From Solibacillus silvestris (GTDB lineage Bacteria > Bacillota > Bacilli > Bacillales_A > Planococcaceae), in the NCBI GenBank assembly GCA_001586195.1, contig CP014609.1, forward strand, positions 2,392,001 through 2,456,000: a stretch of DNA of 64,000 bases, given 5' to 3'. A program made the position numbers and the translations under genes. Within the stretch, counting starts at the first letter, position 1; every line of letters starts with the position of its first letter. This document shows, piece after piece, positions 1-64,000 of this stretch. The notes below the pieces were generated by a model. That model made no database searches, was not told where the DNA came from, and saw only the letters and a program-made list of their open reading frames with translations.

Positions 1-845
1 TTTTCAAAACTTTTCCTATCGGGATGAAGGATGCTAACGCAATTCCTTTATCAAGACCTGAAGCATTTTTATCAGCTAGCGTGTTCACGTCGTCCAATAT
101 TAAGAAATCCAACAAACCTTTTCCGACTTTTGTAGCGCCACTTCCGACGTCTTCTAGGAAATTAAGAAAACCATTCCCCTCATCTTTCACATTATCTACT
201 GTTGTGGCTGTAGCGGAAAGCTCTTTTGCGACTTCTTTTTCTTTTTGCTTCATAAATGAAACGAAATTTGTTGAAACCATTGCACCGCTGAGACCGAAAG
301 TACCTAAAGGCTGTTGACCGGTTAGATAAAGACCCGAAAGTGTGTATGGATTCGCCCCTCCGATTCCTCCAGGATTAAATAGTGGATTCATATTAATCAC
401 TTGATCCAGCGATTGCGTACGATAAGCCAGTGCAATCATTAACGGATTCTGACTAGCGAATGACTGCCATTGTTCTGCCGGGAAGTTAACATCTGTTACC
501 CCTTCTGTCATCATCGTTTCTATGTTGGTAATCCATGTTTTCATATGCATCAGGTCTGTTTGAATTGTCGTTAATGCATCGGTTTGGGATACGTCAAATT
601 CAATGAGTTTTTCAACGGTTTCGTCCCGATGGCGTTTCGCGTCATGTACACCCAGATGGACTTCACTATCATCCAATTTTGGCAAGCTCACGATATCTGA
701 CACTTGGTCCATGATATTATTGGCTTCGTCTGTCAGCTCTTCTGTTACTTGTTTGGCACGATTAAGGCCTTGCTCGATTTCACCTTCCTATGCTGCTTGG
801 CGAATAAAGCCCGACTAATTCGGTTCGAGAGATGAAAGTGCTATT
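1..845 (-). pseudogene. Truncated, stop-containing copy of the LXG toxin gene
   Basis: This is an ungapped, nearly identical duplicate of positions 2077-2921 (constant offset 2076), which code for the middle of the intact LXG nuclease toxin at 1511-3166. The codons matching L101 and S92 of the intact protein are both TAG (788-790 and 815-817). Homology stops near 845, so the first ~82 codons of the LXG domain and their ribosome binding site are missing. The copy continues beyond the left edge, so its toxin tail is not seen. It is best read as an inactivated LXG gene, or as an orphan toxin module whose N-terminus decayed. Whether the part outside the window still holds a usable C-terminal toxin cannot be told from here. 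Confidence 0.85.
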
Positions 846-994
846 TCTCCTGTAGTTAATCGATGTACTTTACGAAAATAAGAGCACGATTTTTACAACG
901 AATGTAAACTTCAAGGCTTGGAAAGGGATACAGGGGTTATCTACATTTTAAAAATAATAGCGCTTTATTCGGCGCTAGGTATTCACCTAAAAAA

Positions 995-1029
995 GAAACC
1001 TTGAAAGGCATATAGCCAATCAAGGTCTT
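995..1029 (-). terminator. Intrinsic terminator of the LXG/immunity operon
   Basis: On the minus strand, AAGACCTTGA and TCAAGGTTTC arms flank an inner GGC/GCC pair and are followed by CTTTTTT. It lies just past the stop of the YezG-like gene and closes the type VII effector operon. Confidence 0.75.
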
Positions 1030-1035
1030 GTTTTA

Positions 1036-1500
1036 CTAATTATTTCCCTTCACTTCTTCAAACCATAAATCAAAAATATCATCTGGTAATAGTTCGTCAT
1101 CATTCGAATAAACTAACTCATATCTATATTTTCCTTTTAAGCTATTTTGTTTTACATTATAATAAAGTTTCATTTCTGTCGGCATATCTTTTTTGAACTC
1201 TTCACATTTTTTATGAATATGCTTTAAATTTTGATTACCAATTCTTAGTGCAGCCTTTTGTCTTTCTTTAGAAACATCATAAACCTGATTTTGTGGACTA
1301 TTCGATCCTTTTACAGTCTCGTTGAGTTGATGTTTATGAACAACCTTACCATTAATTTTATAGAAAAAATCAAAAACATACATTTTGGGTTCATATGAAC
1401 AATAAATAAAGATCTCATCTGCTTTATTATCGACGTACTCTAAACAAATAGCCACCATGTCTGTTTGTAATTCTGAAAAATAATCCTCAAACACCTTCAC
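1036..1500 (-). CDS. YezG-like (DUF600) immunity protein
   Basis: This 154-residue acidic protein has no signal peptide or membrane segment. Its length, the early run of Tyr/Phe-rich strands (IFIYCSYEP, YVFDFFYKI) and the ending DIFDLWFEEV resemble the YezG/DUF600 immunity family, which neutralises LXG toxins carrying EndoNS-type nuclease tails (YeeF-YezG in B. subtilis). It starts 10 nt after the stop of exactly such a toxin and is the last intact gene of the operon, where immunity genes usually sit. The role is to bind and block the toxin in the cytoplasm of producer and sister cells. The family call rests on pattern and position, not on a profile search. Confidence 0.72.
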   Translation of the reverse strand: MKVFEDYFSELQTDMVAICLEYVDNKADEIFIYCSYEPKMYVFDFFYKINGKVVHKHQLNETVKGSNSPQNQVYDVSKERQKAALRIGNQNLKHIHKKCEEFKKDMPTEMKLYYNVKQNSLKGKYRYELVYSNDDELLPDDIFDLWFEEVKGNN

Positions 1501-1510
1501 ATAAACACCC

Positions 1511-3166
1511 CTAATTTTCTATACTTGTAAACCTCATACGACCATCTATTTCATATTCTATATCAAAGCCGCTCGGTCTTAAACTATTTCCCTCGTAATT
1601 AACTTTAACATTAACCGAAACATCTTTTCCTTCTTCTATTGCTTTAGCCCATTGATTTTCTAATTTCTTGTATTTACTCAAGTTAACACTACTTGATTGA
1701 GACACAAGATTATCCAAATCTGGAGAACCACCAAATCTATCAGCTGCTAGGTGTCCTGCGTGGTCTCCTGGTTCTTTTCCAGGTGTATTGGGCTTATGAG
1801 GCAATCTATTATCACGTTTTGTGAGCTTTAAATCATCAGCATTAAAATCAGTTATTCTTCCTAATTCATCTGTCTTATATAGATAATTATATTCACCTGC
1901 GTGATATTTAACATTTGGTTTTAATCTACCACCTTTATTCAAATGACTACCATCCTTAATTATATCACCCGATACCTGACTAGTACCATTACCCTTCCCA
2001 ACAACCTCATCTACATCACTCTTCTTAACAACCTCACCCACGTTACTATCTACAATCTTATCAATTGCTTTAGGGATTTTCAAAACTTTTCCGACTGGGA
2101 TGAAGGATGCTAACGCAATACCTTTATCAAGACCCGAAGCATTTTTATCAGCTAGCGTGTTCACGTCGTCCAATATTAAGAAATCCAACAAGCCTTTTCC
2201 GACTTTTGTAGCGCCACTTCCGACATCTCCTAGGAAATTAAGAAAACCATTCCCCTCATCTTTCACATTATCTACTGTTGTGGCTGTAGTGGAAAGCTCT
2301 TTTACGATTTCTTTTTCTTTTTGCTTCATAAATGAAACGAAATTTGTTGAAACCATCGCACCGCTGAGACCGAAAGTAACTAAAGGCTGCTGACCATTTT
2401 GATAAAGACCAGGGAGAGTATATGGATTCGCTCCTCCGATTCCTCCAGGATTAAATAGTGGATTCATATTAATCACTTGATCCAACGATTGCGTACGATA
2501 AGCCAGTGCAATCATTAACGGATTCTGACTAGCGAATGACTGCCATTGTTCTGCCGGGAAGTTAACATCTGTTACCCCTTCTGTCATCATCGTTTCTATG
2601 TTGGTAATCCATGTTTTCATGTGCATCAGGTCTGTTTGAATTGTCGTTAATGCATCTGTTTGGGATACGTCAAATTCAATCAGTTTTTCAACGGTTTCGT
2701 CCCGATGTCGTTTCGCGTCATGTACACCCAGATGGACTTCACTATCATCCAGTTTTGGCAAGTTCACGATATCTGACACTTGGTCCATGATATTATTGGC
2801 TTCATCTGTCAGCTCTTCCGTCACTTGTTTGGCTCGGTTTAAGCCTTGCTCGATTTCGCCTTCTAATGCTGCTTGGCGAATAAAGCCTGATGAATCCGGT
2901 TCAAGCGATGAAAGGGCTGTTTTCATCTCTTGAAGAACACTAGTAAAGCTATTTTTAAAGGTATTGAAAAATGTGAGGAATGGCAAATGGCAACTCTCGT
3001 AATATGCACGTAATGCTTCTCCACCTTGACCTTTTAGCGATTCTTCTAATTGTGTGAGACCTTGAACAGCACTTTCAATTTGTTTCATTTCACTTTCCAG
3101 GCGGGTTAACTGATTAACAGTTCTTTCAAGTCCTTGCTGAAACTCATTTACATCCAATACCTTCAA
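1511..3166 (-). CDS. LXG-domain type VII effector with EndoNS-type nuclease tail
   Basis: This 551-residue polymorphic toxin has three parts. The N-terminal helical LXG domain (about residues 1-200, opening MKVLDVNEFQQGLERT) is the secretion-targeting part. A linker of about residues 230-390 includes a pre-toxin-like hydrophobic stretch ending SFIPVGKVLK. The C-terminal ~150 residues carry DHAGHLAADRFGG, the histidine-centred signature of the DNA/RNA non-specific endonuclease group (Endonuclea_NS_2, as in YeeF and EssD). It is expected to be exported by the Ess machinery encoded upstream and to degrade nucleic acid in competitors. The gene is followed by a YezG-like immunity gene. The start has an AAAGATGGTGATAA ribosome binding region. 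A decayed duplicate lies at 1-845. Confidence 0.88.
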   Translation of the reverse strand: MKVLDVNEFQQGLERTVNQLTRLESEMKQIESAVQGLTQLEESLKGQGGEALRAYYESCHLPFLTFFNTFKNSFTSVLQEMKTALSSLEPDSSGFIRQAALEGEIEQGLNRAKQVTEELTDEANNIMDQVSDIVNLPKLDDSEVHLGVHDAKRHRDETVEKLIEFDVSQTDALTTIQTDLMHMKTWITNIETMMTEGVTDVNFPAEQWQSFASQNPLMIALAYRTQSLDQVINMNPLFNPGGIGGANPYTLPGLYQNGQQPLVTFGLSGAMVSTNFVSFMKQKEKEIVKELSTTATTVDNVKDEGNGFLNFLGDVGSGATKVGKGLLDFLILDDVNTLADKNASGLDKGIALASFIPVGKVLKIPKAIDKIVDSNVGEVVKKSDVDEVVGKGNGTSQVSGDIIKDGSHLNKGGRLKPNVKYHAGEYNYLYKTDELGRITDFNADDLKLTKRDNRLPHKPNTPGKEPGDHAGHLAADRFGGSPDLDNLVSQSSSVNLSKYKKLENQWAKAIEEGKDVSVNVKVNYEGNSLRPSGFDIEYEIDGRMRFTSIEN

Positions 3167-3213
3167 TTTATCACCATCTTTTTATTCATTACGTTTGAAT
3201 TGGCCTCCGTTTT

Positions 3214-3663
3214 TCACCTTACTCCGACACTCATTTCCACATATGTTGCCCCGGAATGACTGCGTTTGTATTCTACAAAGTAAGGGCTGCTCTGCGAGAA
3301 ATTATGTTGTTGTATGTGCTCCGCCAGTTCCCAAAACTTTACTTGAGATTGTTCATCAAATTGATCGGTAATCCGCGTCATCAGCATGCCATTAATTGAA
3401 AAATAGCTTCTGAAATTAACATCTTCTTCAGAACTTATTTGCGAAATTTCATTCTCTTCGATCGGCCGGAAAATTTCAGCAGTCATAACGGATGCGGTCG
3501 GGTCACTGATAATAGAAAAAAACATGACATCGGCTGTATTGTATCCATGACTCGATAAAATTTGATCAAAATCTTGGAAAGCCAGATCAATTTCTTCCGG
3601 GACAAAATTATAATATTTTGAAGCTACATTTCTGTATGCAATTTGATGGTTTTCTAAAATCAT
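3214..3663 (-). CDS. DUF5085-like type VII locus accessory protein (second of a tandem pair)
   Basis: This is a 149-residue soluble protein if read from the ATG at 3663. That ATG overlaps the TGA stop of the preceding gene as ATGA, so translation is probably coupled. An in-frame ATG at 3678 would add five residues but has no better ribosome binding site. The opening MILENHQIAYRNVASKYYNF and the size suggest the DUF5085 family, small proteins found beside LXG toxins in Bacillales; this assignment is from memory. The function is unknown, perhaps a chaperone or adaptor for the adjacent LXG protein. It lies between the membrane immunity candidate and the nuclease toxin. Confidence 0.6.
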   Translation of the reverse strand: MILENHQIAYRNVASKYYNFVPEEIDLAFQDFDQILSSHGYNTADVMFFSIISDPTASVMTAEIFRPIEENEISQISSEEDVNFRSYFSINGMLMTRITDQFDEQSQVKFWELAEHIQQHNFSQSSPYFVEYKRSHSGATYVEMSVGVR

Positions 3664-4109
3664 TGCACTTCGCTCCATTCTTTCAATGGGACATACAAAT
3701 CAATGATATATTCTCCGTAAACATTTAACAGTACACAGATATATGAATCCTCTACGGAAAGATTTTCTGCTGCTGCATACGCTTTTACTTTCTCATAAGC
3801 AGTCCTGAAATCGAATTCTTCCTGTGCATGGCGCAATAACAGAGATTGATTCAATTGGTATTGATTTAAATAGGCGAAATCGGTAATCCCTTCTTCAAAT
3901 TCGATTTCCGTATTAATCGGCATAAAATAAGTAAACAAACCTTCCCCATCTTCCTCTTCTTCAAACGAGAAAAGCACCGGCCCATTTTTATACACTTCAT
4001 GATTTAACGGAAAATCTTCCATTACTTTTATTCCTTCAAGCCAGTTCTCTTTTTGATCTCTCACACGAAACATAATTAAATGATCGAAATGCAATCCGCG
4101 AATCTCCAT
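3660..4109 (-). CDS. DUF5085-like type VII locus accessory protein (first of a tandem pair)
   Basis: This 149-residue acidic soluble protein is the same length as its downstream neighbour and similar in layout: an N-terminal strand-rich part, a central acidic EEEEDGEG turn, and a C-terminal hydrophobic strand SYICVLLNVYGEYIIDLYVPL. The pair therefore looks like an old tandem duplication that has diverged strongly. It begins 14 nt after the stop of the membrane protein gene and ends in a 4-nt ATGA overlap with the next gene, so it sits firmly inside the effector operon. No catalytic motif is recognised. It may act as an adaptor for either LXG protein; I have no direct evidence for the partner. 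Confidence 0.55.
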   Translation of the reverse strand: MEIRGLHFDHLIMFRVRDQKENWLEGIKVMEDFPLNHEVYKNGPVLFSFEEEEDGEGLFTYFMPINTEIEFEEGITDFAYLNQYQLNQSLLLRHAQEEFDFRTAYEKVKAYAAAENLSVEDSYICVLLNVYGEYIIDLYVPLKEWSEVQ

Positions 4110-4123
4110 ATGATTGAGTCCCC

Positions 4124-4909
4124 CTAACTTTGTTTTACTTTTCTAGTATTTTTGGCTGCTCTTTCCGTGTTCAGATAACCGTTTATATCAAAGTTGAAGC
4201 TTTTAAATCTGATTTTGCAATATAGTATAACAAGCTGCTCCGGCAATACGAAAATGAGTGTATAAAAAATACCGAATGGTAAAAAGACTAGCATGATTGT
4301 TTCAAATAAATCGGACGAACCTGTTTTCATGACAAATTGGATAAGAAAAACAAGCGCTGTACTGCCGATGACTGCAATTGGAATATACGATTTCGTTTCA
4401 AATTTCCCACGCATTTCCTCGTTTCTTGACCCTGCACGGTAATGACCTTTTTTTAGAAGTAAATAAAAGCGGATCCACGTAGCAATAAACAATACACCTG
4501 CAATTGAAAGTGTAATCCATGTTAAATTTAGTAGCGATTCAACTGTTGCAGCGTCCTGTTCCCCTAAAAGAAATAACGGGGCAAGGAATAAAAATACAGA
4601 AAAATTTTGTGTCATAATAATCGACAGGAAGTACTGCAGCTTCTCCATCTTATTAAAAACGACAGGAATAGCGAATAGAAGGGACAATAAAATAATGATT
4701 CCTGTAAGCCACATATGAATTGTTTTAATGCTTTCGAAATTTGGATAGATTGTGTATTTACCTGCAATATTATAAGTTAGATAGAAAAACAGTGCCTGCA
4801 GGAAAATGCCTAATACAAGCACAGATGCCAACGAATTCGGACTTTGTCTACCAGACTCCAGCGGTCCTCGTAATACTGCGAAATCTTGTTCTGATAGTTT
4901 TTTTAGCAT
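4124..4909 (-). CDS. Six-helix membrane protein, probable immunity to the glycine-zipper LXG toxin
   Basis: The likely start is the ATG at 4909, which has GGAGGT nine bases upstream. The longer open frame to 5140 overlaps the LXG gene and is rejected. The 261-residue protein has about six hydrophobic segments (residues ~26-48, 65-87, 93-115, 128-152, 174-194 and 202-235) and a basic C-terminus. It follows the LXG gene whose tail is a membrane-inserting glycine-zipper stretch. Membrane-embedded immunity proteins are known for such toxins (TsaI for TspA, TipE for TelE), so immunity is the natural inference. I cannot assign it to DUF443 or another named family by eye. Confidence 0.6.
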   Translation of the reverse strand: MLKKLSEQDFAVLRGPLESGRQSPNSLASVLVLGIFLQALFFYLTYNIAGKYTIYPNFESIKTIHMWLTGIIILLSLLFAIPVVFNKMEKLQYFLSIIMTQNFSVFLFLAPLFLLGEQDAATVESLLNLTWITLSIAGVLFIATWIRFYLLLKKGHYRAGSRNEEMRGKFETKSYIPIAVIGSTALVFLIQFVMKTGSSDLFETIMLVFLPFGIFYTLIFVLPEQLVILYCKIRFKSFNFDINGYLNTERAAKNTRKVKQS

Positions 4910-4931
4910 GCGGTGATTACCTCCATATTCA

Positions 4932-6503
4932 TCAGTGGAACCAGCCTTTAATTTTATCCATGGCCGATTCCCCTGTTTTTTTGTCTTTTTTGTTAAGAAG
5001 CGTATTGGCGAAGATTCCGACTGCAACACCAACAGCAGTACCGACACCCGGAATTGGAACAGCGGCTGTGAATAATGCAACACTTGCAGCTTGTACCGCA
5101 CCGCCCACCGCTGTATCGATTGCCGTATCCACTGTGGCACGTGTGTGGGCCTCGGCTCCTGTTAGCCCGTCATCTTTTGCATTATGGTAATTGCTGTAGT
5201 AGTTCAGACCGGCCGATACAGGGCCAAGTGCTTTTGTAAATCCTTTTGCAGCCCCATTGGTAAAAATCCCTTTTACATCTACAGCATCTTTGAATGACTT
5301 ACCCGCACCTGCTACAGTAGCTTTACCAACCGTTTTGGCTTTTTCGGCAATGGTCGCTTGATCATTCCAGTATTTTAGCGATGAATGCTCTTTTAAGGCA
5401 GCTTCCCCAACTTTGGACCAGCCTGATTGTCCCTTTTTTTGCGTAGCAAACTTTAAGGTTGCCCGATTATTTGCCTGCTGCTGGTAATGTTTTGGTTTCC
5501 ATGCTTTATTTCCTTTTGGCAATTTATAATTAAACTCGCGCATTGCTTTTGCATCCGGTGTTACACGTAAATAATGGAGGGCACGTTCACTGGCAAGCAT
5601 ACGGTATACATTTCGGCCTGTTCTCGCATCACGCACCAACTCCATTTTCAGTCCGCCGTTTTTCCCTGCCATGAACATGCCAAAGCTTTCAACTGCGCCA
5701 TTGACCGCGGTATTAAATTTCTTTGCATTCCCTACATCTTCTTTATGTCCCATAACTGTTTCGTCTGCAGATGTGACATCGCCCGGTTTTTCCTCTACAG
5801 GCTCTTCTGTCACTTCTTCGACTGGATTTGTTTGGCTTGTTAAATTTGTTAAAAGGGCTGTCGTTGAAGCATATTGCGCCCAATGTTCAGCAGGGAAATT
5901 CACATCGGTCAACCCATCTGTAATCATCGTTTCAAGGTCTTTAATCCAATTACTCATCGCCGCTAGATCGCTTTCCACTCCTGCAAGCACAGCTGTTTGG
6001 CTATTGTCAAACATCATTAAATTTTCAATTGTTGTATCCCGGTGGTTTTTGGCAGCCTGGATTTCGCTTTGTACTGCAGAATCATTGAGTTTCGGCAATG
6101 AAACAATATCTGCCACATTGTCCATAATTCCATTCGCTTCAGTTGTTAGGCCCTCCGCAGTTTCTTTCGCATTATTCAAACCTTGTTCAACACCCGTTTC
6201 AAGAAATGTTTGTTGAATATAGCCGCTTTGATCTGGTTCGAGGCTGGTTAATGCGGCTTCTGTTTGCTGAAGAACTTCCTGAAAACTGTTTTTAAATAGA
6301 TAAAAAAATTGTAAGAAGGGCATATGGCAATCTCGGTAAAATGTACGTATTGCATTCCCACCTTGCCCTTTTAAAGATTCCTCAAGCTGAATAAGTCCCT
6401 GTATCGATGTCTCAATTGTTTTCATTTCGGTATCAAGTCTAGTCAGCATGGTTATACTGCGCGCAAGACCGCTATGAAAGTTTTCTGCATCCAATACTTT
6501 CAT
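4932..6503 (-). CDS. LXG-domain effector with glycine-zipper, probably membrane-active, tail
   Basis: This 523-residue protein has an LXG domain at residues 1-~200 (opening MKVLDAENFHSGLARS). It shares residues and spacing with the nuclease LXG protein downstream over that part, including FPAEHWAQYAS against FPAEQWQSFAS. A Pro/Glu linker (PVEEKPGD) follows, then an unrelated C-terminal region. Residues ~466-502 form a long Gly/Ala/Val stretch with regular small residues (GVGTAVGVAVG), the glycine-zipper pattern of membrane-depolarising type VII toxins such as TspA and TelE. The start ATG overlaps the stop of the DUF5344 gene by one base. The next gene encodes a polytopic membrane protein. Membrane activity is inferred, not seen. 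Confidence 0.78.
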   Translation of the reverse strand: MKVLDAENFHSGLARSITMLTRLDTEMKTIETSIQGLIQLEESLKGQGGNAIRTFYRDCHMPFLQFFYLFKNSFQEVLQQTEAALTSLEPDQSGYIQQTFLETGVEQGLNNAKETAEGLTTEANGIMDNVADIVSLPKLNDSAVQSEIQAAKNHRDTTIENLMMFDNSQTAVLAGVESDLAAMSNWIKDLETMITDGLTDVNFPAEHWAQYASTTALLTNLTSQTNPVEEVTEEPVEEKPGDVTSADETVMGHKEDVGNAKKFNTAVNGAVESFGMFMAGKNGGLKMELVRDARTGRNVYRMLASERALHYLRVTPDAKAMREFNYKLPKGNKAWKPKHYQQQANNRATLKFATQKKGQSGWSKVGEAALKEHSSLKYWNDQATIAEKAKTVGKATVAGAGKSFKDAVDVKGIFTNGAAKGFTKALGPVSAGLNYYSNYHNAKDDGLTGAEAHTRATVDTAIDTAVGGAVQAASVALFTAAVPIPGVGTAVGVAVGIFANTLLNKKDKKTGESAMDKIKGWFH

Positions 6504-6805
6504 TATTCCATCAGCCTCCCATGACTAGAAGCGGCACCGTTAATAGTTGTTGATATCCGCTGATCCTGCTCTTTTAAATATTGCACAGAATTTTCCGTTG
6601 TTTGAATATTATTTTGCAGCACAGCCTGGTAGCTTGTTAAAACCTGTTCCAATTGCAGCGACAGCTCGTTTAATTTTGTAACAACATCCAACATATTCCC
6701 TTCAATTGGCGATTCTGCTTTAGGTTTCAGTGTTGACGCAGCATTCTCCATTACTCCCAGCTGTTCTTCAACATCCGCATATACAACTTTCACTTCATTC
6801 GACAT
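6503..6805 (-). CDS. DUF5344 (YwqI/YxiC-like) WXG100-type LXG partner
   Basis: This 100-residue, almost entirely helical protein has heptad-like leucines and a central loop (SPIEGNM), the layout of YwqI/YxiC-family small proteins. These bind the LXG domain and help present it to the type VII translocase (the Lap role described in streptococci). The gene directly precedes and overlaps the glycine-zipper LXG gene by one base (TAATG), which supports partnership with that effector. It follows essA after 38 nt, so core machinery and effectors may share a transcript. The DUF5082 member that usually accompanies it is not adjacent; the only copy in the window is at 17015-17356. Confidence 0.75.
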   Translation of the reverse strand: MSNEVKVVYADVEEQLGVMENAASTLKPKAESPIEGNMLDVVTKLNELSLQLEQVLTSYQAVLQNNIQTTENSVQYLKEQDQRISTTINGAASSHGRLME

Positions 6806-6843
6806 ATTCCTTCTCTCCTTTCCGTTTTTTTGCTTCTTATGTG

Positions 6844-7362
6844 TTAGCTTTTATCACCCTGTACCATTTTCGGGACTAGCCATAACAAGACAACGAATAT
6901 ACAAGCTATCAAGAGACCAATATAGAAAAACTGCAGCCCATTGCTTTTGCTGTCGTCATCAGGAATCGATTCGGTTATTTTGGTTTTCACTATTTCTCTT
7001 TCATTTGAAAACAGACCATATTTCATCGAATCGTAAGCAATCGTTTTCCGTTCTTTAAAATCACTTATAAAAAGCTCTTCCTTTATTTTCTCGTTTCGTT
7101 CTAATACTTTTGGCTTGAAATCCAACTGTTTTTGCTCCTCCCGGATATTTTTCCGGTTGTCCAGCAGGGATTCATTATGAAGATACTCTTTGTTGTCTTT
7201 AAATTCTTTTTCTTTAAATTCATTGGGATTGAGGTTATTCAATTCAGTAGCTGCAGACACTTGCTTTGTCTCTAAATTTAACGGAAAGCCGGATTCAATT
7301 TCGAATCCGACTCCCATTAATATACTAAATCCAAAAACAACTGCTAATTTCCTACATTTCAT
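6844..7362 (-). CDS. essA: Type VII secretion protein EssA (YueC-like)
   Basis: This is a 172-residue protein from the ATG at 7362, chosen because AGGAAA lies about eight bases upstream; an in-frame ATG at 7377 has no Shine-Dalgarno sequence. It has an N-terminal hydrophobic signal/anchor (VVFGFSILMGVGF), a charged, strongly helical extracytoplasmic middle with many Lys/Glu, and a C-terminal membrane helix (FFYIGLLIACIFVVLLWLV) ending in a short basic tail. That topology, together with its place after esaA, matches EssA of the firmicute Ess/Yuk apparatus. It overlaps the end of esaA by 11 nt. EssA is a membrane component required for secretion, with no known enzymatic activity. Confidence 0.8.
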   Translation of the reverse strand: MKCRKLAVVFGFSILMGVGFEIESGFPLNLETKQVSAATELNNLNPNEFKEKEFKDNKEYLHNESLLDNRKNIREEQKQLDFKPKVLERNEKIKEELFISDFKERKTIAYDSMKYGLFSNEREIVKTKITESIPDDDSKSNGLQFFYIGLLIACIFVVLLWLVPKMVQGDKS

Positions 7363-10141
7363 AAATCGTTTCCTCATCTTGTTCGATTTTACGATTTTTA
7401 ATTTTGCTTACAATGAGTGGTACAAGTGCAAAAACCCCAATGAGAAGTGCAAGCACAATACTTGCAGAAATAATCAGTGACTCCGGACCATATTGAATCG
7501 ATAAGTACACCTTCGACATCGGATCCTCATAATCAATATTGGAAGCCAGAAGTGTCAGCATTGGTGTGACAAAGAATACAATTACTGCAACGGTTACAAA
7601 CCACCCAATTAGCGGGCCCACTGAAAAGCCGGCAAAAATAATTGTGGAAACTGCTGTTAATAATAAAATTGTGAATATCGTCCACTCAATCGAGCTCGTT
7701 TCATTTAACGAATAAATATCCATTCCGTACATACTGATAATTAGTCCGACAATCAGATTAAGCAAAGCAAACAATGCAATGCGCACACTTCGTTTATTAT
7801 TTTTTAAATAGTAGCAGAAGTAGCCGATTAATAGTCCGCTGACCAGAACAATTACGAGTACAATTACGGGCGGTATTTTATTTTCCTGCACGGAAGAATT
7901 CAAGCTTTTCGCCGCAAGCGGTGTTGATAAATGATTGTAGATATGGCCGTTCCTTTGTCCATCGATAAATGCATTGTTAAGTACATCATGGATCGCGTTC
8001 CGGTACTTTTCTGTCGTCACCACATTTTCATTCCACTTGTAATTCAATTCCTCTGTATCTGCGTTGACGTTCTTCGCTTTTGATTCTAAGTCATTTGTAA
8101 CCGAGATAATGTTGTCCTGGTTTGCCATAATACTGTTCATTGCATTACTCATCGCCATTAAGTTTTGACTGATGCTTTGCTGATTCGTGACAAGGCTGCT
8201 GCCGTCAGCTGGCGGCGTGGCAACTTCTTCAGATCCGGCAATAAAGGCATCAAGGCTTTGCTGCATACTGTCCGCACTTGTCTCAATTGCATCCAGCTGT
8301 GCAGAAATCGCTTCATAGTCTGCATCGACTTTTTCCATATACGTCAGGAAGAAAGAATTAACTCCTTTTTCCAAAGTTGCTAATTGGTTTTGTGAAGCGG
8401 GAACGTCCATTTGCAATTCATCTAAAATAGTCGTTCCCCGGTCATTGATGCCTAAAATCGTATTGACATGCGATGAAATCTCCTTAAAGTTGGATTCTTC
8501 GCTTAAGTTCGTTTGCACGACCGCTTCATACTGGGCCAGTGCACCGTAATATTCCATCAGCTTAGTCGTATTGTTACTTCCGATAGATTTCGAGAAAACA
8601 TTTTTCAGACGCTCTATTTTACCGTTATTCATCATAGGCAGCGCTATAATTTCCGCTTCTTTACGCTCGATTTCTTCGATTACGGCTGTTGCATTTTCAA
8701 AGGTTGGTTTTTTTTCAACTACTGTCTCTTTAACCAATTCACTTTGAGATTGTACAAATTGTTCCTGCAATTGTTTTTCCTGCTGTTGGATATGCTGGAT
8801 ATTTGCTTCAATTGTTGTCATCTGTGATGAAATTTGTGTAAGCTTTTCGTTTACTGCTGCAGTAGCACTTGCATTAACTGCGGCTTCCGGTGTCGTTTCG
8901 TCCGAATTTACAGCTGTAGCACCCACTTCCTGTTTCAGTGAATTCATGTTCTGGACTAAGCCGAGCAGTTTTTCGCGTTCCGAATCAAGCGCTGTAATTT
9001 TTGATGAAGCGATAAAGTTATTTGTATTGTCTGTAACTTTGCCGCTACCATTTTTCGCTTGTGTTGTCGGATCTGCTGTAGGGGTACTAGCATCAAGCTG
9101 ATTCTTTAGACCAATCACTTGATTTTCGTATTGCACTAATAGCTCCCCTTCTACTTGCTTCAGTAGGCTGATAATCTCATTACGCTGAACAACTACTTCA
9201 TCCGATAAATTTTTAACATTATCTTTATTTTTGGCCAGCTGATTCTCCAATTTTTGTACATCGGAATTGAACTTTTCATTATGCTCCATTAAATACGATT
9301 TCACTTCCACATAGCGGGGGTCATGCTCACTTTTCAGCGCGATGATTGAGGCCGTATTTGCATTTTGCAACGGTTGTAAAAGCTGCGGCTGTGTACTGTG
9401 ATACTCTCGATATGTATCCACATAGGTAATAAATTGTGCCAGCAGCCCTTCAAATTCACCTGCGTTTTCGATATTCCCCTCAATCGGAGTGTCTTTAACA
9501 GTGGCAGCCAAATTATCGAGCAGGCTCTTTTGACTTTCAATATCACCAACCACGCTTGCTAAATTCGGCCGATAAAAGTTGGAAATCGTATTTAAAAACT
9601 CCATCTCTTTTTGAAGAATCGTATCAAATTCATTTCGTACTTTCTCCAAATCCTGAGATACATAACTCCAGTATAATGTTGCGACTTTCCCGTTAACTCT
9701 TGCAGTTGCATTGTCAATTTCTCGCAATACTTTTTCACGGTTTGCCGCGTTCAGCTGACCGGAAACAGTATACTTAAACTCCGCTTTTACCGGCTGTTGC
9801 TCTTCATATGTCATGATGTTTTCCGAGAAATTCGAAGGGATATATACGACCGCATCGTACTCTCGATCTGTCAGCCCTTTTTCGGCTGCGCTTCTGCTGA
9901 CAACAGACCATTCATATTCGGAATCCGTCGATAGAATCGGCTGCACTTCTTTTCCGAATTCCAGTGAACTTTCTTCTTTTTTTGAACCTGTATCTTCATT
10001 GACAACCGCGACTTTTTTCGTTCCATTCGATGAATCGAAAAACGGATTTTCTCCGATTGCCATAAAATAAAGGACAGGTGCTCCTACTATCAAAATCATG
10101 ACGATTATGATTTTTAACATGAGCTTTTTTTGAGCCGTCAT
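7352..10141 (-). CDS. esaA: Type VII secretion membrane protein EsaA (YueB-like)
   Basis: This is a 929-residue protein. It has one N-terminal membrane helix (residues ~8-29), a very long extracellular coiled-coil-rich region to about residue 735, and a C-terminal block of about six membrane helices followed by a basic/acidic tail. This is the architecture of EsaA/YueB, the arrow-shaped surface dimer of the Ess system; in B. subtilis YueB is also the phage SPP1 receptor. Its ATG overlaps the stop of essC (ATGA, 10138-10141), so the two are translationally coupled. Near the N-terminus it carries the YhgE/Pip-type opening expected of the family (VVNEDTG). Confidence 0.9.
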   Translation of the reverse strand: MTAQKKLMLKIIIVMILIVGAPVLYFMAIGENPFFDSSNGTKKVAVVNEDTGSKKEESSLEFGKEVQPILSTDSEYEWSVVSRSAAEKGLTDREYDAVVYIPSNFSENIMTYEEQQPVKAEFKYTVSGQLNAANREKVLREIDNATARVNGKVATLYWSYVSQDLEKVRNEFDTILQKEMEFLNTISNFYRPNLASVVGDIESQKSLLDNLAATVKDTPIEGNIENAGEFEGLLAQFITYVDTYREYHSTQPQLLQPLQNANTASIIALKSEHDPRYVEVKSYLMEHNEKFNSDVQKLENQLAKNKDNVKNLSDEVVVQRNEIISLLKQVEGELLVQYENQVIGLKNQLDASTPTADPTTQAKNGSGKVTDNTNNFIASSKITALDSEREKLLGLVQNMNSLKQEVGATAVNSDETTPEAAVNASATAAVNEKLTQISSQMTTIEANIQHIQQQEKQLQEQFVQSQSELVKETVVEKKPTFENATAVIEEIERKEAEIIALPMMNNGKIERLKNVFSKSIGSNNTTKLMEYYGALAQYEAVVQTNLSEESNFKEISSHVNTILGINDRGTTILDELQMDVPASQNQLATLEKGVNSFFLTYMEKVDADYEAISAQLDAIETSADSMQQSLDAFIAGSEEVATPPADGSSLVTNQQSISQNLMAMSNAMNSIMANQDNIISVTNDLESKAKNVNADTEELNYKWNENVVTTEKYRNAIHDVLNNAFIDGQRNGHIYNHLSTPLAAKSLNSSVQENKIPPVIVLVIVLVSGLLIGYFCYYLKNNKRSVRIALFALLNLIVGLIISMYGMDIYSLNETSSIEWTIFTILLLTAVSTIIFAGFSVGPLIGWFVTVAVIVFFVTPMLTLLASNIDYEDPMSKVYLSIQYGPESLIISASIVLALLIGVFALVPLIVSKIKNRKIEQDEETIYEM

Positions 10142-13100
10142 GAATAGATCTTCCTTTCACTATCAAAAAGTGGTATTTGGATTTTCGTTTCTTTATTGTT
10201 TAGGACATAATAGCCAAACCCTGCTTGTATCTCTTCTTCTTTACGGTCATAAGGAAGCGTGTACAATGTTTGATCAGATTTTTTCATTAATAGAACTGCC
10301 TGGCGAATTTGCTTCACTTCCGTAGTTAACACATCGTATCCCTTCGTTAAATCTGTAGAATTTCCTGATGCGATGAAGTTGAACCCTAAATAGCCAGCAT
10401 TTTTCATCAACTTTGTAATCCGTTCCTGCAATTTTGCATCAATGCCCGAATTGAAACGGGCATAATCATCGACAACCAGCAAAATTGGTGTAAACTGCAA
10501 CGTTTTGCGCTCAGCTATCGCCGAATTGGCATAAGTCATCTCACGTATTGAAAGCTGCCCTTCTATTTGCGTTATCCATTCTTCCACATCATCTTTAGAT
10601 TCCAAATACGAAATCGATTCATTGTCGGTAAACATAGCCAGACTTCTGTCAAACGAATCAAAAACGCCGATATGCAGGACGTTGTTCTCTACTGCATTCG
10701 TCAACAATACTTTAAGCACATTTGTTTTTCCTTTTTGGGCTTGTCCCATAATCAGAAGGTGCTTGTTCGTCAGGAAATTCACTACGACAGGTCGAACAAA
10801 TTCTTCATCCAGACCTATCGGATATAAATGCTGCTGACCCATTAATCCGCTGTATTCAGCTAATTGTTTCACGGTTAAATTAGTTGGAAGCATTGGAATC
10901 GGTGATGGTCCAATATGATCCTTATACTTTTCTTTTAATATCTTTACAGTTTCTTTAATACCTTCAATTACTTCGAAATCATTATCCCCGTTTGCCGGCA
11001 ACAGAAGTTGCGAGAAGTTTGCTTCGTCTTTTTTAATAATTGCCCGACCCGGTATTGCTTCAGGTACTAAAGCGGTTTTCCCGAGGATTGTATAGGCTTC
11101 ACTATGATCCATTAAATAATGGACAATTTTCGTCTTGAGGTTGTTCATGACCGCTTGACGAATCGAAGAAATACGGGTCGCCGTGAAAATCATATAAATG
11201 CCTAAAGACTGTCCATCCCGGACAAATTGGTTGAAGTATGTTTCCATATCCGGCATTTCATCTTTAATGAAATCAAAATTTTCTACAACAACAAAGATAA
11301 GTGGCAGCTTATTATCTGCAATGCGGTTATAAAGCTTAATATTGCCTACTTCCAGTTGCTGAAGCAGCTGTTTTCTTCTTGCAATTTCATCTCGAACCAT
11401 TCGCATAAATTTATCCATTTTGCGCCCTTCTTCCATTAAGAAGAAATCAGCTGTATGCGGAAGTTGTTTTAATGGCAGCAATGAACCGTTCCCAAAATCC
11501 ATCAAGTAATAATGGACTTCCTCAGGACTGTAATTTTCCGCAATATTTAATAATAATGTCAGCACGGTAGTTGATTTGCCGTAACCCGTTGAACCAAAAA
11601 TACCTAAGTTCCCGTCTTCCATCACGCGATAATAATATGGCAATTGACTTTGTTTTTCCGGTTCATCGACGAAGGCCATTGCAATATGTTCCTGAATTTC
11701 TGATGTAATGCCATTTTTGTGCAATCGTTCTGCAAGTGGAGGCAGCCAAGGACTTTTCAGCTTTTCGATGTTGTACATTTCCTGGGTTTCTTTAATTTTG
11801 TCTACGATTGCTTCGATTTCGGAAAGCCCTTTTTGTTTACTTTCTTTTGCGGCTATATTTGATAATGGGATCAACCCTAAATCTGTTACAATTGCAACTT
11901 CATCTTCCCCGCCAATGTGCTCGGATTGATATGGAGCACCACTCCATGCTGATTGGAATAAGTCGTAAACTTCATTGTTGCCAACTTGCAAGTAGCCCCT
12001 GCCGGTAACAGTGATGGATGCGGCATCGGCGTTTTTAAGAATTTCCTTACTGTCGTTTGCATCCTGAACCTTTAATGCCACTTTGAAGCGGGCATTACTC
12101 CATATTTGATCATCTATGACCCCGCCTGGCTTTTGTGTTGCCAAAATCAGATGTACTCCCAGGCTACGTCCGATACGAGCCGCGCTCACCAATTCACGAA
12201 TGAAATCAGGTTCTTCATTTTTCAGCTCCGCAAACTCATCCGAAATTAAAAACAGATGCGGCAGAGGTTCTTCAGCAAGTTGTAGCTTTACTAATCCTGT
12301 ATAGTCATTAATATGGGTCACGTTATAGCGGTCAAAAAGACGTTGACGACGCTTCAGTTCACTGCGGATCGAGGCAAGTGCCCGATTCGTAAAGTTCACG
12401 CTACCTTCAATATTTGTGATGGTCCCTAGAAGATGCGGTAATGTTCTAAACGGCTGCGCCATCCCTCCGCCTTTATAGTCAATCAGCAGGAATGCAACTT
12501 CATGGGGATGAAAATGAACAGACAATGATAAAATATAGGTCTGCAGAAATTCACTTTTCCCTGACCCTGTTGTACCGGCTAATAGTCCATGAGGTCCATG
12601 TGCTTTCTCATGAAGATTCAGGTACACAAGATCATCTTTTCCCTTCAGGCCGATTGGTACAGCAAGGGACTTGGAGGATTCATTTTCCATCCAGCGATCG
12701 CCAATTTGAAGTTCATCGGCTTCTTTCACATCCATCATTTCAAGGAACGTTATACTTTCAGGAATTGAATTTGTCATCCCTGTCTGATGATCCAGTGTCC
12801 TTAATAGTCGGGCAAAATGTTCATTATTATCCTGAAGGTGGAAATCAAGTTTAAACGGAATATTTACCGCTTTTTTATCCTGAATTAATATGTCGCCTTC
12901 TGTATCATTTAAGTATCGAACAAGAGTATGAATATTGTCCGACAAACTTTCCTTTGCATCTGCTGCAAAAATGACTGAGATGTCCAAGTCTTTATGTTCA
13001 CCTTCAAGATATTCCAAAATGACATGATCAGATATTAACTGCTGGTTTGTAATGATGAAAACAAGATGCGGAGTAAAACGGAGATTTTCTTTGTTCTCCT

Positions 13101-14613
13101 TAATATCGCGCTCGCGAATCATTTCATAAATCGTTGACAGCAGCTGATCTCGGGTTTTCTCGTTATAGATGAACCCGCGTGCATACATATTCGGAATATT
13201 GAAATGCGGCAGCCACTTCATCCATTCAACGTTCTCATAATCGGCTTCATCAAAAATAAAAACAAAGCGCAAATCATGATAGCTGTGGAAAAATGCAAGC
13301 TGGCCTATAATCTGGTGAATTTCCTTTTTTACAATTCGCTCTTTCCCGATTAGTCCAATCGGTCCTTTTGCCAAATTCGCTATTACAGGGACATCTGAAA
13401 TATCTTTGTATACTTTTTCAAGTTTTTGGGATTGTTCGATTAGATCGTCCATTTCGCGATTGGCCATATCATTCGAGTTCAAGGCAATGGTAAAGCTAGA
13501 AGGAACGATTCCTGTTCCTAAACGTAATTGCAGAAAATCATTACTTTCCAAGGAACGTTCCCAAATCCGGTCGGAAATCTGATTCGTCAAATATTTCATA
13601 CGCTCAAATTTAGGAAAGTGAAACTCCATTGTAAAGCGCTGTTTTTCGGACAGCTGTTGCAACTCTTGCCGTTTGTTTTCCAAATAGGCCGTATAGATAC
13701 GAATACGTCTTTCTTTCTTGCGCTTTTCATTGCCACGGTCTTTAAAATACTGCACGGTTGATGTAATGAGCGTCATGACGAACATGACCATCGTAATCAG
13801 TATAAAAATGCCGCGTGGTTGAATAACCGCGACAATCCCCATCACAATCAGCATGACAAGCGGCGGTAAAATGATGAGCCATAAACCACGGTTTGACGGG
13901 TCGTTCTCCTGTGAAGGAAATGACAGTGAAACCTTTTCTTTCGGCAGTTCATAGACCATTCTTGGCGTTCTTCTGTATATCGGGTATTTCTTTTTCATTT
14001 CTGATTCAGGTTCGCTGATAATCGAAAAAATTGTTTCAAACTTTTCAAAGCTCGTCACTTCCAGAACATCCTCTTCCACTAGACGAAAGAAAATAAATGG
14101 TGTAAAAATCAAGTCTCCGATTTGGATTTCCTTAGTTGACTGCTTTTTTTGTCCATTTATGTAGAGCATAGTATTTTCCGGAAGTTCAGCAATCCATTGT
14201 TGCCCCACCTTCAGCAGTGAAAAAGACTGCTGCTGGATTTCAGCTTCAGATTGCCAAACAACGTCTGCCTGACCGCCTATTGTAGAAAGAGAAATTTCCG
14301 TTCTATTCCCTACAAAATACGTCTCACTTGAAGGTCTTGAAAGAAAGAGAATGATTTTCAGCATTTTTTTACCGGTACTGTCTTTCCACTCAAAAAATTG
14401 CTTAGGATTCACTTTTCCAAGCTGGCTTCCATTCTGTTTTACCGTAAAACCAAAGGAATCCTCGGTAATCTGGAGCGGGCCATCTGTAAATGGAATGCTT
14501 TGGATTGTTACAGTATCAGATGAATTATTCCCTACTGTAATGGAATTCTTTTTTAGTTGATCTAAATCTATGGACTGATAATAGTTGTCATAAAAAAATA
14601 TAAGTGTACTCAT
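10138..14613 (-). CDS. essC: Type VII secretion ATPase EssC (YukBA-like, three FtsK domains)
   Basis: The start ATG at 14613 follows AAGGTGAT; an upstream in-frame extension of 11 residues lacks such a site. The 1491-residue protein has N-terminal FHA-like domains (~1-190), two adjacent membrane helices near residues 230-280, and three FtsK/SpoIIIE-type ATPase modules. Walker A motifs are GTTGSGKS (~675-686), GSTGYGKS (~1005-1014) and a degenerate GQAQKGKT (~1289-1297); LLIDYKGGG and YYLMDFGNGS are the Walker B regions of the first two. EssC is the motor and substrate-recognition hub that exports EsxA and LXG effectors. It lies 91 nt after essB in the core operon. Confidence 0.95.
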   Translation of the reverse strand: MSTLIFFYDNYYQSIDLDQLKKNSITVGNNSSDTVTIQSIPFTDGPLQITEDSFGFTVKQNGSQLGKVNPKQFFEWKDSTGKKMLKIILFLSRPSSETYFVGNRTEISLSTIGGQADVVWQSEAEIQQQSFSLLKVGQQWIAELPENTMLYINGQKKQSTKEIQIGDLIFTPFIFFRLVEEDVLEVTSFEKFETIFSIISEPESEMKKKYPIYRRTPRMVYELPKEKVSLSFPSQENDPSNRGLWLIILPPLVMLIVMGIVAVIQPRGIFILITMVMFVMTLITSTVQYFKDRGNEKRKKERRIRIYTAYLENKRQELQQLSEKQRFTMEFHFPKFERMKYLTNQISDRIWERSLESNDFLQLRLGTGIVPSSFTIALNSNDMANREMDDLIEQSQKLEKVYKDISDVPVIANLAKGPIGLIGKERIVKKEIHQIIGQLAFFHSYHDLRFVFIFDEADYENVEWMKWLPHFNIPNMYARGFIYNEKTRDQLLSTIYEMIRERDIKENKENLRFTPHLVFIITNQQLISDHVILEYLEGEHKDLDISVIFAADAKESLSDNIHTLVRYLNDTEGDILIQDKKAVNIPFKLDFHLQDNNEHFARLLRTLDHQTGMTNSIPESITFLEMMDVKEADELQIGDRWMENESSKSLAVPIGLKGKDDLVYLNLHEKAHGPHGLLAGTTGSGKSEFLQTYILSLSVHFHPHEVAFLLIDYKGGGMAQPFRTLPHLLGTITNIEGSVNFTNRALASIRSELKRRQRLFDRYNVTHINDYTGLVKLQLAEEPLPHLFLISDEFAELKNEEPDFIRELVSAARIGRSLGVHLILATQKPGGVIDDQIWSNARFKVALKVQDANDSKEILKNADAASITVTGRGYLQVGNNEVYDLFQSAWSGAPYQSEHIGGEDEVAIVTDLGLIPLSNIAAKESKQKGLSEIEAIVDKIKETQEMYNIEKLKSPWLPPLAERLHKNGITSEIQEHIAMAFVDEPEKQSQLPYYYRVMEDGNLGIFGSTGYGKSTTVLTLLLNIAENYSPEEVHYYLMDFGNGSLLPLKQLPHTADFFLMEEGRKMDKFMRMVRDEIARRKQLLQQLEVGNIKLYNRIADNKLPLIFVVVENFDFIKDEMPDMETYFNQFVRDGQSLGIYMIFTATRISSIRQAVMNNLKTKIVHYLMDHSEAYTILGKTALVPEAIPGRAIIKKDEANFSQLLLPANGDNDFEVIEGIKETVKILKEKYKDHIGPSPIPMLPTNLTVKQLAEYSGLMGQQHLYPIGLDEEFVRPVVVNFLTNKHLLIMGQAQKGKTNVLKVLLTNAVENNVLHIGVFDSFDRSLAMFTDNESISYLESKDDVEEWITQIEGQLSIREMTYANSAIAERKTLQFTPILLVVDDYARFNSGIDAKLQERITKLMKNAGYLGFNFIASGNSTDLTKGYDVLTTEVKQIRQAVLLMKKSDQTLYTLPYDRKEEEIQAGFGYYVLNNKETKIQIPLFDSERKIYS

Positions 14614-14704
14614 CAAATCACCTTCTATTAGGGATTTCCTAATCATGTAATGTTATTTGCGAAAGTGTATTTACAATTTTCGTTTTGAAGAACATTAACT
14701 GAAG

Positions 14705-16036
14705 TTATTCGGCTCCCGCTTCCTCCTTAGTTTTTTCCGGCTGGGCAGTCTTCTCCGCTTTTGCTTCGTTCGTACTTTCAGGAACTGTATTTTTTTCTTC
14801 TGCTTTTTCCTGCTCTTGCTTTGAAACGGAATCTTTTCCGTCATCTGTATTCACATCTTCAGATTCCAGCGCTTCTTTTAATTCTTCAAGCTGTTTTGTC
14901 ACTTCGTTTATTTCTGTTTGAACTTTGTCAAGCAGCTGTTCGCGCTCTTCGCCGTCTAATTCTCGGTCAGCCTTGATCGATTCTTCATAATGCAACAGCG
15001 CAAGCATAATCAAATCTAAATCTTCCAATTGCCGCGCCACCGTTAACGCTTCCTCTGCCTGTCCCCTGCCAATGTAAATCCAGTACTTAAAATAATCCGG
15101 ATCTGTTTGCAGTGTAATGGTCTTTAAGACGTTTTCCTTTTGCTCTTCCGTCAAAGTTTCATTAACAATGTAGGCAAGCGATAACTCGTACTGAATCACG
15201 TTAGGCATTTTTTCAACGTCATACTGTGCAAGCTGATCGATAATTTCACTGTAATTTCCTTGGATGTACGGTGCTTGTACAGCTACATACGCTTCCTGTT
15301 GCGGCTGTATTACGAGAGCTGCGTATCCGGTATAGATTCCTAACGGCAATAACACTACTAGAAGCCCCATCAGACTATACCTCACCCAATTCCATTTTGT
15401 TTTTGCAATTTTTGTATATTTTTTCGCTTCTTTTTCCAGCAGCTGCAGCTGATCTTGGATGATGGTCAAAAGTTCTTGTTCGTCTTTCGCTTCCATTATT
15501 TTTACTGCCACCGGACTTAATTCAATTGACTTGGAGAACTGAATATATTGGTCAAACTTATATTTTGGCTGTACCGCGGCGGCAATGATTGCTTTTGTTT
15601 CAGCCCAAAGTCGTTCCTTATTTCTTTCATAAGGAGGGATACTCTCTTTTACTCCATAATGCAGAAAATAAGCGGTCAAACTTTCATCTATGAGAATATT
15701 TTCAGGACAAACAATGAGATGAAGCCGGTTTGACTGGTGTAGCATGATAAACCTTAATACCTTTGATGCAAACATCCATCGACTTCTTTCATCTAATGTT
15801 CGTAATTTACCGAATGTCATAAAGTTCGGTTCTTTTTTATATGTAAAAATTAATTCATCTTCTGTTAACGTGATGTTTTTCTCAATGAAAGGATTGTTTT
15901 CTTGCAATAACGTAATTTCCAGTTCATTAGCTAATTTAATTTTTTCACGTTGAAACGTTAATACAATCTTGTCCTGTTCAAACTTGAGGGCCGCCTCTAA
16001 CTGTTTTTCTAAATAGGATGTTTTTTTATCTGTCAT
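14705..16036 (-). CDS. essB: Type VII secretion pseudokinase EssB (YukC-like)
   Basis: This is a 443-residue protein from the ATG at 16036, which lies eight bases after AGGAG; an ATG six bases earlier sits too close to that site. The N-terminal ~205 residues form the protein-kinase-like but catalytically dead fold of YukC/EssB. A single membrane helix follows (YSLMGLLVVLLPLGIYTGYAA, ~220-241). The extracytoplasmic helical domain ends in a long Glu/Lys/Thr-rich low-complexity tail (~390-443), which is variable in this family. EssB bridges EssC, EsaA and EssA in the membrane complex. The gene starts 13 nt after esaB. Confidence 0.92.
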   Translation of the reverse strand: MTDKKTSYLEKQLEAALKFEQDKIVLTFQREKIKLANELEITLLQENNPFIEKNITLTEDELIFTYKKEPNFMTFGKLRTLDERSRWMFASKVLRFIMLHQSNRLHLIVCPENILIDESLTAYFLHYGVKESIPPYERNKERLWAETKAIIAAAVQPKYKFDQYIQFSKSIELSPVAVKIMEAKDEQELLTIIQDQLQLLEKEAKKYTKIAKTKWNWVRYSLMGLLVVLLPLGIYTGYAALVIQPQQEAYVAVQAPYIQGNYSEIIDQLAQYDVEKMPNVIQYELSLAYIVNETLTEEQKENVLKTITLQTDPDYFKYWIYIGRGQAEEALTVARQLEDLDLIMLALLHYEESIKADRELDGEEREQLLDKVQTEINEVTKQLEELKEALESEDVNTDDGKDSVSKQEQEKAEEKNTVPESTNEAKAEKTAQPEKTKEEAGAE

Positions 16037-16048
16037 CTCCATGACTCC

Positions 16049-16288
16049 TTACAAAATTTCTAATCGATCACCTGTTGTAATGCCACTGTTCACCAGGAGG
16101 TCATTCCCGGATAAAACTCGTTGCTTATTTGTATTTCGTACCCAGAACCCTTCTTTCGGTGGATAGGGAATCGACTTTACCTGCCAAACGATTTCAATTA
16201 ACTCTTTGACGGAATAGGAGTTTGATAGACGAAGATCGAAGCACTCCCCGTTATACTGTTTTAAATCTATTGAAACTTCTATGTACAT
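16049..16288 (-). CDS. esaB: Ubiquitin-like type VII protein EsaB (YukD-like)
   Basis: This is a 79-residue protein starting at the ATG at 16288, preceded by GAGGTGA. The longer open frame upstream runs through a terminator hairpin and is rejected. The opening MYIEVSIDLKQYNG, a predicted beta-grasp order, and the ending SGITTGDRLEIL fit the YukD/EsaB ubiquitin-like family. It is a cytoplasmic accessory or regulatory protein of the Ess system and has no C-terminal Gly-Gly conjugation tail. It is second in the core operon, separated from esxA by an intrinsic terminator, so its expression depends on read-through or a separate start. Confidence 0.88.
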   Translation of the reverse strand: MYIEVSIDLKQYNGECFDLRLSNSYSVKELIEIVWQVKSIPYPPKEGFWVRNTNKQRVLSGNDLLVNSGITTGDRLEIL

Positions 16289-16344
16289 ATCCTTCACCTC
16301 AACACATTCTTCTGCAACATAGCGATAAACTTGGTCAAAATGGT

Positions 16345-16395
16345 CAGCAAAAACAAAAAGAGCGCCTTCATCCGAATATGACGCTCTTTGAAAAC
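16345..16395 (-). terminator. Terminator/attenuator between esxA and esaB
   Basis: AAAGAGCG (16357-16364) and CGCTCTTT (16382-16389) form an 8-bp stem followed on the minus strand by TTGTTTTTG. It lies directly after the esxA stop, so most transcripts should end after esxA, giving far more EsxA than machinery proteins. Confidence 0.8.
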
Positions 16396-16412
16396 TTAAA
16401 CACCGATGAAAT

Positions 16413-16706
16413 TTAGCCGCGAATTTGTCCTGCAATTTGACGATCTGCATCTGCAAGAGCATGTGCAGTATTTTTCAGTTGTACTGAAACATCCTGTAAA
16501 AGTCGTTGCATATCTTGAATTGATGGACGTAAAGTTGCATATTGATCCGCGAATGCGCGACTTGATTCACCTTCCCACATTGACTGCAGTTCCTGAATCA
16601 TGTTATCTAAACGCGAAATTTGTTCTTCTACTTGAGCACTTTCACTCCCATAGCGATTCGACATTGCCTCTAGTTCTGCTGGGGTAACACGAATAATTCC
16701 TGACAT
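16413..16706 (-). CDS. esxA: WXG100 secreted protein EsxA (YukE-like)
   Basis: This 97-residue helical-hairpin protein has the WEG motif in its central turn (QSMWEGESS) and the opening MSGIIRVTPAELEAMSNRY typical of EsxA/YukE. The ribosome binding site AAAGGAGAG lies upstream. It is a secreted substrate and structural partner of the Ess apparatus; the tail ends ADADRQIAGQIRG without further domains. As first gene of the operon, with its own promoter on the left side of the divergent intergenic region and a terminator right after it, it is expected to be the most abundant product of the locus. Confidence 0.95.
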   Translation of the reverse strand: MSGIIRVTPAELEAMSNRYGSESAQVEEQISRLDNMIQELQSMWEGESSRAFADQYATLRPSIQDMQRLLQDVSVQLKNTAHALADADRQIAGQIRG

Positions 16707-16782
16707 GAAGTTCTCTCCTTTTTGGCATTATTAAATTTCGCAATTAAATTCACAAAATTTAACAATCCTCATTTTCAATTTC

Positions 16783-16812
16783 ATTCTATAGAACCTTCGC
16801 AAATAAGGTCAA
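16783..16812 (-). promoter_or_regulatory. Probable sigma-A promoter of esxA
   Basis: On the minus strand, TTGACC (16807-16812) and TAGAAT (16783-16788) are separated by 18 bases, ~75 nt upstream of the esxA start. The assignment is by consensus match only. Confidence 0.5.
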
Positions 16813-16893
16813 TAAGAATATAGCAAAAGAGGAATTTTATACTAATTTTTTTGGAATAAAATAAGCAAAGTATATCATTTTATGTTATTTTCT

Positions 16894-16923
16894 TTGTGAT
16901 ATATTTAAGTGGTATTATATAAT
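16894..16923 (+). promoter_or_regulatory. Probable sigma-A promoter of the DUF5082 gene
   Basis: TTGTGA (16894-16899) and a perfect TATAAT (16918-16923) have an 18-base spacer, ~90 nt before the start at 17015. The rest of the AT-rich 308-bp interval 16707-17014 shows no gene. Confidence 0.55.
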
Positions 16924-17014
16924 AATTCCTACAATTTGCTATAAAACCAATTATTTACTCTATATAGATACCCATATTTCAAAAGACTAAACCAATTAAT
17001 TGAGAGGTGATAGA

Positions 17015-17356
17015 ATGTCTTTAGCGTACTGGTATGCTCTGTTAAATAAAAAGCAAAATGATTTGAACCGTTTACAAACGTGCAATGGTCAATTAACCGG
17101 AAAGCAAAGTGAGTTCTCAAGCAATCAGCATCTTATGACAAAGCCAGAACTTACTTCAGCTACATGGAAAGGGACTTTAGCTGCACGATTCGATGACATC
17201 CGAATCGACGGTATTCTCGCTAGCTATGAAGAAATCCAAAATACTCAATTTTCCAGAACCTTTTCAACTTTAACTGATAAAATGGAGCAAATCCGTCTGG
17301 AGATTGAGTCAATCCGCGCTACGATTGCGCGGCTTGAAGCGGAAGAGAACAATTGA
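17015..17356 (+). CDS. DUF5082 (YwqH-like) WXG-type LXG partner, divergent from the locus
   Basis: This is a 113-residue helical protein starting at the ATG at 17015 with AGAGGTGAT upstream; a TTG 15 bases earlier is rejected. The N-terminal helix-loop-helix with a W-x-G-like turn (TSATWKGTLA) and the C-terminal coiled coil (DKMEQIRLEIESIRATIARLEAEE) match YwqH/DUF5082 small proteins. These pair with DUF5344 to carry an LXG toxin to the type VII machinery. In B. subtilis the order is ywqH-ywqI-ywqJ, but here the gene is alone, on the opposite strand and ~10 kb from the DUF5344 gene. It may act in trans, or belong to an effector lost from this side. Confidence 0.7.
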   Translation: MSLAYWYALLNKKQNDLNRLQTCNGQLTGKQSEFSSNQHLMTKPELTSATWKGTLAARFDDIRIDGILASYEEIQNTQFSRTFSTLTDKMEQIRLEIESIRATIARLEAEENN

Positions 17357-17376
17357 TAAGTTCGTTATAGGCCAAG

Positions 17377-17433
17377 TGACGAAGAATTTTATGAAAAAGG
17401 TAGGATAAATCTTTAGCATAGAATTTTTCGTCA
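17377..17433. terminator. Possible shared terminator between convergent genes
   Basis: A 17-bp imperfect inverted repeat (17377-17393 and 17417-17433, two mismatches) fills the short gap between the convergent DUF5082 and ykvI-like genes. No clear U-run follows, so termination is only likely. Confidence 0.4.
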
Positions 17434-17434
17434 T

Positions 17435-18493
17435 TCAAGTTACCTTCCGACCACTCGATTTGAATATTGCTGAAATCATGATAAAAAGAATCAGAACTAT
17501 TCCTAAATACCCCATGATGACATACAATTTACTGATCAAAGTTGTAAAACCGACTAAGCTAATCGCAAAGCCAACAATACAAAGTAGATTGATAACGACC
17601 TTAAATGCAAAACGGTCCTGTTTTACTATTCGGACAGCCAGTATATAAAGAGTTCCTACAGCGGTACTGTAAATCATGGCTAACAGCACAAAGGACATGA
17701 TGATACCAACTGTAGGATGAATTTGTTTTGCAAGTTCCAGTGTCGGCATTTCGACTCCGGCCACAATATCCATTTTGGCAAATAAAGCTACATTAATTAG
17801 TAAAATGAGTAACCCTAGTATGATGCCTCCTAACGCGCCGCCTCTTCTAGCAACCTTTCTATTCGTTGCCGTTCCCCCCATTACAATAAGCATTGCCGCA
17901 CCTGCCGCAATATTATAAGAAACATATATAACGGCGCTGGAAAACCAATGTGGTGATGCAGAAGGCTGGCTTTTCGCGATTACATTCAGCTCGCTCACTG
18001 AATATTCCATCGTAAACAATGAATAAATTAATAGAATAAATATGATTCCGAGTAAATATGGCATAAGAGCCGCCAGCATTTTAATGATACTTTCCGCATT
18101 AAGCATCAGTGTAATTACAACAAGTATTGCCATAAACAAGCTTCCTATCGAAGCATCCACACTGTACATCTGATTAAAAGTAGAGCCTGCCCCAGCCAGC
18201 ATAACCACCGCAATGCCGAACAGCACAAAGGAAATCAGCTGGTCGAGTACCGGACCAAAAAAACGTCCGCCGATAAATTGAATTCCTTCCTTATGGGAAG
18301 TCGTCTGTAAATCGGAACCAATCTGAGCAAGCGTCATCCCCAACATCGTAAAAATAATCGTCGCTGCAATACATCCAAACACACTCATTAATCCAAAGCT
18401 TGTAAAGTACTGCATAATCTCCTGTCCTGAAGCAAAGCCTGCACCGACAACTAAACTGACAAACGCCCCTGCAATTTGAATACTCTTTTTCAA
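17435..18493 (-). CDS. ykvI: YkvI-family membrane transporter-like protein
   Basis: This 352-residue polytopic protein has about ten hydrophobic segments and opens MKKSIQIAGAFVSLVVGAGFASGQEIMQYF. The unwound GAGFASGQE near the first helix is the hallmark of the YkvI family, distant relatives of LeuT/APC-fold transporters. The substrate is unknown. It follows no operon: the upstream neighbour is the SIMPL gene, which has its own terminator, and it converges on the DUF5082 gene. Nothing links it to the type VII locus except position. Confidence 0.75.
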   Translation of the reverse strand: MKKSIQIAGAFVSLVVGAGFASGQEIMQYFTSFGLMSVFGCIAATIIFTMLGMTLAQIGSDLQTTSHKEGIQFIGGRFFGPVLDQLISFVLFGIAVVMLAGAGSTFNQMYSVDASIGSLFMAILVVITLMLNAESIIKMLAALMPYLLGIIFILLIYSLFTMEYSVSELNVIAKSQPSASPHWFSSAVIYVSYNIAAGAAMLIVMGGTATNRKVARRGGALGGIILGLLILLINVALFAKMDIVAGVEMPTLELAKQIHPTVGIIMSFVLLAMIYSTAVGTLYILAVRIVKQDRFAFKVVINLLCIVGFAISLVGFTTLISKLYVIMGYLGIVLILFIMISAIFKSSGRKVT

Positions 18494-18610
18494 TTCGCAC
18501 CTTCTTTATATTTCTATTTATCATAGATACTTTATGTACAGGCAGGTAGAAAACATGCTTGAATATAAAAAGAAGAGAATTTAGGATGAAAATCACCGTA
18601 ATAAAAAATA

Positions 18611-18641
18611 CTTTAACCGCTATTTTTCTGGACGGTTAAAG
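18611..18641 (-). terminator. Terminator after the SIMPL gene
   Basis: CTTTAACCG and CGGTTAAAG form a perfect 9-bp stem followed on the minus strand by TATTTTTTAT. Confidence 0.8.
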
Positions 18642-18666
18642 TATTATAGAATGAAATATAATTTTT

Positions 18667-19317
18667 CTAATAACTAAACTTTACACGAACTGATGCGCTT
18701 ACTGTCATTGTTCCAGGTTCTATCGGTGTCACTACCTGTCGGCTGCTTAACTGCATCGCTTTGTACGGAATCGGAGTGATCGTTTGCTCTTCTATTATTT
18801 CCACCGGCACCGTGTGTAATGTGACGCGCATCGTTTTAGCCATAGCTGTTGCTTTTCCCACGGCATCGATCAGAGCAAACTGAAGTGCCTGACGATAGTA
18901 AACATCTGTATCCATTATTTTAAACTCGATAGCGGATACATGGTTTGCTCCATTTCGAATTGCCGTATCAATTACCGTACCTACTTGACCAATATCCGCT
19001 ATTTTTACTGTTATGGCGTTTTGAACCTCGTAGCCCCTTAGCACCTGTCTTCCATCTATGAAATCATACGTTGGAAAGATATTGTAAGCAGTCGTCTGAA
19101 TGGATTCTTGGGGAATATTTAAAGCCCTTAGTGAATCAATCACACGAGTCATAATAACCGCATTTTCCCGCTGAATCGTGCTGACATTTTCGCCTTGCGT
19201 TCGAACTTCGATTTGCACTTGCGCATAATCAGGCTGAGCAATAATTTCACCATTCCCAGTAACAGTCAATTCCCGTATACTGGCGACTGGTTGAAACATC
19301 ATTTGTGGGTGATACAA
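18667..19317 (-). CDS. SIMPL (DUF541) domain protein
   Basis: This 216-residue protein is almost entirely a SIMPL/DUF541 fold: LTVTGNGEIIAQPDYAQVQIEV opens the domain, and a second half ends TMTVSASVRVKFSY. Family members include periplasmic BP26/OMP28-type proteins and mouse SIMPL; a precise function is not known in Firmicutes. There is no clear signal peptide, so it is probably cytoplasmic or loosely associated. It is monocistronic, with a terminator downstream and a 245-bp gap upstream that also holds the terminator of the GGDEF gene. Confidence 0.75.
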   Translation of the reverse strand: MYHPQMMFQPVASIRELTVTGNGEIIAQPDYAQVQIEVRTQGENVSTIQRENAVIMTRVIDSLRALNIPQESIQTTAYNIFPTYDFIDGRQVLRGYEVQNAITVKIADIGQVGTVIDTAIRNGANHVSAIEFKIMDTDVYYRQALQFALIDAVGKATAMAKTMRVTLHTVPVEIIEEQTITPIPYKAMQLSSRQVVTPIEPGTMTVSASVRVKFSY

Positions 19318-19519
19318 GAGCTTCCACCTTTCTTATAGCCGGTTTCTGTTATACTATGCACTTCATTCCTTGGAGTTGTGTAAAGATGTGTGTGAGTTGC
19401 AACAACCAAACAGTCCCTCAACCTACATCAACATTTTATTATTCAATAGAAAAGTTCAAAGCATAAAGCTCGATTAACTGATAGCTTTTCCTCTGCACTG
19501 AATTTAGTCATAAAAAATA

Positions 19520-19554
19520 CACCTCCAATTGAGATGTTTCTGACAATTGAGGTG
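19520..19554 (-). terminator. Terminator after the GAF-GGDEF gene
   Basis: The minus strand reads CACCTCAATTG, an 11-nt loop, then CAATTGGAGGTG (one bulged base), and a TATTTTTTATG tail. Confidence 0.75.
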
Positions 19555-19561
19555 CAGTTCA

Positions 19562-20509
19562 TTAAGCTTCAAAAAATTTATAAGTGTTCTTACCCGCCAA
19601 TTTTGCTTGATATAGAGCTTTGTCCGCATGTTTTAGGATTGTTTCCAGGGCAGACGTATCTTCTGCCGTATAATGGACTATGCCAAGACTTGCGGAAAGT
19701 TGATATTCGTTATCCCATGTATTGAGATACTCAAGAAGTATTTCAGCCTGTTTGGCAGTTTCTTCTTTAGAAGAAATATGAGGTAAATTTATAATAAATT
19801 CATCTCCTCCCAACCTCACTGCAAATACATTTACGTGATGTTTTATAAATTTTTTTATTTTAGAAGATACACTTTTTAAAATTTGATCCCCTGCATCATG
19901 GCCATACAGATCATTTATTTTTTTAAACCCATCCAAATCAAGAAAGAATAAAGTCCCTCCTAATTCTGAATATTCCTTGAAAAACGCGAAAAGAAACTCT
20001 CTATTGTAAAGTCCTGTCAAAGAATCTTTATAGGCCAGTTTTTCCAACATTAAATAATATGAAAAAATCTTCGCTATCTTTTGAAGCAAACTGATGCTTT
20101 TTGTATCAAAATGAGCAGCATCATGATGTACCACACATAATGTGCCAAACTTTTCCCCATTTGTAAGGGAAATTGGGATACCCAAATAGGAATTAATATT
20201 AATTTTTCCGCTTATTTTTTTCAGCTCTTCAAAATCCGTTTCTTTACTGATATCTTCATATATTAACGGCTGATTATTTTCAAAATCAATTTGATTACAA
20301 GCCGTTTGATTAAGCTTTACTGCCATTCCTTCAGACAATAAAATATGTGAATCTGCATTTGAAAGCCGAAGAATAACTTGCTCATTCTCGGTGAATGAAC
20401 TTAAATAAATCAGTTTGTCAGGCATAATTTCCTTAGCTAGTTCTAATACATCACTGGCGAGTTCATTAAAATTTTGATACATCTGTAATTCCTGCATTGG
20501 TATCACCAT
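19562..20509 (-). CDS. GAF-GGDEF protein, probable diguanylate cyclase
   Basis: This is a 315-residue soluble protein. An N-terminal GAF-like sensor (~15-150, with NSYLGIPISLTNGEKFGTLCVV typical of the domain) is followed by a GGDEF domain (~155-315). The active-site loop is intact (RLGGDEFII, preceded by LDLDGFKKINDLYGHDAGDQ), so synthesis of cyclic di-GMP is expected. No RxxD inhibitory site is seen at the usual place before GGDEF. The start at 20509 has GGAGGTAATTC upstream. It is monocistronic. It could supply the second messenger that the HD-GYP protein at 33822-35018 would degrade, though nothing physically links them. Confidence 0.85.
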   Translation of the reverse strand: MVIPMQELQMYQNFNELASDVLELAKEIMPDKLIYLSSFTENEQVILRLSNADSHILLSEGMAVKLNQTACNQIDFENNQPLIYEDISKETDFEELKKISGKININSYLGIPISLTNGEKFGTLCVVHHDAAHFDTKSISLLQKIAKIFSYYLMLEKLAYKDSLTGLYNREFLFAFFKEYSELGGTLFFLDLDGFKKINDLYGHDAGDQILKSVSSKIKKFIKHHVNVFAVRLGGDEFIINLPHISSKEETAKQAEILLEYLNTWDNEYQLSASLGIVHYTAEDTSALETILKHADKALYQAKLAGKNTYKFFEA

Positions 20510-20682
20510 GAATTACCTCCATTCCAGAATATCCGTTTGAAGTTATAGTTTATGGAAACATTCAAAGTTTTATAGTAAAGATTTATTATCTTCCATTAAT
20601 ATTAACATAAATAAATATGTCTTTATCTATAATTGAATTTCTACTGCTTTACCCAGTCTTTGCTATAAATACAGAAATAAAA

Positions 20683-20708
20683 AAGAAGCAGTCAATTGTA
20701 ACTGCTCC
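20683..20708 (-). terminator. Terminator of the sulfite reductase/siroheme operon
   Basis: AGCAGT (20687-20692) and ACTGCT (20701-20706) pair around a short loop, followed on the minus strand by TCTTTTTTATTT, just beyond the sirC stop. Confidence 0.7.
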
Positions 20709-20713
20709 CTAAT

Positions 20714-21346
20714 TTATCTTTTATTTTTTTGGGGGTGATAGTATAAATCAAGAATCTTATCCATAAAAATTGACCGTTGTATAGAATTGGAGTGATACCA
20801 TTCTTCCAAGCATTCCTTTAACAGAATACGCTTCTGTTCTTTAGTAAACTGCCCCTCTTTCACCAGATGCCGGACTTCTTTTAAAAACAATAAATATTCC
20901 GGATCCATCCCATCAACAATCGCTGCGAATTCGTCACGGAGATTTTTGGCAAGCATCGGGCTAATACCGCTCGTCGTCACCGCAATCGTAATTTCATTTT
21001 TCTCATACATTGCCGGAAAATGAAACGAGCTATTGGCCGGATCATCGACAATATTGATCAGCTGATTGGTCTGACAGCTTTCCTTAACCCGTTGATTTAC
21101 CGCTGTATCATCTGTAGCCGCAATGACGAGAAACGTCCCTTTCACATCACTTTTATGAAAGGATCTTGCAATATGCTCGATTACATCACTTTTCACAAGG
21201 TCATGTAAACGTTCCTCAAGTACCGGACTTACGACTGTAATATTCGGTTGAAAGCGTAATAACGACTCGATTCTCTTAGCCGCTATTTTTCCGCCTCCTA
21301 TTACAATTACTTTTTTATTTCGTATATTGACCATCATCGGTAACAT
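20714..21346 (-). CDS. sirC: Precorrin-2 dehydrogenase (siroheme synthase N-terminal type)
   Basis: This is a 210-residue protein. The N-terminal Rossmann fold has VIVIGGGKIAAKRIESLL (NAD binding), followed by ITVVSP, VIAATDD and NIVDDP motifs of the CysG N-terminal/SirC/YlnF family. It oxidises precorrin-2 to sirohydrochlorin with NAD. It lacks the methyltransferase half found in CysG; that step is encoded separately by sumT four genes upstream, and ferrochelation by sirB. It starts 3 nt after the cysI stop and is the last gene of the operon, supplying siroheme for CysI. Confidence 0.88.
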   Translation of the reverse strand: MLPMMVNIRNKKVIVIGGGKIAAKRIESLLRFQPNITVVSPVLEERLHDLVKSDVIEHIARSFHKSDVKGTFLVIAATDDTAVNQRVKESCQTNQLINIVDDPANSSFHFPAMYEKNEITIAVTTSGISPMLAKNLRDEFAAIVDGMDPEYLLFLKEVRHLVKEGQFTKEQKRILLKECLEEWYHSNSIQRSIFMDKILDLYYHPQKNKR

Positions 21347-21348
21347 TG

Positions 21349-23088
21349 TCAGCTTCGCACTTCGCTCAGTCCATGAAATTGTCGGCCATCCGTTACTGCT
21401 TCTACATAACCTTTACGAATTGTAAAGTCACCGAAATGTTCACCTTCGATTCGCTCTTTTGCATATTCAGAAAAAATTGGCGAAAGAGTATTTAAGATTT
21501 CTTCTTCACCGATATTTTCTTTGTAGATTTTGTTTAAGCGCTGTCCTTTAAAATCACCGCCCAAGTATAGATTGTACTTGCCGGGTCCTTTTCCGATAAA
21601 GCCGATCTCGCCCATTGCTGCGCGTGAACAGCCGTTCGGACATCCTGACATACGAATACCGATCTCGGTATCACGCAGCCCGTTATCTGCCAGTACTTCA
21701 TCAATTTTCGTAATTAATGAAGGCAAATAACGTTCTGCTTCTGCCATTGCCAGGCCGCACGTCGGCAATGAGACACAGGCAATCGAATTGCGTCGCAGTG
21801 CAGAATAATGCGCACCATCAGTTATGTTGTAAGCCGTCAACAGTCTATCAATGACCGTTTTTTTCTGTGGCGTTACATCTGCAATCAGAAGGTTCTGGTT
21901 TGGAGTTAAACGAAACACCCCTGTATGCACTTTGGCAATTTCACGCAAGCCCGATTTTAACTGATAATCTTCAAAATCTTTAATTCGTCCATTTTGGATA
22001 AATAACGTAAAGTGCCATTTTCCATTTTCTCCTTTTATCCATCCGTACTCATCTCCTGTACGACTGAATGTGTACGGTCTTACTTGTTCAAGCTCCCACC
22101 CTAAACGATGATTCAGCTCTTGTTTAATAAAATCCAAACCTTTTGCATCTACCGTATATTTAAAGCGGGCCTTTTTACGTTCTGCCCGATTCCCGTAATC
22201 ACGTTGGATTGTTAAGATTTTCTCCGCAGTTTCTAGCAGACGGTCCTTTGGAATATAACCAATTAAACGGCCTAATTGCGGGTATGTTTCCTTATCGCCA
22301 TGCGTCATACCCATCCCGCCGCCGACCGCGACATTAAAGCCCAGTAGCTCGCCATTCTCGACAATGGCAATAAAACCAATATCCTGTGAAAATACATCAA
22401 TATCATTGCTCGGTGGAACGGCAATACCGATTTTAAATTTACGTGGCAAATACAGTGCGCCGTAAACCGGTTCAACTTCTGTATCCTGTATACCATCATA
22501 AACTTTTTCTCCGTCCAGCCATAATTCATGGTATGCACGAGTACGAGGCAATAAATGTTCACTTAACTTCGCGGACCAATTATACACTTCTTCATGAAAT
22601 GCCGATTGATTCGGATTTACATTACACATTACATTACGGTTTACATCACCGCATGCCGCGATACAATCAAGCAGCACTTCGTGAATTTCCTGCATATACT
22701 TTTTGACATTCCATTTCAGAATGCCATGTACCTGGAATGCCTGACGAGTCGTTAGCTTTAGTGACCCATTCCCGTACTTTTCCGCCATCTCATCCATTAC
22801 AAGCCATTGTTCCGATGTTGCGGCACCACCCGGAGTTCGGACACGGGCCATAAATTGGTAAGCTGGCTCCAGCTTTTGTCTTTCTCGTTCTGTACGTAAA
22901 TCCCGGTCATCCTGCAAATAGCTTCCATGGAATTTCATGAGACGGTTATCATCATCCGGAATTCCTGAACTAATTGGATACTGCATTGTTTTTTCTAAAG
23001 TTCCCCGCAAATAATTACTTTCGTCTTTAATACGTTCAACATCATTCGGTTTACCCGGCTGTGGAGGAAGTACGATTTTCTGACTCAT
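21349..23088 (-). CDS. cysI: Assimilatory sulfite reductase (NADPH) hemoprotein subunit
   Basis: This 579-residue cytoplasmic enzyme reduces sulfite to sulfide with six electrons from CysJ. Two ferredoxin-like/NIR-SIR repeats are visible, and the metal ligands are intact: CVSLPTC (C-x5-C) and GCPNGC (C-x3-C) bind the coupled 4Fe-4S cluster and siroheme. [12 protein letters not shown] and [12 protein letters not shown] are typical substrate-pocket segments. The start has AGGAGATAGG upstream. The length agrees with Bacillus CysI (~570). It lies between cysJ (51 nt upstream) and sirC (3 nt downstream), so the enzyme and its prosthetic-group pathway share one transcript. Confidence 0.95.
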
Positions 23089-23139
23089 ATGCCTATCTCC
23101 TATCTCTATTAAAATTTACGGTCCATAACAAAAAATGGG

Positions 23140-24963
23140 TTAATATACGTCTCGCTGATAACGTTTTTGACTTTTTAGCTCATTAAAAAATAATGTAACT
23201 TCTTCTTCCGTTTTGCCGCCCTGTTCCGCAACAATTTTGCGCAATGTTTGATCCACATCATGCGCCATATATTTCTCGTCACCACATACGTAGATGACCG
23301 CACCTTCATTTAACCATCGATATACTTCTTCAGCATCTTCAAGCAGACGATGCTGTACATAGACTTTCTGTTCTGTATCACGTGAAAAGGCTACAGATAA
23401 TTTCGTCAATGTACCATCTTTCAGCCAGCGCTGCAGCTCAGTCTGATACAAGAAATCCGTAACAAAATGCTGATCTCCGAAGAACAGCCATGCATTGCTT
23501 TCGATGCCTGCTTCAGCACGTTCCTCCAAAAATGAACGGTAAGGAGCAATCCCAGTACCCGCACCAATCATAATAATTGGTGTTTGCGCATTTTCCGGTA
23601 GACGGAAATTCGGATTTTTATGAATATAAACCGGAATCTTATCTCCAATTCTAATTCGCTCTGCCACTTGCCCAGACACAACGCCTAAACGTTCACGTTC
23701 ATCTACTTCATAGAAAACTTTACCGATTGTTAAATGAACTTCTTCTTCATTTGCCTTTTGACTGCTTGCAATGGAATACAGGCGTACCGGATTTTTACGG
23801 AGCTGATCAACAAACTGTTGGGCATTCCAGTTAAAAGGCCCAAAAGTTTGCACAACATCCAGCAAGTCTCGTCCATAAACATATTCCTTTAGCTTCGAAT
23901 CATCCTCCAGCAATGCCTCAAGCTTATCGTTTTCTGAAAAGACAGCCAGCTTTTGCAGTAATGGCTTTGTCAGTACAGTAATTTCAAAATGTAAAGTGAG
24001 TGCTTCATTCAATGATTTAGAATGATTTTTTACCGTCACTACTTCCGAGCCTTCAAAGCCAAGCGATAATTGTAATGCAGTTACCAAATTTGCATCATTT
24101 TCAGGAAGAATTCCGACGCTATCGCCCGGTTCATATGTCAAACCGGATCCTTCCAATGAAAGCTCCAAATGCTGAGTCTTCTTATTCGACCCGCGACCAT
24201 TTAAATTGATGCTTTCCAGTACTTCCGCATAAAAAGGATTATTTTTGTCATAGGCTGATTTTTCACTAGCAGCTACCGCAACCGGTATATTTTGATATTC
24301 CAGTTGTTTGCTCGGCGTATTTTGCGCCATTGCTTCCACGACCTGCCCAATCCACTGTGAAACTTGGTCATCATAATCCAAGTCACAATCGACACGCGGA
24401 ACAATCCGTTTACCACCTAATTTTTCTAGTTGTTCATCAAAATCAAGTCCCGTTTTGCAGAAAAATTCATATGAGCTATCGCCTAACGAGAGAACGGAAA
24501 AAGATACATCCTCCAGTTTCGGTGCTCGCTTTCCATATAGGAAGGTATGGAAGGAGATTGCATTATCCGGTGGATCACCTTCGCCATGTGTACTTGTTAT
24601 GATGAAAATATTTTTCTGTTTTTTCAGATTATTCGTTTTAAAATCAGACATTGCAGACAGAACGACCTCGACCCCCTGTGACTCTAAAGCCGTTTTCAAT
24701 TTACCTGCAACTTGTTGTGCATTGCCGGTTTGCGAACCGTATAAAATGGTTGCCTCCTGTTTGACTGCCTCCAGCAATGAAACGGTTTGCCCTTGTTCTG
24801 TAACCGTTACTTCAAGCGGCTGATTGGAATCTTCTATTGTTTGTATTGCACTTAAATAACCATTTAACCAAACTTTTTGATAGTCCGTTAACGTTGGATA
24901 AAGCTCATTGATTAATTTTGTCTGTGCCTCGGAAAATGGGCTATTATGCAGATTTAACGTCAA
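23140..24963 (-). CDS. cysJ: Assimilatory sulfite reductase (NADPH) flavoprotein subunit
   Basis: The preferred start is the TTG at 24963, six bases after GAGGTGG; a GTG nine bases earlier is possible but overlaps that site. The ~607-residue protein has an N-terminal CysJ segment (NSPFSEAQTKLINEL), a flavodoxin-like FMN domain (~75-215, ILYGSQTGNAQQVAGKL), a FAD domain (RLYSIASS), and a NADPH domain with IGAGTGIAPYRSFLEER and a C-terminal aromatic (YQRDVY). It passes electrons from NADPH to CysI. The gene sits between yezD and cysI. Confidence 0.93.
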   Translation of the reverse strand: MTLNLHNSPFSEAQTKLINELYPTLTDYQKVWLNGYLSAIQTIEDSNQPLEVTVTEQGQTVSLLEAVKQEATILYGSQTGNAQQVAGKLKTALESQGVEVVLSAMSDFKTNNLKKQKNIFIITSTHGEGDPPDNAISFHTFLYGKRAPKLEDVSFSVLSLGDSSYEFFCKTGLDFDEQLEKLGGKRIVPRVDCDLDYDDQVSQWIGQVVEAMAQNTPSKQLEYQNIPVAVAASEKSAYDKNNPFYAEVLESINLNGRGSNKKTQHLELSLEGSGLTYEPGDSVGILPENDANLVTALQLSLGFEGSEVVTVKNHSKSLNEALTLHFEITVLTKPLLQKLAVFSENDKLEALLEDDSKLKEYVYGRDLLDVVQTFGPFNWNAQQFVDQLRKNPVRLYSIASSQKANEEEVHLTIGKVFYEVDERERLGVVSGQVAERIRIGDKIPVYIHKNPNFRLPENAQTPIIMIGAGTGIAPYRSFLEERAEAGIESNAWLFFGDQHFVTDFLYQTELQRWLKDGTLTKLSVAFSRDTEQKVYVQHRLLEDAEEVYRWLNEGAVIYVCGDEKYMAHDVDQTLRKIVAEQGGKTEEEVTLFFNELKSQKRYQRDVY

Positions 24964-24987
24964 AACTTCCACCTCGCGAATCGTGAT

Positions 24988-25131
24988 TTATTTCAATCTG
25001 ATTTTTTCGTTTTTTTCAATTTGTACAACATGACCGTCCTGAATAACTAACGTTACTGTTCCATATTTCACTGATGCAACCGTTTCTTTAATCTTCTCAA
25101 TCGTTTCGTTAATATCATTTGATTTCGTCAT
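24988..25131 (-). CDS. yezD: YezD-family (DUF2292) small protein
   Basis: This is a 47-residue protein read from the ATG at 25131, with AGGAGG nine bases upstream; the longer open frame overlaps sirB and is rejected. The pattern I..TI..VKYGTVTLVIQDGHVVQIEKNEKIR is the DUF2292/YezD signature. The family recurs in sulfur-assimilation operons, and its biochemical role is unknown. It lies between sirB and cysJ, spaced 20 and 24 nt, so it is co-transcribed with sulfite reduction genes. It has a likely beta-hairpin C-terminal half and no cysteines. Confidence 0.82.
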   Translation of the reverse strand: MTKSNDINETIEKIKETVASVKYGTVTLVIQDGHVVQIEKNEKIRLK

Positions 25132-25151
25132 GACTAAATGCCTCCTAATTT

Positions 25152-25880
25152 TCAGATGACCTCTTGCACTCTTTCCAGCAAAACATTCCGAACTTTTTCG
25201 TTGTAGCCTAAATGGTTGCATAAAATTACGGAAGATGAAACTAGGTCAAGCGACCGAATTCTTTTTTCGATTCCTACACTTAAAAGTCCTGAAAACAATA
25301 AATAAGGTACAATAAAAACTTGCTTCGTCTGCTTGGATTTCAGTTCAACTAATTTCTGATCAAAAGACGGTCCTGCCCCATATAAAAAGCAAGATTTTAC
25401 TTCTCGGAAACCATAAGTTTCCTTTAGCTGCTCACTGATTCTCGCCATATCCCTTACAACGGCAATACCGCTGCTACCTCTGCCGATTAATAAAACTTCT
25501 GCGTCAGCATTAATCGGCACCTGCTGTTCAACAATTCTTTCATAAACTGTCTCAATTAAAGCTGGATGAATTCCAAATGGGCGCCCGGTTGAAAAGGTTA
25601 CGTGCGGATAACGTTCTTTCGCAATCTTAATTTCAGCTGGTATATCTTCATTGGCATGCTGAGCCGTTAATAATAAAATCGGGACAACCGATATATGTGT
25701 TGCACCTTGATTGACACATTTTGCAACACCTTCCAGAATATTAGGCTCGACTAGTTCCAAAAAGGCGGTTTCCTGAATTTTAGTTTCTACATAAGATTTT
25801 GTTGTTTCCAGAAACTGTATTGCCTCATCTGCGCCTTTTTTCAAGCGTGTACCGTGCCCTACATACAAAATTGCCCTCAT
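25152..25880 (-). CDS. sirB: Sirohydrochlorin ferrochelatase (CbiX/SirB type)
   Basis: The start at the ATG at 25880 follows AGGTGAG; a GTG nine bases earlier is less likely. The ~242-residue protein is of the two-domain CbiX/SirB type. The N-terminal chelatase half has ILYVGHGTR and VPILLLTAQHANEDIP (His ligands), and the second half starts VLLIGRGSSG, where the metal-binding His is replaced, as in other SirB proteins. It inserts Fe2+ into sirohydrochlorin to give siroheme. It is second in the operon, 15 nt after sumT. Confidence 0.88.
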   Translation of the reverse strand: MRAILYVGHGTRLKKGADEAIQFLETTKSYVETKIQETAFLELVEPNILEGVAKCVNQGATHISVVPILLLTAQHANEDIPAEIKIAKERYPHVTFSTGRPFGIHPALIETVYERIVEQQVPINADAEVLLIGRGSSGIAVVRDMARISEQLKETYGFREVKSCFLYGAGPSFDQKLVELKSKQTKQVFIVPYLLFSGLLSVGIEKRIRSLDLVSSSVILCNHLGYNEKVRNVLLERVQEVI

Positions 25881-25894
25881 CGTACTCACCTGCT

Positions 25895-26674
25895 TTACAC
25901 AATTTTTTCCTTTATTCTTTTATCCTGTTGTACTGTTTGCTCATACCATGCTATTTTTTCACGTAATGCCACGACCTGACCCACGATAATCATGCTCGGA
26001 TTTTTTACATCGTTTACTTGAGCAATCTCAACAATCGATCCTAATGTCCCTGTAATCGTCTGCTGTTGTTCATAAGTTCCCATATGTACTAAGGCGACAG
26101 GTGTAGAAGCATCCCGTCCAAATGTTAAAAGTTGCCGGCAAATATATGGTAAATTGCCTATCCCCATGTAGATAGCTAGCGTATCTATACCTTTTGCCAA
26201 ACTCTCCCATTGGATGGAATCATCCTTTCCTTCACGCATATGTCCTGTGACAATCGCAAAACTGGAGCCTAAATCGCGGTGCGTAACCGGTATCCCTGCA
26301 TAGGCTGGTGCAGCAATGCCTGAAGTAATTCCCGGCACGATTTCAAAAGGAATGCCATTTTCCGCTAATACTTCCGCTTCTTCAGCACCACGTCCAAAAA
26401 CGAATGGGTCGCCGCCTTTTAATCGGGTTACCGTTTTACCTTGTAAAGCATGATGAACTAAAGAAAGATTAATATTTTCCTGAATCATCGCATGACGGTT
26501 CGGCAATTTCCCGCAGAATATCAACTGTGCGCCGCGCTTTGCATAAGATAGCAGCTCATTGTTAATTAACCGGTCATATAAAATTACGTCTGCTTCTTGT
26601 ATACAGCGTAAACCTTTTACTGTGATTAAATCGACATCACCAGGCCCTGCCCCAACAATATATACTTTCCCCAT
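25895..26674 (-). CDS. sumT: Uroporphyrinogen-III C-methyltransferase
   Basis: This 259-residue SAM-dependent enzyme converts uroporphyrinogen III to precorrin-2, the first committed step to siroheme. Signature segments are present: KVYIVGAGPGDVDLITVKG at the N-terminus, DVILYDRL, RLKGGDPFVFGRGAEEAEVL, and the PAYAGIPVTHRDLG segment. The single-domain length matches B. subtilis YlnD/SumT. AAAGGAGAG lies upstream. It is first in a six-gene operon with a good promoter at 26728-26756. No S-box or T-box leader is visible, so control is more likely at promoter level (CymR- or CysL-like regulation is possible but not shown). Confidence 0.92.
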   Translation of the reverse strand: MGKVYIVGAGPGDVDLITVKGLRCIQEADVILYDRLINNELLSYAKRGAQLIFCGKLPNRHAMIQENINLSLVHHALQGKTVTRLKGGDPFVFGRGAEEAEVLAENGIPFEIVPGITSGIAAPAYAGIPVTHRDLGSSFAIVTGHMREGKDDSIQWESLAKGIDTLAIYMGIGNLPYICRQLLTFGRDASTPVALVHMGTYEQQQTITGTLGSIVEIAQVNDVKNPSMIIVGQVVALREKIAWYEQTVQQDKRIKEKIV

Positions 26675-26727
26675 TAATTTACTCTCCTTTTTAAAAATAA
26701 AAGTCCAATATTTGTATAATAAACCAT

Positions 26728-26756
26728 ATGATACATGGAAATTTTCTACAAATCAA
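26728..26756 (-). promoter_or_regulatory. Probable sigma-A promoter of the sulfite reduction operon
   Basis: On the minus strand, TTGATT (26751-26756) and TATCAT (26728-26733) are separated by exactly 17 bases, ~55 nt before the sumT start. Upstream sequence is AT-rich, with no riboswitch-like conserved boxes. Confidence 0.55.
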
Positions 26757-26845
26757 TAAAACCAAGTAAAAAAATATGAATAATTAGTTTAATAGTGCAA
26801 ATTGATTATTATTTCATTACGTTAAACAGAAATAGCCTTTCATAA

Positions 26846-26880
26846 AAATAAGCTAAACTTATTTGTTTAGCTTATTTTTT
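26846..26880 (-). terminator. Terminator of the ssu-type ABC operon
   Basis: AAATAAGCTAAAC and GTTTAGCTTATTT form a 13-bp stem with a 6-nt loop, right after the permease stop. A/T runs on both sides make it usable in either direction. Confidence 0.85.
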
Positions 26881-26881
26881 G

Positions 26882-27700
26882 TTACACAACTTTATAACGA
26901 CCAAGCAGCTTGCGTCCGGCATATGCGAAAATACGGTCCATAATAAAGCCCATTAATCCTAGAACGACAAGCCCCACAAAAATCCAGTCTGTTTTAAAAT
27001 ATAGTCGAGCATTCCAGATCATAAAACCGATTCCTTCATTTGCCGCAACCATTTCCGCCCCGACAATCGCCATGAACGACGATCCCATCGCAAGCTTCGC
27101 ACCTGTAAATATGTACGGTATTGTGGCCGGAATTACAACGTAAATAAGCGTTTGAAACTTTGAAGCCCCCATACTTTTAGCAGATAATAATTTATCATTT
27201 GAAATAGAAAGGACCCCTGTTAATGTATTAATGGTGATGACAAAAAATGTTGCATAGACAATTAAAAATACTTTTGACTGTTCGCCAATCCCAAACCACA
27301 GCATAAATAAAGTAATGAAAGCAAGTGGCGGGATGAAGCGCACAAAGTTAATGACCGGTTCAAACAGTGCCCGCACAAACTTGTTCGTTCCAATAAGAAG
27401 TCCAAATGGTACAGCAATTAACAACCCGAGTGTCCATCCAGCCAGCACCCGTAAAAAACTGTAGCCCATATAGAGAAACAATGTCCCATCACTGGCAATT
27501 TCAATCGCCCCAACCAATGTTAAATAGGGGCTTGGCAAAAACATCGGTTCGGAAAACATCGATGCAATTTGCCATACAAGCAGAATAAATAACCAGCCAA
27601 TCATACCGGACTGTAAAATCAATTTACCGATTCTGCTTTTTCTCTTTACCTTTACGACAGGCGCCACTTGCTGTCCTTTTTTCAGTTCAATTGTCGTCAT
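26882..27700 (-). CDS. ABC transporter permease, SsuC/TauC family
   Basis: This 272-residue inner-membrane permease has about six hydrophobic segments and the cytoplasmic coupling loop of the nitrate/sulfonate/taurine permease family (ESMGASKFQTL-type, seen here as SAKSMGASKFQTLIYVVIPATIPYIFTG), which docks on the ATPase. The last of three transport genes, it lies 34 nt after the ATPase. The substrate is most likely a sulfonate, sulfate ester or taurine, judged from the arylsulfotransferase-like gene upstream and the sulfite reductase operon downstream. Other NitT/TauT substrates such as thiamine precursors or nitrate cannot be excluded from sequence alone. Confidence 0.82.
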   Translation of the reverse strand: MTTIELKKGQQVAPVVKVKRKSRIGKLILQSGMIGWLFILLVWQIASMFSEPMFLPSPYLTLVGAIEIASDGTLFLYMGYSFLRVLAGWTLGLLIAVPFGLLIGTNKFVRALFEPVINFVRFIPPLAFITLFMLWFGIGEQSKVFLIVYATFFVITINTLTGVLSISNDKLLSAKSMGASKFQTLIYVVIPATIPYIFTGAKLAMGSSFMAIVGAEMVAANEGIGFMIWNARLYFKTDWIFVGLVVLGLMGFIMDRIFAYAGRKLLGRYKVV

Positions 27701-27734
27701 AACCTGCCTCCTATTATTCTAAACAAAGCTTTTA

Positions 27735-28514
27735 TTAAATCGAAAAGTCCTCAAAATGTGTCTGAACTTGCTTATAATGATTGTTAAAATCAATACTTGT
27801 TATATCACGAGGATAAGGCAGCTTTACGTCATAAGCCGTCTCGATCCGCGAATTCGGACCGACAGACATTATGCCAATCTTCTGACCTAAAAGAATCGCT
27901 TCCTGAATGTCATGTGTCACAAAGATAACGGTTTTATTTGTTTCTTTCCAAATTCGTATGAGCTCATTTTGCATCGTTCGTCGTGTCATTGCATCAAGTG
28001 CCCCAAACGGTTCATCCATTAATAAGATTTCCGGCTCATTTGCCAAAACACGGGCAAGCTGAACGCGCTGCTTCATCCCGCCTGACAAATTATCTGGAAA
28101 CTTTTTTGCATGGCCAAGTAAACCCGTTAGCTTTATGAAAGTATTGGCTATCTTCTTTCGCTTTTCTGGAGGCACCTTCTTCATTTTTAAGCCAAATGAA
28201 ATATTCTCCTCAACAGTTAACCAAGGGAACAATGCTGAATCCGCTGACTGAAAAACGAAACCGCGTCCATCTCGGTTTTCTTCACGAGAAGTCACAATGT
28301 GCAATTCGCCAACCGACAAATCCAAAAATCCCGCAATAATATTCAGCAGTGTTGATTTACCGCAGCCACTTGGACCGAGAAGTACATAAAACTCGCCCTT
28401 TTTTATCGATAAATCTACATTTTTTAACACGTATGTCGGATTTTCAATATCTGTCTGAAATGTTTTGGCACCATTCTTAATTACTATTGCTTCTTCTGTT
28501 ATCGTGTTCAGCAT
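27735..28514 (-). CDS. ABC transporter ATPase, SsuB/TauB family
   Basis: This is a 259-residue nucleotide-binding subunit. Walker A is GPSGCGKSTLL (~48-58), the Q-loop region reads RGFVFQSADSALFPWLTVEENI, the signature is LSGGMKQRVQLARVLA, Walker B is ILLMDEPFGALD, and the switch His lies in FVTHDIQEA. This set is typical of SsuB/TauB importers. It energises uptake by the neighbouring permease. The gene lies 17 nt after the substrate-binding protein. The start at 28514 has a GGGGGAAAAGG ribosome binding region. Confidence 0.88.
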   Translation of the reverse strand: MLNTITEEAIVIKNGAKTFQTDIENPTYVLKNVDLSIKKGEFYVLLGPSGCGKSTLLNIIAGFLDLSVGELHIVTSREENRDGRGFVFQSADSALFPWLTVEENISFGLKMKKVPPEKRKKIANTFIKLTGLLGHAKKFPDNLSGGMKQRVQLARVLANEPEILLMDEPFGALDAMTRRTMQNELIRIWKETNKTVIFVTHDIQEAILLGQKIGIMSVGPNSRIETAYDVKLPYPRDITSIDFNNHYKQVQTHFEDFSI

Positions 28515-28531
28515 TGCCTTTTCCCCCTTAG

Positions 28532-29539
28532 TTAGTAAGTTACCTTGTCTTTCAATACTTGCTTCGCCGGATCTAGATACAGCTTTTCATCTAAATTAAA
28601 ATCTTTATCCAAAATACCGCGCTCCAGCAAATATGCTTTCATGTTGGATAAATGTGTATAGTCTTCTTTCGTAAAACCGAGCGTATAGTTCACTCGTTTT
28701 AAATCAAGCAGTATGTCTTCTTTTGCGATTTTCAGCTCTTTGTAGCCGATGTCAGCAGTACCTTCCGGATTCCCCTTTACATATTCAACTCCTTGTTCAA
28801 TGCCTTCAAGGAACTTCCCGATTTCTTCTGAATTTGCTTCTGCAAATTTACGGTCCACAATTAAATAGCTCGATACACTTAAATCAGGTACAGAACTCAA
28901 TCGGTCGATTTCATGCACACCATCAATATTTTTGAATTTCTCTATTAAAGCACCCGTTCCAATAACGACATCGATATCCCCTTTTTTCATTCCGACGATA
29001 GCTTCATCAGGCGTGCTGTACGGTACATATTTAATGTCGTCCTCGCTAATACTGTAGTGCTCCAAGTATTTAGCCCATTGGTATTCAGATACCGTTCCTT
29101 TTGCAACACCGATTTTTTTACCTTTAATATCCGCCGGTACTTCTATTCCCTTTACTGCCAAAATTTCCGATAGACTGACAGAGTTGAAGTGCTCATCGCT
29201 CCCTGTCAGTGAAGAAACGACTACGAAATCACCTTTACCAAGTGAGTTCAGTAATGCATAATCTGCTGCCAATCCTGTATCTGCCTGCTTTGTCAAAACA
29301 GCGTTCACAGTATCGATTCCGTAGGCAAAATTGGAAAGCTCTACATTCAATTCTCTATCCGCAAAATAATTGTTTGCAGCAGCTGCCCGAATTTGGAACG
29401 ACCCCCCTGCTGCTGTATCGATTGCTGCCCGAATTGTTTTGCCATCAGCATTGGCTGAATTTGCATCATTCCCGCACGCCGCTAATATTAGCACCATTAC
29501 AAATAATAGTAGTAATTGTATCGAACCTTTTAGTTTCAT
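28532..29539 (-). CDS. Substrate-binding lipoprotein, SsuA/TauA family
   Basis: This is a 335-residue secreted binding protein. The signal peptide ends in a lipobox (ILAAC, Cys ~22), so it is anchored to the outer face of the membrane. The mature part has the NMT1/SsuA-like type II fold pattern: AAANNYFADRELNVELSNF, KGKKIGVAKGTVSEY, GDIDVVIGTGALIEKF. It captures an organosulfur or similar ligand for the permease/ATPase pair. It is preceded 62 nt upstream by the arylsulfotransferase-like gene, and the four genes probably form one operon. Confidence 0.85.
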   Translation of the reverse strand: MKLKGSIQLLLLFVMVLILAACGNDANSANADGKTIRAAIDTAAGGSFQIRAAAANNYFADRELNVELSNFAYGIDTVNAVLTKQADTGLAADYALLNSLGKGDFVVVSSLTGSDEHFNSVSLSEILAVKGIEVPADIKGKKIGVAKGTVSEYQWAKYLEHYSISEDDIKYVPYSTPDEAIVGMKKGDIDVVIGTGALIEKFKNIDGVHEIDRLSSVPDLSVSSYLIVDRKFAEANSEEIGKFLEGIEQGVEYVKGNPEGTADIGYKELKIAKEDILLDLKRVNYTLGFTKEDYTHLSNMKAYLLERGILDKDFNLDEKLYLDPAKQVLKDKVTY

Positions 29540-29601
29540 ATTTTCACTCTTTCCACTAACTAACTATTTTTATTTTTATACTAGGAATTATGTTCAAAAA
29601 T

Positions 29602-31050
29602 TCAAGTTGTAATTTTCTTCGCCACTGTCTCATCATAACGAGCAACGCAAAGCGCACCTTCACCATAAGAAAAGGCTTCTTTAATTTCAGCAACCGAATG
29701 TGCACCGCCTTCTGCCGCATTTGGCACACGGAAATCTTTCACATCAATTGGCTTGATCTCTATTTCAACCGGTGTTTCCAATTGTGGTACCCAGTTGTAT
29801 GGCACACGGTATGCGCGATAGACCATATTTGACCCTCGTTCATTTTTATAGGCAGAAATATATTCCCAAACAATTTCGTGGTCTGCCGTTACTTCAAAAA
29901 TTCGGCCATTCGAACCTTCTGTAATAAGCGTATTGCCATTTTCCAAACGCTGTGCCGAACTAATATAAGGACTGTAGAATTTATAGGAATCTGTTGGTAC
30001 TGAATACTTCGCTTCAAGCCCAGTATATTGCCATACAATTTCAAGTGTAATCGGATCGATTTCCAAAATGCGGGAATGGTCGCGGATTGCCACTTTATTG
30101 CCATCAACCGAGTTTGGATTCGGTGCGCCGTATCCTCCCCAGCCTCCGTTGTCAAATACTAAAACATTCCCCTCTCCTGGCAAACCTTTTGGAATGATAT
30201 GTGCATGATGTTGTCCGATAATCCATCCTAAATGTTTCGTCTCCGGTGTGTCATAATCCGGACCAAGTTGCCATACGATTTTCCCTGTCTCTTTGCTTGT
30301 AATTGCGATAATATTTGCCTCACGCGCATCCCAAATAATGTTGTCCGGATGGAAACGCTCATCTCCATTATCATAATGGCGGTTCGGACCAACTAATGAA
30401 ATGGAATTAATGTGAAGCCAGTCGCCTGAATGATTACCAAAGAAACGTCGATTCGGCTCCTCGTAAATCGCCTTTTTTGCTTCATCACTAAAGTTTAGCT
30501 CATCGAAATGCTCATGTGCATTCCATTCCCATACGATATTACCTTCCCAATCGACCTCAATGAATGCATCATCCAATAGTGGGTGTTTGGAGATTTTTTC
30601 GTTGACTACATCACGGTGAACCAAAATCAATGTATTGCCGCCTGTTGTTTGTGGCTCCTGATCTGGTGCCGGGTACCCTACAGGACTGCCCGTACGTTGG
30701 TAGTCATGGTGTGCTCGTGCATACCATCTTGCTTCCTTGCCCGGATCTTCAATATATTGATGTTTGTCAAATTTCCATACAACATTACCTTCAAAATCAA
30801 TCTGGACTAAATCGCCCTCATCCTGGAAGCCATACTGCGGATCACGATTAAACGTATGCCCTAGAACAAAACCACCTGGAAATACTTTGTTCGGGAAGCC
30901 GCGTAGCCCTTTCCATAAATGAACTTCTTTCCCGTTCATATCAATCAGTAATGCTCCCTCATTTGCTGCTTGAAAAATTGTAAAACCGCTTGCCGCCTTC
31001 TCTGGATTATAAACTGTCGCTCCTGTAGGATGAATTGTTGGATTTCCCAT
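29602..31050 (-). CDS. Cytosolic arylsulfotransferase-like beta-propeller protein
   Basis: This 482-residue protein is built from repeated beta-propeller blades. Each carries a D-x-x-G-x-(I/V)-V-W-x(W/F) pattern (IDMNGKEVHLW, IDFEGNVVWKF, VDWEGNIVWEW, IDPITLEIVWQY, VTADHEIVWEY), and many conserved histidines lie between blades (ARAHHDY, NHSGDWLHINS, GQHHAHIIP). This fits the aryl-sulfate sulfotransferase (ASST) family, which moves sulfuryl groups between phenols through a His intermediate. Unlike Gram-negative ASST there is no signal peptide. It heads the operon of an ssu-type importer, suggesting it processes an imported sulfate ester or aryl sulfonate. The exact reaction is inferred. Confidence 0.72.
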   Translation of the reverse strand: MGNPTIHPTGATVYNPEKAASGFTIFQAANEGALLIDMNGKEVHLWKGLRGFPNKVFPGGFVLGHTFNRDPQYGFQDEGDLVQIDFEGNVVWKFDKHQYIEDPGKEARWYARAHHDYQRTGSPVGYPAPDQEPQTTGGNTLILVHRDVVNEKISKHPLLDDAFIEVDWEGNIVWEWNAHEHFDELNFSDEAKKAIYEEPNRRFFGNHSGDWLHINSISLVGPNRHYDNGDERFHPDNIIWDAREANIIAITSKETGKIVWQLGPDYDTPETKHLGWIIGQHHAHIIPKGLPGEGNVLVFDNGGWGGYGAPNPNSVDGNKVAIRDHSRILEIDPITLEIVWQYTGLEAKYSVPTDSYKFYSPYISSAQRLENGNTLITEGSNGRIFEVTADHEIVWEYISAYKNERGSNMVYRAYRVPYNWVPQLETPVEIEIKPIDVKDFRVPNAAEGGAHSVAEIKEAFSYGEGALCVARYDETVAKKITT

Positions 31051-31190
31051 ATATATCGCTCCCTTTTCATTATTTATTTTAGTTAACCGTTTATTTGACG
31101 TTCAAGTGCTATTCAAACATTGTTGATATCCTCTTTTGTTTAGTTTCCTCCTTCCAAGACAACCGCTTTTAACAAAAGTTAAAATGAAAA

Positions 31191-31251
31191 GGCACTAAAA
31201 ATACAGCCTCCTCCAATATGTTTGGTGAGAGGAATGTATTTTTAGCGCCTT
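31191..31251 (-). other. Long hairpin in the leader region of the arylsulfotransferase operon
   Basis: A 15-bp near-perfect stem (one mismatch) is formed by GGCACTAAAAATACA and TGTATTTTTAGCGCC and encloses a CCTCC/GGAGG inner stem. On the minus strand it ends in CCTTTTCATTTT, so it may be a terminator or attenuator ~140 nt before the gene. The interval 31051-31540 otherwise holds only the terminator at 31498-31527; no gene or recognised riboswitch is visible. Confidence 0.5.
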
Positions 31252-31497
31252 TAGTTGTCTAATCAGCACTTTATTAAATTTTTCTTTAAAGGAGCAGTTT
31301 ATTTATCCAATCCCTAGTAAACTACTTAACTTTAAATGTATTAACAGTATCGTACCGATTTAATTCTTATTCGTCAAGTAGGTTTTTAAAATAATTTAAA
31401 ATTTCAGATTATTATTTTAGATATTTACAGCATTTATCGGGGAAGACGCTAGATAAAACGGCATGATAAAGATGATACACGTTTTAAATAAAACTAA

Positions 31498-31527
31498 AAA
31501 GACATTCTCCCATTATGAATGTCTTTG
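31498..31527 (-). terminator. Terminator after the PAS/MCP-like gene
   Basis: AAAGACATTC and GAATGTCTTT form a perfect 10-bp stem with a 10-nt loop, with T-runs on the minus side. Confidence 0.8.
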
Positions 31528-31540
31528 TTTTGTCGTAATA

Positions 31541-32365
31541 TTATTTAATAACCCCTTCAAATTCTTCAATAGTCTTACTAAACTTTGATTGAGTTTCTGA
31601 GACGGTTCTTTGTAGATCATCTGTTATTTTACTGACTTTTAAAGCTTCACTTGTAATATTTTCTATGTTCGTATTCACATTTTTAATGGCATGATCAACA
31701 TTGCTGGCCAATTTCCGAACTTCATCTGCCACAACTTTAAAACCGCGCCCCTGCTCTCCTACACGGGCTGCTTCGATTGCAGCATTTAAGGCAAGTACAT
31801 TCGTTTGCATCGAAATATTACGTATAATTTTAGTCGTATTAGTAATTAAATCAATTTGTTGCTCCAATGATTTAATAGCTTGTATTTTTTCCATTGAATT
31901 TTCAACAACAAGATTTACTAACTCTGTTGGCATTTCCTTTAATTGAGAAGTAATTTTTATTGTGCTATTTTCCCGCTCTGTAATATTAGTTGCAATTTTA
32001 AGTACAGCTTCTACTTGCCCTTCGTCATCCATAATTGGAATATAGGTAGCCTCCAACCAAAGTAGATTCCCCGTTTTCCCAAGCCTTTGGATTTTGCCCT
32101 GATACTTTTCCCCTTTACCAAGACAATCCCATAATTCTTCATAGGCGCTGCTGTTTCTGAAATCAAGTGGACAAAACTCTTTATGTACCATCTTTTTCAT
32201 TTCACCTACTGTATATCCTAATGTTTTAGCGAAATTTTCATTTACCCAAATAACCTCTTTGTTTAGGTTAAATTCTATCATGGCCAAATTTGATTCTAGT
32301 GCAGTCAATACAGATGTTTCATTTAAAATTTGTGTCGTGCTATTGTTAGGCGGAAAAGTTTTCAT
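31541..32365 (-). CDS. Soluble PAS-domain chemoreceptor-like protein
   Basis: This is a 274-residue protein without membrane segments. A PAS domain covers ~18-132 ([28 protein letters not shown], then IATNITERE). It is followed by a short four-helix signalling hairpin (~135-270) whose tip, [29 protein letters not shown], is the conserved CheA/CheW-contact region of methyl-accepting proteins. It resembles short cytoplasmic receptors such as YfmS and may sense redox or a small ligand. It is monocistronic and was assigned no ligand. The full receptor coiled coil is shortened, so it might not join standard arrays. Confidence 0.85.
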
Positions 32366-32522
32366 CTTGTAGAAGCTCCCTTATGAAGAATATTTTAGTT
32401 CTATTATATTAGGAAATTACTCCTACAGTAAAACATTTAACTCCTATTAAATTAATTTTATTTATCTTAGATTAGGTTGAATGTCATATGTTAGGAAAAT
32501 AACTTATTTTATAATATATAAG

Positions 32523-33710
32523 CTAACTGTTCTCATGCCTTTGTTTATTTGCAACATACATCAGCAGAACAAGCATGAGCATTGTCATGATCAAAAATGC
32601 AATGGCATCCCAAAACGCGGCACGATCGCCTGTTCCGAGAAGATTTAAATAAATAGTAGTATAAGTGTAATAAAGCTGTGGTACAAAATACAACACGGCC
32701 AAAATTAATGTTAAAACAATTCCAACTATGTAAAACACACTATACAGACGGATCAAGTTCCATTCTCCCTGGAACAACTCTTTATTAATTTCCTCATCTT
32801 TTCGTCGTTTCTTAAATCTGGAGTTCAAATAGATTTTGCCGTTTTCCATCAAGTTATAACAGCCTGTTATATTTTCTACAACATAATAAACATCGGTTTT
32901 CATATAGAAACAGCATTGATAGATAAATTTAATGAAAATATCCAAAACGATGATCCCGAGAATTCCTATAATGCCCGCATCCGGAAAAAGAAGCATTGCA
33001 CCAAGTGAAAGGAAAAGAATTACTTGCTCAAAGGACAGTCCGGCAAGGTACAGTATATTTCTCTTTTTGGGATCGAGCTTCCAAGCTTGAGTGAGGTCTG
33101 TTTCAAAAACAATAAATATCAGCCGATTTCCAATACTTAATTTAGCCGGCAAGTCATGTGATCGAATGGCAAGGATATGTCCAAATTCATGTATTAAAAT
33201 TAATAATAAAGATATAAATAAATAGCTTATAATATTCAGCATCATAGAATCAAAGAGAAATATATCTTTGTAAAGGGGGAAAAGATTCGGATTCAGTATG
33301 AGCATGACGATGTTCGCTACGAGCAAAAGCAAGTAGATCTTGTTCATCACTCCATTAAAAAATATGCGCCCCACCGAATGCGGAATCCATAGGAAACCAC
33401 CCGAACGTGATGTGGATTTAGACTGCTCTTTCTTAACGAGCACACCATCCACTTCTTGAACAAGTCCTAACTCCAATAGTTGCTCCACAAAATCTATAAT
33501 ATCCACTTCTTCATCTGGATATGAAGTTTTTAATGCATGTTCAATTGAAACAAGTTCCTCACCTTGTTCCAAACGTTTGATGGCATCCACACCTATCTCA
33601 GGCAATTCGAAGAAATCACCTGAAATCGGCTCTTCTACAATATAATGTTTTTTATCTTTTCGAATGGATAACGGATATAACGTTATTTCGGATTGCAAGG
33701 ATACCTTCAA
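32523..33710 (-). CDS. PqqD-like domain fused to M50 membrane metalloprotease
   Basis: This is a 395-residue protein from a TTG start at 33710 with AAGGAGG eight bases upstream. Residues ~8-90 resemble a PqqD/RRE peptide-recognition fold (YIVEEPISGDFFELPEIGVDAIKRLEQG...). From ~120 on there are about eight membrane helices with the zinc site HEFGH (~175-179) and a distal MKTDVYY, the third-ligand segment of M50 'peptide zinc metalloproteases' such as YydH. It lies 68 nt after a 21-codon gene encoding a Cys/Trp-rich peptide, from which it is separated by a perfect palindrome. The likely job is to bind, cleave and perhaps help export that peptide. No radical SAM or other modifying enzyme is adjacent. 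Confidence 0.75.
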   Translation of the reverse strand: MKVSLQSEITLYPLSIRKDKKHYIVEEPISGDFFELPEIGVDAIKRLEQGEELVSIEHALKTSYPDEEVDIIDFVEQLLELGLVQEVDGVLVKKEQSKSTSRSGGFLWIPHSVGRIFFNGVMNKIYLLLLVANIVMLILNPNLFPLYKDIFLFDSMMLNIISYLFISLLLILIHEFGHILAIRSHDLPAKLSIGNRLIFIVFETDLTQAWKLDPKKRNILYLAGLSFEQVILFLSLGAMLLFPDAGIIGILGIIVLDIFIKFIYQCCFYMKTDVYYVVENITGCYNLMENGKIYLNSRFKKRRKDEEINKELFQGEWNLIRLYSVFYIVGIVLTLILAVLYFVPQLYYTYTTIYLNLLGTGDRAAFWDAIAFLIMTMLMLVLLMYVANKQRHENS

Positions 33711-33732
33711 TATATAGCCTCCTTATAATTTA

Positions 33733-33764
33733 AAATAGGATGCTATAATTATAGCATCCTATTT
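33733..33764 (-). terminator. Perfect 32-bp palindrome between peptide gene and M50 gene
   Basis: Sixteen-base arms (33733-33748 and 33749-33764) are exact complements. On the minus strand the second arm ends CCTATTT and is followed by TAAATT, a weak U-run. It is therefore a probable partial terminator giving more peptide than protease message; an operator is also possible. Confidence 0.6.
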
Positions 33765-33778
33765 ATGTATATTACTTA

Positions 33779-33844
33779 TTATTTTGGGACTAACCAGCAC
33801 CACCAGCAAGTAACTTTAATTTTATTCAGTTTGCGAATTTTCAT
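33779..33844 (-). CDS. 21-residue Cys/Trp-rich peptide (CWWCW), candidate pheromone or RiPP precursor
   Basis: This ATG-initiated gene has a strong ribosome binding site (GAGAGGAGGAGAG) whose spacing favours the ATG at 33844. It overlaps the last 23 bases of the HD-GYP gene in another frame. The peptide is basic at the N-terminus (five Lys/Arg in the first ten residues) and ends TCWWCWLVPK before tandem TAA stops. The next gene encodes a PqqD-like/M50 protease, and a palindrome follows the stop codons. The layout is that of a peptide precursor with its processing protease. The tail recalls cyclic-thiolactone AgrD peptides (C-x-W-x-W then P), but there is no AgrB and the peptide is much shorter. 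No homologue is recognised. Confidence 0.65.
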   Translation of the reverse strand: MKIRKLNKIKVTCWWCWLVPK

Positions 33845-35018
33845 GCTTCTCTCCTCCTCTCATATCCACACCTTTACGATATGTCTTAGCAATATTTACC
33901 CATTGAGGATAAATCTGTTTAAATAATTCTATCAGTTGTGGATCGAACTGATTCCCTTGACCTTCAAGAATTCTTTGATGGGCTACTTCAAATTGTAATG
34001 CAGGACGATACGATCTGGATGAAGTCATCGCATCAAAAGCATCCGCTACCGCAGTAACTCTCGCTAAAAATGGGATATTTTCTCCTGCGAGTCCCCCTGG
34101 ATATCCTTTTCCGTCCCATCTTTCATGATGATGATAAATTACATCAATATTATCGGCAATTCCATCAACGTCTCGAATAGCTTCGGCGCCAACAACCGGG
34201 TGTGTCTTAATTATATCATACTCTTCATCCGTCAAACTACCAGACTTTGTCAAAATCGAATCCGGTATATTCACTTTTCCAATATCATGCAAAAGACATG
34301 CATAATAAAAATTATTTAATTCGGAAGGTTTAAATTTCCCAGTGGCTTCTGCCATATTCATTGCATATGCTGCAACCCGTTCACTATGGCCACGCGTATA
34401 TGGATCCTTCAATTCCAATGTAGCAATAACCCCTTTAACAATACTTTCCAACTGTTCATCATATGAATACTTTAATGCTTTAATATAATTTAAAAAGCGA
34501 TGAAGTAGGATAAATGAAATAAATGATAAGACAATTAATATACTAATTGGGAACAATACCAGTATATCCCGTATAAATATACCAACTAATACATATTTCA
34601 GTAGTAAACCAAGTGTTATATAATATGTAAATTTCTTACTCACAAAAATTGGAGAGAAAAGAATAACTACAAGTTCTACCATATTTCCACTAGTGTAGGG
34701 AAGAGTGCTATCTTTATAATAGAATATATCAGAAAATAAATTAGTTAAAAAATAACAGAAAAATAATATGTATTTTACAGATTCTGTTTTCGCTTTTTTT
34801 ATTAAATATATTGATAATGGAATTAGTGCAATCATGACTCCGAATTTAACAAATAAAAAATCGTACCATACCCTACTTTTTGTATTAACATCGCTCCATG
34901 GAAATGTTGGAAAAAGATTATTATAGAAGATTTCATAAACAAAAAATACCACATAAAATAACCATAAAAATAATACAGTTGAACGCTTTTCTTCTTGTAA
35001 CAATGATGTTTTTTTCAT
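33822..35018 (-). CDS. Membrane-anchored HD-GYP phosphodiesterase
   Basis: This is a 398-residue protein with six or seven hydrophobic segments over residues ~12-175, then a complete HD-GYP domain (~185-375). The metal site reads HDIGK, HHHERWDGKGYPGG is the GYP segment, and ADAFDAMTSSRSYRP is the downstream signature. The expected activity is hydrolysis of cyclic di-GMP (or cGAMP) at the cytoplasmic face. GAGGT precedes the ATG. Its last 23 bases overlap the small CWWCW-peptide gene, so the two share a transcript. The membrane part could sense the mature peptide, but that is speculation. Confidence 0.88.
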   Translation of the reverse strand: MKKTSLLQEEKRSTVLFLWLFYVVFFVYEIFYNNLFPTFPWSDVNTKSRVWYDFLFVKFGVMIALIPLSIYLIKKAKTESVKYILFFCYFLTNLFSDIFYYKDSTLPYTSGNMVELVVILFSPIFVSKKFTYYITLGLLLKYVLVGIFIRDILVLFPISILIVLSFISFILLHRFLNYIKALKYSYDEQLESIVKGVIATLELKDPYTRGHSERVAAYAMNMAEATGKFKPSELNNFYYACLLHDIGKVNIPDSILTKSGSLTDEEYDIIKTHPVVGAEAIRDVDGIADNIDVIYHHHERWDGKGYPGGLAGENIPFLARVTAVADAFDAMTSSRSYRPALQFEVAHQRILEGQGNQFDPQLIELFKQIYPQWVNIAKTYRKGVDMRGGEKHENSQTE

Positions 35019-35364
35019 TTTTTACCTCACAATTTAATTACCAATCAATAGACCATATGCTCCACATTCGATTATAGCACGAGAATATAAATTAGTTCTA
35101 TATGTCTATGATTTAAATTTCTCATTTTTTTATTTATTTACTCTTTTAACCATAATACATTCACTTTGTACCTATATGTTATTAAATTAAAAATTTATTT
35201 ACTACTATTTCAATAAGACTAACTTAACAATACCCCTTTATACCATACAACTCAATTCCTATTTTTTCATTTCCGAATATTTAAGTTCATTTAAAAATTT
35301 TAAATAAGACTAAATCTAAAGACTCATGCATATAAAAAGAATTCTTTCGTCTAAAAATATTAAA
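35019..35364. other. AT-rich intergenic region without a recognised gene
   Basis: It carries only short, non-coding open frames on both strands and presumably the HD-GYP promoter. No repeats or structured RNA were recognised. Confidence 0.5.
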
Positions 35365-35392
35365 AGACCTAATCTCGAATATGATTAGGTCT
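35365..35392. terminator. Terminator after the aldehyde dehydrogenase gene
   Basis: AGACCTAATC and GATTAGGTCT form a perfect 10-bp stem with an 8-nt loop. T-runs are present on both sides, so it can work in both directions. Confidence 0.8.
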
Positions 35393-35411
35393 AGTTTTTT
35401 TGCTTTCAATA

Positions 35412-36863
35412 TTAAAACGGATACTCTCGTGGGTCTGTCTGTACAGAAATCCATTTTGTCGTTGTAAATTCATGGATTGCCCATTCGCCGCCATATCGGC
35501 CTAACCCTGAAGCTTTCTCCCCACCAAAGGCTACAATCGGTTCATCATTGACTCCCTGGTCATTAACGTGAATCATTCCCGTTATAATCTGTTTCGCTAC
35601 TTCCACGCCATGTTCTGTTGTACCGGCATGAACAGCACCGCTCAGTCCATAGTCGCTGTCATTCGCAACACGAATCGCTTCTTCTTCACTATCTACAACA
35701 ATAACACCTACAGCAGGTCCAAAAATTTCTTCCTGCGCTATCGGCATATCATTCGTAACCTTCGTCAAAATAGTAGGAGCCAGCACATTGCCTTTTACTT
35801 CCCCTTTAAGGGCGTATTCCGCTCCTTGCTCGATGCTTTGATCAATTAACTTTTGAATCCGTTCGATTTGTTTATGATTAATAAGCGGACCGACAACTAC
35901 ATCATCATTTCTCGGATCCCCGTATTTGATCTTGGATGCTCTATCCACAAATGCTTTTAGAAAAGATTCATATACTGGGCGTTCAACAACAATCCGATTA
36001 AGCGACATACAAATTTGTCCGCTGTTTAAAAATTTACCGAAGGCAGCAGAAGCAGCTGCTCTTTGCACATCAGCATCTTTCAAAACGAGCATGACATTGT
36101 TTCCGCCAAGTTCCAGAGCGACACGTTTCAGGTTTCTTCCACAAAGCTCCCCAATATGGCGCCCTACCTGTGTAGAACCGGTAAAAGAAATAATTTGAGG
36201 AATCGGATGTTCAACAAATGCATCTTTAATTTCTGATGAGCTGCAAACCGTTATATTTAGTAATCCTTTAGGGATGCCAGCCTCTTCAAAAATTTCACCT
36301 AGAATGAGTCCGCCTGATATCATCGTCTGCAAATCAGGTTTAAGCACAGCCCCATTGCCTGTTGCCAAAGCAGGAGCAAGGGAACGCATCGTTAAATGAA
36401 AGGGGAAATTAAATGGACTAATGATCCCCACTACCCCAGCAGGATTATGATATACCCGGTTCTCTTTCCCAGGAATAATGGATGGCATTATTTGTCCATG
36501 CATCCGGAGAGGAAATGTAGCAGACTCTTTCATAATGCCAATTGCGCCACTAATTTCAATGTTCGCTTTTGTATGGGAAGCCCCATTCTCCTCCACTAAA
36601 ATCTGCACGATTTCTTCTCTACGTCGTTCTACAATTTGTGCAGCTTTTTCTATGATTGCTTGTCTTTGATAGGCATTGACCTGCGCCCATTCTTCTTGTG
36701 CGTCTTTGGCAGCCTTATATGCCTCATCTATGTCCTTTTCATTTGCCAACCGGATTTCTGCAATCGTTTCCTCATTATATGGATTCTGATCAACGTAAAC
36801 TCTTTCGCTGTTTCCTTCTCTCCATTCGCCACCAATAAACTGTTTGTTCCATTTTTTATTCAT
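35412..36863 (-). CDS. NAD(P)-dependent aldehyde dehydrogenase (YfmT/vanillin dehydrogenase type)
   Basis: The ATG at 36863 is preceded by GGAAAGGAAGG; an in-frame TTG 18 bases earlier is rejected. The 483-residue enzyme has the full ALDH fold: ISPFNFPFHL (~150), the Rossmann turn FTGSTQVG, general base Glu in ALELGGNN, catalytic Cys in NSGQICMS, and EEIFGPAVGV. It resembles aromatic aldehyde dehydrogenases such as YfmT, which oxidises vanillin or benzaldehyde. An unusual residue run KPDLQT replaces the common KPAS/TxT at the cofactor site, so cofactor preference may differ. It is monocistronic. The gap 36864-37109 upstream holds no gene. Confidence 0.85.
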   Translation of the reverse strand: MNKKWNKQFIGGEWREGNSERVYVDQNPYNEETIAEIRLANEKDIDEAYKAAKDAQEEWAQVNAYQRQAIIEKAAQIVERRREEIVQILVEENGASHTKANIEISGAIGIMKESATFPLRMHGQIMPSIIPGKENRVYHNPAGVVGIISPFNFPFHLTMRSLAPALATGNGAVLKPDLQTMISGGLILGEIFEEAGIPKGLLNITVCSSSEIKDAFVEHPIPQIISFTGSTQVGRHIGELCGRNLKRVALELGGNNVMLVLKDADVQRAAASAAFGKFLNSGQICMSLNRIVVERPVYESFLKAFVDRASKIKYGDPRNDDVVVGPLINHKQIERIQKLIDQSIEQGAEYALKGEVKGNVLAPTILTKVTNDMPIAQEEIFGPAVGVIVVDSEEEAIRVANDSDYGLSGAVHAGTTEHGVEVAKQIITGMIHVNDQGVNDEPIVAFGGEKASGLGRYGGEWAIHEFTTTKWISVQTDPREYPF

Positions 36864-37109
36864 AGGTACCTTCCTTTCCAATTAACGCAGTTTGCTCAAG
36901 ATGCCATGCTTCTTATTTGAATGCATGTCCATGTCACTTTAATTACCCTTGATTCGCCATTTTATTACCACAAATATCTGTTTCTTTTATTTATCCTATA
37001 ACAAAGCATTTTCCCACGTTAGTATAAGTGAAAATCTTCACAATATACGTGTGTTATGGATACATTTTGAAATCCATCTCCACATAATGTATAAATTATA
37101 TTCAAAAAA

Positions 37110-37143
37110 GCCAAGAAAGCATGTCTTCACAGCGTTTCTTGGC
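37110..37143 (-). terminator. Terminator after the aldo/keto reductase remnant
   Basis: GCCAAGAAA and TTTCTTGGC flank a 16-nt loop, followed on the minus strand by TTTTTTG. It survives although the gene is truncated. Confidence 0.75.
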
Positions 37144-37194
37144 TTCTTGCCCCTTGATTTCCAAAATAATGTTTACACTTTTGCTAAGGTTCCG

Positions 37195-37569
37195 TTAACT
37201 ATGAGCCGAACGGTTTTTACTTTCCATCAACTTAATGTATTCATCAAAATATACCTTTTCTGCATTTGAAGCTCTATCTAATGAATTCATAGCGCGATGC
37301 CACAATGGATAAATAGGTTCAAGTGCAGTTAAATAATTAATTTGGGAAATATCCTCTTTTGTTAACTTTAAACTATATGATGCAATGTTTTCATGTAACT
37401 GTTCTTTAGTTCTTGCAGACAAAACAATTGAATCTACATTCGGTCGATCACGTAACCATGCGAGAACAACTTGTGGTACCGTTACTTTATGTTTAGAAGC
37501 AACATCTTGCAATAAATCGATTAGATTATAAAACAAATTAGGATTTTTGCTCCCTATTAAATAAAACAT
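37195..37569 (-). pseudogene. C-terminal remnant of an aldo/keto reductase
   Basis: The 124 residues match only the last part of the AKR barrel: KVTVPQVVLAWLRDRPNVDSIVLSARTKEQLHENIASYSLKLTKEDISQINYL is the usual C-terminal segment that binds the NADPH phosphate and ends the barrel. The catalytic Tyr/Lys/His/Asp region, about 190 residues, is absent, and upstream sequence (37570-37738) shows no matching frame. A functional enzyme is impossible without the missing part. It is probably a deletion scar at an accessory site next to the tRNA. Confidence 0.75.
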
Positions 37570-37738
37570 TCTACGGTTAGAACATTGCTAAGTTCCTGTT
37601 GCGAAGGTTGAAGTAAAAAAATAGTTGATTAGTTTAAAATTGCGGGTAAGAAATATAGGAGAGTTGTTGCAAATGGGAGCGATGAGCGATTGAGCTTCCC
37701 CTTTGCTTTCAAAGCCAACGATGGAAGGAGTGTTTTAG

Positions 37739-38239
37739 TTGAGTAAAAAGAAAGAAATCAAAAAATTAAAAGATCATGCATTTGCAGATCTTTGTTTAAT
37801 CGAAAAAGAATTTCAGCAAATTGTAAAAAATACTTCGAATAAAGCTGGTACTTTTAAATGGCTGGAGCTATTAAGCGATTATGAATTGGAGGAATTTTAC
37901 GGTCGGCGCAGAGACCGTAAATACGCTACGCTCACAGTTGAGTTATATTCATTAATTGAACAACTGTTAAAAGACATTTATAAAGTTATTTTCAAACGTA
38001 AATATAGAAATAAATCGGATAACAATATAATCCTTGATTTAGAGGAACAGTTGGGTGATAACTTAATTTTTAAGAATAATACTAAATTATTGGCGAATCT
38101 CAGAAGTTGTATTGTTCATGAAGAATTCTCTTTAAAGGCTGCAAGAAGAAAAATAAACATTAAAAAGAAAAATAGAATATTATTTAAACAATTAATGAAA
38201 GATGTTGATCTGTATATAGAAAATATAAAGCTGAAATAA
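37739..38239 (+). CDS. HEPN-like protein (R-x4-H), function unknown
   Basis: This 166-residue, very Lys-rich, all-helical protein starts at the TTG at 37739 with GGAAGGAG eight bases upstream. Residues ~60-150 include a helix LYSLIEQLLKDIYKVIF and NLRSCIVHEE, an R-x4-H motif of the kind that forms the RNase active site in HEPN domains. Stand-alone HEPN proteins often act as ribonucleases in toxin or anti-phage systems, but no antitoxin-like nucleotidyltransferase (MNT) is adjacent. It lies alone between the AKR remnant and the split tRNA-Arg, on the opposite strand to its neighbours, which suggests a transferred gene. The family call is tentative. Confidence 0.5.
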   Translation: MSKKKEIKKLKDHAFADLCLIEKEFQQIVKNTSNKAGTFKWLELLSDYELEEFYGRRRDRKYATLTVELYSLIEQLLKDIYKVIFKRKYRNKSDNNIILDLEEQLGDNLIFKNNTKLLANLRSCIVHEEFSLKAARRKINIKKKNRILFKQLMKDVDLYIENIKLK

Positions 38240-38280
38240 ATCGGGCTTTCTTACGTAAACAACTATATTAAGGAAATAAA

Positions 38281-38317
38281 AAACCATCAAACTTGTTTAA
38301 TTCAAGTTTGACGGTTT
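38281..38317 (+). terminator. Terminator of the HEPN-like gene
   Basis: AAACCATCAAACTTG pairs with CAAGTTTGACGGTTT (one mismatch) around a 7-nt loop, followed by TATG. It also lies just after the 3' end of the tRNA on the other strand. Confidence 0.75.
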
Positions 38318-38323
38318 TATGTA

Positions 38324-38657
38324 CGTCCCAGGAGGGATTCGAACCCCCGACCGACGCCTTAGCTTACCACTATAGTTTTCACTACTTATACATGTGTATA
38401 ATTTGTTGGTCTGGACTATAACTTCACCATTTCAGGTGCGACACGTTTAGTCTCTACGGAACCTCTCACAATTAAATTGCTGCAATCATTTTACCTGCAT
38501 AAAGCCATTCAAATGATCTCGTTTCCTCGGTATTGCCATCAGCATGATCTGTTAAGGGTTTACCGATACGGTGTCGTCCACTTTATACGTTCATTTTCCG
38601 TATAAAGGCTCCTATATACTTAAAGGGCGTTGCTCTATCCAGCTGAGCTACTGAGAC
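38324..38657 (-). tRNA. tRNA-Arg(UCU), interrupted by a group I intron
   Basis: The exons are 38657-38623 (35 nt) and 38362-38324 (39 nt). Spliced, they make a normal 74-nt tRNA: acceptor GTCTCAG/CTGGGAC, D arm GCTC..GAGC, anticodon stem ACGCC/GGCGT, 7-base loop CTTCTAA with anticodon TCT, and T arm GGGGG-TTCGAAT-CCCTC with one G-U pair. CCA is not encoded. The intron splits the anticodon between U34 and C35. The gene is on the minus strand, in the gap between the ysnB gene and the HEPN-like gene. Confidence 0.92.
38363..38622 (-). ncRNA. Group I self-splicing intron (IC3-like), 260 nt, no endonuclease
   Basis: The minus strand carries the group I core: GTAGAGACTAAACG (P7/R-type element), later GGTGAAGTTATAGTCC (P7'/S-type element), and GATGGCAATACCGAG resembling the J3/4-P4 region of the Azoarcus tRNA-Ile intron. 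A 9-bp P2 hairpin (CTTTATACG/CGTATAAAG) is near the 5' end. The upstream exon ends in U and the intron ends in G, as required. A GAG in the 5' part could pair with the exon CUU as internal guide. There is no open reading frame, so no homing endonuclease; splicing should be autocatalytic. Confidence 0.9.
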
Positions 38658-38790
38658 ATGTTTTTCATCACCAATTGGTAATTAAGACATTTTTTATTAT
38701 ATGGTACATTTTATTTAAAGTCAACAATCTAATTCAAAAAAATTATTATTTAACTAAAATAATTTTCTGTTCTCTAAATTCTGCATTAAA

Positions 38791-38825
38791 AAAGTGAAGT
38801 CCTCTTTAAATCAAGACTTCACTTT
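38791..38825 (-). terminator. Terminator after the ysnB gene
   Basis: AAAGTGAAGTC and GACTTCACTTT form a perfect 11-bp stem with a 13-nt loop, followed on the minus strand by TTTTTTAATG. Confidence 0.85.
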
Positions 38826-38830
38826 GATAA

Positions 38831-39331
38831 TTAACGTTCATAAAATAATTCATCAATCAAATTATTATTATCATCATAACATTGTAATGTAAAATGCGTT
38901 GGAGTTGTAGTAAGTGTGACAAATGATTTTTCTTTTATCCGTCGAGGCTTTAGTAAGCTACCCGGATTAATAAATAAAATGTCATCGATATATTCCGCGC
39001 CAAGTATATGTGAATGACCAAAACATACGATTTGTGCGCCGACTTCCTTTGCGCGGTAAATCAGTTTCATCGGAGAGTTTTTCACATCGTATAAATGCCC
39101 GTGTGTCACATACACACGATCTCCATTTACCTGAAACAGCATCTCCTCCAAATAGTTCTGGTCATGATCACAATTACCTTTCACACACTCTATCCCTTGC
39201 ATAAGAGGATGCGCATACGGCAATTCACTATCGCCACAATGGATCACTTTATACGCATCTGGATGGTAGCCCTTTACACGTTCAATGATTTCCTCGTCAC
39301 CATGTGTATCACTCATAATCAATAGCTTCAT
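38831..39331 (-). CDS. ysnB: YfcE/YsnB-type metallophosphoesterase
   Basis: This 166-residue single-domain phosphodiesterase carries all metal ligands: MSDTHGD (DxH), VIHCGDSE (GD), KGNCDHD (GNCD), VTHGHLYDV (GH) and CFGHSH (GHSH). It is the family of small calcineurin-like phosphoesterases of unknown physiological substrate. The ATG at 39331 is preferred over one at 39343, which sits directly on the AAAGG ribosome binding site. It is the last gene of the rph-ysnA-ysnB group, as in B. subtilis, with a terminator after it. Confidence 0.85.
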   Translation of the reverse strand: MKLLIMSDTHGDEEIIERVKGYHPDAYKVIHCGDSELPYAHPLMQGIECVKGNCDHDQNYLEEMLFQVNGDRVYVTHGHLYDVKNSPMKLIYRAKEVGAQIVCFGHSHILGAEYIDDILFINPGSLLKPRRIKEKSFVTLTTTPTHFTLQCYDDNNNLIDELFYER

Positions 39332-39437
39332 TCGTATCCACATCCTTTACATTTCTATTCTTAGTGTGACAGCATTGAAATAAAAATTCAATCGTTATTA
39401 AACAAATTTTTACAATTTCCAACAATTGCCGGAATTG

Positions 39438-40031
39438 TTATTTCAGAAATTCCGCTAACTGCAATGCCAGTTTACGAATGGCATTGCCTCGGTGTGAAAT
39501 GGCACCTTTTTCTTCGGCAGACAGCTCAGCCATATGCTTTTCCAATGCAGGTACATAAAAAATCGGGTCATAACCGAATCCGTTTGTTCCCTTCTTTTCA
39601 TATGCTATCATGCCTTCACATGTGCCAAATACCGTTTTCGTTTCCATATTCGGACCTGCAATCGCCAATGCACAGCAGAAACGGGCTGTACGCTGGTCTT
39701 CCGGAACGTCCTTCATGTTTTCCAGCACTTTTACCATATTCGCTTCATCGTCATGATCACCGGCATATCGTGCTGAATACACTCCAGGCTCACCATTTAA
39801 TGTATCGATCGCTAAACCGCTGTCGTCAGCAATTACGATTTGACCGAGCATCTTCGCTAATGTTTCCGCTTTTAAAATTGCGTTTTCTTCAAAAGTCGTA
39901 CCTGTCTCTTCAATTTCCACATCTGGAGCAACCTCAAACATTGTGACAACTTCATAGCCGAATGGTCCGAATAGTGCTTCAAAGTCTTTCGCTTTTCCTT
40001 TGTTCTTTGTTGCGATTACTACTTGTTTCAT
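39438..40031 (-). CDS. rdgB: XTP/dITP diphosphatase (RdgB/HAM1 family)
   Basis: This 197-residue house-cleaning enzyme hydrolyses dITP and XTP to monophosphates, keeping deaminated purines out of DNA. Family motifs are visible: VIATKNKGKAKDFEALF, EETGTTFEENAILKA, ADDSGLAIDTLNGEPGVYSARYAG, NGFGYDPIFYVP, and ISHRGNAI near the end. The start codon overlaps the rph stop by one base (TAATG), so translation is coupled. The same order occurs in B. subtilis (rph-ysnA). Confidence 0.93.
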   Translation of the reverse strand: MKQVVIATKNKGKAKDFEALFGPFGYEVVTMFEVAPDVEIEETGTTFEENAILKAETLAKMLGQIVIADDSGLAIDTLNGEPGVYSARYAGDHDDEANMVKVLENMKDVPEDQRTARFCCALAIAGPNMETKTVFGTCEGMIAYEKKGTNGFGYDPIFYVPALEKHMAELSAEEKGAISHRGNAIRKLALQLAEFLK

Positions 40032-40783
40032 TATGCTTCCACCTTTCCAATCAAGTTTGCGGTGTCACCTAGTGCTGTTTTCTGCATCTCGATTAGCTGC
40101 GCAATCCCGGCTTCTCCTAAATCGAGCAATTCATTTAGTTCTGAGCGGCTGAATGTCGCTTCTTCGCCTGTTCCTTGTAACTCCACAAATTCGCCGGCAC
40201 CTGTCATAATAACGTTCATATCGACTTGTGCAGCTGAATCTTCTACATAGTTTAAATCCAAAACTGCGCCAATATTTTCTAGTTTTCCGACACTAGTTGC
40301 AGCTAAATAATCTGTTACTGGAAATTTCACGAATGGCTTGTCAACGCCTAATTTCGCAATTGCCTGTGTCATCGCTACAAATGCACCTGTAATCGATGCC
40401 GTACGGGTTCCACCATCTGCCTGAATCACGTCACAGTCAATCCATACCGTTTTTTCGCCAAGAGCTTCTAAATCAACGACAGCACGTAATGCACGGCCGA
40501 TTAAGCGTTGAATTTCCATCGTGCGGCCACTTACCTTCCCTGCAGAGCTTTCACGACGTGTGCGTTGCTCTGTAGCGCGTGGTAGCATGGAATATTCAGC
40601 CGTAATCCAACCTTTACCTTGTCCACGTAAAAAACCAGGTACTTTTTCTTCAATCGTTGCAGTACAAATCACCTTTGTATTTCCAACGGTTATTAATACC
40701 GAGCCTTCCGGATGCATTAAATAATTATTATCAATTTGAACTGGACGTAATTCATTCACAGCTCGTAAGTCATGTCTAGTCAT
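40031..40783 (-). CDS. rph: Ribonuclease PH
   Basis: This is a 250-residue phosphorolytic 3'-5' exoribonuclease that trims tRNA 3' ends. The start at 40783 has GGAGGTCACAA upstream; the longer frame is rejected. Characteristic stretches are [35 protein letters not shown], the active-site Arg in [13 protein letters not shown]-type sequence (here [17 protein letters not shown]), and [16 protein letters not shown]. It ends exactly in overlap with rdgB. In B. subtilis gerM lies between racE and rph; here only 124 bp separate them, with no gene. Confidence 0.95.
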
Positions 40784-40869
40784 TTGTGACCTCCTCAATT
40801 TGTTCGCGCACTTATCTTATCACAATTTAAGGAGTGTCTAAAGCAGAAAAGCAAGACATAGAAGGAAAA

Positions 40870-40902
40870 AGCTCAAATTAGACAAAATGCCTAATCTGAG
40901 CT
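40870..40902 (-). terminator. Terminator after the glutamate racemase gene
   Basis: AGCTCAAATTAG and CTAATCTGAGCT pair (one mismatch) around a 9-nt loop, followed by TTTTTCC on the minus strand. It separates racE from rph. Confidence 0.8.
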
Positions 40903-40907
40903 AACAA

Positions 40908-41708
40908 CTATTTTTCGAATGTAATTTTACGTATATCCAATTCACCTTTTTCCAGCCAACGTTCTGCTATGGAACGGAAAATCGGCACGGAACCAGATGC
41001 ATGCAGAATATGCTTGGGCGGTTTTTCATCTGTTCGTAATTGTCCTGTATAGCTTAAAATCGCTTCGACATCTTTTGCCGTTTCTTCGGCAGATGACAGG
41101 ACATGAACTTGTGAGCCTACTGCTGCCTCAATTTGCTTTTGTAAAATAGGATAATGTGTACAGCCTAAAATCACTGTATCAAATCGCTCATCTTCAAGCG
41201 GCTTTAACCCTTTCGCAACGAGATCATACGAAAATTGGCCTTCGTATTCGCCACTTTCAACGAGGGGCACAAATGTAGGACAGGCAAGTGGAATTATTTT
41301 CGCTTTTGTCGACAATGATTTCACTGCTTCTTCATATGCGCCACTTTTGATCGTGCCTTCTGTCGCTAATACGACAACTTCATTGCGCTTTGTCTTTTTT
41401 ATGGCCGCTCGTGCCCCTGCATTAATAACTCCTAAAACCGGAAATGGCATATGTTTTTGCAGACTTTCCAATGCAACGGCAGTCGCAGTATTACATGCAA
41501 TGACAAGCATCTTCACATTCATCTTTTCGAGCGCTTTTGCCATCTCCCATGTAAAATTGCGGACTTCTTGCTTTGTGCGTGGCCCGTAAGGACATCGCGC
41601 CGTATCACCTATATAATATATTGTTTCATTCGGCAAAAGCTCCATAATCGCTTTTGCCACTGTTAATCCGCCAACTCCGGAATCGATAACACCAATTGGG
41701 GCATTCAC
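40908..41708 (-). CDS. racE: Glutamate racemase
   Basis: This 266-residue enzyme makes D-glutamate for peptidoglycan. Both catalytic cysteines and their surroundings are present: DSGVGGLTVAKA at the N-terminus, VIACNTATA (Cys ~73) and VILGCTHYPIL (Cys ~184), plus DTARCPYGPR. The length agrees with RacE/MurI. It lies 16 nt after the MarR-family gene, as in the B. subtilis ysmB-racE pair. Confidence 0.95.
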   Translation of the reverse strand: MNAPIGVIDSGVGGLTVAKAIMELLPNETIYYIGDTARCPYGPRTKQEVRNFTWEMAKALEKMNVKMLVIACNTATAVALESLQKHMPFPVLGVINAGARAAIKKTKRNEVVVLATEGTIKSGAYEEAVKSLSTKAKIIPLACPTFVPLVESGEYEGQFSYDLVAKGLKPLEDERFDTVILGCTHYPILQKQIEAAVGSQVHVLSSAEETAKDVEAILSYTGQLRTDEKPPKHILHASGSVPIFRSIAERWLEKGELDIRKITFEK

Positions 41709-41724
41709 TTGTACCGCCTCTATC

Positions 41725-42168
41725 CTATTTCATTAATAAATGTAGTTTTTGTAATGTTCTTGATAATTGTTCAAACTCTTCTGCGTTAAATTCCTGTGTA
41801 ATATCCCGCAAATAATTTTGACGCTTAAAAATTACTTCTTCGATAATTCTTTCGCCTTCCGGTAAAAGATGAATCCGTACAACACGTCGATCATTTTCGT
41901 CACGTACACGCTGTACCAATTCATTTTTCTCCATCCGGTCCACTAAATCTGTTGTTGTCGAAAATGCTAAATACATTTTCGTCGACAAGTCACCGATCGT
42001 CATATCCCCTGATTCATGCAACCATTGCAATGCAATAAATTGCGGAGGCGTAATCGTATAATTACTTAAAATTTCTCGACCTTTTTGTTTGATTAAGTGT
42101 GAAATATATCTCAGTTCTTTTTCCAGGATTGCTACAGATTCAGAGCTATGTGTGCTGTGATCTTTCAT
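41725..42168 (-). CDS. ysmB: MarR-family transcriptional regulator (YsmB-like)
   Basis: This 147-residue protein has a winged helix-turn-helix of the MarR type: TITPPQFIALQWLHESGDMTIGDLSTKMYLAFSTTTDLVDRMEKNELVQRVRDENDRRVVRIHLLPEG covers the recognition helix and wing. N- and C-terminal helices should dimerise. It is positioned directly before racE, as in B. subtilis. Its ligand and target are unknown; autoregulation with racE is plausible. Confidence 0.9.
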   Translation of the reverse strand: MKDHSTHSSESVAILEKELRYISHLIKQKGREILSNYTITPPQFIALQWLHESGDMTIGDLSTKMYLAFSTTTDLVDRMEKNELVQRVRDENDRRVVRIHLLPEGERIIEEVIFKRQNYLRDITQEFNAEEFEQLSRTLQKLHLLMK

Positions 42169-42241
42169 CTACTCCATTCACTCCTCGATGCGTTTCATAG
42201 TTCTATTTTGAAGTTTTTTTTATAAAATAGCAAGCATCGAA

Positions 42242-42463
42242 TCAGTAAATTGACAATTCCTGAAGTCTCAAAAGCTCAAGAATCGCTTGCGTACGACTTG
42301 ATACACCCAGCTTTTGAATCGTATTGGAAATATGATTACGAACGGTTTTTTCACTAATGCCTAGCTTCGTTGATATTTCCCGTGTTGAATAGTCCTTTAT
42401 TAATAGCTCAAAAATCTCGCGTTCTCTTTTTGTTAACAGCGAACGATGCTGCGGACGATTCAT
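42242..42463 (-). CDS. gerE: Spore-coat regulator GerE
   Basis: This 73-residue protein consists of one LuxR-type HTH: LTKREREIFELLIKDYSTREISTKLGISEKTVRNHISNTIQKLGVSSRTQAILELLRL. Size and sequence pattern agree with GerE, the late mother-cell regulator that tunes sigma-K-dependent coat genes, so the organism is a spore former. AGGAGGGTG lies upstream. It is placed between ysmA and ysmB as in B. subtilis. Confidence 0.95.
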   Translation of the reverse strand: MNRPQHRSLLTKREREIFELLIKDYSTREISTKLGISEKTVRNHISNTIQKLGVSSRTQAILELLRLQELSIY

Positions 42464-42532
42464 TTTGCAACACCCTCCTATCCTCTTCTTTGTACATTAT
42501 GTCGAAAATACAAAGCAGGTGAGGGCATTTAA

Positions 42533-42976
42533 CTATTTCCCAAGCAATAATTTTTTTTGCTCTTCCAGTAGAGGGACACCTTTCCCCGTGTCACTGCTCA
42601 ATTGTACAAGCGTTCCGCGCCCCGTATAGCATACTTCATCTTTTTCATTTTTCACCAAATAATGCAAATCAATTGAAGATGTGCCGATCGATGCCGTTTT
42701 AACAAAAATTGTAAGTTCTTCATCAAAGAACACTTCTTTCAAATAATCGCACTGAATGTCTGCCACAACGAGCATATTTCCTGTTTCCGATCCAGCAGTA
42801 AAATTAAATCCTAATGCTTTAAAATATTCGATACGTGCATACTCGAAATAGGCAAATACTTTTGTATTGTTTACATGCCCGTACATATCTGTTTCTGAAA
42901 ATCGTACCTTTACCTTTGTAGAAAATGAAAACCCTGCCATCCACTCTGCTGCATCCTGAATATATGTAGCTCGCAT
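42533..42976 (-). CDS. ysmA: Acyl-CoA thioesterase-like hotdog protein (YsmA)
   Basis: This is a 147-residue 4-hydroxybenzoyl-CoA thioesterase-type hotdog protein. VRFSETDMYGHVNNTKVFAYFEYARIEYF holds the family's acidic catalytic residue (Asp in ETDMYGHVNN) and the long hotdog helix. It likely hydrolyses acyl-CoA. The ribosome binding site is GGGGGAATTTTTT. An inverted repeat resembling the FadR operator overlaps the -10 region (43017-43039), suggesting control with the fatty acid degradation genes. Confidence 0.85.
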   Translation of the reverse strand: MRATYIQDAAEWMAGFSFSTKVKVRFSETDMYGHVNNTKVFAYFEYARIEYFKALGFNFTAGSETGNMLVVADIQCDYLKEVFFDEELTIFVKTASIGTSSIDLHYLVKNEKDEVCYTGRGTLVQLSSDTGKGVPLLEEQKKLLLGK

Positions 42977-43016
42977 AAAAAATTCCCCCTTTGTTTGATT
43001 AGCTCATCATCCCCTG

Positions 43017-43039
43017 ATAATGAATACCCATTCATTATA
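43017..43039 (-). promoter_or_regulatory. ysmA promoter -10 overlapped by FadR-like operator
   Basis: ATAATGAAT (43017-43025) and ATTCATTAT (43030-43038) are perfect arms with a 4-bp spacer. They share the ATTCATT half-site with the fadR operator at 54552-54587. The minus-strand TATAAT lies at 43034-43039, so a bound repressor would block transcription. FadR binding is inferred. Confidence 0.55.
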
Positions 43040-43078
43040 GCATAATTTGTCAGAAGCAAAAAGCGATCAAAACAAAAA

Positions 43079-43100
43079 GACCCTCACCGAAGTGAGGGTC
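43079..43100 (-). terminator. Terminator of the sdhCAB operon
   Basis: GACCCTCAC and GTGAGGGTC form a perfect 9-bp stem closed by a TTCG tetraloop on the minus strand, followed by TTTTTG. Confidence 0.9.
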
Positions 43101-43116
43101 AATTATATTCATTCGA

Positions 43117-43893
43117 TTAGTCAACCATGTGGTCAGAACCGAAGAAGTTTTTGAACATTTGAACTGTTGTTTCACGGTTAAGTGCAGCAATAGATGTTGT
43201 TAAAGGAATACCTTTTGGACAAGCAGCTACACAGTTTTGAGAGTTACCACAGTTTGCAAGACCACCGTCGCCCATGATTGCATTTAAACGCTCGTCTTTA
43301 TTCATTGCACCAGTTGGGTGTGTGTTGAATAAACGTACTTGTGATAAAGCAAATGGACCGATGAATGATGCTGATTCAGACACGTTTGGACATGCTTCCA
43401 TACATACACCACAAGTCATACATTTTGATAATTCATAAGCCCATTGACGTTTGCGCTCTGGCATACGAGGACCTTCGCCTAAATCATAAGTACCATCGAT
43501 TGGTACCCATGCTTTAACTTTCTTAAGTGCGTTAAACATGCGCTCACGGTCTACTTGTAAATCACGGATAACCGGGAAAGTTTTCATTGGCTCTAAACGA
43601 ATTGGTTGAGTTAACTTGTCTACTAATGCTGAACAAGATTGTTGCGGACGTCCATTGATTACCATTGAACATGCACCACAAACTTCTTCCAGACAGTTCA
43701 TATCCCATGATACTGGAGTGGTTTTTTGACCATCAGCAGTAACAGGATATTTTTGAATATGCATTAGAGCAGAGATAACGTTCATACCAGGACGGTAAGG
43801 AACTTCGAACTTTTCAACGCGTGTAGCACCATTCTCATTGTCTTGACGAACGATTTCTAACTTAACTGTTCTACCAGTATTTACTGTTTCCAC
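43117..43893 (-). CDS. sdhB: Succinate dehydrogenase iron-sulfur subunit
   Basis: This is a 258-residue subunit. The 2Fe-2S ligands are in CLEEVCGACSMVINGRPQQSC, and the 4Fe-4S and 3Fe-4S clusters use CMTCGVCMEACP and CGNSQNCVAACPKGIP. It carries electrons from SdhA to the cytochrome b subunit and menaquinone. The gene lies 16 nt after sdhA and ends the sdhCAB operon just before a strong terminator. Confidence 0.96.
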   Translation of the reverse strand: METVNTGRTVKLEIVRQDNENGATRVEKFEVPYRPGMNVISALMHIQKYPVTADGQKTTPVSWDMNCLEEVCGACSMVINGRPQQSCSALVDKLTQPIRLEPMKTFPVIRDLQVDRERMFNALKKVKAWVPIDGTYDLGEGPRMPERKRQWAYELSKCMTCGVCMEACPNVSESASFIGPFALSQVRLFNTHPTGAMNKDERLNAIMGDGGLANCGNSQNCVAACPKGIPLTTSIAALNRETTVQMFKNFFGSDHMVD

Positions 43894-43909
43894 TGTTTAG
43901 TTCCCCCTT

Positions 43910-45655
43910 CTACGCTGAGTAGTCGCGTTTACGTGGTGGAATTAACGAAACGTCTACTTCGGCATAAGTAATAATTGGTTCGCCCGTTGCCGGATCGAAC
44001 TTCGCCATAGTTGTTTTTAAGAAGTTTTCATCATCACGTTCTGGGAATTCAGGCTTGAAGTGAGCCCCACGAGATTCGTTACGTAATAATGCACCCTTAG
44101 TCATAACTTTAGCTAAATATAGCATGTTCTTTAACTGACGAGTGAAGTGAGCACCTTGATTCGACCATTTTTGTGTGTCGTTAATGTTGATGTTTTCCCA
44201 ACGCTCTTGAAGCTCAGTTAATTTCGCATAAGTTTCTTCTAATTTTGCGTTTACACGTACAACAGTCATGTTGTCAGTCATCCACTCACCAAGCTCTTTG
44301 TGTAGCAAGTAAGCGTTTTCTGTACCATCCATATTAAGAATAGCTTCCCATTTCTCTGTTTCTTCCTGTACGCGACGCGTGTAGATTTCTTCAGGTAAAT
44401 CTTCTGCATGCTTTTTAAGTCCTTTAATGTACTTAACAGCATTTGGACCAGCAACCATACCACCGTAAATCGCTGATAATAATGAGTTCGCACCTAAACG
44501 GTTTGCACCGTGTTGTGAGTAATCACATTCACCTGCAGCGAATAAACCAGGGATTTCAGTCATTTGGTCATAGTCAACCCATAATCCACCCATTGAATAG
44601 TGTACCGCTGGGAAGATTTTCATCGGTAATTTACGTGGGTCATCACCTACGAATTTCTCGTAGATTTCGATAATACCACCTAATTTAATATCTAATTCAT
44701 GAGGATCTTTATGGGATAAGTCTAAGTATACCATGTTTTCCCCATTAATACCCAACTTTTGATTTACGCACACGTCAAAAATCTCACGTGTTGCGATATC
44801 ACGTGGTACTAAGTTACCGTAAGCAGGATATTTCTCTTCTAAGAAGTACCAAGGCTTACCGTCTTTATACGTCCAGATACGTCCACCTTCACCACGAGCA
44901 GATTCAGACATTAGACGGTTTTTGTCGTCTCCAGGAATCGCTGTTGGGTGAATTTGAATCATTTCACCGTTTGAATATGTTGCACCTTGTTGGTAAACAA
45001 TCGATGCTGCAGAACCAGTGTTGATTACTGAGTTTGTTGTTTTACCGAAGATAATACCAGGACCACCTGTTGCCATAATTACAGCATCAGAACGGAATGA
45101 GCGAATTTCTTCAGAACGTAAATCTTGTGCTACGATACCGCGGCAAACACCTTCGTCATCAAGCACCGCACCAAGGAATTCCCAGTGCTCATATTTCGTA
45201 ACTAAACCAGCTACTTCGTGTGCACGAACTTGCTCGTCTAGGGCATATAATAATTGTTGACCAGTTGTCGCACCAGAGAATGCTGTACGGTGCATTAACG
45301 TACCGCCGAAACGACGGAAGTCAAGTAAACCTTCTGGAGTACGGTTGAACATTACACCCATACGGTCCATTAAGTGAATAATACCAGGTGCTGCATCACA
45401 CATACCTTTAACTGGTGGTTGGTTCGCTAAGAAGTCGCCACCATAAACTGTATCATCAAGGTGGATCCATGGAGAATCCCCTTCACCTTTTGTATTAACT
45501 GCTCCGTTAATTCCGCCTTGTGCACATACAGAGTGTGAACGTTTAACTGGAACCAACGAGAATAATTCAACTTCAGTACCAACTTCAGCTGCTTTAATCG
45601 TAGCCATTAAGCCAGCAAGACCGCCACCAACGACGATAACTTTACTTTTTGCCAT
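43910..45655 (-). CDS. sdhA: Succinate dehydrogenase flavoprotein subunit
   Basis: This 581-residue FAD enzyme oxidises succinate to fumarate on the cytoplasmic face of the membrane. Visible are VVGGGLAGLMATIKAAE (FAD), SHSVCAQGGINGA with the FAD-linked histidine (HSVCAQ), the substrate region HPTAIPG, RGEGGRIW, and HGANRLGANSLLSAIYGG near the end of the FAD domain. The length matches B. subtilis SdhA (~586). It sits between sdhC and sdhB. Confidence 0.96.
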   Translation of the reverse strand: MAKSKVIVVGGGLAGLMATIKAAEVGTEVELFSLVPVKRSHSVCAQGGINGAVNTKGEGDSPWIHLDDTVYGGDFLANQPPVKGMCDAAPGIIHLMDRMGVMFNRTPEGLLDFRRFGGTLMHRTAFSGATTGQQLLYALDEQVRAHEVAGLVTKYEHWEFLGAVLDDEGVCRGIVAQDLRSEEIRSFRSDAVIMATGGPGIIFGKTTNSVINTGSAASIVYQQGATYSNGEMIQIHPTAIPGDDKNRLMSESARGEGGRIWTYKDGKPWYFLEEKYPAYGNLVPRDIATREIFDVCVNQKLGINGENMVYLDLSHKDPHELDIKLGGIIEIYEKFVGDDPRKLPMKIFPAVHYSMGGLWVDYDQMTEIPGLFAAGECDYSQHGANRLGANSLLSAIYGGMVAGPNAVKYIKGLKKHAEDLPEEIYTRRVQEETEKWEAILNMDGTENAYLLHKELGEWMTDNMTVVRVNAKLEETYAKLTELQERWENININDTQKWSNQGAHFTRQLKNMLYLAKVMTKGALLRNESRGAHFKPEFPERDDENFLKTTMAKFDPATGEPIITYAEVDVSLIPPRKRDYSA

Positions 45656-45750
45656 GATTATTTCTCACTCCTCATTAATTGCTAAAAACTTTTACTCATA
45701 TTTCATTTCATCTAGGATCTTAACTATGTAGTAGTGAACAAGTTAAGTGA

Positions 45751-46365
45751 TTAGACGAATGCTAAGATAGCTGCAACACCAACGATTGCTAATACTACGA
45801 AAATTAACAACGTAACATAAGTTGCGATTCGTTGAGATTTGTTTGATTGCGTAATACCCCAGCTTACTAAGAACGACCATAAACCGTTCGCTAAGTGGAA
45901 TGCTGCTGAAACGATACCTAAGATGTAGAATACTAACATTAATGGATTGTCAACGATTTCAACCATCATATTAAATTCAACTTCAGCACCGAATGCTTTT
46001 TGGATACGTGTTTGGAAAATATGCCACGCAATGAAGATTACAAGGAAAATACCTGTGAAACGTTGCAATGCAAACATCCAGTTACGGAATGTGCTGAAGC
46101 GTCCAGTATTGTAAGTTGCAGTAAATGCAATATACACTCCATAGAATCCGTGGAACATTAATGGAATATAGATAATGATCCATTCCATCGCTAACAACAA
46201 CGAGTGTGGAAGTAATTCCATAACACCTGTTGCGTTATTGTAAGTTTCTTCACCGCCAACTGCAGTGAAGTTCAGAAATAAGTGGAACACCAAGAACAAC
46301 CCGACAGGAACTACACCTAATAACGAGTGTAAGCGGCGCCATAAAAATTCACGATCTTTCGACAA
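45751..46365 (-). CDS. sdhC: Succinate dehydrogenase cytochrome b558 subunit
   Basis: The start is a TTG at 46365 with AAGGGGGG upstream, giving 204 residues beginning MSKDREFLWRRLHSLLG, close to B. subtilis SdhC; the frame open to 46452 is rejected. It has five membrane helices with the haem-ligand histidines in RRLHSLLGVVPV, FLVFHLF, MFHGFYGVYIAF and IFIAWHIF. It anchors SdhAB and reduces menaquinone with two b haems. There is no separate sdhD, as is normal for Bacillales. The promoter is at 46459-46487. Confidence 0.94.
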   Translation of the reverse strand: MSKDREFLWRRLHSLLGVVPVGLFLVFHLFLNFTAVGGEETYNNATGVMELLPHSLLLAMEWIIIYIPLMFHGFYGVYIAFTATYNTGRFSTFRNWMFALQRFTGIFLVIFIAWHIFQTRIQKAFGAEVEFNMMVEIVDNPLMLVFYILGIVSAAFHLANGLWSFLVSWGITQSNKSQRIATYVTLLIFVVLAIVGVAAILAFV

Positions 46366-46458
46366 AACTGTTACCCCCCTTAGTACTTGAAATACACATG
46401 CGCAACGTCTCAAATTTGTAAAAGTTGTGATGTTGACTGCGCATTTCATCATGGTACA

Positions 46459-46487
46459 ATATTATGACATGTCCATTGTACTCTCAA
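46459..46487 (-). promoter_or_regulatory. Probable sigma-A promoter of sdhCAB
   Basis: TTGAGA (46482-46487) and TAATAT (46459-46464) on the minus strand are separated by 17 bases, about 95 nt upstream of the sdhC start. Confidence 0.55.
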
Positions 46488-46636
46488 CAGATACTAGCGT
46501 CAAGGCAACGCGGGATATTTTATAATCATTTTAAAGACGGTTTTACGCTGTTTTGAGAACCGTTTTTTCTGCTTATAACTCATTTTTTCATGAAAGAATG
46601 AAAATTATAAGAAAATTTATGAAAGAGGTTTTTTAT

Positions 46637-47053
46637 ATGGAAGGGTACAAAATGAAAACGATTCCAACTTTTGGGTACGAAATCATTCGTGACCATCTTC
46701 TTCCTTCTATTTTAGGTAAGCATGAAGAAGATGTTTTATATTGGGCAGGTAAAGAAATTGCAAGAAAGTTTCCATTGTTTTCAATGGATGAACTGCCTTC
46801 ATTTTTTATGGAAGCTGGCTGGGGCCAGTTAGTTCTGGAAAAAGAAACGAAGGACGAACTTCATTACATACTTTTGACGACAGAAGAACTGCCACTCAAT
46901 ATTGTACAACGTTGCTTCCGTCTTGAAGCTGGCTTTTTAGCAGAACAAAAACAAAAGCAGCTTGGCTATTTGACGGAATGCTATGAAGAAAAAGATAATG
47001 ACAAACATGTCGTAAAATTTACGTTAAAATGGGATTTAAAAGAGAAGATTTAG
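46637..47053 (+). CDS. yslB: YslB-like protein (DUF2507)
   Basis: This is a 138-residue protein starting at the ATG at 46637 with AGAGG eight bases upstream; earlier in-frame ATGs lack a site. IPTFGYEIIRDHLLPSILGKHEEDVLYWAGKEIARKFPL is the DUF2507/YslB signature, a small V4R-like fold of unknown function. It lies divergent from sdhC and convergent with the aspartokinase-like gene, the same neighbourhood as in B. subtilis. Confidence 0.88.
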   Translation: MEGYKMKTIPTFGYEIIRDHLLPSILGKHEEDVLYWAGKEIARKFPLFSMDELPSFFMEAGWGQLVLEKETKDELHYILLTTEELPLNIVQRCFRLEAGFLAEQKQKQLGYLTECYEEKDNDKHVVKFTLKWDLKEKI

Positions 47054-47108
47054 CCTTCACCTTATCATAATCAATTATTGCTGAAGCAGCAAATTTACTC
47101 AATAAAAA

Positions 47109-47143
47109 AGCTGGAAATAAGCTATTACAGCTCATTTCCAGCT
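47109..47143. terminator. Shared terminator between yslB and the aspartokinase-like gene
   Basis: AGCTGGAAAT and ATTTCCAGCT form a perfect 10-bp stem in the gap between two convergent genes, with A and T runs allowing both directions. Confidence 0.75.
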
Positions 47144-47149
47144 ATTACT

Positions 47150-48382
47150 TTAAGAAGCGGTTACTTCTTTCATCGCCAAATTGAACTCCTCATGCAACAC
47201 ATTCGCAGCACGAACCATCTCATCCTGTGGGATAACGACAGACACTTTAATTTCTGAAGTACTGACCATTTTTACAGGAATATGTTCGCGACCCAACCGT
47301 GCAAACATGCGTGCGGCCACCCCCGGATTGGATGCCATGGCAGAACCGATAATAGATACTTTCGCTAAACCTACTTCAAAATCCGCAAAACTAAAGCCAA
47401 GCGACAGTTTACTAGTTTCCAATACCCGTAAAGCTTCCGCAAACTCATCTTTCGAAATTGTAAAGGAAATGGTCGGCTTCACGCCATCAATGACTGCTTG
47501 CACAATAATATCCACATTGATATCATTTTCTGCTAAAACACTAAACACTTCTGCCAATGACGCGGTTTCATAAGAATCATAGCCTATCGTCAAACGAATT
47601 ATATCCGATTCGTAGGCTACCCCGCGTACAAGTAAGTTTTTCTCCATGTCTACATCCCCTTTAATAAAAGTGCCTTCCACGTCTTGTACGAAAGAGCGTA
47701 CAATGAGCGGTATATTATATTTTTTGGCAAGTTCAACCGCACGTGGGTGCAAAATTTTAGCTCCTAAATTTGCAAATTCCAACATCTCATCATAAGAAAC
47801 TTCCGGAAGTTTCCTGGATTCTTTAACAATTTCTGGGTCTGCCGTGAAAATCCCTTCAACCGATGAAAAAATCTCGACACGCTCTGCTTCAAGAGCAACC
47901 GCCAATGCAACCGCTGAAGTTTCAGAACCCCCTTTGCCGAATGTTGAAATATTCTCTGTCCCCGTAACTCCTTGAAAACCAGCTACTACGACGATTTCTC
48001 CTAATGCTAAATATTCCTCAATCCGTTTACTATCTACATGATCAATCCGTGCATTGCCATGTTTTTGATTTGTTTGAATGCCTGTTTGCCAGCCAGCAAG
48101 CGACACCGCTTTACCACCATGCTCCTGAATTGCCATCGCCAGCATTGCACTTGTCATTTGTGCTGCTGATGCGACAAGCGCATCCATTTCCCGTTTCGAC
48201 GGCTCATCGGTAATTTCGGTAGCATATTGTCGGAATTCTCGTCGTAAAGCGGGCATTGAAGAAACGATAACGACTAAGTTTATGCCACGTCCTTGCTCTT
48301 TTATCACTTTTTTAGCTACCTGTACTATTTTTTCCGGTGTAGTCAGTGCCGGACCACCAAACTTTACTACAACTGTCTCCAT
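47150..48382 (-). CDS. Aspartokinase homologue with degenerate active site, under a lysine riboswitch
   Basis: This is a 410-residue protein from the ATG at 48382 (GGAGGGG upstream); the longer frame runs into the riboswitch. Fold and length match LysC/aspartokinase II: an amino-acid kinase domain (~1-245) followed by two ACT domains with SNPGVAARMFARL and MVSTSEIKVS intact. Key catalytic positions differ from the family: KFGGPA for KFGGTS, ASAAQ for S-x-GEQ, GKGGSE for GRGGSD, and FSSVEG..TADPE for YTDVPG..TTDPR. Lysine-family regulation is kept. It may have little kinase activity and serve a regulatory role. The frame is intact, so it is not a pseudogene in the usual sense. It sits at the lysC position of the conserved gene order. 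Confidence 0.85.
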   Translation of the reverse strand: METVVVKFGGPALTTPEKIVQVAKKVIKEQGRGINLVVIVSSMPALRREFRQYATEITDEPSKREMDALVASAAQMTSAMLAMAIQEHGGKAVSLAGWQTGIQTNQKHGNARIDHVDSKRIEEYLALGEIVVVAGFQGVTGTENISTFGKGGSETSAVALAVALEAERVEIFSSVEGIFTADPEIVKESRKLPEVSYDEMLEFANLGAKILHPRAVELAKKYNIPLIVRSFVQDVEGTFIKGDVDMEKNLLVRGVAYESDIIRLTIGYDSYETASLAEVFSVLAENDINVDIIVQAVIDGVKPTISFTISKDEFAEALRVLETSKLSLGFSFADFEVGLAKVSIIGSAMASNPGVAARMFARLGREHIPVKMVSTSEIKVSVVIPQDEMVRAANVLHEEFNLAMKEVTAS

Positions 48383-48418
48383 TTTTTCCCCTCCTTGAAT
48401 AAAACCGAAAACAAAAAA

Positions 48419-48444
48419 CGGCTTTCCATATTCATGGAAAGCCG
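48419..48444 (-). terminator. Expression-platform terminator of the lysine riboswitch
   Basis: CGGCTTTCCAT and ATGGAAAGCCG form a perfect 11-bp stem with a 4-nt loop, followed on the minus strand by TTTTTTGTTTTCGG, between the aptamer and the aspartokinase-like gene. Confidence 0.9.
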
Positions 48445-48478
48445 CCGTCAATACAAATAAATAGTTATAAGTTTTCAG

Positions 48479-48645
48479 GATAGCCCTCCAGAACAAAAAG
48501 CTCTGACAGTTTTACATCTCTTAAATGCAAAACCAGCAAACTACGCGAACAATACGCACTTCACTTCGGCAGGACCCCCTTTCGATTGCTGTCAATGGAA
48601 TTGTTCTTCCTCAAGCAATGTACTATTGAATACTGCACCTCTATC
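48479..48645 (-). promoter_or_regulatory. Lysine riboswitch (L-box) aptamer
   Basis: The minus strand shows the L-box landmarks in order: AGAGGTGC at the 5' end (48642-48635), a P2 arm, AAGGGGGTCCTGCCGAAGTG in the core, a CTGTCAGAGC segment, and a closing purine-rich GGAGGGCTATC that can pair with the 5' end. A strong terminator follows. Lysine binding should favour the terminator and stop expression of the downstream aspartokinase-like gene. Confidence 0.9.
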
Positions 48646-48683
48646 TTAGTAAATATTGAATTGTCTTAAATATTAGCATAACA

Positions 48684-50474
48684 CTATTCTTTATTCAATG
48701 GTGCTTCATGAAAATGGCGATAAATAACTTCCGCCAATTTTGCCGGAACACCGGACTCCTGCAGTTGCAGCTCGCTTGCCTCGCGAATTTTTTTTACGGA
48801 CCCAAAATGTTTCATAAGTTGCTGCTTTCGCTTCGGACCTACACCTTCAATTCCATCAAGAACCGAAGTAATCGCATTTGTCTGATGCTGCTGACGTAAA
48901 AATGTGATTGCAAATCTGTGTACCTCATCTTGAATGCGCTGCAATAAATAAAAACCGTCACTCGTACGCTTTAACGGAACAACTTCCGGCGGCGTACCAA
49001 ATAAAAGCTGGGACGTATTGTGCTTTTCGTCTTTTGCCAGCCCCGCTATTGGAATGACTAACCCCAGTTCGTCTTCAATTACTTCTCGTGCAACTTCCAT
49101 TTGCCCTTTTCCTCCGTCTATGAGAATGAGATCAGGCAATGGCAGATTTTCCCGCAATACACGTGTATAGCGTCGTCGAATAACTTCCTGCATCGCACCA
49201 TAGTCATCATGTTTAGCCGCTTCTCTTGTTTTATATTTCCGGTATTCCTTTTTCGCAGGCTTCCCGTCTATAAAAACAACCATTGCTGAAACCGGATCAG
49301 CTCCATGCATATGACTATTATCAAATGCTTCAATTCTTAACGGCAATGGAATTTGCATCGCTTCGGCAAGTGCTTCACAAGCCCCTACTGTCCGTTCCTC
49401 TTGACGTTCAATTAACTGGAACTTCTCGTGAATGGCGATTTCTGCATTTTTCATCGCTAGATCAACAAGCTCTTTTTTTGAACCGCGCTTCGGTGTCACT
49501 ACTTTAACATCCAACAGCTTTTGTAAAATCGTTACGTCAATCGATTTCGGAACAAAGATTTCTTTTGGTAATAAATGATGCGGCTGTTCGTAAAAACGGC
49601 CGACAAATGTTAAAAATTCCTCTTCCGGCTCATTATAAATCGGGAAAATCGATACATCGCGCTCAATGAGTTTGCCTTGACGCACAAAAAATACCTGGAC
49701 ACACATCCAGCCTTTTTCCACTGCATAGCCAAATACATCTCGGTTGCTCAAATCATCCGTTACAATTTTTTGCTTTTCCATAATTTGATCGATATGGGCG
49801 ATCAAATCACGGAATTCCTTCGCACGCTCAAACTCAAGATTTTCGGCAGCATCGATCATTTTTTGCTGAAGATCTTGCTTTATTTCTTCGACTCCTCCGT
49901 TTAAAAACTTTGAAATCTCATCGATCATTTCGTCATACACTTGTTTTTCAATGTCCTTTACACACGGTGCCAAACATTGCCCTAAATGATAGTACAAGCA
50001 TACTTGATTAGGCAGATGTGTACATTTACGAAGCGGATACAAACGGTCCAGTAATTTTCGCGTTTCGTTTGCTGCATAGGCATTCGGATACGGTCCGAAA
50101 TATTTTGCTTTATCCTTCTTCACTTTTCTTGTCGTAATAATACGCGGGTATCGTTCGTTCGTAATTTTTATATAGGGATACGTTTTATCATCCGTTAATT
50201 TCACATTATATTTCGGGTCATGCAGCTTAATTAGATTCAGTTCCAGAATAAGGGCTTCCAAATCGCTTGAAGTCACAATATACTCGAAGTCTTCAATCTC
50301 ACTTACTAGTCTCGCTGTTTTGCCGTCATGGCTTCCCGTAAAGTAAGAACGCACTCGATTTTTCAATACTTTGGCCTTACCGACGTATATAATTGTGCCT
50401 TGACGGTCTTTCATAATATAGCAACCTGATTCGTTCGGTAATATTTCTAGTTTTGCTTTAATGATTGCATTCAT
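48684..50474 (-). CDS. uvrC: Excinuclease ABC subunit C
   Basis: This 596-residue dual endonuclease of nucleotide excision repair has an N-terminal GIY-YIG domain ([29 protein letters not shown]), a UvrB-binding UVR motif near residues 200-235 ([24 protein letters not shown]), a C-terminal RNase H-like catalytic part ([31 protein letters not shown]) and a helix-hairpin-helix pair at the end ([21 protein letters not shown]). AGGTGAGAAA precedes the ATG. It is monocistronic. Confidence 0.95.
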
Positions 50475-50528
50475 TTTCTCACCTGTTTAATATGTCCTTT
50501 CTTTATTTTAACTGATTGGAGTATTAGA

Positions 50529-50564
50529 AAAAAGCCGTACACCTTATACGGCATACGGCTTTTT
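50529..50564 (-). terminator. Terminator after trxA
   Basis: AAAGCCGTA and TACGGCTTT pair around a loop, with a TTTTTTC run on the minus strand. Confidence 0.8.
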
Positions 50565-50608
50565 GACATATCAATTGCGCCTTGGCGTTTGAATAGCCAA
50601 TGGTTTAA

Positions 50609-50923
50609 TTATTTGTTGTCGTTAATGAAATCGATTAACGCTTCTTTTGGCATGAAGCCAGCAGTTTTTGCTTTTAATTCACCATCTACGAATAATAATA
50701 ATGATGGGATTGACATGATTTGGTAATCAGCAGCAGTACCTTGGTTGTTATCTACGTCCACTTTTACGATTTTAACATCGTTACCGATTTCTGTATCTAA
50801 TTCTTCAAGAACTGGAGCAATCATTTTACATGGTCCGCACCAAGTAGCCCAAAAGTCTACTAAAACTGTGCCGTTTGAAATTTCTTGTGGAAATGTTTGA
50901 TCTGTCGCGTGTACAATTGCCAT
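50609..50923 (-). CDS. trxA: Thioredoxin
   Basis: This is a 104-residue protein read from the ATG at 50923, with AAGGAGG 9-10 bases upstream; the upstream frame is rejected. The active site WCGPCK and the cis-Pro segment (IMSIPSLLLF) are intact. It is the general cytoplasmic disulfide reductase. The neighbours etfA and uvrC are as in B. subtilis. An extended -10 (TGCTATACT, 50957-50962 region) lies upstream. Confidence 0.95.
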   Translation of the reverse strand: MAIVHATDQTFPQEISNGTVLVDFWATWCGPCKMIAPVLEELDTEIGNDVKIVKVDVDNNQGTAADYQIMSIPSLLLFVDGELKAKTAGFMPKEALIDFINDNK

Positions 50924-51247
50924 ATTAAATAGCCTCCTTAAATAACATATGGTTGTAGTATAGCATGTTTTCCCAATTAAACAGTAGTAAAATGCTTGGG
51001 AATATAAAGGCACCGGATTTTAACTGTTGTTTTCTGATGCTTAATAAATTTTTATTAGCATTTTTTATTAGTTATTTGAAGACATATACCCTTAGTTTGA
51101 ACATGTTAATTCTTTATTTTGAAACTTGGGTTCTTATATTTAAAAACTTGTATTTTATTAACTACACATAAGAACTTTTAAATTATACTGGAATTTCTGA
51201 TACAGTTATTAGCACCATTTGCCGCACCATATACATTAACTCCTTCA
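50924..51247. other. trxA upstream region without further genes
   Basis: It holds the trxA ribosome binding site, a probable extended -10 promoter (minus strand TGCTATACT, TATACT at 50957-50962), and AT-rich sequence. The small plus-strand open frame here has no ribosome binding site or recognisable product. Confidence 0.5.
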
Positions 51248-51249
51248 AA

Positions 51250-51277
51250 AAAAGCTCCCTTCAAAAGAAGGAAGCCT
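51250..51277 (-). terminator. Terminator of the fadD-fadR-fadB-etfBA cluster
   Basis: GCTTCCTTC and GAAGGGAGC pair (one G-U) around TTTT, followed on the minus strand by TTTTTTTG, just after the etfA stop. Confidence 0.8.
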
Positions 51278-51287
51278 CAATCAAATA

Positions 51288-52265
51288 TTATGCATTTACT
51301 TTAAGCGCTTTAAACTCTTCGATTAACATTGGCACTACTTCGAATAAGTCACCAACAATACCGTAGTCCGCTACTTTAAAGATATTTGCTTCTGGATCTT
51401 TGTTGATCGCAACGATTACTTTAGAGTTTGACATACCAGCTAAATGCTGAATCGCACCAGAAATACCTGCAGCGATGTAAAGATCAGGTGTTACAACTTT
51501 TCCAGTTTGGCCGATTTGTAATGAGTAATCGCAATATTCTGCGTCACATGCACCACGAGATGCGCCAACTGCTCCACCTAGTAAATTAGCAAGCTCTTTT
51601 AATGGCTCAAAACCTTCTCCGGATTTAACACCACGACCACCTGCAACTACTACTTTCGCTTCTGAAAGGTCTACACCTTCAGTTGATTTGCGCACAACTT
51701 CTTTGATGATTGTACGTAAATTTGTAATATCCACTGAAACTGATGATACTTCACCAGTACGAGAATCGTCTTTTACTAATGGCGGAATATTGTTTGGACG
51801 GATTGTCGCAAAAATAATACCATCTTTAATTTTTACTTTTTCAAATGCTTTACCAGAATAGATTGGGCGGACGAATACTGTATCATCACCAGCTCCTTGG
51901 ATTTCCGTAACATCTGAAATTAAGCCAGATTGTAGGCGTGAAGCAATTTTTGGCGATAAGTCTTTACCTAAAGAAGTATGACCGAAAACGATTGCTTCTG
52001 GATTTTCTTGTTCTACTACTGCTAAAATTGCTTGGCTGTAGCCGTCAGATGTATAGTTTTTTAAGTGTGGATGTTCAACTGTAATAACGCGGCTCGCTCC
52101 ATATGCGATTAATTCCTGCGTAAAATCAGCTACTGCATCCCCTACTAATAAACCTACTACTTCACCGCCGTCAGCGATTTGTAAACCTGCTGCAATTGCT
52201 TCGAATGAAACGTTACGTAAGCTCCCTTCGCGAACTTCACCTAACACTAAAACTTTCTTTGACAT
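51288..52265 (-). CDS. etfA: Electron transfer flavoprotein alpha subunit
   Basis: This is a 325-residue protein from the ATG at 52265 (GGAGGGATATTCT upstream). The N-terminal ETF fold starts KKVLVLGEVREGSLRNVSFEAIAAG. The C-terminal FAD domain has VVAGGRGVKSGEGFEPLKELANLLGGAVGASRGACD, LQIGQTGKVVTPDLYIAAGISGAIQHLAGM, and the IVAINKDPEANIFKVADYGIVGDL signature. It passes electrons from acyl-CoA dehydrogenases to the quinone pool. It is the last gene of the fatty acid degradation cluster. Confidence 0.95.
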   Translation of the reverse strand: MSKKVLVLGEVREGSLRNVSFEAIAAGLQIADGGEVVGLLVGDAVADFTQELIAYGASRVITVEHPHLKNYTSDGYSQAILAVVEQENPEAIVFGHTSLGKDLSPKIASRLQSGLISDVTEIQGAGDDTVFVRPIYSGKAFEKVKIKDGIIFATIRPNNIPPLVKDDSRTGEVSSVSVDITNLRTIIKEVVRKSTEGVDLSEAKVVVAGGRGVKSGEGFEPLKELANLLGGAVGASRGACDAEYCDYSLQIGQTGKVVTPDLYIAAGISGAIQHLAGMSNSKVIVAINKDPEANIFKVADYGIVGDLFEVVPMLIEEFKALKVNA

Positions 52266-52321
52266 AGAATATCCCTCCATTACCATCTTCGTAAAAATTT
52301 TCGTACTCTAGTTGACTTCTA

Positions 52322-53095
52322 TTAGACTACTTTTGCTTCGTTATGAAGTAAGTTTACTAATTCTTTTACCTGTGCAGAAAGATCGCCTTCTAATACACGA
52401 CCAGCCGCTTTTTGTGGCGGTAAGTAAATTTCAACTGTTTCTACTTTTACTTCAACATCGTCTTCATCGATATCCAAATCATCCAATTCAAGTTCTGCAA
52501 GCGGTTTTTTCTTCGCTTTCATAATACCTGGTAAAGATGGGTAACGTGGCTCGTTTAAACCTTGTTGAGCTGTTACTAATAATGGTAATGATGTTTCTAA
52601 TACTTCAGCGTCCCCTTCGATATCACGTACAATCTTAACGTTCGTGCCGTCGATTTCTAATGAAGTAATTGTTGTTACGTAGTTAATGCCCAGCAGGTCT
52701 GCTAAGCGCGGGCCAACTTGTCCTGAACCACCATCGATTGCTACATTTCCTGCTAAAATTAAATCTGCTTCTTTGTCTTTTAAATATTCCGCTAAAATAT
52801 AAGCTGAAGAATATTGGTCAAGCTCATCTAAATCATCTTCTGTATTAATTAATACCGCTTCATCGGCACCCATTGCTAAAGCTGTACGTAACTGCTTTTC
52901 TGCATCTTCGCCACCGATTGTCACAACTGTTACTTTACCGCCTAATGCGTCGCGCTTTTGAATTGCTTCTTCAATTGCGTACTCATCGTATGGGTTGATG
53001 ATGAATTCTGCACCATCTTCTTGAATTTTACCGCCGGATACGACGATTTTTTCTTCTGTGTCAAAAGTACGTTTTACTAATACAAAAATATTCAT
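52322..53095 (-). CDS. etfB: Electron transfer flavoprotein beta subunit
   Basis: This is a 257-residue partner of EtfA. It has the signature INPYDEYAIEEAIQKRD, VVTIGGEDAEKQLRTALAMGADEAVLI, and the AMP-binding IDGGSGQVGPRLADLLG stretch, with the recognition-loop-like LNEPRYPSLPGIMKAKKKPL near the end. It sits 64 nt after fadB and 56 nt before etfA. Confidence 0.94.
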   Translation of the reverse strand: MNIFVLVKRTFDTEEKIVVSGGKIQEDGAEFIINPYDEYAIEEAIQKRDALGGKVTVVTIGGEDAEKQLRTALAMGADEAVLINTEDDLDELDQYSSAYILAEYLKDKEADLILAGNVAIDGGSGQVGPRLADLLGINYVTTITSLEIDGTNVKIVRDIEGDAEVLETSLPLLVTAQQGLNEPRYPSLPGIMKAKKKPLAELELDDLDIDEDDVEVKVETVEIYLPPQKAAGRVLEGDLSAQVKELVNLLHNEAKVV

Positions 53096-53159
53096 AATCT
53101 AGACCTCCTAAAAGCTTTTTAATTTTAATCCCGAAAAAAACAGGGAAGAATACATTTTT

Positions 53160-53933
53160 TTATTTGCCAGTAAATACTGGCTCACGTTTTTCAATAAATG
53201 CTTGGATTCCTTCTTTAGCATCTTCAGAAACAAATACCTCACCGAAACTGTTTGCTTCAGCATTTACTCCATCGTAATAAGATGATGGTTTCGAGTAATT
53301 CAGCATTTGGATTGCTGCTTTAAGAGCAATTGGTGATTTCTTCGCAATTTTTCTAGCGATTTTCAATGTTTCCGGCAACATCTCTTCGTCGGGAAAAGCA
53401 CGGTTTGCTAATCCCCATTCTACAGCTTCAGCCCCTGTAATCGGGTCGCTTGTAAACATCATTTCCGCAGCTTTGGCTACACCAACATATCGTGGTAATC
53501 GCTGTGTTCCTGCAAATCCTGGTATTAAGCCTAATGATAGCTCAGGTAAGCCTAATTTTGCCGATGCGGTTACAAAGCGCATATGGCATCCCATCGCAAG
53601 TTCCAAGCCGCCTCCTAATGCTGCACCGTGGATTGCGGCAATAACCGGTTTACTGAATGTTTCAATACGTTCGAAAACATCTTGTCCATTTTTCGCCAAT
53701 CCTGTAAATGCTTTGCCTGACTGTACGCTCGTAAATTCTTTAATATCTGCACCTGCAGAAAAGAAACGTCCTTCGCCATGCAAGACGATGACACGTACAT
53801 TTTCATCTTCTTCGACAGCGTCTAAAAGTGCATTCACATCATGGATCAAGCCTTGTGAAAGTGCATTTGCTGGTGGTCTTGAAATTGTTGCAATTGCGAC
53901 CCCTTCTTCTACTTTCCAACTTAGAAACTCCAT
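53160..53933 (-). CDS. fadB: Enoyl-CoA hydratase
   Basis: This 257-residue crotonase-fold enzyme hydrates 2-enoyl-CoA in beta-oxidation. [22 protein letters not shown] (oxyanion hole), [22 protein letters not shown] and [23 protein letters not shown] are present; the two glutamates of the active site fall in GGGLELAM and LPELSLG. It lies 14 nt after fadR, as in the B. subtilis lcfA-fadR-fadB-etfBA operon. Confidence 0.93.
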
Positions 53934-53947
53934 CCTCTACATCCCCT

Positions 53948-54529
53948 TTATGCTTTTAGTGCGTTTAGCAGTAATTGCTTCACTTTCGGAGCTTGCTCTA
54001 ATAAATCATATCGATTTTCATTCATTACCCAAGTTGTCGTAATTTCGTCAATTGTGCCAAACACCATTTGTCTCGCAATACGAACATCCATCGTCTGGTT
54101 GAATTCACCATTTAGCATACCTTCGATTAAAATTTGATCTAGTAAAATTAAGTATTCTTTTAGAATAGAATTAATTTTCAGTCTAATTTCTTTATTCGAT
54201 TGCCGTAGCTCAAGTTGAGTTACAGTTGCCAAGTAGCGATCACTTGATAGAACACGGAAATGATTTTCAATCATTTTACATAACTTATCGGAAGCAGTTT
54301 CCCCACTTTTTATTATAGCCTGTAAATTCTCTACGAAAATACCCATTTTTTCCTGGAATACAGAAATTAAAATATCTTCTTTGTTTTTGAAATATAAATA
54401 GATTGTACCATCAGCAACCCCAGCTTGTTTGGCTATTTTTGAAACTTGGGCTTGATGATAGCCGTTTTCAGCGATAGCAATGACTGCTGCGTCTACTATT
54501 TGCATATATTTGGGTTTGTTTCGTTTCAA
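53948..54529 (-). CDS. fadR: TetR-family fatty acid degradation repressor FadR
   Basis: This is a 193-residue protein from the TTG at 54529 with GGTGGTGAT upstream; the frame beyond runs into the operator. The HTH is GYHQAQVSKIAKQAGVADGTIYLYFKNKEDIL, essentially that of B. subtilis FadR (YsiA), and ATVTQLELRQSN.E.R.KIN follows. Long-chain acyl-CoA releases it from DNA. Its operator lies just upstream (54552-54587) and another candidate lies at ysmA. Confidence 0.92.
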   Translation of the reverse strand: MKRNKPKYMQIVDAAVIAIAENGYHQAQVSKIAKQAGVADGTIYLYFKNKEDILISVFQEKMGIFVENLQAIIKSGETASDKLCKMIENHFRVLSSDRYLATVTQLELRQSNKEIRLKINSILKEYLILLDQILIEGMLNGEFNQTMDVRIARQMVFGTIDEITTTWVMNENRYDLLEQAPKVKQLLLNALKA

Positions 54530-54551
54530 GCAGATCACCACCAAAAAAAAT

Positions 54552-54587
54552 ATGAAAACATGAATGACCATTCATTCATGTTTTCAT
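54552..54587 (-). promoter_or_regulatory. FadR operator
   Basis: Perfect 16-bp arms (54552-54567 and 54572-54587) have a 4-bp spacer, with core TGAATGA..TCATTCA matching the known B. subtilis FadR consensus. It lies between fadD and fadR, so fadR and the genes after it are autoregulated. Confidence 0.85.
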
Positions 54588-54633
54588 ATTATAATTTGTT
54601 CTGCATTCTGTCAATAGTTTGCTAAACAATTAA

Positions 54634-56325
54634 TTAATTTGCTTCTTGTTGTGCCATTTTCTGTTTCTCTTCTTCAATAAGTGTACGTCGTAAAATTTTT
54701 CCTACTGCTGTTTTCGGCAGCTCTTGACGGAATTCATAGAAACGCGGCACTTTATAAGCTGCTAAGTTTTTACGGCAATACTCATTCAGTTCTTTGTCTG
54801 TTACAGATTTACCCTCTTTAAGAACAATGTATGCCTTTACAGTTTCTCCACGATACGGATCCGGTATACCGGCTACTATACACTCTTGAACCGCTTCATG
54901 CTCATACAGCACTTCTTCTACTTCACGCGGGTAAATATTAAATCCGCCTGCAATTATCATATCTTTTTTTCGATCAACAACATAGAAATAACCCTTTTCG
55001 TCCATATAACCTAAATCACCCGTTAAAAACCAGCCATCTGCAAATGTCATTGCTGTTTCTTCAGGACGATTCCAGTAACCCTTCATAACTTGTGGTCCTT
55101 TTACCGCTATTTCGCCGATTTCACCGACAGGCAATACTTCCGATTCACCTGAACGTAAAATAACCGCTTCTGTATTCGGCCATGGTAAACCGATTGAACC
55201 GTTGATACGATGATCCCAAATCGGATTGGCATGTGTAACTGGAGAAGTTTCTGTTAAGCCGTATCCTTCTACTAAACGACCGCCTGTCAATTCTTCAAAC
55301 TTTTCCTGTACTTCCAGAGGTAATGCAGCGGAACCGCTTAAACATGCTTTAATTGACGACAAATCATATTTTGCTAAATCCGGGTGATTCAACAAACCAA
55401 TATACATTGTTGGGGCGCCGGGGAATAACGTTGGTTTTTGTTTATCAATTGTCTTCAATGCTTGCTCAGCATCAAATTTCGGTAATAATACCATCTTGCC
55501 TTGCTGCATGACCGATAAAATTAATACCGTTGTCATACCATATACATGGAAGAATGGAAGTATGCCTAAAATTGTTTCTTCACCTTTTTTACATTTATAC
55601 ATCCATGCATCACACATCAACGTATTTGCAATGAGGTTTTTATGTGTTAGCATAACACCTTTTGGGTAACCTGTTGTACCGCCAGTGTATTGCAATAGTG
55701 CCAAATCATTTTCAAAATCAAAGTCTTGTTCGATTTTATCCATTTTGGCCATTTTCATAATTTCTGTAAACAGGTGATTCGTTCCGCTATGTTCCACTTT
55801 TACACTAAAGCCGTACTGTTTCTTTTGGATGAACGGATACACTAAGTTTTTCGGGAAAGGCAAATAGTCCTTAATTCCTGAAACGATGACATTTTCTATC
55901 TTAGTCTCATGTAATATTTTCATTGCCCTCGGGTATAAAATATCCATTACTAAAATCACTTTTGCTCCGGAATCTGCCATCTGATATTGCAGCTCCCGCT
56001 CGGTATAAAGCGGATTCGTCTGTACGACAACCCCACCGGCATACATCGTACCATAATAGGCAATGACCGCTTGCGGACAGTTCGGCAGCATGATTGCTAC
56101 ACGATCCCCCTTCTCCACCCCTAGAGAACGCAGGTAGTTCGCAAACTTCAACGCTGATTCATAAAGCTCTTTGTACGTAAGCTCGCGCCCCATAAAATGG
56201 ATAGCAACCTTATTAGGCATTGACTCAAATGCTTGTGTTAAAAACTGGTGCACAGGAATTTCCGGCAGCTCAATAGAATGTGGTACTTCTTTCGGATAGC
56301 TTGCCAACCAAACCTTTTCTGTCAT
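54634..56325 (-). CDS. fadD: Long-chain fatty acid-CoA ligase
   Basis: This 563-residue ANL-superfamily enzyme activates fatty acids through an acyl-adenylate. The P-loop reads LLQYTGGTTGYPKGVMLTHKN; EGYGLTETSPVTH, GWFLTGDLGYMDEKGYFYVVDRKKDMI and the C-terminal lysine in PKTAVGKILRR complete the signature. It is located before fadR as in B. subtilis (lcfA). The 315-bp upstream gap (56326-56640) shows AT-rich sequence and the terminator of the yshE group but no gene. Confidence 0.94.
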   Translation of the reverse strand: MTEKVWLASYPKEVPHSIELPEIPVHQFLTQAFESMPNKVAIHFMGRELTYKELYESALKFANYLRSLGVEKGDRVAIMLPNCPQAVIAYYGTMYAGGVVVQTNPLYTERELQYQMADSGAKVILVMDILYPRAMKILHETKIENVIVSGIKDYLPFPKNLVYPFIQKKQYGFSVKVEHSGTNHLFTEIMKMAKMDKIEQDFDFENDLALLQYTGGTTGYPKGVMLTHKNLIANTLMCDAWMYKCKKGEETILGILPFFHVYGMTTVLILSVMQQGKMVLLPKFDAEQALKTIDKQKPTLFPGAPTMYIGLLNHPDLAKYDLSSIKACLSGSAALPLEVQEKFEELTGGRLVEGYGLTETSPVTHANPIWDHRINGSIGLPWPNTEAVILRSGESEVLPVGEIGEIAVKGPQVMKGYWNRPEETAMTFADGWFLTGDLGYMDEKGYFYVVDRKKDMIIAGGFNIYPREVEEVLYEHEAVQECIVAGIPDPYRGETVKAYIVLKEGKSVTDKELNEYCRKNLAAYKVPRFYEFRQELPKTAVGKILRRTLIEEEKQKMAQQEAN

Positions 56326-56594
56326 AAAACTCCTCCCCTTTACTAAAGCTTTACTTGTTTACATCATTATAATGAAAATTGGAAATGGTTTCAAACTATT
56401 TTCATAGATACACACGTTTTATTCTCGATAATGCAGATATTTTCTCGCTAAATATTTTGAGTTTTATAGTAATATTGAATATAAAACATATAGGACTATT
56501 CGTTTAGTATGGAAATATACTTTTTTAATAAAGTTTTAATAGTTTGAATATTTTTTGTATATGGTGATAATTTTCCTAAATAAAATTTAATGAA

Positions 56595-56637
56595 AAAAAG
56601 CAAATGAACTAACTCAATGCTAGTTCATTTGCTTTTA
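56595..56637 (-). terminator. Terminator after the yshE/small peptide genes
   Basis: AAAAGCAAATGAACTA and TAGTTCATTTGCTTTT form a 16-bp perfect stem with a 9-nt loop, just beyond the small open frame. Confidence 0.9.
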
Positions 56638-56640
56638 TGT

Positions 56641-56721
56641 TTAGAGTGTCATCATGTAGTAAATGCCGACTGCCAGAAATATGAAACAGACGACGAGTAA
56701 GATTTTCGATAATGTTTCCAT
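56641..56721 (-). CDS. 26-residue single-helix membrane peptide downstream of yshE
   Basis: The ATG at 56721 follows AGGAG by nine bases, 12 nt after the yshE stop. The product is a short N-terminal polar segment (METLSK) followed by one membrane helix (ILLVVCFIFLAVGIYYMM) and TL. The stop lies directly before the strong terminator, which fits a real last gene. No homologue is recognised; it may be a small subunit of the YshE membrane protein. Confidence 0.55.
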   Translation of the reverse strand: METLSKILLVVCFIFLAVGIYYMMTL

Positions 56722-56733
56722 GTGTGTATGCTC

Positions 56734-57147
56734 CTATGAAATACTTGCTCCGATAACAAATGACAAACCGAGGGAAATTGTAAATGAGATAAACCCAACT
56801 GAACGGTTGTCAGCAGCAATCTCCTCATCAACATTAAATTTCGGTGTTAAAAACTCAAATAAAAAATATGCAAAAATCAATAAGGTAAAACCAAACAAAC
56901 CCCAACCGAGCATTTCAATAAAAGATGTATGCTGATTAATTGAATATCTGAAAATATTACAGACGCCTAAAATTTTTCCTCCAGTAGCTAAAGCGACCGC
57001 GACATTTCCTCTTTTTATTTCATCCCAATTTTTATACTTTGTTACGACTTCAAATAAAATCATCGATACAAATAGGCAAAGGACTACCACACTAAAATAG
57101 CCTGCTGTTTCTACGAGAGGATGGTGCCAAAAGTCTGATCCTAGCAA
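56734..57147 (-). CDS. yshE: DUF350 membrane protein (YshE-like)
   Basis: This is a 137-residue protein with four hydrophobic segments (~16-35, 48-66, 78-98, 115-135). NVAVALATGGKILGVCNIFRYSI and TPKFNVDEEI match the DUF350 pattern. Function unknown. Between mutS2 and fadD as in B. subtilis. The tiny gene at 56641-56721 follows closely. Confidence 0.85.
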   Translation of the reverse strand: MLGSDFWHHPLVETAGYFSVVVLCLFVSMILFEVVTKYKNWDEIKRGNVAVALATGGKILGVCNIFRYSINQHTSFIEMLGWGLFGFTLLIFAYFLFEFLTPKFNVDEEIAADNRSVGFISFTISLGLSFVIGASIS

Positions 57148-57217
57148 TCCATTTTACCCCCTTTAATTAGTTTCTTTATATGTTTAATATTAGCGCATCA
57201 TTTAAAAGGAGCAACAA

Positions 57218-59584
57218 CTATTTTAGTTCTACGACTGTAACACCGAATCCGCCTTCGCCCGCTTCACCATAACGGTATGATTTGACCCGCTTATGGTTTT
57301 TCAGGAAGTTTTGAATTCCCTGGCGTAAAGCCCCGGTCCCTTTACCGTGAATAATCGATACACGCGGATAGTTCGCTAATAACGCATCATCTAAATACTT
57401 TTCTGTTCGAATAAGTGCTTCTTCATATCGTTCCCCACGTAAATCAAGTTCCAGTTTCACGACACTGTTGCGATTTTTCACATTCATCATCGGACGAGTA
57501 GCCTGCTCTTTTTCTGGTTTCACATACTCTAAATCAGATTCGGGCAGTTTCATTTTTAAAATACCGATTTGAACAACCCACTCATTTCCTGCTTTTTGCA
57601 AGAGTGTTCCTTTTTGACCGTAGCTTAATACTTTTACTTCATCGCCCACTTGGAGGTTTTGCTTACGCTCACGGGCAGCGACAGCCTTTTGAAGCACTTT
57701 ATTATTATCAATCGGTGCTGCATTATCTAAACGCTTCTTCACATCGATTAACTCGTGCTCTTTCACCGATAACGCGGCATTTTCTTTCATTTTCCGCAAC
57801 TCTGCAATAATCGTTTCCGCTTCTTTCTTCGCGTCATCAACAATTTTACGAGCCTTATCTTTCGCTTTTTTCTCCAGGTTTTCCTTTTTCTCATCATAAA
57901 TACGAAGACGTTCTTCCAGCTCTGCCCGGATTTTTTGTGCATCTTCCAGTAAAAGATGAGCTTCGTCCGCTTCACGTTCAGATCGTAATCGGCTTTCTTC
58001 TAGTGAAGCAATCATTGACTCAACTTCATGACGGTCAGTACCTGTAAAGGATTTTGCATGGTCGATTACATTTGAACTTAATCCAAGACGTTTGGAAATT
58101 TCAAATGCATTCGACCGACCTGGCACCCCGATCAGTAATCGATAAGTAGGGCTAAGTGTTTCAATATCGAACTCTACACTCGCGTTGACAACAGATGGAC
58201 GGTTATAGCCGTATGCCTTCAACTCCGGATAGTGTGAAGTCGCCATAACACGTGCACCGCGATCAACTGTTTCATCCAAAATAGCAATTGCGAGTGCCGC
58301 ACCTTCTTGCGGATCGGTACCTGCGCCAAGCTCATCAAATAATATTAACGATTTTTCATTAAATTTGCTTAAAATGTCTACTATATTCACCATATGAGAA
58401 GAGAAAGTTGATAATGACTGTTCAATCGACTGTTCATCACCAATATCAGCAAAAATTTGCTCAAACACTGCCAATTCTGAACCATCGAGTGCCGGAACAG
58501 GCAAGCCGCACTGTGCCATGATTGTACACAGTCCCACTGTTTTCAATGTCACTGTTTTACCGCCTGTATTTGGTCCTGTAATGACAATTGCTGTGACATC
58601 TCGTCCAAATTCAATCGTATTGGCAACTGCATCTTCAATCGGCAATAACGGGTGTCGTGCACGGACTAGTCGTGTATAGCCTTCTTTATTCATTTTTGGC
58701 ATTGTGCATTTATTTGCTTGTCCGTACTTTCCTTTTGCTAAAATGACATCCATTTCTCCAAGTAGTTGTACAAGAACAAATATTTCGTGTCCGACTTCCT
58801 GTACCTTTAAAGTAAGCTCGGATAAAATACGCTCAATTTCAGCCTTTTCTTTCACTTTCAGACGCTGTACTTCATTGTTCGATTGAATCACTGCATCAGG
58901 CTCGATAAACAATGTTTGACCTGAAGCGGACTGATCGTGGACAATTCCGCCGTAATGTGAACGATATTCTTGTTTTACCGGGATTACGAAGCGGTCATTA
59001 CGAATTGTAATAATCGCGTCAGACAGCATTTTCGTTGCATTTGAACCACGTGTCAGACTTTCCAGCTTTTGACGGACTTTGGATTCTTCTGAACGCAATG
59101 ACTGGCGAATTGAGCGTAGTGCAGGGCTCGCTGAATCAAGAACCGTACCATTATCATCAATACAATCATTAATTTCGTGCTGCAGTGCTGTCAAGACAGG
59201 CATTTGTTCTTTCCGTTCGATAAAATGCGGGATTTCAATTGTATTTTCCGATTCAATATCTTCAATGAAATTTCGTAATATTCGACTTGCTCGTATTGTG
59301 CTCGCGATTTCCATTAATTCCATCGGGCTAAGCATACCGCCAATTTGCGAGCGTCGCGCATGTGGACGTACATCGAAAATGCCACCCATCGGCACATTGC
59401 CTTTTACACGCAAAATGGCGAGTCCTTCGTCCATTTCCTCCAGTAGTTCGACAACTGTATCGTAATCTGTTTCCGGTACGAGCTCTTCGATTGCTTGTTT
59501 CCCGATCGAGTTTGTACAAAATGCCGCTACTTGTTCACGTACTTTATGAAATTCTAGTGTTTTCAATGCTCGTTGTTCGATCAT
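57218..59584 (-). CDS. mutS2: Endonuclease MutS2 (anti-recombination, ribosome rescue)
   Basis: This is a 788-residue protein. The MutS-type ATPase has Walker A GPNTGGKTVTLK (~335), the STFSSHMVNIVDIL signature, Walker B LILFDELGAGTDPQEGAALA and TSHYPELK. A Glu/Lys coiled coil covers ~510-640, with a KOW-like segment (LQVGDEVKVLSYGQKGTLLQK). The C-terminal Smr nuclease domain (LDLRGERYEEAL, IIHGKGTGALRQGI) is intact. The mismatch-recognition domain I is absent, as expected for MutS2. It is preceded by GGAGGTG. Confidence 0.95.
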   Translation of the reverse strand: MIEQRALKTLEFHKVREQVAAFCTNSIGKQAIEELVPETDYDTVVELLEEMDEGLAILRVKGNVPMGGIFDVRPHARRSQIGGMLSPMELMEIASTIRASRILRNFIEDIESENTIEIPHFIERKEQMPVLTALQHEINDCIDDNGTVLDSASPALRSIRQSLRSEESKVRQKLESLTRGSNATKMLSDAIITIRNDRFVIPVKQEYRSHYGGIVHDQSASGQTLFIEPDAVIQSNNEVQRLKVKEKAEIERILSELTLKVQEVGHEIFVLVQLLGEMDVILAKGKYGQANKCTMPKMNKEGYTRLVRARHPLLPIEDAVANTIEFGRDVTAIVITGPNTGGKTVTLKTVGLCTIMAQCGLPVPALDGSELAVFEQIFADIGDEQSIEQSLSTFSSHMVNIVDILSKFNEKSLILFDELGAGTDPQEGAALAIAILDETVDRGARVMATSHYPELKAYGYNRPSVVNASVEFDIETLSPTYRLLIGVPGRSNAFEISKRLGLSSNVIDHAKSFTGTDRHEVESMIASLEESRLRSEREADEAHLLLEDAQKIRAELEERLRIYDEKKENLEKKAKDKARKIVDDAKKEAETIIAELRKMKENAALSVKEHELIDVKKRLDNAAPIDNNKVLQKAVAARERKQNLQVGDEVKVLSYGQKGTLLQKAGNEWVVQIGILKMKLPESDLEYVKPEKEQATRPMMNVKNRNSVVKLELDLRGERYEEALIRTEKYLDDALLANYPRVSIIHGKGTGALRQGIQNFLKNHKRVKSYRYGEAGEGGFGVTVVELK

Positions 59585-59851
59585 GAGAACACCTCCTATT
59601 ACTTTTCTTTATTTTTAGTCAAACTGTACTATGGAGTTGATTTCCATTCCAGGTCGGACGCTTTCCGACGATCAAGAAACAAAGTTAAACCTGCTTGTCT
59701 TTGTTACTATGCGCCGAGGATTGGGGCATTTTATTGCGATCACCGCAGAAGCAACGACTTGATTTATAAGAAGTGCTAACTCTTAAATCAGGAGTCGCTC
59801 TCCCCTCTATTCCAATCAACTCGTTTCATAATCAATTTCCCTATTCTTTAA

Positions 59852-61567
59852 TCATTTATTTTTTGAAATAAATGCTTCGAATTTATCTTTTGACCATGTG
59901 TTGACGATCAGGTCTTTTTTCAGCCATGCTTTTTGTGCATATTTGACCCCGATGTCCATGAAGCGCAGCTGGTCAATTGCATGCGCGTCTGTATTAATGG
60001 CAATTGGTACATTTTTCTCCATTGCCAGTGTTAAATATTCGATGCTTAAGTCCAGGCGGTACGGATTTGCATTTAGTTCCAATATTTTCCCGTGTGCTGC
60101 TGCCCACTCAATCAATAACGGCACATCCGGATCATAGCCTCCGCGCTGTCCGACAATACGACCTGTCGGATGAGCAATCATATGGACATACGGATTTTCA
60201 ACCGCTGTTTTTAAGCGCGCCATAATTTTGTCCTGCGATTGTGTAAAGCTTGAATGAATGGATGCAATAACAAAATCCAGTTCTTTTAAAACATCGTCTC
60301 CAAAGTCTAAAGTACCATCAGGAAGGATATCCATTTCTGTCCCTCTATATAGTCGGAAATTTGGATTTGCTTCGTTAAATGCATAAATATCGAGCTTTTG
60401 CTGTTCAAGTCGTTCAGGTGTTAGTCCATTCGCTACTTTTAAATATTGCGAGTGATCAGTAATGACCGCATGCGAATACCCGTTATCCATTAAAGCTTGC
60501 CCCATCTCGCTGACTGAATGCGCTCCATCAGACCAAGTTGTATGCATATGAAGATCCGCTACTATATCTTCCAGCTTTACTAACTCACTTAGCTCGTCCA
60601 AACGATCCAGCTCTTTACCGCTTTCACGCACAGTCGGTGGAATAAATGGTAAGTTGAAATGCGCAAAAAACGCTTCTTCCGACTCAAATGTTACGACAGT
60701 ACCGTCTTCTTGCTCGACACCATATTCACTGATTTTCTTCCCCATAGATTTAGCAAGCTGACGCATGCGTACATTATGGTCCTTCGATCCAGTGAAATGA
60801 TGAAGTGCTGTTGCAAATTCTTCCCGAGTCACTAAACGGAAATCCACACTTACCGGTTCTTCACGGTCCAATATGACAGAAACTTTTGTAGCCCCTGCTG
60901 CAACGGTTTCTAATATTGCGAGTCGCGTTAAAATCGCTTCACGTACAACTTCATATTCCTTTGTTGCTATGATGAAATCAACATCTTTACTCGTTTCCGC
61001 AACGCGTCGGAAGCTCCCTGCAACCGAAAACAGCTCCACTTCAGGTAAACTTGCCAAAAGCTCGTTAATCTCCAATACTACAGGCTCGAGCTGCCAAATA
61101 GGTAAACGTTCCGCGCGGGAACCAAATGTTTCAAGCTCTTTTAAAATTTTTTCCTCTGTTTTTGCCGCAAACCCTGCAAGCCCCCTTACTTGACCTGCCT
61201 CACAAGCTGCTTTTAATGTAGCCGCATCTACTATGTTCAATTCCTGATACAATTTGGCAAGCTTTTTACCACCTAACCCCGGTAGTTTCATCAACGGAAC
61301 AAGCCCTTTCGGTACGATTGCCTCAAGCTCTTTCAATACAGTTGATTCCCCGATTTCCATCAGTTCCGTAATAACCGCTGCTGTTCCTTTACCGATACCT
61401 TTAATTGCTGTAATATCATCGATTTCGCTTAGACTCCGCTCATCTGCTTCGAGAGCCGCTGCCGCTTTTCGAAAGGCGGATACTTTAAATGGATTTTCTG
61501 CCTGCAGCTCCATATATAACGCGATTTTTTCCAATGTACGAATAATAATTTTTTTGTTCATCATCAT
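59852..61567 (-). CDS. polX: DNA polymerase X / 3'-5' exonuclease with PHP domain
   Basis: This is a 571-residue protein from the first of three ATGs at 61567, following AAAGGAG. HhH motifs at ~45-140 (AIKGIGKGTAAVITEL, LPGLGGKKLAKLYQEL), a nucleotidyltransferase core with DVDF (SKDVDFIIAT) and the third carboxylate in SVDFRLV, then a PHP domain (~330-570, DLHMHTTWSDG, HSQYLKVANGL, HPTGRIVGQRGG, NTDAHA). It is a gap-filling polymerase/exonuclease used in base excision repair. A terminator-like hairpin and a structured leader lie directly upstream. The 59585-59851 gap after it holds only an imperfect hairpin (~59755-59803). Confidence 0.94.
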   Translation of the reverse strand: MMMNKKIIIRTLEKIALYMELQAENPFKVSAFRKAAAALEADERSLSEIDDITAIKGIGKGTAAVITELMEIGESTVLKELEAIVPKGLVPLMKLPGLGGKKLAKLYQELNIVDAATLKAACEAGQVRGLAGFAAKTEEKILKELETFGSRAERLPIWQLEPVVLEINELLASLPEVELFSVAGSFRRVAETSKDVDFIIATKEYEVVREAILTRLAILETVAAGATKVSVILDREEPVSVDFRLVTREEFATALHHFTGSKDHNVRMRQLAKSMGKKISEYGVEQEDGTVVTFESEEAFFAHFNLPFIPPTVRESGKELDRLDELSELVKLEDIVADLHMHTTWSDGAHSVSEMGQALMDNGYSHAVITDHSQYLKVANGLTPERLEQQKLDIYAFNEANPNFRLYRGTEMDILPDGTLDFGDDVLKELDFVIASIHSSFTQSQDKIMARLKTAVENPYVHMIAHPTGRIVGQRGGYDPDVPLLIEWAAAHGKILELNANPYRLDLSIEYLTLAMEKNVPIAINTDAHAIDQLRFMDIGVKYAQKAWLKKDLIVNTWSKDKFEAFISKNK

Positions 61568-61579
61568 TGTCTCTCCTTT

Positions 61580-61610
61580 AAAAAAGCTCCTCCCGAAAAT
61601 CGAGAGAAGC
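61580..61610 (-). terminator. Terminator/attenuator just upstream of polX
   Basis: GCTTCTCTCG and CGGGAGGAGC pair in RNA (two G-U) around ATTTT, followed on the minus strand by TTTTTTAAAGG. It overlaps the polX ribosome binding region, so it can limit polX expression. Confidence 0.65.
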
Positions 61611-61639
61611 ATTCGCATGATTTTCAAATCAATTACGCC

Positions 61640-61765
61640 TCGGCATTATGGGGTCCCGTTCCGGCTAAGGTCCTGTTGTGAGGATAAATCAGCCGTTTTC
61701 GCTCAATGCCACGCTTTTTAGGTTGGCTGGTTCTTTAGAAACTCCTTTTACGAATTTGGGACACC
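61640..61765 (-). ncRNA. Possible structured leader RNA between cvpA and polX
   Basis: Nested complementary blocks suggest a folded RNA: GGCATT (61642-61647)/AATGCC (61705-61710) encloses CGGCT/AGCCG (61662-61666, 61691-61695), which encloses TCCT/AGGA; GTCCC (61653-61657) can also pair with GGGAC (61758-61762). The region is more GC-rich than nearby gaps and ends at an attenuator-like terminator. It matches no riboswitch class I know. Confidence 0.4.
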
Positions 61766-61778
61766 CGCTGAGAATTAG

Positions 61779-62327
61779 TTAATTTTTTTGAATATACCAC
61801 CAGTTTTGGAACATGCTCGTAATAATCGGTGTATGCTCAAGTATGAGTCCTGCCAAAATGGAATTGTCGATGAATGTTTGAATCATTTCCACCGGCAGTA
61901 ATGCCACAACATACAGCCCGATAAAGAGTACAAGATACATTTCGATAAATCCAAGAACTGCACCCAATACATAGTTTAGCGAACTTAATACAGGTAAATA
62001 CGTTAAAAAATCAAACATCGACCCGACAATTTGGAGGGCAATCTTTACAGCGAAGAAAATAATGGCAAACGCAAAGACGCGATAAAATGTACGGTCAACA
62101 TCAAGTGAATCCAGAACGAGCGTCACTGTTGAACCTTCTGTAAATCCAGGATACGGAATCCATAATACAAATTTTTCTGCAAGCGGCTTATAATAAATAA
62201 TCGCTACAATGAGGGCAATAATAAAACTTCCGATATTAATAAGCTGAACAACGAACCCTCGTTTCGCTCCAACTATAAGACTAATGATAAAGACTACGAG
62301 AATAATTAAATCCAACATGTATGTCAA
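61779..62327 (-). CDS. cvpA: CvpA-family membrane protein
   Basis: This is a 182-residue protein with four membrane helices. The opening [39 protein letters not shown] is the CvpA/YshB signature. Its role is unknown; in E. coli CvpA affects colicin V export. The ATG overlaps the zapA stop (ATGA), and the order zapA-cvpA-polX-mutS2 is kept. Confidence 0.9.
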
Positions 62328-62584
62328 CCCTTCAAATGTTTCAATTGTATTTCTAGTTTTTCAAATTGCTCTTTTAATAATAGATAGTCGTGCACAGAAT
62401 TAACGGCTGTTAATACAGCTAGCTTCGCTGTATCTAAAGATGGATTATGGGCACTGATTTCCCGCATTTTGTCGTCCACTAATGAAGCAACAAGACGCAT
62501 ATGGACCGATGATTCTGTTCCTACCATTTTATATGTATTGCCATATATTTCTACGGAAATGCGATTCTTTTCTTGCTCAGCCAA
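62324..62584 (-). CDS. zapA: Cell division protein ZapA
   Basis: This 86-residue protein crosslinks FtsZ filaments. It has the characteristic [35 protein letters not shown] and the following coiled coil ([17 protein letters not shown]). GGAGGGATT precedes the ATG. It is divergent from rnhC across a 265-bp gap without a gene. Confidence 0.92.
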
Positions 62585-62849
62585 AATAATCCCTCCAGAA
62601 AAAATAAGTGAACAGTAACGAAAATACTATTTTCGATTCTTTGCCCAATAAATGATTGAATGCAAAACTGATTGGTTCTATTATATAACGATGCCATTTT
62701 CCTATTGTACATCATACCATTTCCAAATTCACTATCGCAACACCATGTCCCGAATGTTCCTGTGAAAGAATCATACAATATGAAAGTTTCCCTTTTCTAT
62801 TGTAAAAGCTATACTACATAGTAATACATTGTTTTTGAAAGGATCGATT

Positions 62850-63779
62850 ATGACAAATATCGTTTTACTATGCAGTGCTGACCAACAGCAATCTATTCAA
62901 CATTTCTATAAAGACGCCCTTATTGAACGGAAGGCTCCCGGCGTAATTTTTGCGGTAAAACTTGCCGATACGGCCATTACTGCCTATAAATCAGGAAAAG
63001 TAATGTTTCAAGGGGCTGGTGCAGAACGTGAAGCCGCACGTTGGGGTCAAGCAAGTGCTCAAGCTTCTAAAATTGCATCCACTAAAGGTGATACACTCCC
63101 TGAAAATTTTGCATCCTTATCCGTTTTGGGCTCAGACGAGACTGGAACAGGCGATTACTTTGGCCCTGTAACTGTAGCGGCTGTCTATGTTCCAGCAGAT
63201 AAAATAGCGCTGGTCCAAGAACTTGGCGTGAAGGATTCTAAACAATTAACTGATGATTATATGCGTCAAATCGCTCCGGACTTAATGAAGGTTTGCGCTT
63301 ACAGTATATTGACGCTTCGCAATGATAAATACAATGAAATCCAGGCACGTGGTTACTCGCAGGGAAAAATAAAAGCGCTGCTGCACAATCAGGCTTTAAA
63401 ACATGTATTGACAAAAATAGCACCGGAAACACCGCAATATATTTTAATCGACCAATTTGCAGAGCGTGGAATTTACTATAATCATATAAAAAATGAAAAA
63501 GAAATTGTCCGTCAAAACGTCCTGTTCTCGACAAAAGCCGAAAATCTCCATGTAGCTGTTGCTACTGCTTCGATTTTGGCACGCTATGCATTTCTTAAAG
63601 AAATGGATCGTCTGGCAAAAGTGACAGGGTACCCTCTTCAAAAAGGAGCAAGCGGTAAAGTCGATGAAATGGCCGCAAAAATCTGGTTAAAGCATGGCGA
63701 AGAGACACTACGTTCCATGACAAAATGGCATTTTGCCAACACTGAAAAAGCACGCAAACTTCTGCAAAAAAGAAGGTAA
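62850..63779 (+). CDS. rnhC: Ribonuclease HIII
   Basis: This is a 309-residue protein from the ATG at 62850 with GAAAGGATC upstream. The N-terminal substrate-binding domain (~1-90) precedes the catalytic fold with LGSDETGTGDYFGPV (Asp, Glu) and LIDQFAERGIYY, and the family's AVATASILARYAFLKEM. It cleaves RNA in RNA-DNA hybrids. It is transcribed opposite to zapA, as in B. subtilis. Confidence 0.95.
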   Translation: MTNIVLLCSADQQQSIQHFYKDALIERKAPGVIFAVKLADTAITAYKSGKVMFQGAGAEREAARWGQASAQASKIASTKGDTLPENFASLSVLGSDETGTGDYFGPVTVAAVYVPADKIALVQELGVKDSKQLTDDYMRQIAPDLMKVCAYSILTLRNDKYNEIQARGYSQGKIKALLHNQALKHVLTKIAPETPQYILIDQFAERGIYYNHIKNEKEIVRQNVLFSTKAENLHVAVATASILARYAFLKEMDRLAKVTGYPLQKGASGKVDEMAAKIWLKHGEETLRSMTKWHFANTEKARKLLQKRR

Positions 63780-63784
63780 ATAAG

Positions 63785-63824
63785 AAAAAGGAGCTGTCGC
63801 CATAATTGGCAATAGCTCCTTTTT
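63785..63824. terminator. Bidirectional terminator between rnhC and the VOC gene
   Basis: AAAAAGGAGCT and AGCTCCTTTTT form a perfect 11-bp stem whose arms supply U-runs for both strands. Confidence 0.9.
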
Positions 63825-63826
63825 CG

Positions 63827-64000
63827 CTATTTTTCCATTATTGCAAAGTAATTTTCCTCATCATCAGCAAAGTTGAACACTTTCCCGAAAGGCATCTTCA
63901 TGAATTCTCCGACTGTAATTCCTTTTGATTTAAAATCTTCATACAGTTCCTCTAAATTTTGGGCATAAAACATTAGAGAAGGCGTAGACAAACTCAATTC
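63827..64000 (-). CDS. Glyoxalase/VOC-family protein, C-terminal part only
   Basis: The frame enters from the right edge and ends at the TAG at 63827, giving the last 57 residues. SLMFYAQNLEELYEDFKSKG, then FGKVFNFADDEENYFAIME, is the closing half of a VOC (glyoxalase/bleomycin-resistance-like) module with the usual terminal metal-ligand Glu region. Substrate unknown. It converges on rnhC. Confidence 0.75.
   Translation of the reverse strand, partial: ELSLSTPSLMFYAQNLEELYEDFKSKGITVGEFMKMPFGKVFNFADDEENYFAIMEK

Follow-up and report, generated by a model that had tools for sequence, protein, structure and literature searches.

A conserved three-gene cassette of Bacilli with a 21-codon peptide gene, an RRE-M50 protease and a MASE12-HD-GYP protein: a candidate peptide signal linked to cyclic di-GMP

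Organization of the locus in Solibacillus silvestris

The window, by which we mean the whole stretch of 64,000 nucleotides that was analysed, covers positions 2,392,001-2,456,000 of a Solibacillus silvestris genome of 3.99 Mb in a single contig (class Bacilli; order Caryophanales according to NCBI). Three neighbouring genes on its minus strand are considered here. The first one (33822-35018, minus strand) encodes a protein of 398 aa in which Pfam places the membrane sensor MASE12 at residues 8-173 and HD_5 at residues 199-362. Its 3′ end overlaps by 23 nt a gene of 21 codons (33779-33844, minus strand), which starts with ATG and encodes a CWWC peptide of 21 aa, MKIRKLNKIKVTCWWCWLVPK. A Shine-Dalgarno sequence, AGGAGG (33853-33858, minus strand), is positioned 8 nt from this ATG, and thus the short frame with a strong ribosome binding site overlapping the HD-GYP gene, as described in the first-pass annotation, is confirmed in its coordinates and its AGGAGG. 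Purine-rich sequences resembling a Shine-Dalgarno sequence precede the peptide gene in relatives as well. The third gene (32523-33710, minus strand) starts with TTG and encodes a protein of 395 aa, with a PqqD-like RRE at residues ~1-92 followed by a membrane domain similar to M50/site-2 proteases, carrying HEFGH at residues 174-178 and a distal aspartate, D273. Between the peptide and the protease genes lies a 32-bp palindrome (33733-33764, minus strand), a terminator- or attenuator-like hairpin followed by a U-rich tract; it had been called perfect, and a search of its own genome bore this out, since the element matched its reverse complement at every position.

The three genes probably form one operon. 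Upstream of them, a TATAAT box resembling a -10 element (35071-35076, minus strand) and a -35-like TAGAAC (35095-35100, minus strand), separated by an 18-nt spacer, could represent the promoter. TATAAT is present in 9 of the 12 aligned Solibacillus loci, in a stretch ahead of the HD-GYP gene that is conserved among them, and the alignment of upstream regions in Sporosarcina showed no clear promoter box. Directly downstream of the M50 gene, the window also holds a gene for a short protein with PAS and MCP-signal domains according to Pfam (31541-32365), which has no counterpart at the other 21 loci in the 22-locus clustering described below.

Conservation of the peptide gene

Loci related to that of the window were reached through the protease or through MASE12, and by the peptide pattern in the genus only; peptides accompanied by neither protein would therefore be missed beyond the genus. 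The 60 loci collected in this way were reduced by 9 duplicates to 51 distinct cassettes with 47 distinct peptides, and three further cassettes from the class search (G350, G493 and G549) brought the total to 54. The order HD-GYP, CxWC peptide, RRE-M50 is found in all 54 distinct cassettes, with M50 identity down to 39%. Cassettes are carried by 15 named genera of Bacilli: Solibacillus, Ureibacillus, Oceanobacillus, Sporosarcina, Pallidibacillus, Bacillus, Aquibacillus, Virgibacillus, Alkalihalobacterium, Ornithinibacillus, Gracilibacillus, Lentibacillus, Pseudalkalibacillus, Neobacillus and Perspicuibacillus. At the level of the genus, 12 of the 16 genomes have a single match each to the pattern KVTC-(W, F, C or L)-WC, and the peptide, M50 and MASE12 are all present in the same 12. 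A close M50 orthologue was detected in 22 of the 261 family genomes, and a distant one in 5 more; in all 22 genomes with the close orthologue, the peptide gene lies between those for HD-GYP and M50. Likewise, the GTDB contig collection was scanned and yielded 38 loci, whose M50 identity is 39-76%; each of them (38/38) has both the peptide and HD-GYP.

The peptides measure 19-24 aa and follow the consensus M-K-[I/V]-[R/K]-[K/R]-L-x5-T-C-[W/F/Y]-W-C, continued by 3-8 variable residues. Exceptions are L029, with N at position 2, and L130, where two residues are inserted ahead of the first Cys. Most start codons are ATG, but GTG is used in a few cases and TTG in one. The Cys pair is invariant in the 50 cassettes compared, five of which have Phe or Tyr in place of Trp14. 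Substitutions were counted in 50 of the 51 cassettes, L130 being dropped for its insertion, and in codons 2-16 they gave a pS of 0.66 and a pN of 0.092, which means that this part of the gene is under strong purifying selection. In the four codons after CWWC the values were 0.72 and 0.54, respectively. The same distribution is visible among the 12 Solibacillus loci, where pS and pN are 0.39 and 0.044 in the core, and 0.70 and 0.27 in the tail.

The first-pass annotation had proposed aligning the short frames of related trios, expecting conserved Cys and Trp and a bias towards synonymous change, and had named loss of the frame between two retained neighbours as evidence against the gene. The Cys pair and the synonymous bias were both found in the relatives, and not one such loss occurred in the 54 cassettes. 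With a frame kept throughout and purifying selection over codons 2-16, the 21-codon ORF is, on comparative grounds, a real and conserved precursor-like gene. The peptide has no match in Pfam or NCBIfam. Conservation suggests a division into a leader and a core, and what had been described as a basic first half followed by a CWWC-tail motif holds in part: the basic start and TC[W/F/Y]WC are conserved, but the residues beyond, which had been read as part of an AgrD-like ring, are variable.

A pattern search of the family allowing two mismatches was uninformative, as 209 of the 261 genomes matched and the reversed control matched often too. Among the matches listed, an exact one outside the cassettes, in G091 (L090), is out of frame in a gene resembling those for solute-binding proteins and was regarded as a chance match.

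The hairpin between the peptide and protease genes

By a strict rule, a hairpin follows the peptide stop codon in 46 of 51 cassettes, compared with 48 of 1020 mononucleotide shuffles. In the remaining five (L121, L129, L136, L138 and L142) an inverted repeat can be recognized by eye, with a poor T tract in L121 and L129, and visual inspection of three further cassettes showed a clean hairpin in L176 and L178 and an imperfect one in L180. The stem GGATGC/GCATCC is preserved across genera, being matched by a loose pattern in 48 of 51 cassettes, and such sequence conservation exceeds the needs of a terminator. In L128 and L131 the stem is entirely different, a replacement that one would expect if the element is a terminator or an attenuator. 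A repeat family was considered as the source of the hairpin and rejected, because GGATGCT-N4-14-AGCATCC occurs at just one other place in the Solibacillus genome. Since the hairpin would limit read-through, the peptide is probably made in excess over the protease.

The position of Trp and Cys codons immediately ahead of a conserved terminator-like hairpin raises the question of attenuation, with the short frame acting as a regulatory leader peptide whose translation controls the hairpin and hence the protease gene. In a leader of this kind a single run of regulatory codons would be conserved and the rest would be free, whereas here the N-terminal half of the peptide and its CWWC part are equally conserved and synonymous change is free. 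Furthermore, Trp14 gives way to Phe or Tyr in the five cassettes mentioned, L128 and L131 have a wholly different stem, the downstream gene is not an amino-acid gene, and the distance from the peptide stop to the protease start ranges from 42 to 287 nt (in the 49 of 51 cassettes with a plausibly placed start). We therefore disfavour attenuation and consider it very improbable.

Composition and distribution of the unit

When genes of at least 80 aa around 22 loci were clustered, HD-GYP and RRE-M50 were the clusters present in 22/22, followed by clusters in 8/22. The minimal set inferred initially, with no AgrB, radical SAM protein or cyclodehydratase, is upheld by this clustering, in which none of the three is common to the 22 loci. 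The conserved unit likewise includes no exporter, tailoring, immunity or ABC gene, no Rgg-type regulator, and no additional gene common to more than 8 of the 22 loci.

In the class sample of 398 genomes, the protease profile matched 38 genomes. Nine of them matched at E≤1.5e-150, and these are exactly the nine with MASE12; MASE12 was not matched in the other 29, which the profile hits at 1e-74 or weaker, so that no genome is discordant. All nine genomes with the cassette-type M50 and MASE12 also hold the peptide. Carriage on plasmids was considered as well, but when the protease was compared with PLSDB by tblastn, 25 records were obtained, 21 of them from Streptomyces and the best 20 with at most 29.2% identity, with no sign of a cassette.

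The MASE12-HD-GYP protein

Both halves of this protein are assigned with confidence by Pfam (MASE12, PF20971, E-value 3.7e-72; HD_5, PF13487, 1.1e-37). Residues H211, H244-D245, H297-H298-E299, D302-G303 and G305-Y306-P307 are invariant in 32 HD-GYP sequences, and the HD-GYP half superimposes on the HD-GYP domain of PA4781 with Z 24.3 over 200 residues. With HD and HHExxDGxGYP motifs intact, the HD-GYP half is canonical and is predicted to be a c-di-GMP phosphodiesterase. With 21 GGDEF matches in the own genome, c-di-GMP is probably in use. The lists of fold matches gave no relative of the MASE12 half, which the comparison barely covered, and nothing relevant on MASE12 (PF20971) was found in open-licence PMC papers.

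MASE12 scored above the cutoff in 12 of 16 genomes of the genus, 23 of 261 of the family, 9 of 398 of the class, and 1 of 319 of the phylum (the own genome), these samples being overlapping, and in none of 14 control genomes. In the family, 22 of the 23 genomes above the cutoff are cassette genomes; the exception, G106, has a weak MASE12 protein (32-34 bits) with no peptide or M50 seen nearby. In another family genome, G209, the MASE12 match is below the cutoff. An HD-GYP protein with weak MASE12 (32 bits), encoded in L167 (5405-6565) with neither peptide nor M50 seen nearby, is possibly a relic or a divergent receptor.

At least five of the 54 cassettes include, next to the trio, a second type of MASE12 protein with the domain joined to HisKA and HATPase. 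These MASE12-histidine kinases are encoded in L133 (193-1797), L136 (1218-2495), L138 (1054-2307), L176 (3435-4649) and L180 (3525-4763), one of the five genes being divergent to the trio and its product containing a PAS domain. The number is a lower bound, because the search used the motif and short flanks. For a domain seen almost exclusively next to a single peptide gene, and on two unrelated outputs, the best explanation would be that it reads this peptide. A tie to cyclic di-GMP had been suggested as possible in the first-pass annotation, and the linkage of an HD-GYP protein with intact catalytic motifs in 54/54 cassettes agrees with it; the near-exclusivity of MASE12 and its recurrence on kinases turn it into a specific receptor hypothesis, in which an effect on c-di-GMP would follow from binding of the peptide.

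The RRE-M50 protease

Pfam scores for the protease are below threshold: 19 bits for the PqqD-like stretch of the window protein (PF05402, cutoff 23.4), and, for the M50 stretch (PF02163, cutoff 27.2), 11.8 bits in the window protein and 25.3 in that of L142. Residues H174, E175, H178 and D273 are nevertheless invariant in 33 protease sequences. The AlphaFold model (mean pLDDT 84) splits into an N-terminal domain and a membrane part. In VIA-align comparisons, the best matches of the N-terminal domain were TbiB1 (5v1v/5v1u) and lasso B1 (6jx3), with Z 10.5 and rmsd 2.4-2.8 over 79-83 residues, and these structures are RREs solved with bound leader peptides. However, unrelated chains also matched the RRE part, namely a methyltransferase (8hkr, Z 9.0) and GdmN and NO66 chains (Z 6-7), which means that Z values near 9-10 are not far above background. 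Foldseek gave no match at E≤0.001, with TbiB1 chains being the best at 0.017, and a sequence-profile search of solved structures found none. The membrane part was matched by SpoIVFB (8vjl; Z 9.8, 3.7 Å over 130 residues), RseP (7w6y; Z 9.1, 132 residues) and MjS2P (3b4r; Z 6.9, 149 residues). The model thus supports an RRE-like fold at the N-terminus, and it places the HExxH and distal Asp typical of M50/site-2 proteases in a predicted membrane core. Both parts of the earlier description, a TTG-started M50 protease and a PqqD-like N-terminal domain, are in this way backed by predicted fold where the Pfam scores fall short.

A protease whose closest match in its membrane part is SpoIVFB could also belong to a switch that operates inside a single cell. 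The peptide would then remain in the cell as a small membrane-bound regulatory subunit of MASE12-HD-GYP, its CxWC pair sensing redox state or a metal, and RRE-M50 would destroy it and thereby reset the switch; control of site-2 proteases by small proteins is a comparable arrangement. The invariance of the Cys pair (50/50), the absence of an exporter from the unit and the S2P-like fold would all be in accordance with such a sensor. On the other hand, the variable tail and the RRE-like fold resemble precursor processing, and the strong ribosome binding site, together with the hairpin ahead of the protease gene, suggests a product made in excess. We consider a cell-autonomous sensor unlikely, albeit the most probable of the alternatives weighed here.

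Proposed mechanism

The constant trio points to an undescribed peptide signal controlling cyclic di-GMP. We favour, with a probability of roughly 55%, the reading in which the locus is a self-contained peptide-signalling cassette, with MASE12-HD-GYP as the receptor and the RRE-protease as the maturation enzyme. According to this model, the operon would make the MASE12-HD-GYP membrane receptor, the precursor of 19-24 aa, probably in excess, and the RRE-site-2-protease. The RRE would bind the conserved basic leader (MKIRKLxxxxxT), and the M50 domain would cut it in or near the membrane, freeing a short peptide composed of CWWC and the tail. The freed peptide could leave the cell directly or through a housekeeping exporter. 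MASE12 would then sense the free peptide, and the long helix leading to HD-GYP would transmit the signal, changing c-di-GMP hydrolysis in one direction or the other. A further MASE12 receptor, present in a few species, would feed a histidine kinase instead.

Contacts of this kind could leave traces of coevolution, and partial Mantel correlations were calculated on the 50 cassettes in six tests. With the protease controlled for, tail distance tracked the HD-GYP protein, with r 0.17 (p 0.0035) for the MASE12 part and r 0.29 (p 0.0005) for the HD part, but did not track RRE (-0.10) or M50 (0.03). Leader distance, with the remaining parts controlled for, tracked RRE (0.18, p 0.019) and not MASE12 (0.03). 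The direction would fit contacts between leader and RRE and between tail and receptor, but the effects are small and the partial Mantel test is liberal, and we give the result little weight; a receptor-specific reading is particularly weak, because the tail correlates more with the HD part than with MASE12.

Several features of the signalling model would be new if taken together: MASE12 as a peptide-receptor domain that is found also on kinases, a peptide signal with a direct action on a c-di-GMP phosphodiesterase, of which no earlier case is known, and an RRE-guided site-2 protease dedicated to maturation of the signal. This fuller proposal is put forward tentatively, its chances being in our estimate a little short of even. 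If it is true, one peptide could act on c-di-GMP and on a phosphorelay alike. The cassette provides MASE12, so far an orphan sensor domain, with a concrete candidate ligand, and its three genes, a unit that can be moved into Bacillus subtilis, would tie Gram-positive peptide signalling to cyclic di-GMP. It is also an example of an RRE-protease system in which no tailoring enzyme is linked, and such systems are likely to be missed by RiPP mining based on tailoring enzymes and by gene callers that skip 21-codon genes.

Relation to known systems

Agr (AgrBDCA) thiolactone signalling comprises a precursor, a membrane protease and a membrane receptor in one operon, with Cys and aromatic residues in the core of the precursor. 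The cassette likewise combines a precursor having a core of Cys and aromatic residues with a membrane protease and a candidate membrane receptor. Unlike in Agr, its protease is M50-RRE and not AgrB, the candidate receptor is an HD-GYP protein, and the peptide has no long tail and no family match. The analogy with AgrD drawn initially therefore does not extend to homology, as the peptide matches neither Pfam nor NCBIfam and AgrB is missing from the unit.

In the SHP/Rgg systems of streptococci, precursors of 22 and 23 aa are encoded by unannotated small ORFs, the activity resides in the C-terminal 8-9 residues, and processing is aided by Eep, a site-2 metalloprotease (PMC3150281); export is ascribed to PptAB (PMC5167397). 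Similar to these, the cassette has a peptide of 19-24 aa with a linked site-2-protease-like gene, which would process it. It differs in having no shared Rgg, the candidate receptor being the membrane MASE12-HD-GYP and not a cytoplasmic Rgg, as well as in the Cys pair of the peptide core and in a dedicated, RRE-fused protease. We do not class the cassette as SHP/Rgg or Agr, because the genes defining those systems were sought in the conserved unit and are absent.

Regarding c-di-GMP, a 2022 review of its sensing names BDSF (with RpfR) and AI-2 (with a dCACHE cyclase) as quorum signals with direct receptors, and the main text of that review, searched by word start, contains "peptide" a single time, as part of a general remark (PMC8846402). 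Direct reading of a quorum molecule by an enzyme of c-di-GMP turnover is also what we propose for the cassette, but the signals of those two systems are a fatty acid and AI-2, not a peptide. In open-licence PMC papers we found no description of an HD-GYP/CWWC peptide/RRE-M50 cassette. The kind of signalling, with precursor, membrane protease and membrane receptor, is known, but none of the three parts of the cassette is the one known from it.

The remaining comparison is with RiPP-type loci, including the epipeptide EpeXEP and pearlins. Distant homologues of the cassette protease, with 23-28% identity and of the same protein family, are found in RiPP-like contexts, and the RRE-M50 family therefore probably acts on short ribosomal peptides. 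ThiF-family genes beside them were confirmed by Pfam in L100, L102, L104 and L191, and recognized by eye in further loci. The cassette branch has no linked tailoring enzyme: in contrast to the RiPP-type loci, it has no common ThiF, radical SAM or ABC gene, and it has MASE12-HD-GYP instead. Although a precursor with a putative leader and core stands beside an RRE-bearing enzyme, as in RiPP loci, we do not class the cassette as one, because only HD-GYP and RRE-M50 are common to 22/22 loci and no tailoring enzyme is among them.

The same comparison bears on the possibility that the product is an antimicrobial or self-toxic peptide, cationic, Trp-rich and similar to epipeptides or bacteriocins, which would be matured by RRE-M50, with MASE12-HD-GYP sensing the product or the damage. 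M50 proteases do work in the epipeptide (EpeX) and pearlin pathways (PMC10885120), and the distant protease relatives adjoin ThiF-family and radical-SAM genes. Yet the conserved unit lacks an immunity or ABC gene and a tailoring enzyme, and the TCxWC core is constant over deep divergence, and we regard a toxic product as improbable, even more so than a cell-autonomous sensor.

At the distant locus L030 (3334-7460; G038, from another family), the genes for two Radical_SAM proteins precede one for an RRE-M50-like protein and ABC genes, forming another RiPP-like cluster. In L100, L101 and L102, from genus g14 of the family to which Solibacillus belongs, the precursors have 21 aa, as in the window, and three tandem genes for them precede the distant RRE-M50 gene, forming a multi-copy RiPP-like locus. 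The tandem peptides are MKKIKVKVLPKVGLPANRANT and MAKIKVKVLPKVGLPANRATT, the latter with a one-residue variant, and they contain a KIKV stretch. Downstream of the RRE-M50 gene, L100 has DUF2785 and ThiF-family genes, and a similar gene is present in L102.
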